Source: a virus
Length of the DNA: 21,501 nt
Virus record (IMG/VR): IMGVR_UViG_3300035698_016499
Coordinates: 1 to 21,501 of that record
Reading direction: 5' to 3' (one strand)
Of the stretch, positions 1-21,501 are shown piece by piece. Under the pieces are notes generated by a model. That model was not told where the DNA came from, did not search any database, and saw only the letters and a list, made by a program, of their open reading frames with translations. The position numbers and the translations under genes are program-made. Numbering within the stretch: position 1 is the first letter of the stretch; each line of letters begins with the position of its first letter.

Positions 1-1597
1 ATTTTTCTATTGCAGGGAAAAGAACCATTCGGAAACCCAGGTCTAACAAACTCCCAGGATTAGCACCCGAGACCGTATCAAATACAGCTTTGTCAGATCT
101 ACCAGGTGTGATACCTGTCTGCATTGCCGTAAAGCCTTTGATTGACCGCTCTACCCAATCAGGGTTAATGATATTCGTCATCCTAGCGGAATCTATAGCA
201 TCAAAGTCATAGTAATTTGAGGTAATGGGGTTTTCCCACAGTGCCGTTATGGGATTATGTACCGAAGTCCTGAGAAGGATGTATGCACTATCCGTTACCG
301 CAGTGCTCTGGGTTAATAACTCTGGGGTACCAAAATAAGTAACACCCGTCTCAGGGTTACACTCTTCTGTCCTACGAACGGTTACCGTCCCAGCATAATC
401 GGAATCCATAACCTCAAACCAACCTAACAGGGCACTTAGGCTGACACCTCGATCAGCAGTATCTTTAGTCAGCTCCGCGCCACCATGTGTCTCCAGATCA
501 TAGGTATGTATAATGTCCCCAATCTCAACGGTACCCGGAACCTCTTCACTTAACCCAAACTGGCCCGCCGGGGCGGAGATCTCAGCAGCCAAAAGCTTAA
601 AGTTCCCAAAGGTCTTAGGGCGAGGTATGGGTAGACTAGGTTTGTACCTATAGTCATACTCCTCGCCTGGCGGCATCCCGGAGCCTCCGATTTCTAACCA
701 ATATTCCGTAAAGCCCGCCACATTTGTCCAGGTCTCAAAAGGATATTGCTCATCCCCGTTAGCAGCCCTGTCAGGGGAAACCGCTACGAAAGTTTTCTCA
801 TGTCCCCTTGCTACACCAGGCTCAGTTAAAGCCACCATACGAGCAGCTTTTGGCCGTAAAAGGGTGATAGCTCTAAGAGTGGAATCCGGAAAGGTCCCTG
901 GGATAAAATAATCGGACAGCCTTTTTGACGAGTCTAATGTTAATTGATCTCCACTAACATCCGTCACCCGGAATAGCTCATACTTACTAGATTCCGTTAG
1001 TGGTTCCATAGCGGGGACAGGGGGGACTCCTAAAAAGTCACCGTCTCCGATACCCCCACCACCAGTAAAAGGCCCCTCAGCACCCGTTTGTGTCACAAGG
1101 ACATACAAGCCACCATCATAACGAGTCAGGAGATCCAAGCCGTAGATGTCCAGCAAATCCGTACCACTTCCGACGCTACAGGTCAGGGTATCCCCGACAC
1201 CCGGAATCACATCATTATGTCCTACATACCAAGTATGCGAAATGCCACCACCAGATTTCAATGTAGGCCCAACGACCTCAAAGGAAATAGGATGACCTAA
1301 TAAAGATCCACCCTTGGGGCCAAATCTATTTGTCCGATGATTATAGGGGGCGAAATTGATTTCCGGATGTCCTGGGGCACCTATCTTAGAGGTCTTCAGC
1401 CGAATAGGATTGGGAGCATTGAAATCAGGAGATGCATTGTCCCCCATGATTCCGTGTCCCCAAGCGTAAGACGCTGCCCAAGACCCTGCAAAACCCTGTA
1501 ACACTTCGGAAGCTTCTTGTACTTTAGAAGCAGGTACCGTAGTTAGTCTGCCAAGAGGGTCCTGCCAAGGGTCTAAGGGTATATTGTTCGTTGCCAT
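1..1597 (-). CDS. Phage virion (tail/baseplate) protein, 3' end beyond window
   Basis: I translated this strand by hand from the ATG at 1597 to the window edge and found 532 codons without a stop, so this is the 5' part of a gene whose C-terminus lies outside the window. The start is supported by AGGAG eight bases upstream of the ATG, in the short gap after the preceding gene. The protein begins MATNNIPLDPWQDPLG and is rich in Gly, Pro, Thr and Ser with few Cys, as expected for an extracellular beta-rich virion protein. I see no signal peptide, membrane segment or catalytic motif. A Gly-rich loop with FTGGGGIGDGDF lies near residues 184-195. I do not recognise a named family. Position after a run of baseplate and tail genes, in the same direction, suggests a tail or host-contact protein; that is inference. 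Confidence is high for the gene and moderate for a structural role. Confidence 0.85.
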   Translation of the reverse strand, partial: MATNNIPLDPWQDPLGRLTTVPASKVQEASEVLQGFAGSWAASYAWGHGIMGDNASPDFNAPNPIRLKTSKIGAPGHPEINFAPYNHRTNRFGPKGGSLLGHPISFEVVGPTLKSGGGISHTWYVGHNDVIPGVGDTLTCSVGSGTDLLDIYGLDLLTRYDGGLYVLVTQTGAEGPFTGGGGIGDGDFLGVPPVPAMEPLTESSKYELFRVTDVSGDQLTLDSSKRLSDYFIPGTFPDSTLRAITLLRPKAARMVALTEPGVARGHEKTFVAVSPDRAANGDEQYPFETWTNVAGFTEYWLEIGGSGMPPGEEYDYRYKPSLPIPRPKTFGNFKLLAAEISAPAGQFGLSEEVPGTVEIGDIIHTYDLETHGGAELTKDTADRGVSLSALLGWFEVMDSDYAGTVTVRRTEECNPETGVTYFGTPELLTQSTAVTDSAYILLRTSVHNPITALWENPITSNYYDFDAIDSARMTNIINPDWVERSIKGFTAMQTGITPGRSDKAVFDTVSGANPGSLLDLGFRMVLFPAIEK

Positions 1598-1625
1598 GTG
1601 TTACACTCCTGTATCACCACAGAGG

Positions 1626-1635
1626 AATTATAATT
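1626..1635 (-). promoter_or_regulatory. AT-rich palindrome with TATAAT, possible promoter
   Basis: The 48-base gap before the left-most gene contains AATTATAATT, a perfect 10-base palindrome that includes TATAAT (1632 to 1627 on the minus strand), about 30 bases before the ATG at 1597. I find no convincing -35 hexamer at 16 to 18 bases. It could be a phage-type late promoter, a -10-only promoter, or chance in an AT-rich spacer. Confidence 0.22.
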
Positions 1636-1645
1636 AACAAACCGC

Positions 1646-4600
1646 TTACGCCCCAGGGCCTGCAGGTCCTAAGTAAGCTACCCACTCGGCTAAAGTTTCC
1701 GCCGACGGAATAACAACAGCATCCGGATGTACTACGGAAAGGCCCGTAATACCACGTACTCGATGGGACCAAACGGAAGGATCAGCGGGCGGTGCTGTAA
1801 AGGTACCAACAGGAAGTGTAGCCTTCCTCGTGAAGTCATAGTCTACAAAATCTTCACCCGCTACCACCTTGACCAAAATAGGAACCTCATCATCATAACC
1901 CAAAGCCAAAGTAGCCCCAGGCCCAACATGGACACGTACCTGGCTATAAACCACACCCGTATCCTCATTGACCCCTGTAAAGGTATTAGGGCCAGCTACC
2001 TGGCAACCAGCACCATCCAAGAAAACATCTTGTTTGCTGGGGCCGTCGCCATCTCTTCTACCTATATCCATCCAAGTTGTAAGACCTGGAACCTTAACCA
2101 TAACAGCAACCCTATCCGTAGCCCCCGGTCCCGGAGCTACATACTGGAAGTCCTCTAAGGTTAAACCCTCTATCCGTAGATGTAATGTCGTTTGGCCCGC
2201 GGCCTCCCAAGCATCAGATCTACTAAAGGCCACGTCAAAGGCTCTGGTATAGGATCGCTCCCCAGAATAACCAGTGTAATCATGCTGGAGATCCCCACCC
2301 GTTAGCTCAGTAGCATCAGGACGGTAACCCAAGGTGTAATCCGTTTGTGGATACAAAAGGATTCCGGATGAAGGGAACGGGGACTGCACCCAGTTATCTA
2401 TAGGAGGATTTCTATCTGGTAACCCAGCCACCTGAAGTTCGGAAATAGGAACTGCCGATAGGTGGAGTGATCCACTTGCGGACTGAACCCAAGAAACTGG
2501 CGCCCAAATCCCACTGTCCGCACCAATGTAAGCAGTATTACCAACCTGTACTGGCACTCGTATAGGGCCACCAGCCCAAGTATCCATACCTGGACCCGTA
2601 AGAGCAGCTATTTGGGTAGCTGTTAAAATAGCCCCTAGGAAATCAGACCGCATACGATAAACTTCATCTAAGAAGCGTTCCTCAACATCCTTAGCCCCAA
2701 CCATCAAAGAGGTATAAGCCAGGCCCGTAGTCATAAGGAAGTTTCCAAAGATACCTCCTGCACCAACGTCAGGAGCAGACTCATAGAAACCAGTAGAATG
2801 GAAAAGAACTTGATCCGCGGAACCCGCCAACGGAAGCTTTTCCCCCAAGCCATCCGGATAGACGGGCTGCAAAGGTGGATCTGTAAGGGGTCTCCGGACA
2901 AAAGCTCTTGGCGCGGCGTTAGTCGCAAAAGCAGGTGTTAATTCATCCCCGTCAAAACTGAGGTCACCCGTTCCAAACCCACTTACATCAAGAATGTCGA
3001 GGGTATCCGTTACTAAAGGCCCAATAGCTTCCGTAAAGGGCACGGTAGCCCCTCCTCCCAATGATGTGAAGGGGAACTCTATTCTTTGTCTGCCTGAGGA
3101 ACCCGTAGTATCTGTATAGCCAGCAGGGCTGTTGTATGTGGGGTTCGCACTTCCATCCAAACCGTAACTAAACTGACCCAAAGCTACAAGAGCGGGCGAA
3201 GGGCTTGAAAGAACTGCGGCACCCGTGAAAGGGTCTACCCAAGAAGCAGTTACACGGTAACCGTCAGACCAAGCATTACTAAAGACAGCCTGCAAACTAC
3301 GGAGTCTGAAGTTCTCTTGGTTCAAAAGATCCCTTGGGATCATATAAGCAACCCCACTAATGTAGGTGTACGCTACATTAGTGATTGCGGGATCTCGATC
3401 ATAATTCCAGGCGCCACTAACAGTAGTGGGAAGGTCAGCACTATCCCCTGTGAACAGGTTTTCACGGATAGTATGGTAAGGGTCCGCACCGAAGCCATAA
3501 AGAGGGGCTCTGTCCCCTGAGGTATTTCTATTGACTAAGTCCACATAAGTATCTGGAACGCCCGTGAGGGGGTCCTCGCTTGCTGTGACACCATATACGT
3601 CGTAACCGTCTACAGCATCCCAAGGCATAGTTCCATCACGGGCACATTTCTCAAAGTCCGCTTCCGTCTTGAAATGTATTAGAAGAAGGCTGCCCAATTC
3701 TAAACCAGCGGATACCGCTTCTTTAATATGGAAGGTTTGTTTATATCTGGCTAGTTGCCAAGTCCAATAATCTTGGTCAAAGCCAACATAGGCACCACCA
3801 TTTATCAAGTACTCCGTCCCGTCTATCGTAACCATCTTAGTTGCGTCTGAAGTATACGAACCGGCCAATTCAAAATAACGAGCCGTTTCACGGGTTACTA
3901 AAACGTCTTCCCCTCGGGGGGTGTATTTAAGCCCTGTCTCCTGACTATAATCTTTTAGATAGGGAAGACGATAACGATAGAAGTTGTTGTTTGAAACAAT
4001 AGTACGCCCCAACGTACGCGTGAAACTCAAAAAATCACCATCCACTGGGACAGATGGGGTGGTATAAGCTAAAATACCAGCACCTAGTATTGGAATACCA
4101 TATCCTGTTGGGTCCGCTTCTCCCGCTTCTAATACAGTACCAAGCCGTACTTGACCAGCTCCAGGAACTTCGGAACCCTGAACTCTTGGTTTAGGCGTTC
4201 CCCAAGGAGCAGGGAGTGTGGAGGCTGTTACTAGTGACACACCACTATGGATTTCGGCTAAATCATATTGTCCGGAGGCTCTTCCAGGATAAGCAAAAGG
4301 ATCATAGTCCCCGTCCGTGTTTGTTCCCCCCGCAAAGATTCCTCCAACGGCTCCATCACAATCAACATCCCCTGGGACTGTGGCGCAACCATTTTGAGTA
4401 TCTAAGCCTTGCCCTAAAAGAAGAGCTGCCCAGCAACGCTCCTCCAAAGGCTGACCCAAGAAGCCCCCTACACTTGTCAAACCAGGAATATGTATTAAGG
4501 CTAAGACACCCTTATCCGCAGGATAAATACCACCGGACAAGGTGAATACTGGGGCATCCTCATCAGGCCAAGGCGTTGCTACTGATGCCAAGTCTAAAAC

Positions 4601-5290
4601 CCTAGTCCGAACTACACCACCAGTACCTAACTCCGTATACCCAGCAGCCTTTGTGCTACTACGTGTCCCTAACGCTGTTCCTAAAGCACCTGACACATGA
4701 TTCCAGATAGCATCCGTATAAGGGTCACAACCTACACGGTCTACCGTTTGCGTATAAGTGAAGTCCTTATCCGTTGTCGGCGTGGGAGCCCTCCAATAAA
4801 GAGGGTAAGTATCTACATTAGTACTGTTTGGTGGAACCTCGCGGGTTACAGGGTAGCCATCATCCAGTCTAAGAAGACCCCAGTCTGGAATACTATCAAA
4901 AGTAATCCCTGAATGGTTAACTAGATATTGTCCTAGCTGGGGAGGTTCCGGTGCAATAGCGCCCATCAACTCATCAATAGCCCCTTCTACATTCTTAGAG
5001 AAGATAAGAGGAGGGTTCCCATCAATGCTGACAGCTATTGCGGAGTGAGCACCTTTAGGATCATTGAGATGTGTCAACAAAACAGCACTGTTACCACTGG
5101 TACCACTTGCAGAAGGTGTTGGATAACCTAATACCGGTGTGGAACTACCCGCAGGTAGAAAACCAGGCTGCCCGATGTTAGGTGGAGGTCCGGCCATTCC
5201 AGCGCCTAACAACTCAAGGTTATCGGTTTGGCTCTTAGCAGGTTTACCTGGGCCTGTCCTAATATCTCCCGGGTTGGTAATTCTCGGCAT
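1646..5290 (-). CDS. Large virion structural protein, tail/adhesin-like, 1214 aa
   Basis: An intact 1214-residue gene starting at ATG 5290; its Shine-Dalgarno overlaps the stop codon of the gene upstream. The protein is Gly/Pro/Thr/Ser-rich with no signal peptide, membrane span or obvious enzyme motif. The N-terminal 60 residues are a low-complexity Gly/Pro-rich linker. Residues about 71-90 (THLNDPKGAHSAIAVSI) match a motif I associate with phage tail-adhesin proteins. A DxDxDG acidic loop (DVDCDG) at residues 308-313, followed by a second Asp-rich stretch, resembles a calcium-binding loop. Residues about 1010-1175 form a beta-rich block with repeated 'KVPGLTTWMDIG' style text typical of phage fibre or baseplate modules. 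Its neighbours on both sides are also large virion proteins, so a peripheral baseplate or tail-fibre role is likely. That role is inferred from context and composition, not from a confirmed family match. Confidence 0.85.
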   Translation of the reverse strand: MPRITNPGDIRTGPGKPAKSQTDNLELLGAGMAGPPPNIGQPGFLPAGSSTPVLGYPTPSASGTSGNSAVLLTHLNDPKGAHSAIAVSIDGNPPLIFSKNVEGAIDELMGAIAPEPPQLGQYLVNHSGITFDSIPDWGLLRLDDGYPVTREVPPNSTNVDTYPLYWRAPTPTTDKDFTYTQTVDRVGCDPYTDAIWNHVSGALGTALGTRSSTKAAGYTELGTGGVVRTRVLDLASVATPWPDEDAPVFTLSGGIYPADKGVLALIHIPGLTSVGGFLGQPLEERCWAALLLGQGLDTQNGCATVPGDVDCDGAVGGIFAGGTNTDGDYDPFAYPGRASGQYDLAEIHSGVSLVTASTLPAPWGTPKPRVQGSEVPGAGQVRLGTVLEAGEADPTGYGIPILGAGILAYTTPSVPVDGDFLSFTRTLGRTIVSNNNFYRYRLPYLKDYSQETGLKYTPRGEDVLVTRETARYFELAGSYTSDATKMVTIDGTEYLINGGAYVGFDQDYWTWQLARYKQTFHIKEAVSAGLELGSLLLIHFKTEADFEKCARDGTMPWDAVDGYDVYGVTASEDPLTGVPDTYVDLVNRNTSGDRAPLYGFGADPYHTIRENLFTGDSADLPTTVSGAWNYDRDPAITNVAYTYISGVAYMIPRDLLNQENFRLRSLQAVFSNAWSDGYRVTASWVDPFTGAAVLSSPSPALVALGQFSYGLDGSANPTYNSPAGYTDTTGSSGRQRIEFPFTSLGGGATVPFTEAIGPLVTDTLDILDVSGFGTGDLSFDGDELTPAFATNAAPRAFVRRPLTDPPLQPVYPDGLGEKLPLAGSADQVLFHSTGFYESAPDVGAGGIFGNFLMTTGLAYTSLMVGAKDVEERFLDEVYRMRSDFLGAILTATQIAALTGPGMDTWAGGPIRVPVQVGNTAYIGADSGIWAPVSWVQSASGSLHLSAVPISELQVAGLPDRNPPIDNWVQSPFPSSGILLYPQTDYTLGYRPDATELTGGDLQHDYTGYSGERSYTRAFDVAFSRSDAWEAAGQTTLHLRIEGLTLEDFQYVAPGPGATDRVAVMVKVPGLTTWMDIGRRDGDGPSKQDVFLDGAGCQVAGPNTFTGVNEDTGVVYSQVRVHVGPGATLALGYDDEVPILVKVVAGEDFVDYDFTRKATLPVGTFTAPPADPSVWSHRVRGITGLSVVHPDAVVIPSAETLAEWVAYLGPAGPGA

Positions 5291-5297
5291 TTCCGTT

Positions 5298-5304
5298 CTC
5301 CTTA
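5298..5304 (-). promoter_or_regulatory. Ribosome binding site overlapping upstream stop codon
   Basis: TAAGGAG on the minus strand contains the TAA stop (5304-5302) of the 1186-residue gene and forms the Shine-Dalgarno of the 1214-residue gene, seven bases before its ATG at 5290. Terminating ribosomes would sit on the next gene's binding site, which suggests translational coupling and matched output of the two large proteins. Confidence 0.7.
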
Positions 5305-8300
5305 TGGTGCCGTAGGTGTGTTCGTCTTGTCACCTACAACGATCAGCATATTCCTAGTACGGTACAATCCTGCACACGTTGTGTTATCGGAATCCGTGAA
5401 TCGTACATTATTCTCTTCATCTAATTCCGCAAAGCGGCTCATCATAACGAGTACCACTTCATTTTTACGGAAAAGGAGCCCGTTACCAATGGCACCAGGG
5501 ACCTCCTCAGTGATCCTAGCTAGGAAAGGGAACATCACCTTGTGCCTGACGGCCCCGATAAGGGGTTGAGCCATTACTGTAGGTCGATATACCCAATCAG
5601 CAGCAAACGGATAGTAAGCCCTAAACTCCGCGTCTATACGGGGGCTTTCTGTCCCCGCTAGTCCACCAAACTGAAGAGTGTTTTGCGTGTCCGCTTGGAC
5701 AAAAGGATTCAAACTTAACAATCCCGTGTCTGCACTAAAGTCCGCCACTGAGATATTTGCGGATGCACAGAAGTACCATTCCTTTATTGAAGGTATAGCA
5801 CCGTCATTAATGGGTATCTGGTCTAAAGAAGCACTATAAGGATAACCCCTATCTTGAGACCCCACCCCAACCTGTCCTGACCACAACGCTGACCCCATAG
5901 ATAAGGGCTCAACATTCAACGTAGTGGGAATGGTCCCACCCCCGGAAGTCTTGAAGTCTCCTTCTATAACCCCCGCCGTCTGTGGTGCATTGGAACGGTA
6001 ATAAACACTCAACTGGTATCCCCCACCTAGGCTACCATAGTTAGGAATGGGGTCTTGAGGGAAATACTCCACATCACAAAGGGTATGTCCTACACCAGAA
6101 AGCTGCGTTGTCACACCGATCTGACGAGAACTGCTTCCATATGCCGTTGTAGTGACATCAACCGTCATCACCGCTACTGCGGGGCTGTCCAATACAGTAA
6201 CCGGAGTTGCAATACTACCGAAAACCCTTCTAGGTGTGTGAAGTAGTTGTCTGTCCCTACTAACAATAGAATCTAGTACAGGAACACCCGGTAGTTTATC
6301 CCCCACACCCTGAGCAATCGTAGCATTGGCGACATACTCAAGATGAAGTTCCCGATAAGTATCCCTAAAGCTGGGTGCCTCAAGAACCTCAAAGTCATTA
6401 GGACGCTGCCCAGCGTCATTCTCAATTACGGGGCCTGGGCCTGGAGCCTCTCCGGATGTTAGGGCACCGTCATAAACGGCACTATCCGGCTCTATCACCA
6501 AGTCAGGAGTATCCGTTGCCCCTACCCCTAAAGGATAAGTGATTTCTACTTCCAAGAAAATTCGCCTGGGGGAACCGCTACCGGAAACCAACTCCTCTAC
6601 CATCGGATAAGGAGCTACAGGAGCACCTCCCGTAACTGCGGTAGTATTAGCGTCCAGTTGAACTTCCAGATGCATCGTCCCTAAACCCAAGATCGTAGTA
6701 GCTTTCACTCTCTGATCTACAGGAGCATCATAGTCACCGTCATCGTGGTAAATACTTAGTACATCCGTAATGACCGTGCCTACAGGTGCAAAAGCCTGGA
6801 CGGAAGCTGTAGGGAAAGAGCCTGGTGTAAAGGAGGCGCCCCCACCATCAAGACCCTCGAAAATACTACCCAAAGTAGTGGCATCAAAGTTTTCTAAATC
6901 TAAATGTAGGGTGTCACCCTCGGACCAAAGTGTGTCCGTACCCCCTAAAAAGGAGGGGTCTACATATTTTCCGGGATTAATAAGACCAGGTGCAAAGGCG
7001 AGACCCGCATCCCTATCCCCAGGATAGAAAGCAAACACCACACGCTCTACAACACTCTGATCGCCAAACCGTCGGGCAACATGATCAAAATCTCTAATGG
7101 ATTCACCCCGGGTAGTAGTTCCGGAGGTCACATCATTTCCATCATGTGCGGTACGTCTGCCTATCTCATTACAAACTAAATGTTGTACGGATACATCCCC
7201 AGAGCCGTTTCCAAGAGTTTGCTTACTTGCCGTGTCTAAAGACCAGGTATGGTTTGCACCATCCAATAGGGATTGAAGCTGATATTGCAATTCACTTGCG
7301 GTATCTAAACCACCGGCCAAAAGAACATGTCTCCGAAGGTCTAAAATACGGGTTGCATCTATCACGTCACAATATTGCCCGTCAGGTCTATCTGAAATAC
7401 CCGCTGGGATAATACCTAGTGGTCCCGTATAACCCGTATGCTCATAGCAAGGGGCACCATTCGTATTAAGCACTGGGTCAAAGCCAAGGACAGCCCCACT
7501 ACTTGAAACATCATTATGTCGATGGACAAAACAGATAGGTATCGCATAAACAAAGCCGTCTAGAGCACCTAAGTCTTCAGCAGCCGCCTGTGAACCATCT
7601 CCGGAAACCCATAGACCCGTATCTTCCATCCCATAAGCTACCGCAGAGGATGTTACCCAAGTGCTAGTTGTATCTGCTGGAACAAAAGGATAGTCCGCTA
7701 CAGGGGCTCCCGTACCCCCTTGGGCATATATAAGAGGTGTTGGGCCGGGGCCTGCCGAAGCAGTACTGAACCCATCCGGATTCGTTTTGTGATTGACACC
7801 CTCTGAGGCATCCGTAGTTCTGATACGATATTGAAGCTGAACTCTTTGTGTGGATTCGGAATTAACAACGGGGTCCACGATCTCGTCTTCTAACCAAACC
7901 GCCGCTGGAGAAAGTACATTCCCATGTCTGTAAATTGCGTTTTGGTCTGTAGCCGGTTTAGCATAGCGGTCTTCACCACCCGTTAGCACTGGCCCAGAAG
8001 CCTGCAAAGCCCCTGGAAGTGTTGGGAATACGGCTAAAGAGATGAAGTTCCCTGTCATAGGTATCGCTGTTCCTAAACCGGAAGCCACACTCTCAATAAA
8101 AACAGTAAAACCCAAAACTCTTGCTGTAACAAAGGTGGCAAAAGAATTCGCCACATCATTAATAGCTGTTGTGATATTGAACGCTGTAGCACTTTCATCC
8201 ACACCTATCGCAAAAGTATCTACACCAACCCCTATAGTAAGGGGTATCCCCGCTATGAGGATGGTATCTCCAACCCCTAAGCCAGCGATGTCTACTACCT

Positions 8301-8862
8301 GCACATTCCCGGAAGCTTTCGGGCTCGGCGCCACTAGGGCATACCAAACCTCAAGGAACACAAAATCCGTTCTCTTCACGGTTTCTGAAGTTCCTCCGTA
8401 AATAGTGCTTTCCGAAAGGGTGATCAAGTTCCAACCTGGTGTTTCCGTATTGGTATACTCAACAACTACAGGACGACCAGCCACACTACATTCCAAACGG
8501 GGTAGTAAAATACTGTTGATCATAGTTAGATCAGGAAGGATCGCTATCCCACCCACAGTATCATCCGACACCGCTACAGGAGCACTTTCTAAAGTGTAAT
8601 CCGTACGGGCATCATAATGTGTCGTACCCCTAAGCCAACCGGACGGGGTTTGATTCTTACGATATAGAAAAGTATCCCACCAAGCAGCATCTTGTCCTGC
8701 TTGAAGCTCTGAATCCAGAACTGGTTTACCTGACTGCCAAACAATAGAGATAAAGGATCTGTCGCCTACCTCGATATTCCGAGACACCGTATTCGGCGTC
8801 GGTGTAGCACCCGCAGGATCTCCTAGACCCTCATAGTGATTGGTGCGGTCTTTAACGGTCAT
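5302..8862 (-). CDS. Large virion structural protein (baseplate/tail), 1186 aa
   Basis: An intact 1186-residue gene; the ATG at 8862 is preceded by AGAGGAG at seven bases. Residues about 32-58 (RSFISIVWQSGKPVLDSELQ) follow the pattern 'aromatic-x-x-V/I...G.P.L..ELN..Q' found near the N-terminus of several phage virion proteins, including those labelled DUF4815. Residues about 167-174 (FVFLEVWY) and 500-513 (IDATRILDLRRHV) fit the 'D.V.LEVW' and 'D..DLR..V' signatures that I recall from the same kind of protein. Residues about 184-236 form a small beta domain (GDTILIAGIPLTIGVGVDTF then an Ala/Ile-rich helix), a motif common in phage and flagellar hook-like proteins. There is no signal peptide, membrane span or catalytic motif. 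It sits 11 bases before the next large gene and reads as baseplate or proximal tail structure. The family resemblance is from memory, so function is only moderately sure. Confidence 0.86.
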   Translation of the reverse strand: MTVKDRTNHYEGLGDPAGATPTPNTVSRNIEVGDRSFISIVWQSGKPVLDSELQAGQDAAWWDTFLYRKNQTPSGWLRGTTHYDARTDYTLESAPVAVSDDTVGGIAILPDLTMINSILLPRLECSVAGRPVVVEYTNTETPGWNLITLSESTIYGGTSETVKRTDFVFLEVWYALVAPSPKASGNVQVVDIAGLGVGDTILIAGIPLTIGVGVDTFAIGVDESATAFNITTAINDVANSFATFVTARVLGFTVFIESVASGLGTAIPMTGNFISLAVFPTLPGALQASGPVLTGGEDRYAKPATDQNAIYRHGNVLSPAAVWLEDEIVDPVVNSESTQRVQLQYRIRTTDASEGVNHKTNPDGFSTASAGPGPTPLIYAQGGTGAPVADYPFVPADTTSTWVTSSAVAYGMEDTGLWVSGDGSQAAAEDLGALDGFVYAIPICFVHRHNDVSSSGAVLGFDPVLNTNGAPCYEHTGYTGPLGIIPAGISDRPDGQYCDVIDATRILDLRRHVLLAGGLDTASELQYQLQSLLDGANHTWSLDTASKQTLGNGSGDVSVQHLVCNEIGRRTAHDGNDVTSGTTTRGESIRDFDHVARRFGDQSVVERVVFAFYPGDRDAGLAFAPGLINPGKYVDPSFLGGTDTLWSEGDTLHLDLENFDATTLGSIFEGLDGGGASFTPGSFPTASVQAFAPVGTVITDVLSIYHDDGDYDAPVDQRVKATTILGLGTMHLEVQLDANTTAVTGGAPVAPYPMVEELVSGSGSPRRIFLEVEITYPLGVGATDTPDLVIEPDSAVYDGALTSGEAPGPGPVIENDAGQRPNDFEVLEAPSFRDTYRELHLEYVANATIAQGVGDKLPGVPVLDSIVSRDRQLLHTPRRVFGSIATPVTVLDSPAVAVMTVDVTTTAYGSSSRQIGVTTQLSGVGHTLCDVEYFPQDPIPNYGSLGGGYQLSVYYRSNAPQTAGVIEGDFKTSGGGTIPTTLNVEPLSMGSALWSGQVGVGSQDRGYPYSASLDQIPINDGAIPSIKEWYFCASANISVADFSADTGLLSLNPFVQADTQNTLQFGGLAGTESPRIDAEFRAYYPFAADWVYRPTVMAQPLIGAVRHKVMFPFLARITEEVPGAIGNGLLFRKNEVVLVMMSRFAELDEENNVRFTDSDNTTCAGLYRTRNMLIVVGDKTNTPTAP

Positions 8863-8913
8863 CGGTGAACTCCTCTGTTAAATCACACTTTGAACAGTAC
8901 TTCGCAACTGACA

Positions 8914-9558
8914 TCAAAATGTGAACCTCCAGGTAATGGTAAGCACTGCCGTTGCTGGCTTAGTAACTACAGAGAAAGTCAGGTAGTTAGCCATCAGGTC
9001 CAGTTCCGTCACATCAATTGTCGCGTCGTAATCTGTTGGCCCATTATTAATAGGATTTGAAACTGAAGGACTAGCTGAAAAGGTGCTCATCAAGCCCATT
9101 TCATTTAGCGGTCCGACCGCCTCGGCCTCTCCAAAAGTGGTTGTGAAATCCACAATATTTGTAGGGTAAGCTACAGCCACCCCAATGGCATTTCTAAACT
9201 GCACAGATACCGCTTTACGTTCGATCTCATTATTTAGTTTTCTTTGCCCTTGTTGCGGAGCATCCGGAGAAAGAAGATTCCCTGTAGCGCCCGTACCCAC
9301 ACCCAACATGGTTATACCATTATTAAGTGAGGGGGTAGGGTCCAAGCTATTCTTAAACAATCTTGCAGCTAGGATACCCGCATCGAAAGTGATGACATTT
9401 TTATGTTCCCAATGTCCCAGCACTTCTCCGGTCTCACCGTCCCGTAGGTCGAAAATAACCGTCCCTTCCGCACCTGTAAACATTTCGGGAAAGGCACCTA
9501 AATTAAGCCCCATCTTTACCCCCTGCTGAAGATCTCTCATTTGTTCTTTATGCTTCAT
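8914..9558 (-). CDS. Phage tail/fibre-associated structural protein, 214 aa
   Basis: I place the start at ATG 9558 rather than the in-frame GTG at 9570: the purine-rich AAGGTGG lies eight bases before the ATG but overlaps the GTG itself, leaving that start without a usable binding site. The protein has the architecture of a common phage tail-accessory module. After a leader comes HWEHKNVITFDAGILAARLF (residues about 49-68), then TMLGVGTGATGNL, then an E/R-rich segment, and it ends with a beta strand, LTITWRFTF. The pattern 'N.I...G..LA..L...I..MAVGTG' followed by a C-terminal 'L..TWR..F' is familiar to me from tail-fibre or baseplate-associated proteins of many phages. There are no enzyme motifs. 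It lies between the giant adhesin-like gene and the 1186-residue gene, after the widest gap in the window, so it may begin a separate transcript. A minor tail or baseplate role is likely. Confidence 0.85.
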   Translation of the reverse strand: MKHKEQMRDLQQGVKMGLNLGAFPEMFTGAEGTVIFDLRDGETGEVLGHWEHKNVITFDAGILAARLFKNSLDPTPSLNNGITMLGVGTGATGNLLSPDAPQQGQRKLNNEIERKAVSVQFRNAIGVAVAYPTNIVDFTTTFGEAEAVGPLNEMGLMSTFSASPSVSNPINNGPTDYDATIDVTELDLMANYLTFSVVTKPATAVLTITWRFTF

Positions 9559-9566
9559 GGTAATTA

Positions 9567-9573
9567 CCACCTT
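9567..9573 (-). promoter_or_regulatory. Ribosome binding site that decides the start at 9558
   Basis: AAGGTGG on the minus strand, eight bases before ATG 9558. It overlaps the alternative GTG at 9570, which argues against that longer start. Confidence 0.6.
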
Positions 9574-9631
9574 CTACTTTGACTTCTGATAGACGCACTA
9601 TCGTCAAGAACCCAAGAATTTTAGTAACACT

Positions 9632-9643
9632 ATTATCATACCA
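9632..9643 (-). promoter_or_regulatory. Extended -10 promoter candidate
   Basis: TGGTATGATAAT on the minus strand combines a TGn extension with TATGAT, about 75 bases upstream of ATG 9558 in the widest gap of the window. I find no -35 hexamer at 16 to 18 bases. Because it follows the giant gene and a small hairpin, it could give the downstream structural genes their own transcript. The evidence is one weak motif in a plausible place. Confidence 0.3.
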
Positions 9644-9689
9644 CCCTCTAAAAGAATGGCTCGACCCAAACAAACTACCTGATGTTGCT

Positions 9690-9704
9690 GGGGAGACATT
9701 CCCC
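9690..9704 (-). other. Small hairpin just after stop of the giant gene
   Basis: GGGGA-ATGTC-TCCCC on the minus strand forms a five-base-pair, mostly G:C stem with a five-base loop, starting three bases after the TAA at 9707-9709. No T-run follows, so it is not a standard intrinsic terminator. It could slow RNA decay or attenuate read-through, or be chance. Confidence 0.3.
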
Positions 9705-9706
9705 TA

Positions 9707-12700
9707 TTAGCGAATCTGGACTATAGGATAAAGAATAACCTCGCCTAGGTTACCACCTAAAGGCTGCATCCCAATGATATTCCCTAATGAATCCACCACC
9801 GGCCCCATATAAGACCCACCGGAAGCAAATAAAAATGTGTCCGACATCCCAGGACCCTGCGTAAGGATGTCATTTTTAGGGGTTGCTGCATTTTCCCAGA
9901 AGCTAGTGCCCTTCAAGCCTATTACAGAAGCTCCCGTTGCAGCGCCTACCTTATCCCCTGTTGCAAACAACCCAGCATTTTGACCCACACCCACAAGAGG
10001 AGCACCTGTGCCCGTCTTTGAGTAAATGTCCTCACCCTCAGCATCGGTATAACCTGAAGCACCCTGGGGCAAAGTCCCTTCACAGATACTAGAGATAAGA
10101 CCTGACGTACCCTCGTTTGAGACCTCCATGAACTTCATGTTTTCATAAAGGGTCTCAGGGGAATCCTCAAAGGTCAGTATGTCATAAGGCTCCCCAACCG
10201 TAGAACCCTGTACCTCAACCTGAGTTGCGGGGGCCATCTGACTCTTCGGCATCGGAGGGGTACCCTCATTTAAAAGGGTCATGCCGTCCATAAAAGGCTG
10301 AGCTAGAAGATAAGTATCCGTTACCGGTTGTCCTGGATAGAACATCACAGTTACGGCTGCAGTCGCGGAAGAGAAGCTATAGCCCTCGGATAAAGTCACC
10401 TTCTGTCGGTCTATATCAAAAGTCCACTCCGCCCTAGTATATATGGTGGAGCCATCAATGATTTTATACACCCCACTGGCATACATATGTGTCGGGGCCA
10501 AGACCAATTCCGTATCAGACATTACTTGGATCGTTGCCGTTTCCAGCGTTTTGTCTAGTAGTAACTCCCCACTAGTGATCACATTGGCTTGGTTAAGAAC
10601 CATATGTTCTGGGGATTTATGTTCATCCGTAATGGAAGCGAAAATATTATATCGAACCCAATCCCAACGTTGCTGAGTAATAGCTTGCGGATTAAGTGCC
10701 CCAAAGGATAACGAACCGAAAACGGAGGGGCTCTTAGGAATGACGGATTCTTCTACATTGATCCAACCTTGAGAAGGAACCGCTATAGGCGTAGCATATC
10801 CGGAACCAGGTACACCAGGTGTCTCCGGCACATAATAAGGGGGGTCCGGTAAGTCTGGGCGTAACATTGTAACACCCCAACCAGGTGTCTTTAGGAGCCT
10901 TATCTCCATAAGATCACGCCAGTCCATTTCCGCTACTATAGGATCTACCTCATCAGAGTTAGGCGTTGCAGTAGAATCCGTCCGGGGGATTTCCCATTGA
11001 TCTATGTCGTCCTTATCTCCGCCTAACCAAATACCCAGGGTACGTTTTACGGAAGCTGGCGGAACTACTGTATATGAAACGGATCTCCATTTAGAGGTGG
11101 CATCCTGAGTAGGGGCGACGGCACCAAAAACAAACTGGTCCGCACCACCCGTTGCAAAGGCTGCTGTAGTAGAGGCTGGGGTTTGTAGCACATTGTCTAA
11201 TAACAAAGACACCACACCGGCAGATGTTACAAGCCGGTAGTCGTGAAGCTCCCCGTCTGTCCAATCAAAGTTGTAGGATTGAATTAAAGCGGGTACCTCA
11301 CTCCATAACTCTACTGCTGGGGTTGCCCCACTTTTTAGGTTCACCTGGATAGTGAAGCCCGCAGAAGAGGATAACAAGAACAAGGGTCCTTCCGTATCAC
11401 TCGCTACACGTACCTCTCCTATTCTATCCCCAGAGTCACCGCAAAGCATTGAACTAGTATCCACGGAACCTACATAACGACCAGATTCACCGGCAGCTAC
11501 TTCCAAAACAAAGTCAGGCTCTACGGAAGCACCCTCGTTACCAAGGTCCCCATTAAAGACCCATCCCTGATCTACAACACTTGTAACCCCAGCGGCACTG
11601 ATAGAAGGCATACTAATTAGTTGCCGCCAAGGGTCTCCGCCTTCCCAATACATAAGGGTAGCAAGGCGAACGATACTCTCTTTGTCCTGCACAACGATTT
11701 CAGCATCCCCCGCCCCTAGTATGGCGGTGTCTACTTCTAGTTGTACTCTCAAATCTAAATTAGCTTCGGGGTTTAGGAAAGGTTCAATCCTCTCATAACC
11801 ATAAACTAAGGGTAAAGCGTCACTTCCGGATGTGCTTTTAAGAAGCATCCCACCCGTGGATAATATTTGGGAGTGTCCAAAGGAATCTTTAAGGAACCAT
11901 TCGTCTGTCGTATCTACTTCAGGAAGAACCAACATCTCCGTACTAACTACTTGCGTATACCCCCGTAAAGTAGTCTGATCCGGAACAACACCATAACGAT
12001 AAAAAGACCAGGCTGATTGAGATATGGCATAGGAATCCAAGGAACCCCAAAACGCCTGCCCCTTATATTCGGTACTTAGAAGCAAACCTGTTTCCGCAGG
12101 CTGTGGCATATCAACGGTTTGTCCGTCCAAAGCCGCCACTCTACCAGAGATCCTTCCCGCAACATCTAAAGTAGCCGTCTTTAACACTGGGTCTACTACC
12201 ATACGGTAAGTATCAGCTTCTTGCTGTCCCTTGTCCGTCCAGTCCGCTTCGAAAACTACATCCGGATAAGCGTTATCAAACCTACGGTAATCACTAGGGA
12301 ATTCCGGGGATACTGTAATCTCTGTTGTGCCATCTGAGTGAGCTATAATAGCTGTAGCCGTATAGACACCTATCTGAGAGCCCTCAAGGATATTGAAACG
12401 ACCACCCACCGTATATCCGGTAGGAAGGTTTGCGGTTAGGGCGGTACAGACATTACTTGCCGTGATTGTAATCCCCGCTGTAGGCCCAACACTCCAACCC
12501 TCAAGCAAGTGCATCTTTGTAGGATCTAACAAAAGACCCACATGCTTCATCGTGTCCCCTATAGAGGACGGCAATTCTAAAGCTCCAGCCATATATAGAT
12601 GATGGTTATCGTGAACACCGAAACCAACACCCGTAAATACCCCATGGGGAACGATAGTTTGAGCTAAAGGCAGGCTGAACCTGCCCACGACATATAAAGA

Positions 12701-14704
12701 GGAGGGGAACGTGAAATCAATCTCATCCCAATACATAGCCACTTTAGGATTGTCTGGGCTGTACGGACCGGACAGGTTATCTATGACTGTATAGACACCA
12801 TCACTCACGGTACCTGTATCCGTCCCCACAAGGGTCCAAGGGGGCGTTTCATCCACGGGCCGTTGCGTTCCCTCATAGACTCTAGTAGAGCCCTCTGTGT
12901 GGCTTACAAAGGCTGGTATCTGTGAAACACTAGGGTTCTGATTTAGAGTCATTGTAGTAGGACTATTTAGAAGAGCGGATTGTGCTTTCTCAAAACCTAT
13001 ATACCGATGACTTATCCAAAGAGGTTCCGGGGTTTCTACCGGACCTAAAACTACACCCATAGGGAAACGGCTAATGTCAGGAGCACCCTTGGGATGTGTT
13101 GCGTCTTGTACTTGTTCACCATGGAAAGCGGGATCGTGATGTCCAACAGCCCTGTCCCATTTATTTAATGCGGCACCTGGAAGATTCAAACCGGATAACG
13201 GGAGGATAGGCGTAGCCATCCAATGATAATCTATTTTGACATCCCCTTGAGGGTCGCCTGGAAATAAACGGGGAATAGGGATAGTAGGGGTAACTTGTCC
13301 ATTAAAAGGATTAACCTCACTAACCTCAACTTCTACACCATTTACCCATAAAGCCACATCTTGTTTAGTGGCTGGGGTCATATCACCCCAGTCCTTAACT
13401 AAAGGACCTCGCTGAGTAAATAGCCAAGGATGTGTTAAGGCACCGGACCCCGTAAATGTACTCACAGCACTAAAAACAGGATTCCATGCTGCGGAGTACA
13501 CCGTCTGGGAATGCTGGAACTGAACATCAAGGAGTTTGAATCCCGTAATAGCAACCGCAGTAGGGGGGAAAACAAACTTAACTCCAGCACCACTAAGAGA
13601 GGAGGCTGCACTAAGGTTTGTTATTAGCGTAGTCAGTATGGGGGCATCATTCCATAGGAAGGTGATGAAATTAGCTTTTATATTCCGTACAACGGATAAA
13701 GTAACGTCCCCGACACTCCAGTCTACTACCCCCACATCAGACCAAGCACCGGAGCTGAACGCAACACGGTAACCACCCGCTACTTTTTGAAGTGTTATCG
13801 TTAACTCTCGGCCAATTCCCGTGGGGCCGTCTGCCACCACTATCTCAGCGATATCAATAATGTCGGGCGGGAGCAATGCCGGTTGGTATGTTGTCCCCCC
13901 GGCATTAAAAGTGATGTCCGTCCGGAAAGTTGCACCCGTTTGTATTGGACTAAGGGATACGAATTCCCATCCATAAGTTGCGTTCAGGTGTTTATCTAAA
14001 TTGAGGCTGCCACTCTGTATCGCAGAGGCCCCATTCGCTGGGAAAACCTCTGTCCCCGTAAAAGTCGTGCTTTGAGAAGGTAAGATTGATCCATCATAAG
14101 CGATGCCGGAAGCGGGATTAAGGGTGCAACTATAATCTAAAGTAGTCATCCCAAATACTTGCTGATGGACTTGCGTATCATCCCCACCATAAGGAAAGGT
14201 AATGACACTAGGGGTAATCGCTATTGGATAATCCGGAGTAGAACTAAACACATAGGAAGAGGAAGCCGTTATTCCCGTTGACGGGTCTGGCTCTCCAACA
14301 GGTGGTAGCATGGCGTGGCTAAACTGGTATAAAAGCTCATCCCCACCCAATACGGAGACACTAACTGTAGGGGCTTCCCCTCTTGCTAAGAATCCCACAG
14401 TTATCACACCGTCTAGGACATTACCTGCCAAATCCGTAGGACCCGCCGCAGAGACAACATATGATCCACCTAAAGTAGTTCCCGTATGTGTTAGGATAAC
14501 GGATAAAGCCCCGACACCCCCCATTGTCCCTACCTGAACGGCCACTACCGTTGAGGGGGCTACACTACTAGGTGTTAGCGTATAGGAGGCACGGTCAGTT
14601 AGTAGAGCATTAGCGGTGTCCATCTCCTCAGAGAAAAAGACCTCTATCTCCCAACCGGTAAGGCTGGTGGCGGACGTCAAGAAAGGTTGTATTAGGTCTG
14701 CCAT
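9707..14704 (-). CDS. Giant tail/adhesin-like virion protein with Ig-like and lectin-like modules, 1665 aa
   Basis: An intact 1665-residue gene starting at ATG 14704 with AAAGGA just upstream. Residues about 8-100 look like an SbsA-type Ig-like domain: WEIEVFFSEEMDTANALLTD, then 'YTLTP', a valine-rich strand, and a closing 'PTDLAGNVLDG'. A weaker second copy may follow. Blocks near residues 243-400, 640-900, 1000-1200 and 1230-1340 read as jelly-roll, LamG-like modules. At least three appear to end in the same signature, FWGS/VFGA/VFGS, then about 7-10 residues, then W and an aromatic or basic Tyr (residues about 883, 1191 and 1327). Residues about 560-580 (ISHRYIGFEKAQSALLNSP) look like a separate virion motif. 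The protein is Thr/Ser/Gly-rich with few Cys and no catalytic motif, signal peptide or membrane span. A glycan- or cell-surface-binding tail protein is likely; the module calls are by eye. Confidence 0.87.
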   Translation of the reverse strand: MADLIQPFLTSATSLTGWEIEVFFSEEMDTANALLTDRASYTLTPSSVAPSTVVAVQVGTMGGVGALSVILTHTGTTLGGSYVVSAAGPTDLAGNVLDGVITVGFLARGEAPTVSVSVLGGDELLYQFSHAMLPPVGEPDPSTGITASSSYVFSSTPDYPIAITPSVITFPYGGDDTQVHQQVFGMTTLDYSCTLNPASGIAYDGSILPSQSTTFTGTEVFPANGASAIQSGSLNLDKHLNATYGWEFVSLSPIQTGATFRTDITFNAGGTTYQPALLPPDIIDIAEIVVADGPTGIGRELTITLQKVAGGYRVAFSSGAWSDVGVVDWSVGDVTLSVVRNIKANFITFLWNDAPILTTLITNLSAASSLSGAGVKFVFPPTAVAITGFKLLDVQFQHSQTVYSAAWNPVFSAVSTFTGSGALTHPWLFTQRGPLVKDWGDMTPATKQDVALWVNGVEVEVSEVNPFNGQVTPTIPIPRLFPGDPQGDVKIDYHWMATPILPLSGLNLPGAALNKWDRAVGHHDPAFHGEQVQDATHPKGAPDISRFPMGVVLGPVETPEPLWISHRYIGFEKAQSALLNSPTTMTLNQNPSVSQIPAFVSHTEGSTRVYEGTQRPVDETPPWTLVGTDTGTVSDGVYTVIDNLSGPYSPDNPKVAMYWDEIDFTFPSSLYVVGRFSLPLAQTIVPHGVFTGVGFGVHDNHHLYMAGALELPSSIGDTMKHVGLLLDPTKMHLLEGWSVGPTAGITITASNVCTALTANLPTGYTVGGRFNILEGSQIGVYTATAIIAHSDGTTEITVSPEFPSDYRRFDNAYPDVVFEADWTDKGQQEADTYRMVVDPVLKTATLDVAGRISGRVAALDGQTVDMPQPAETGLLLSTEYKGQAFWGSLDSYAISQSAWSFYRYGVVPDQTTLRGYTQVVSTEMLVLPEVDTTDEWFLKDSFGHSQILSTGGMLLKSTSGSDALPLVYGYERIEPFLNPEANLDLRVQLEVDTAILGAGDAEIVVQDKESIVRLATLMYWEGGDPWRQLISMPSISAAGVTSVVDQGWVFNGDLGNEGASVEPDFVLEVAAGESGRYVGSVDTSSMLCGDSGDRIGEVRVASDTEGPLFLLSSSAGFTIQVNLKSGATPAVELWSEVPALIQSYNFDWTDGELHDYRLVTSAGVVSLLLDNVLQTPASTTAAFATGGADQFVFGAVAPTQDATSKWRSVSYTVVPPASVKRTLGIWLGGDKDDIDQWEIPRTDSTATPNSDEVDPIVAEMDWRDLMEIRLLKTPGWGVTMLRPDLPDPPYYVPETPGVPGSGYATPIAVPSQGWINVEESVIPKSPSVFGSLSFGALNPQAITQQRWDWVRYNIFASITDEHKSPEHMVLNQANVITSGELLLDKTLETATIQVMSDTELVLAPTHMYASGVYKIIDGSTIYTRAEWTFDIDRQKVTLSEGYSFSSATAAVTVMFYPGQPVTDTYLLAQPFMDGMTLLNEGTPPMPKSQMAPATQVEVQGSTVGEPYDILTFEDSPETLYENMKFMEVSNEGTSGLISSICEGTLPQGASGYTDAEGEDIYSKTGTGAPLVGVGQNAGLFATGDKVGAATGASVIGLKGTSFWENAATPKNDILTQGPGMSDTFLFASGGSYMGPVVDSLGNIIGMQPLGGNLGEVILYPIVQIR

Positions 14705-14740
14705 AGCATTTCCTTTGGGCCTACATATGCACTACCCTTA

Positions 14741-14752
14741 CTTAAAATATAG
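14741..14752 (-). promoter_or_regulatory. AT-rich TATA-like element in intergenic gap
   Basis: CTATATTTTAAG on the minus strand lies in the 62-base gap before the 1665-residue gene, about 40 bases from its ATG. The TATATT could act as a -10 but the sequence 17 bases upstream (TTATCT) is a poor -35. Noted mainly because similar AT-rich elements occupy the other wide gaps of the window. Confidence 0.18.
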
Positions 14753-14766
14753 GCGCATCAATGTAC

Positions 14767-16203
14767 CTAGATAAAGAACTGCTCCGTAGCATCTTCCTGT
14801 TCTACTTCCCTAGGCACTTGTTGACCCAAACGATCCACCGTCACCTCATAGGATTGACCCGTAACACTCACACCCATCCTCCGCCTTAGACGAAGAATAC
14901 TAGGTGCTACTTTGACCCCTGTTGCGGGAGCGGCAACTAAACTATGTCCAGCAGGGCCACCGTGTTGCCCCATGACTGTCTTAATTCGATACGTCCCGGC
15001 ATTGTATCCAGTATAGAAGGTAAGTATCTCACCCTCTTGTATGGTGTGCCATAACGATTGAGCAGTATCGGTAACCTCATCCCCAACTACCGAAGCCGTT
15101 CCGGTAAGGCCCGTGGGTGAAGTGGAGTAACTACGGACTACAGTATCATCACGAATGAAAGCTTTGACTTCCATAACTTCATAACGACCTATGTGATACA
15201 TATCTTGAGATGCGGGCGTACCTTCAATACCACCCACATGAATAGAATTAGGTCCTGTCAGGATAGTTAGCTGGGTTCCATTTAGCGTGGGGTTCTGAAT
15301 AGAACTAAAGTCCTTAGTGGGATCACTGAAAAGACTTCTATCCGCCCAAGTAATACCAGCTTCTCCTGCTATCCGGGTGGCGCCTAAGCAATACCGTCGG
15401 AAGTCCTGGTAATAATAGGACTCCATTTTATAGCCGTCATAGCCATAGGACTCCACCGGGTCACTTAGGGTCTCTTGGAAAAGATGTCTATAGTCGTATA
15501 GGGAATGAGCAGGTTTGAGAGCCCTGAGAACTATATAAACATTTTGGAGTAGGGTGAAAGGGTCCTCTGGGAAACCATATAACTGAACATCTTTCCCCCC
15601 TATCTCAATGACATCCGTAGGGTGTGACACATTGATCTCAAAAGAAAAAGCGTCCGCTGCCCCCCAAGCAGAAGTAGGTACCAATGTTCCGTTTTCATCT
15701 CGAACCAAGAGTTTCCGAGCTTCAAGGCCTTTCTCTATCACAGTAACCACGGAATCTGTAAGTAGCTCCACACCGGATTTCTGAACGGAAGCCGTAGCAC
15801 CCGCCAAAAGAAGACCCACCATCCGTTGAAGGAAAGTTCTATATGTCAGATCGCCCTCTATAGTAGGGTATCCATAACTATCCGCATCAGGAAAGATTAG
15901 CCCTCCTAATATCTGATAAAGCACCTCTGGACGAGTGTAATCATAAAAGGAATCCGCGAATACTTCCTGGGCGGTAATTTGAAAGTCCGCTATTTGCTCT
16001 GCTGCGGAACGAAACTGCGTATCATAGAAAGGCCCAGCCGTCTGACTTAGATAGTTACTAGGTAGTAGTTGTCTAAAGACGACCATCACCCGTTCTACTT
16101 GTTCCTGTACCTTTAGGATATGGTCTTGACTAGGCTCTTCCCAAGGTGAAGGATTCTGGTCCAGTAAACCTGGGAGTAGGTTTTTGTCTACAGGATTAGT
16201 CAT
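14767..16203 (-). CDS. Putative baseplate/tail protein downstream of J-like gene, 478 aa
   Basis: An intact 478-residue gene starting at ATG 16203, with AAAGG about ten bases upstream and an eight-base overlap with the preceding small gene; it ends in TAG. The N-terminal half is helical and acidic-aromatic: residues about 46-110 contain SNYLSQTAGPFYDTQFRSAA and later YRTFLQRMVGLLLAGATASV. A central segment from residue about 150 looks beta-rich, followed by a Tyr-rich patch (DGYKMESYYYQDFRR) near residues 260-275. The C-terminal third looks like small beta domains. In P2- and Mu-like phages the gene after baseplate J is tail protein I, and the N-terminal helical region with 'R.......GATA' loosely recalls that family. 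This similarity is weak, so I call it a baseplate or tail protein by position. There is no signal peptide, membrane span or catalytic motif. Confidence 0.82.
   Translation of the reverse strand: MTNPVDKNLLPGLLDQNPSPWEEPSQDHILKVQEQVERVMVVFRQLLPSNYLSQTAGPFYDTQFRSAAEQIADFQITAQEVFADSFYDYTRPEVLYQILGGLIFPDADSYGYPTIEGDLTYRTFLQRMVGLLLAGATASVQKSGVELLTDSVVTVIEKGLEARKLLVRDENGTLVPTSAWGAADAFSFEINVSHPTDVIEIGGKDVQLYGFPEDPFTLLQNVYIVLRALKPAHSLYDYRHLFQETLSDPVESYGYDGYKMESYYYQDFRRYCLGATRIAGEAGITWADRSLFSDPTKDFSSIQNPTLNGTQLTILTGPNSIHVGGIEGTPASQDMYHIGRYEVMEVKAFIRDDTVVRSYSTSPTGLTGTASVVGDEVTDTAQSLWHTIQEGEILTFYTGYNAGTYRIKTVMGQHGGPAGHSLVAAPATGVKVAPSILRLRRRMGVSVTGQSYEVTVDRLGQQVPREVEQEDATEQFFI
16188..16203 (-). repeat. 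Junction repeat, copy 1
   Basis: On the plus strand CTACAGGATTAGTCAT covers the start of the 478-residue gene (MTNPV). A copy with one mismatch occurs at 16483-16498, the start of the last small paralogue (MANPV). The shared start context suggests a recombination or duplication boundary. Confidence 0.6.
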
Positions 16204-16498
16204 CTGAAATAGCCTTTATCATAGCGTCATACTCTTTCCGCCCGTCGTGCCATTTCGTTTCCCAGACCATTCGCCAACGGAAACCTTTAGGGTCAAGACA
16301 AGGCACAATGCAGTGCTGTTCCATCTCATTCAATTTGCGGTGATACACAATCCTATCCAAGAGATAGCCCATCCAAGGCAGCTTTCTGAGTATCCTAAAC
16401 TCAGCTTCCCCACCCATCAGGTGCTCTTTACTTTTGTAAACAGTTACGATGGGTTTCCTCAGACGATACGTCTTCTCTATACCTACAGGATTAGCCAT
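16196..16498 (-). CDS. Small paralogue C of FHRKL/RWRM family, unknown function, 100 aa
   Basis: A 100-residue protein from ATG 16498, with AAGGCGG upstream lying inside the end of the preceding gene (eight-base overlap). Its own end overlaps the next gene by eight bases. Shared with the two upstream paralogues are PIVTV (residues 16-20), VYHRKL (51-56), an E three residues later, and GFRWRM (72-77) followed by a Trp. It also has CIVPC (63-67) and DPKG just after, as in paralogue B. The N-terminus is longer and more basic than in the other two and includes an extra LRKLPW segment (38-42). It is charged and rich in Trp, Met, His and Lys, unlike the neighbouring virion proteins. No signal peptide or membrane span. 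I do not recognise the family; possible roles are a small baseplate component, an assembly chaperone, or an accessory gene. Confidence 0.8.
   Translation of the reverse strand: MANPVGIEKTYRLRKPIVTVYKSKEHLMGGEAEFRILRKLPWMGYLLDRIVYHRKLNEMEQHCIVPCLDPKGFRWRMVWETKWHDGRKEYDAMIKAISDD
16483..16498 (-). repeat. Junction repeat, copy 2
   Basis: CTACAGGATTAGCCAT on the plus strand matches copy 1 at 16188-16203 in 15 of 16 bases. Both copies encode the first residues of a gene and end on its ATG. Confidence 0.6.
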
Positions 16499-16817
16499 TT
16501 AAAGCCGCCTTCGACATCTCTTTGTATTTTTCAGCATCCGCAGCATCAAGAATTGCCAGTATCATTTCATCATAAGCTTTGTTATCCACAACGTTGTTAT
16601 CCGCTAGGGTGATCCATTCCGAGGCCCCTGCCATTCTCCAACGAAAACCTTTAGGGTCCATGCAAGGTGTAATACACAGCATTTCAAGCCAGGTTAATTT
16701 CCGATGAAATTCTGCCGAGCTTATAAACGTACCATGACTAAAATAGTAAACATCTACCGGGAGCGATTGCCCAACGCGAGTCACCGTTACTATGGGGTCT
16801 TTTTTCTTAGTTGCCAT
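16491..16817 (-). CDS. Small paralogue B of FHRKL/RWRM family, unknown function, 108 aa
   Basis: A 108-residue protein from ATG 16817; GAGGCGGC upstream serves as ribosome binding site and also codes for the last residues of the gene before it. The overlap with the upstream gene is 11 bases and with the downstream gene eight bases. The shared core is DPIVTV (residues 7-12), EFHRKL (36-41), E at 45, CITPC (48-52), DPKGFRWRM (54-62) and W at 68. The C-terminal part is an acidic-amphipathic helix with KAYDEMI, close to KEYDAMI in paralogue C. The last residues, KAALNG, match EAALNG of paralogue A almost exactly. DNA identity with paralogue C is visible in places (AAACCTTTAGGGTC at 16645-16658 and 16281-16294), so the copies are not ancient. 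Function is unknown; the family is not one I can name. Confidence 0.82.
   Translation of the reverse strand: MATKKKDPIVTVTRVGQSLPVDVYYFSHGTFISSAEFHRKLTWLEMLCITPCMDPKGFRWRMAGASEWITLADNNVVDNKAYDEMILAILDAADAEKYKEMSKAALNG
16494..16510 (-). repeat. 17-base direct repeat at paralogue junction, copy 1
   Basis: AGGCGGCTTTAAATGGC on the minus strand contains the ribosome binding site and start codon of paralogue C and the last codons of paralogue B. The identical 17 bases occur at 16813-16829. Confidence 0.8.
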
Positions 16818-17091
16818 TTAAAGCCGCCTCATCCAAACCCTCAAGACCTTCCTTCCACAACCTGTCCTCTGCCATACGCCAACGAATTGGTGGATCATTT
16901 AGCCCACGGTGCATAAGTGGAGCAAACATCGCCCATTCAAATGGGGCTAACTTCCTGTGAAACACTATCGCCTCCAAGGCATAGCATTTAAAGTGCCCCC
17001 CGTCATAAATGGTTTTCGTTTGCCAGGGCTTCTCGTCTACAATCTTGTATTGCATATCTCTATGTACAGTTACCATTGGGTTTTTCTTCAT
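16807..17091 (-). CDS. Small paralogue A of FHRKL/RWRM family, unknown function, 94 aa
   Basis: A 94-residue protein from ATG 17091, overlapping the J-like gene by four bases (ATGA) with GGGAG as ribosome binding site inside that gene. It shares PMVTV (residues 5-9), VFHRKL (43-48), E at 52 and IRWRM (69-73) plus a following Trp with the two downstream paralogues. It is the most divergent: it has no CxxPC pair (FAPLM in its place) and carries about four extra residues (HRGLNDPP) before RWRM. The C-terminus ends EGLDEAALNGN. Composition is rich in Trp, Met, His and Lys. There is no signal peptide or membrane span. I do not recognise the family. The position directly after a baseplate gene suggests co-production with the wedge proteins. 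Confidence 0.8.
   Translation of the reverse strand: MKKNPMVTVHRDMQYKIVDEKPWQTKTIYDGGHFKCYALEAIVFHRKLAPFEWAMFAPLMHRGLNDPPIRWRMAEDRLWKEGLEGLDEAALNGN
16813..16829 (-). repeat. 17-base direct repeat at paralogue junction, copy 2
   Basis: Identical to 16494-16510. Here it encodes the AALNG end of paralogue A together with the ribosome binding site and ATG of paralogue B, 319 bases upstream of the other copy. The spacing equals one gene unit, as expected for tandem duplication. Confidence 0.8.
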
Positions 17092-20000
17092 ATGTTTCTC
17101 CCTGTCACTAAGGTCTTGAAGTTGGTGTCCTCGTCGTAGGTGAATTCCAGATCCCCTAAAACTAAATACTCTGCCGGTCCCGGTGCTATACTTTTGGCAC
17201 CGTCATCGTCGTGAGCAATATAAGTTACTTTCAATGTACCATCCGAAGGTGTTGTACCGGTAGGAAGCGCAAGAAGTACCCTGTTAGCGGTTTCACCCGT
17301 GTAGTTTGGTATATCCATACCATCGTTACCTATGATACAGGCGGCGTTAGCTGAGCCCTTCAGGGGCAACCCATTATACTGCGGCACATAATCATAAAGT
17401 GTTAGGGGGATGTCATCGATATAAACTCCCCGGTACTCGTTAGAGTCCCCGCCGCCATCCATTGTGTTACTGTAAAAGGGATTCTTCACCAAGTAAACCT
17501 GTACCGCATCCGTTTCCCAAGGGGTACCTGAAAGCTGAACCCAGTCCGTATCCCTTACGGTCGTAAGCACCTCTTCCCGCACAACCAAGGCGCCATCTTG
17601 ACGAGCCTGCAAAGATAAAGGTACCACCACATAAGACACTCCGGGTACGGATTCTATAACTTGGATGACATCACCAGGGCGAAGAGGTTGTCCTAGCACC
17701 AGAGTTCCAAATAAACGACCTAACTCCGTTCGGATATTCCCGTCCACAATCGAAGAGGACTGGTTTTGACTAAGTACCACCGTAGCTTTTATGTCCACCC
17801 CAACATCAATAGCTTCTTTCGTCACCACATCAGCAGTACAGTGTCTCGTAGCATCCACCGTGGTTTGCACATTCCCCACCATAGAATTAGTGGTGTATTG
17901 GATGGTGTAATTTTCGTCATGTTGGTAGTCTACAATAACCTGAAGGCCCTCTGTAAGACGCCCGCCCGTCACGGGAACAAAGGCTAAGGGGGTCTCGCCG
18001 TCCTCGTTAAGGAAACTAAAGTCCTTACTCGTATTTGGGGAGAGCGGTCCAACATATTCGATGGATCTATCAAAGTTGTAGACATGCACGGTGTAAGGAT
18101 TAGTCCCCAAGTTATTCAAGTATTCCGGTCCTTGAAGAATAACGTGGTCTTCCGCTTCTACTACAAGGGGTGTCCCGGAAGGGATGTTCACGGGGGTTGT
18201 TCCGTCTAAGGGTTCTACCACTTGCAAGTAATCCCCAGCTTCCGTGGAACGACCTAAAACAAGAGGGTCCCCCGGGTGATATAAATTGTATGCGGAAGGA
18301 CTGACAATATCCGTAGTGCTCTCCGAGGAGTTCCTGTAAAAGGTTAGCACCTCAGTAACGGGCTGACGCTCAAACACATGCTTATCACTTGTCCGGAAAC
18401 GGAAAGACCCTTGGAAGATGTCCCGGAAATCATATTGAGTTGGGTCATTATAAGCGGCTGAAAGCTGCAAGACATCCGGTCGGATTACTTCCGCATCACG
18501 TAAATCCAGTATGACCTCACCAGTTTCAGTAGTAGCCGTGAAATAAAGATCCCAATCCGGTATATCTAGCATCTCGATAATAGGGTTGTCCGCAGAGATA
18601 CGTGGGTCCAGTGCCCGGAACTTAAGATTACCTATTTCACCTACGGGCTCAAACTGCCCCCGGATAACGGTCTCAAAGGAAAAAGCGAATGAGTCCGTAA
18701 CGGTAGCAAGGCTCTCCCCCCTCGTCCAAATATCTACTTTGCCGCCCCAATGAGTACCAGTACTCTCGTCTAAGTCCCGCATCATAAGACTATGCCCCGC
18801 CTCTACTACATTTACCTGGCGAACACCTGGTACGGTTGCTGCTTTTTGGGTGTAGCCCCGATAGGTTCCTGAGTCCACAGAGGACAAGACACCATCCGCA
18901 CGGGAAGCTAAACTTGCATTAGTCTCTGTATTCCGTCCCCCAAAGGTTTTGTCCGTGTTAGTGACAAAAACATCCGAGATCCCTTCCGGAATAACTGTAA
19001 TCTGTCCGGCGGAAAGGTTGCCAGCTTCCCCAGCGTCTATAGCTTGGATATAAGCACGAATGGACCAGCGCCCTGTAGCGGGATTGTAAACTGTTCCGGA
19101 ACCCGTAGCAGAGATACGGGCGGCTGATGTTGTCCTAAATAGAACACCCCCGTTAGAGATGATGGTGCCAATAGGAACGAACCTAGTCGTAGAGGGCCTC
19201 ACGGTCATGTAAAAAATAACCTCTCCTCTTGCCCTGTAACCGGATCTTCTAGTTGTACCCCTACGAGCGGCCAGATGATCAAAAGCATTGTCAATCATGT
19301 TCTGAGTGGATGCTGTATTTTGAAGGAAAAAGGCTTGCTGTAAAGCTAACTTATAAGGACTCTGCAGTACCGGTACGGAAACACCCTCCCCTGTAGGATC
19401 ATCTATAGCTAATAAGGTAGCTGTGCTTTGAGCAGTCTGTAAAAAGCCAACGATAAATCGAATACGCTCAGCTTCGGTTGAAAAGGGATCAATGAAAGTA
19501 TCCCTCAAATATGTCCCAGGCTTTACATCCACTTCAGGGTGAGACCGGAAAATAGCTAGGGTAGTATTCCTTACCACTTGCTGCCGTGTTACTCCAGGAA
19601 GGTTTGCTATTCGGGGGGTTACGATAAGGGGTGTCCCTGTAACCTCCTGTGACATGGCTGATTCGTACTCAACATCGCTAATCAAATACAATGCCGTCAC
19701 CGTGTAATAAATGGGGTCCTCATCAGGAATAGCTAGAAACTCATTATAAGGAACCGCGGGGTTCGTGCCGTCCGTAGGTGTAGCGGATCTATTATGAGTA
19801 AAAGAGAATTCCTTTCTTTCATTTACAGCATCTACCCTTACGGTAGTTCTAAACTTAGTCACGGTATCAGCGATTAGGATACCCTCATCAAAATTTGCTT
19901 GGATAACCGTCCCGGCCCTATCCACTTGGGTCCCAGTCACCCGGAAATACAAAGGATCAGCTACCGGTGTGCCATCATCTTGCAATACCACATCCGTATC

Positions 20001-20555
20001 TGTAACTAAGGTACCCGCTTCAGTAGTCACCTGCTCCGTATCATAGGAAATAACAGGTTGAAGATTAATACGCTTATAACCCGACAACCCCCCACCAGGG
20101 GAGATAGAGGCATGGAAGTTGTAGCCCGTAACATTTGGATCAGTCAGCCCTGGAAGGGTGATTTTAACTGTGCTGTCCTGTTGCTCTATATACACTCCGG
20201 AAGGAGCTATCACCGTAGCTTTAACATTCCGGTCTAAAGAAAGGTTAGCCTCAATGACACCCGGTAGAGTAGACTCCCCGTTAGATAAGACGGACACTAC
20301 CTCGACCCTGTTACCACCTTGCAATAATTGTAAGCCCTGTGGATACGCCGAAGGATTAGGCACCGTGAAAGTAGTACCCTCAAATAGAATGTAATCCGGA
20401 TCAGATGAAAAGCCGGAACCTCTTATAGAGACTTGCATGTCCGCTGTGTCGGGGTCCATTGTACCCGTAAAGAAGCGGGCAGATACATCCGTGCTAAAAA
20501 TATAAACCTCACGGTATACACCGTCAGGGGATAGGAATTTGGGTGTTACTGCCAT
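17088..20555 (-). CDS. Baseplate J / gp6-like wedge protein, 1155 aa
   Basis: An intact 1155-residue gene from ATG 20555, which shares its first base with the last base of the upstream stop (TAATG) and is preceded by GGAGG. The core at residues about 438-600 has the baseplate J signature: a strand with VIFYM, 'VPIGTIISNGGVLFRT', a spacer, 'AIDAGEAGNLSAGQITVIP', then 'VTNTDKTFGGRNTET' and a helix with 'YRGYTQKAATVPGVRQV'. These elements are characteristic of the Mu gp47, P2 J and T4 gp6 family, which forms the baseplate wedge ring. Residues about 25-170 are beta-rich and include GYNFHASISPGGGLSGYKRI, resembling a fibronectin-like module. The segment near 900-960 (EAIDVGVDIKATVVLSQNQ) matches the usual C-terminal domain of J-like proteins. 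At 1155 residues it is longer than P2 J (about 300) or T4 gp6 (about 660), because of added N- and C-terminal domains. Confidence 0.92.
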   Translation of the reverse strand: MAVTPKFLSPDGVYREVYIFSTDVSARFFTGTMDPDTADMQVSIRGSGFSSDPDYILFEGTTFTVPNPSAYPQGLQLLQGGNRVEVVSVLSNGESTLPGVIEANLSLDRNVKATVIAPSGVYIEQQDSTVKITLPGLTDPNVTGYNFHASISPGGGLSGYKRINLQPVISYDTEQVTTEAGTLVTDTDVVLQDDGTPVADPLYFRVTGTQVDRAGTVIQANFDEGILIADTVTKFRTTVRVDAVNERKEFSFTHNRSATPTDGTNPAVPYNEFLAIPDEDPIYYTVTALYLISDVEYESAMSQEVTGTPLIVTPRIANLPGVTRQQVVRNTTLAIFRSHPEVDVKPGTYLRDTFIDPFSTEAERIRFIVGFLQTAQSTATLLAIDDPTGEGVSVPVLQSPYKLALQQAFFLQNTASTQNMIDNAFDHLAARRGTTRRSGYRARGEVIFYMTVRPSTTRFVPIGTIISNGGVLFRTTSAARISATGSGTVYNPATGRWSIRAYIQAIDAGEAGNLSAGQITVIPEGISDVFVTNTDKTFGGRNTETNASLASRADGVLSSVDSGTYRGYTQKAATVPGVRQVNVVEAGHSLMMRDLDESTGTHWGGKVDIWTRGESLATVTDSFAFSFETVIRGQFEPVGEIGNLKFRALDPRISADNPIIEMLDIPDWDLYFTATTETGEVILDLRDAEVIRPDVLQLSAAYNDPTQYDFRDIFQGSFRFRTSDKHVFERQPVTEVLTFYRNSSESTTDIVSPSAYNLYHPGDPLVLGRSTEAGDYLQVVEPLDGTTPVNIPSGTPLVVEAEDHVILQGPEYLNNLGTNPYTVHVYNFDRSIEYVGPLSPNTSKDFSFLNEDGETPLAFVPVTGGRLTEGLQVIVDYQHDENYTIQYTTNSMVGNVQTTVDATRHCTADVVTKEAIDVGVDIKATVVLSQNQSSSIVDGNIRTELGRLFGTLVLGQPLRPGDVIQVIESVPGVSYVVVPLSLQARQDGALVVREEVLTTVRDTDWVQLSGTPWETDAVQVYLVKNPFYSNTMDGGGDSNEYRGVYIDDIPLTLYDYVPQYNGLPLKGSANAACIIGNDGMDIPNYTGETANRVLLALPTGTTPSDGTLKVTYIAHDDDGAKSIAPGPAEYLVLGDLEFTYDEDTNFKTLVTGRNI

Positions 20556-21501
20556 TAGGCTCCTCCACTAGATGACGAAAGGCCTACTGCCTCTGCCCCT
20601 AACATTAGTCCATTAGACCCCATTAGGGCTACCGTTCCAGGTGTTGTGAATACAATATTAAGCTCTATGGGTTTCGATGAGGCATTTCTCACCGTCACAT
20701 CAATCATGAAAGTAGTGGGATCTTGCTGATGTGGCTTGACCTCCACCTTATCCACGGAATATAAACGCTCTTTATAGGAGACGTCCTGGTACTTCGCTTG
20801 CTCCGTTTGAACACTCTGATACTTAGCTAAAGCCCGCCTCACGTCCTCATTTATCAAAGTAGAGACCCCAGAGAGAGCCTTTGCCCCAATACGTGATTGT
20901 AGGTTTGTGCCGTACCAGGGATGGTAAGGATTAGAACCTTTTACCGTCAGCACGATTTTCAAGGCAGCCTGGTAAAGCAGATCCTCATTTGCAATCATTA
21001 TACTTTGGCCACTCTCATCAAAACGAATGTCATTCTCAACGTATGTCCCACTGCAACGACGACAACGCTGTACCGCCATAGAATAAGTCACCTTGAAAGT
21101 AGGATTCGTTTGAAGAGGCTCTATAAACACGGGGTATTTAGAACCCCCATTTGCCTGGGTTGCTACTAATTGCCACGGCGGATATATTTGCCTCCCCATA
21201 GCACGTCGTTGATAGGTGTTTTTTCTCACAGCACCAAAGCCCAAAGAAGCTGCTGCACTACCCCCTATCTCTACATAGGATTTAGTACCCACAGAATGGG
21301 TATCCATAAACGACAGGTGCCCGTTAAAGGTTTCAGCAAAAGCTACAGCTAAGCCGTCCCGTTGAAGTAACGTCAATATTTGCTTGGCCGTATAGCGAGT
21401 AAGGCTTTGCACATCAAAAGTATAGGAATAATCGCCCCCGGAAGTTTTAAGGGTAACGGTATCCTCACCAGGGATGATATCAAAAGGACCGGAAAGGGCA
21501 C
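20555..21501 (-). CDS. gp25-like baseplate wedge protein, 5' end beyond window
   Basis: The reading frame is open to the right edge, giving 314 visible codons and a TAA at 20555-20557. A GTG at 21412 opens a frame of 285 codons, but no ribosome binding site precedes it and coding text continues upstream (FDIIPGEDTVTLKTSGGDYS), so the true start lies outside. The first visible part is a beta domain ending 'SYVEIGGSAAASLGFG', a pattern frequent in phage and flagellin-like proteins. A CRRCSGT pair of cysteines follows at about 21041-21064. The region from about 20985 to 20620 matches the GPW/gp25 lysozyme-like family of T4 gp25: 'LLYQAALKIVLTVKGSNP', YGT, 'SRIG', a helix with DVRRALAKYQ, a conserved E, and a closing 'FMIDVTVRN'. 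This family forms the wedge next to the inner tail tube and needs no catalytic activity. The gene sits directly before the J-like gene, as in many myoviruses. Confidence 0.88.
   Translation of the reverse strand, partial: ALSGPFDIIPGEDTVTLKTSGGDYSYTFDVQSLTRYTAKQILTLLQRDGLAVAFAETFNGHLSFMDTHSVGTKSYVEIGGSAAASLGFGAVRKNTYQRRAMGRQIYPPWQLVATQANGGSKYPVFIEPLQTNPTFKVTYSMAVQRCRRCSGTYVENDIRFDESGQSIMIANEDLLYQAALKIVLTVKGSNPYHPWYGTNLQSRIGAKALSGVSTLINEDVRRALAKYQSVQTEQAKYQDVSYKERLYSVDKVEVKPHQQDPTTFMIDVTVRNASSKPIELNIVFTTPGTVALMGSNGLMLGAEAVGLSSSSGGA

Follow-up and report, generated by a model that had tools for sequence, protein, structure and literature searches.

Phage morons and other accessory genes within structural operons are small, sporadic and dispensable and lie between conserved structural genes, and classical morons are equipped with a promoter and a terminator of their own. 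In a survey, homing endonuclease genes of phages were often found close to or inside essential genes, including structural ones (PMC10448857). The three small genes considered here, which stand in tandem in a baseplate operon, resemble morons as small, sporadic and apparently dispensable insertions amid structural genes, but differ from the classical kind in forming a tandem triplet whose frames overlap those of the adjoining genes. They also resemble GIY-YIG/NUMOD3-type genes and TnpB, which are sporadic occupants of the same junction in related phages, but these are much larger, carry recognizable nuclease-related domains and have no sequence likeness to the trio. Among annotated phages the closest is LR745208 (uncultured, 485 kb), with J and wedge proteins each 38% identical to those of our locus; there the J gene abuts the wedge gene.

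The window, that is the whole stretch of DNA analysed, is a 21.5-kb virus record with all long genes on the minus strand, and its phage is represented by this metagenome-derived fragment only. The operon runs from a gp25-like gene through Baseplate_J, the three small genes and a 478-aa wedge-like gene to large tail proteins.

20555..21412, minus strand: gp25-like baseplate gene, 285 aa (PHROG baseplate protein match, 4.3e-7)
17088..20555, minus strand: Baseplate_J gene, 1155 aa, flanking the trio (Pfam PF04865, 2.8e-21)
16807..17091, minus strand: copy 1, 94 aa, with KNPMVTV ... FHRKL ... E ... RWRM ... W and without the Cys pair
16491..16817, minus strand: copy 2, 108 aa, with CITPC-MDPKG
16196..16498, minus strand: copy 3, 100 aa, with CIVPC-LDPKG and a longer N-terminus, MANPVGIEKTYRLRK
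14767..16203, minus strand: wedge-like baseplate gene, 478 aa, flanking the trio (72% identical to its L009 counterpart)

Three consecutive genes of 94, 108 and 100 codons between the J-like gene and the next tail gene had been reported in a first-pass annotation, and they were recovered as open reading frames on the minus strand as described there. The start of copy 1 overlaps the J stop (ATGA), copy 2 overlaps copy 1 by 11 nt and copy 3 by 8 nt, and copy 3 in turn runs 8 nt into the wedge gene, the small-gene overlaps with neighbours thus ranging over 4–11 nt; a purine-rich Shine–Dalgarno-like stretch is present at each of the three. A search for a promoter of the trio's own gave no excess over shuffles, terminator-like matches at the trio are few and weak, and no tRNA or Rfam elements were found in the window. 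Since its frames overlap both J and the wedge gene, the small gene is probably co-translated with them, and we suggest that this would occur late. Elsewhere in the window, a 218-aa protein (8914–9570) matches phrog_5417 (function unknown; 1.5e-18).

Judged by alignment, the three small genes are true paralogues, homologous beyond chance, as had been proposed from their shared ordered core. BLASTP pairs copy 2 (108 aa) with copy 3 (100 aa) at E 9e-18 and copy 1 (94 aa) with copy 3 at E 1e-8; leave-one-out profiles recover the individual copies at 40.1, 42.2 and 55.8 bits, scores reached by 0 of 2000 shuffles (shuffle maximum about 11 bits); and P-x-VTV, HRKL, E, RWRM and W are common to all three, with 20 invariant columns. 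Chance similarity of the motifs is ruled out by these E-values and profiles, and an assembly artefact by the divergence of the copies, which is too great for a false repeat. Between copies pS is 0.55–0.78, at or near saturation, which argues that the duplications are old, and pN is 0.42–0.44; given pN below pS in all three, they look like constrained coding genes. Codon bias is weak in copy 1 and absent in copies 2 and 3, so that the coding case rests on pN below pS together with the conserved motifs.

Closer relatives than LR745208 came from IMG/VR. The 109-kb contig L009 (IMGVR_UViG_3300023257_000013; J 69% and wedge 72% identical to the window), and likewise L007 and L010, has one 76-aa homologue where the J stop meets the wedge start, with 31% core identity and a profile score of 33 bits (0 of 2000 shuffles as high). 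This ORF shares with the trio the ITV...FHR...E...RW(K)M...W core and the J/wedge location, but it is single, lacks the Cys pair, has a shorter tail and is about 31–38% identical; its frame shares 8 nt with the start of the wedge gene, an arrangement also seen where copies 2 and 3 overlap. An 85-aa ORF at the J/wedge junction of L020 (IMGVR_UViG_3300013120_000063; also L021 and L057) is a probable distant homologue (5 of 2000 shuffles as high, hhalign P 0.008, P about 0.003–0.008), which presents LPW...E...RWR...W in matching order at the matching junction but has not kept HRKL. The J tree unites the window, L009 and L015 in one clade (support 100/99), with L008 next (100/100). No small gene was found at the J/wedge junction of L015 (J 69%), L008 (J 61%) or L091, and the whole LR745208 record (485 kb) as well as other long contigs lack a homologue.

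About 44 distinguishable J/wedge junctions were read (37 and 7 more). J abuts the wedge gene at 34 of the roughly 44, where, most relatives being contigs and some of these short, emptiness means absence at the junction and in the contig DNA examined. Relatives with the same J and wedge proteins therefore mostly have no small gene, and a trio is atypical for baseplates of this kind; small-gene occupants are the three copies of the window, the single L009 homologue and the probable distant one of L020. Considering the three, one and no copies in relatives and the many empty junctions, we take the trio to be a dispensable accessory insertion rather than a core baseplate part, although some of the ‘empty’ short contigs may carry the gene elsewhere. 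Accessory insertion followed by tandem duplication is very probably what occurred, and we argue strongly that the small gene would be unneeded for baseplate assembly as such. The first-pass annotation had also offered subunits of a hetero-oligomer or dedicated assembly chaperones. That the small proteins are required baseplate parts of this sort, whether a three-subunit hetero-oligomer or chaperones dedicated to J or wedge, would agree with the frame overlaps with J and the wedge gene and with the retention of three copies under constraint, but it is highly improbable, since junctions at which J is 58–69% identical hold one copy (L009) or none (L015, L008 and L091). These counts leave an obligate three-subunit complex unsupported, and likewise a dedicated chaperone. 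Of the readings put forward earlier, a diversifying accessory family is the one that survives, the gene being sporadic in relatives and fast-evolving: window copies compared with L009 give pN 0.42–0.54, against 0.21 for J and 0.19 for wedge, with pN still below pS, and the small gene thus evolves faster than both flanking genes.

The earlier statement that this signature belongs to no named family is borne out by the searches. Pfam and NCBIfam profile searches of the small proteins returned no significant family, PADLOC and PDB searches no usable match, and direct searches with the small-protein sequences in annotated phage records and genome contigs no match; the one PHROG match, of unknown function, is marginal (E 0.026) and concerns copy 1 only. 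Membership of at most five limits profiles, trees and models. The model of the 76-aa L009 protein (pLDDT 84, five sequences used) is small and beta-rich, ordered strand–strand–strand–helix–strand–strand, and that of copy 3 is poor (pLDDT 64); fold searches gave no match with the latter and no confident match with the former. On a second look, the L009 model aligned with cytidine deaminases (PDB 1jtk and others) at Z 6.1 over 72 residues and rmsd 3.1, which is below the tool's meaningful level, with Foldseek E about 1 and identity of 1–12%. The resemblance is topological only and the zinc motif is missing: L009 and copy 1 have no Cys with which to form the site (H/C)-x-E ... P-C-x-x-C, and the H...E...CxxPC of copies 2 and 3 differs from it in order and spacing. 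A cytidine-deaminase-like fold was not adopted, the Z being weak and the zinc residues missing. A LamG/ConA-like motif considered for the C-terminus of the L009 protein, LDEVIFHRPPTVLELAAL, was also set aside, having neither Pfam nor fold support.

Several other occupants, including GIY-YIG/NUMOD3-type genes at 3 of the roughly 44 junctions (L078, L080 and L049), were read between J and wedge.

L078:2560-3447: GIY-YIG gene (Pfam GIY-YIG 1e-10 to 1e-9, the range for L078 and L080)
L080:4802-5932: GIY-YIG gene (Pfam GIY-YIG, same range for the two)
L049:9462-10304: NUMOD3 and HTH gene (NUMOD3 1e-6; GIY-YIG-like N-terminus by eye)
L048:9462-9707: in-frame deletion remnant, 81 aa, keeping both ends of an L049-like gene
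L099:4661-5863: TnpB (OrfB_IS605) gene at the J/wedge junction
L029:9492-9731 and L068:5741-5992: ORF of about 80 aa (79–83 aa) at the J/wedge junction of another clade

The last of these was rejected as a family member (1723 of 2000 shuffles as high, hhalign P 0.39). L077 and L078 cluster at 95% or more in J, yet the junction is empty in the former and holds the endonuclease gene in the latter. In this huge-phage group the J/wedge junction is a hot-spot for insertions, holding nuclease-type genes, TnpB and small accessory genes, and it fits the survey picture of homing endonuclease sites (PMC10448857). A second insertion site near the operon is seen in LR745208, with a GIY-YIG/NUMOD3 gene (L004:4756-5694) upstream of the gp25-like gene. 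That the small family and the nuclease genes occupy one junction, as sporadic insertions beside an essential gene, shows a shared location and not kinship. The trio might still descend from a mobile nuclease: a homing endonuclease would have lost its catalytic part, and the DNA-binding or other domain that remained as an orphan would later have been kept and duplicated. GIY-YIG/NUMOD3-type genes and TnpB lie at the very same junction, and the 81-aa remnant in L048 indicates that such a route exists there. We consider this unlikely, given that no family member resembles GIY-YIG, NUMOD3, HTH or TnpB (Pfam, copies and L009) and that copy 2 and the L020 protein are acidic, unlike a typical DNA-binding domain. 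It is a quite improbable further conjecture that the small gene is a domesticated homing-site occupant, plugging the J/wedge junction against GIY-YIG-type or TnpB invaders, perhaps encoding a competitor or repressor, and expanding in tandem by capture of the wedge start.

Accessory insertion with tandem duplication, the reading we prefer, agrees with a set of repeats at the gene junctions.

16494..16510, minus strand: 17-nt repeat AGGCGGCTTTAAATGGC at the copy 2/copy 3 junction, covering the upstream gene end, Shine–Dalgarno-like stretch and start codon
16813..16829, minus strand: 17-nt repeat AGGCGGCTTTAAATGGC, exact, at the copy 1/copy 2 junction
16483..16511, minus strand: 29-nt repeat at the copy 3 start, ATGGCTAATCCTGTAG, 79% identical to the wedge start
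16188..16216, minus strand: other member of the 29-nt repeat, at the wedge gene start, ATGACTAATCCTGTAG
16579-16608: 15-nt tandem repeat inside copy 2, fitting the extra residues of this copy

The starts of copy 3 and of the wedge gene share 12 identical nt in register and 18 matches over 26 flanking positions (mean 8.6), the best of 45 gene-start pairs in the window, and the encoded N-termini are alike (MANPV... in copy 3, MTNPV... in wedge). From the exact repeat at both internal junctions and the wedge-like start of copy 3, we conclude that the copies probably arose by tandem duplication across the stop/start overlap, and copy 3 seems to begin with a duplicate captured from the wedge gene start. 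One small lineage-specific accessory gene would have been set into the J/wedge stop/start overlap and then multiplied. On the simplest reading the duplicated segment would run from the small-gene body into the first wedge codons, and the new copy, read from the duplicated wedge start, would thereby have acquired the longer N-terminus of copy 3; breakpoints most probably fell in or near the stop/start overlap, the trio growing tandemly.

The Cys pair is limited to copies 2 and 3; L009, L020 and copy 1 are without it. The first-pass annotation was right that one of the three copies (copy 1) lacks the pair, but its reading of this as a loss is less well placed: since the single-copy L009 protein and that of L020 also lack it, the simpler and more likely course is that the copy 2/3 lineage acquired it, the direction of the Cys change, like the order of the duplications, being unrooted. 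Cys ligands such as a small zinc-binding protein might use are therefore found in copies 2 and 3 only and are not family-wide, and on present sequences a metal site is not a feature of the small-gene family.

With regard to function, we tentatively propose, from genomic context, that the small proteins have a baseplate-associated role, a proposal we hold at somewhat less than an even chance. The product may be an optional small protein acting as decoration, spacer or assembly helper bound to J or wedge; the copies would have diverged around FHRKL...E...RWRM...W as a structural core, with the variable N-terminal part and the tail as the specific part. Against such a role, the spread of net charge among family members, from +4.8 to −3.3, argues against one conserved binding surface, selfish genes also land here, so that the overlap may merely mark the insertion point, and neither a fold nor a family match points to function. 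The same charge differences, together with sporadic presence at an insertion hot-spot, tandem expansion and evolution faster than both flanks, would suit a late-expressed moron-like cargo that acts in the cell, e.g. on host defence or on superinfecting phages, riding on baseplate translation and diversifying in an arms race. This we think rather unlikely, though less so than descent from a nuclease, because the frames overlap structural genes and no promoter excess was found, unlike in classical morons; nor was there a PADLOC match, a weak point given that the PADLOC library comprises defence genes. Taken whole, the statement that a lineage-specific accessory gene in tandem copies encodes an optional baseplate-associated protein is in our judgement slightly favoured.

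The trio represents a genuine small accessory family that had not been described, and the way it grew is instructive; it is not a new kind of baseplate machine. Its description adds an unnamed small protein family and reveals a junction hot-spot in a widespread huge-phage baseplate operon. It also offers an example of how a paralogous array may grow in a compact operon, by duplication over a stop/start overlap in which the start of the following gene was apparently put to use again. As close relatives have no, one or three copies, the role could be tested once one of them can be cultured.

Wedge and giant tail protein are separate in the window (9707–16203; 478 and 1665 aa), and form one fused gene in L008 (8989-14136, 1715 aa), in LR745208 (L004:11385-16676, 1763 aa) and in L068 (5992-12537, 2181 aa); the N-terminal ~430 aa of the 1665-aa window protein are missing from the L008 fusion. 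L009 carries two extra genes between wedge and giant tail genes (10512-14206; 174 aa, lysine-rich, and 1004 aa), of which the window has none.
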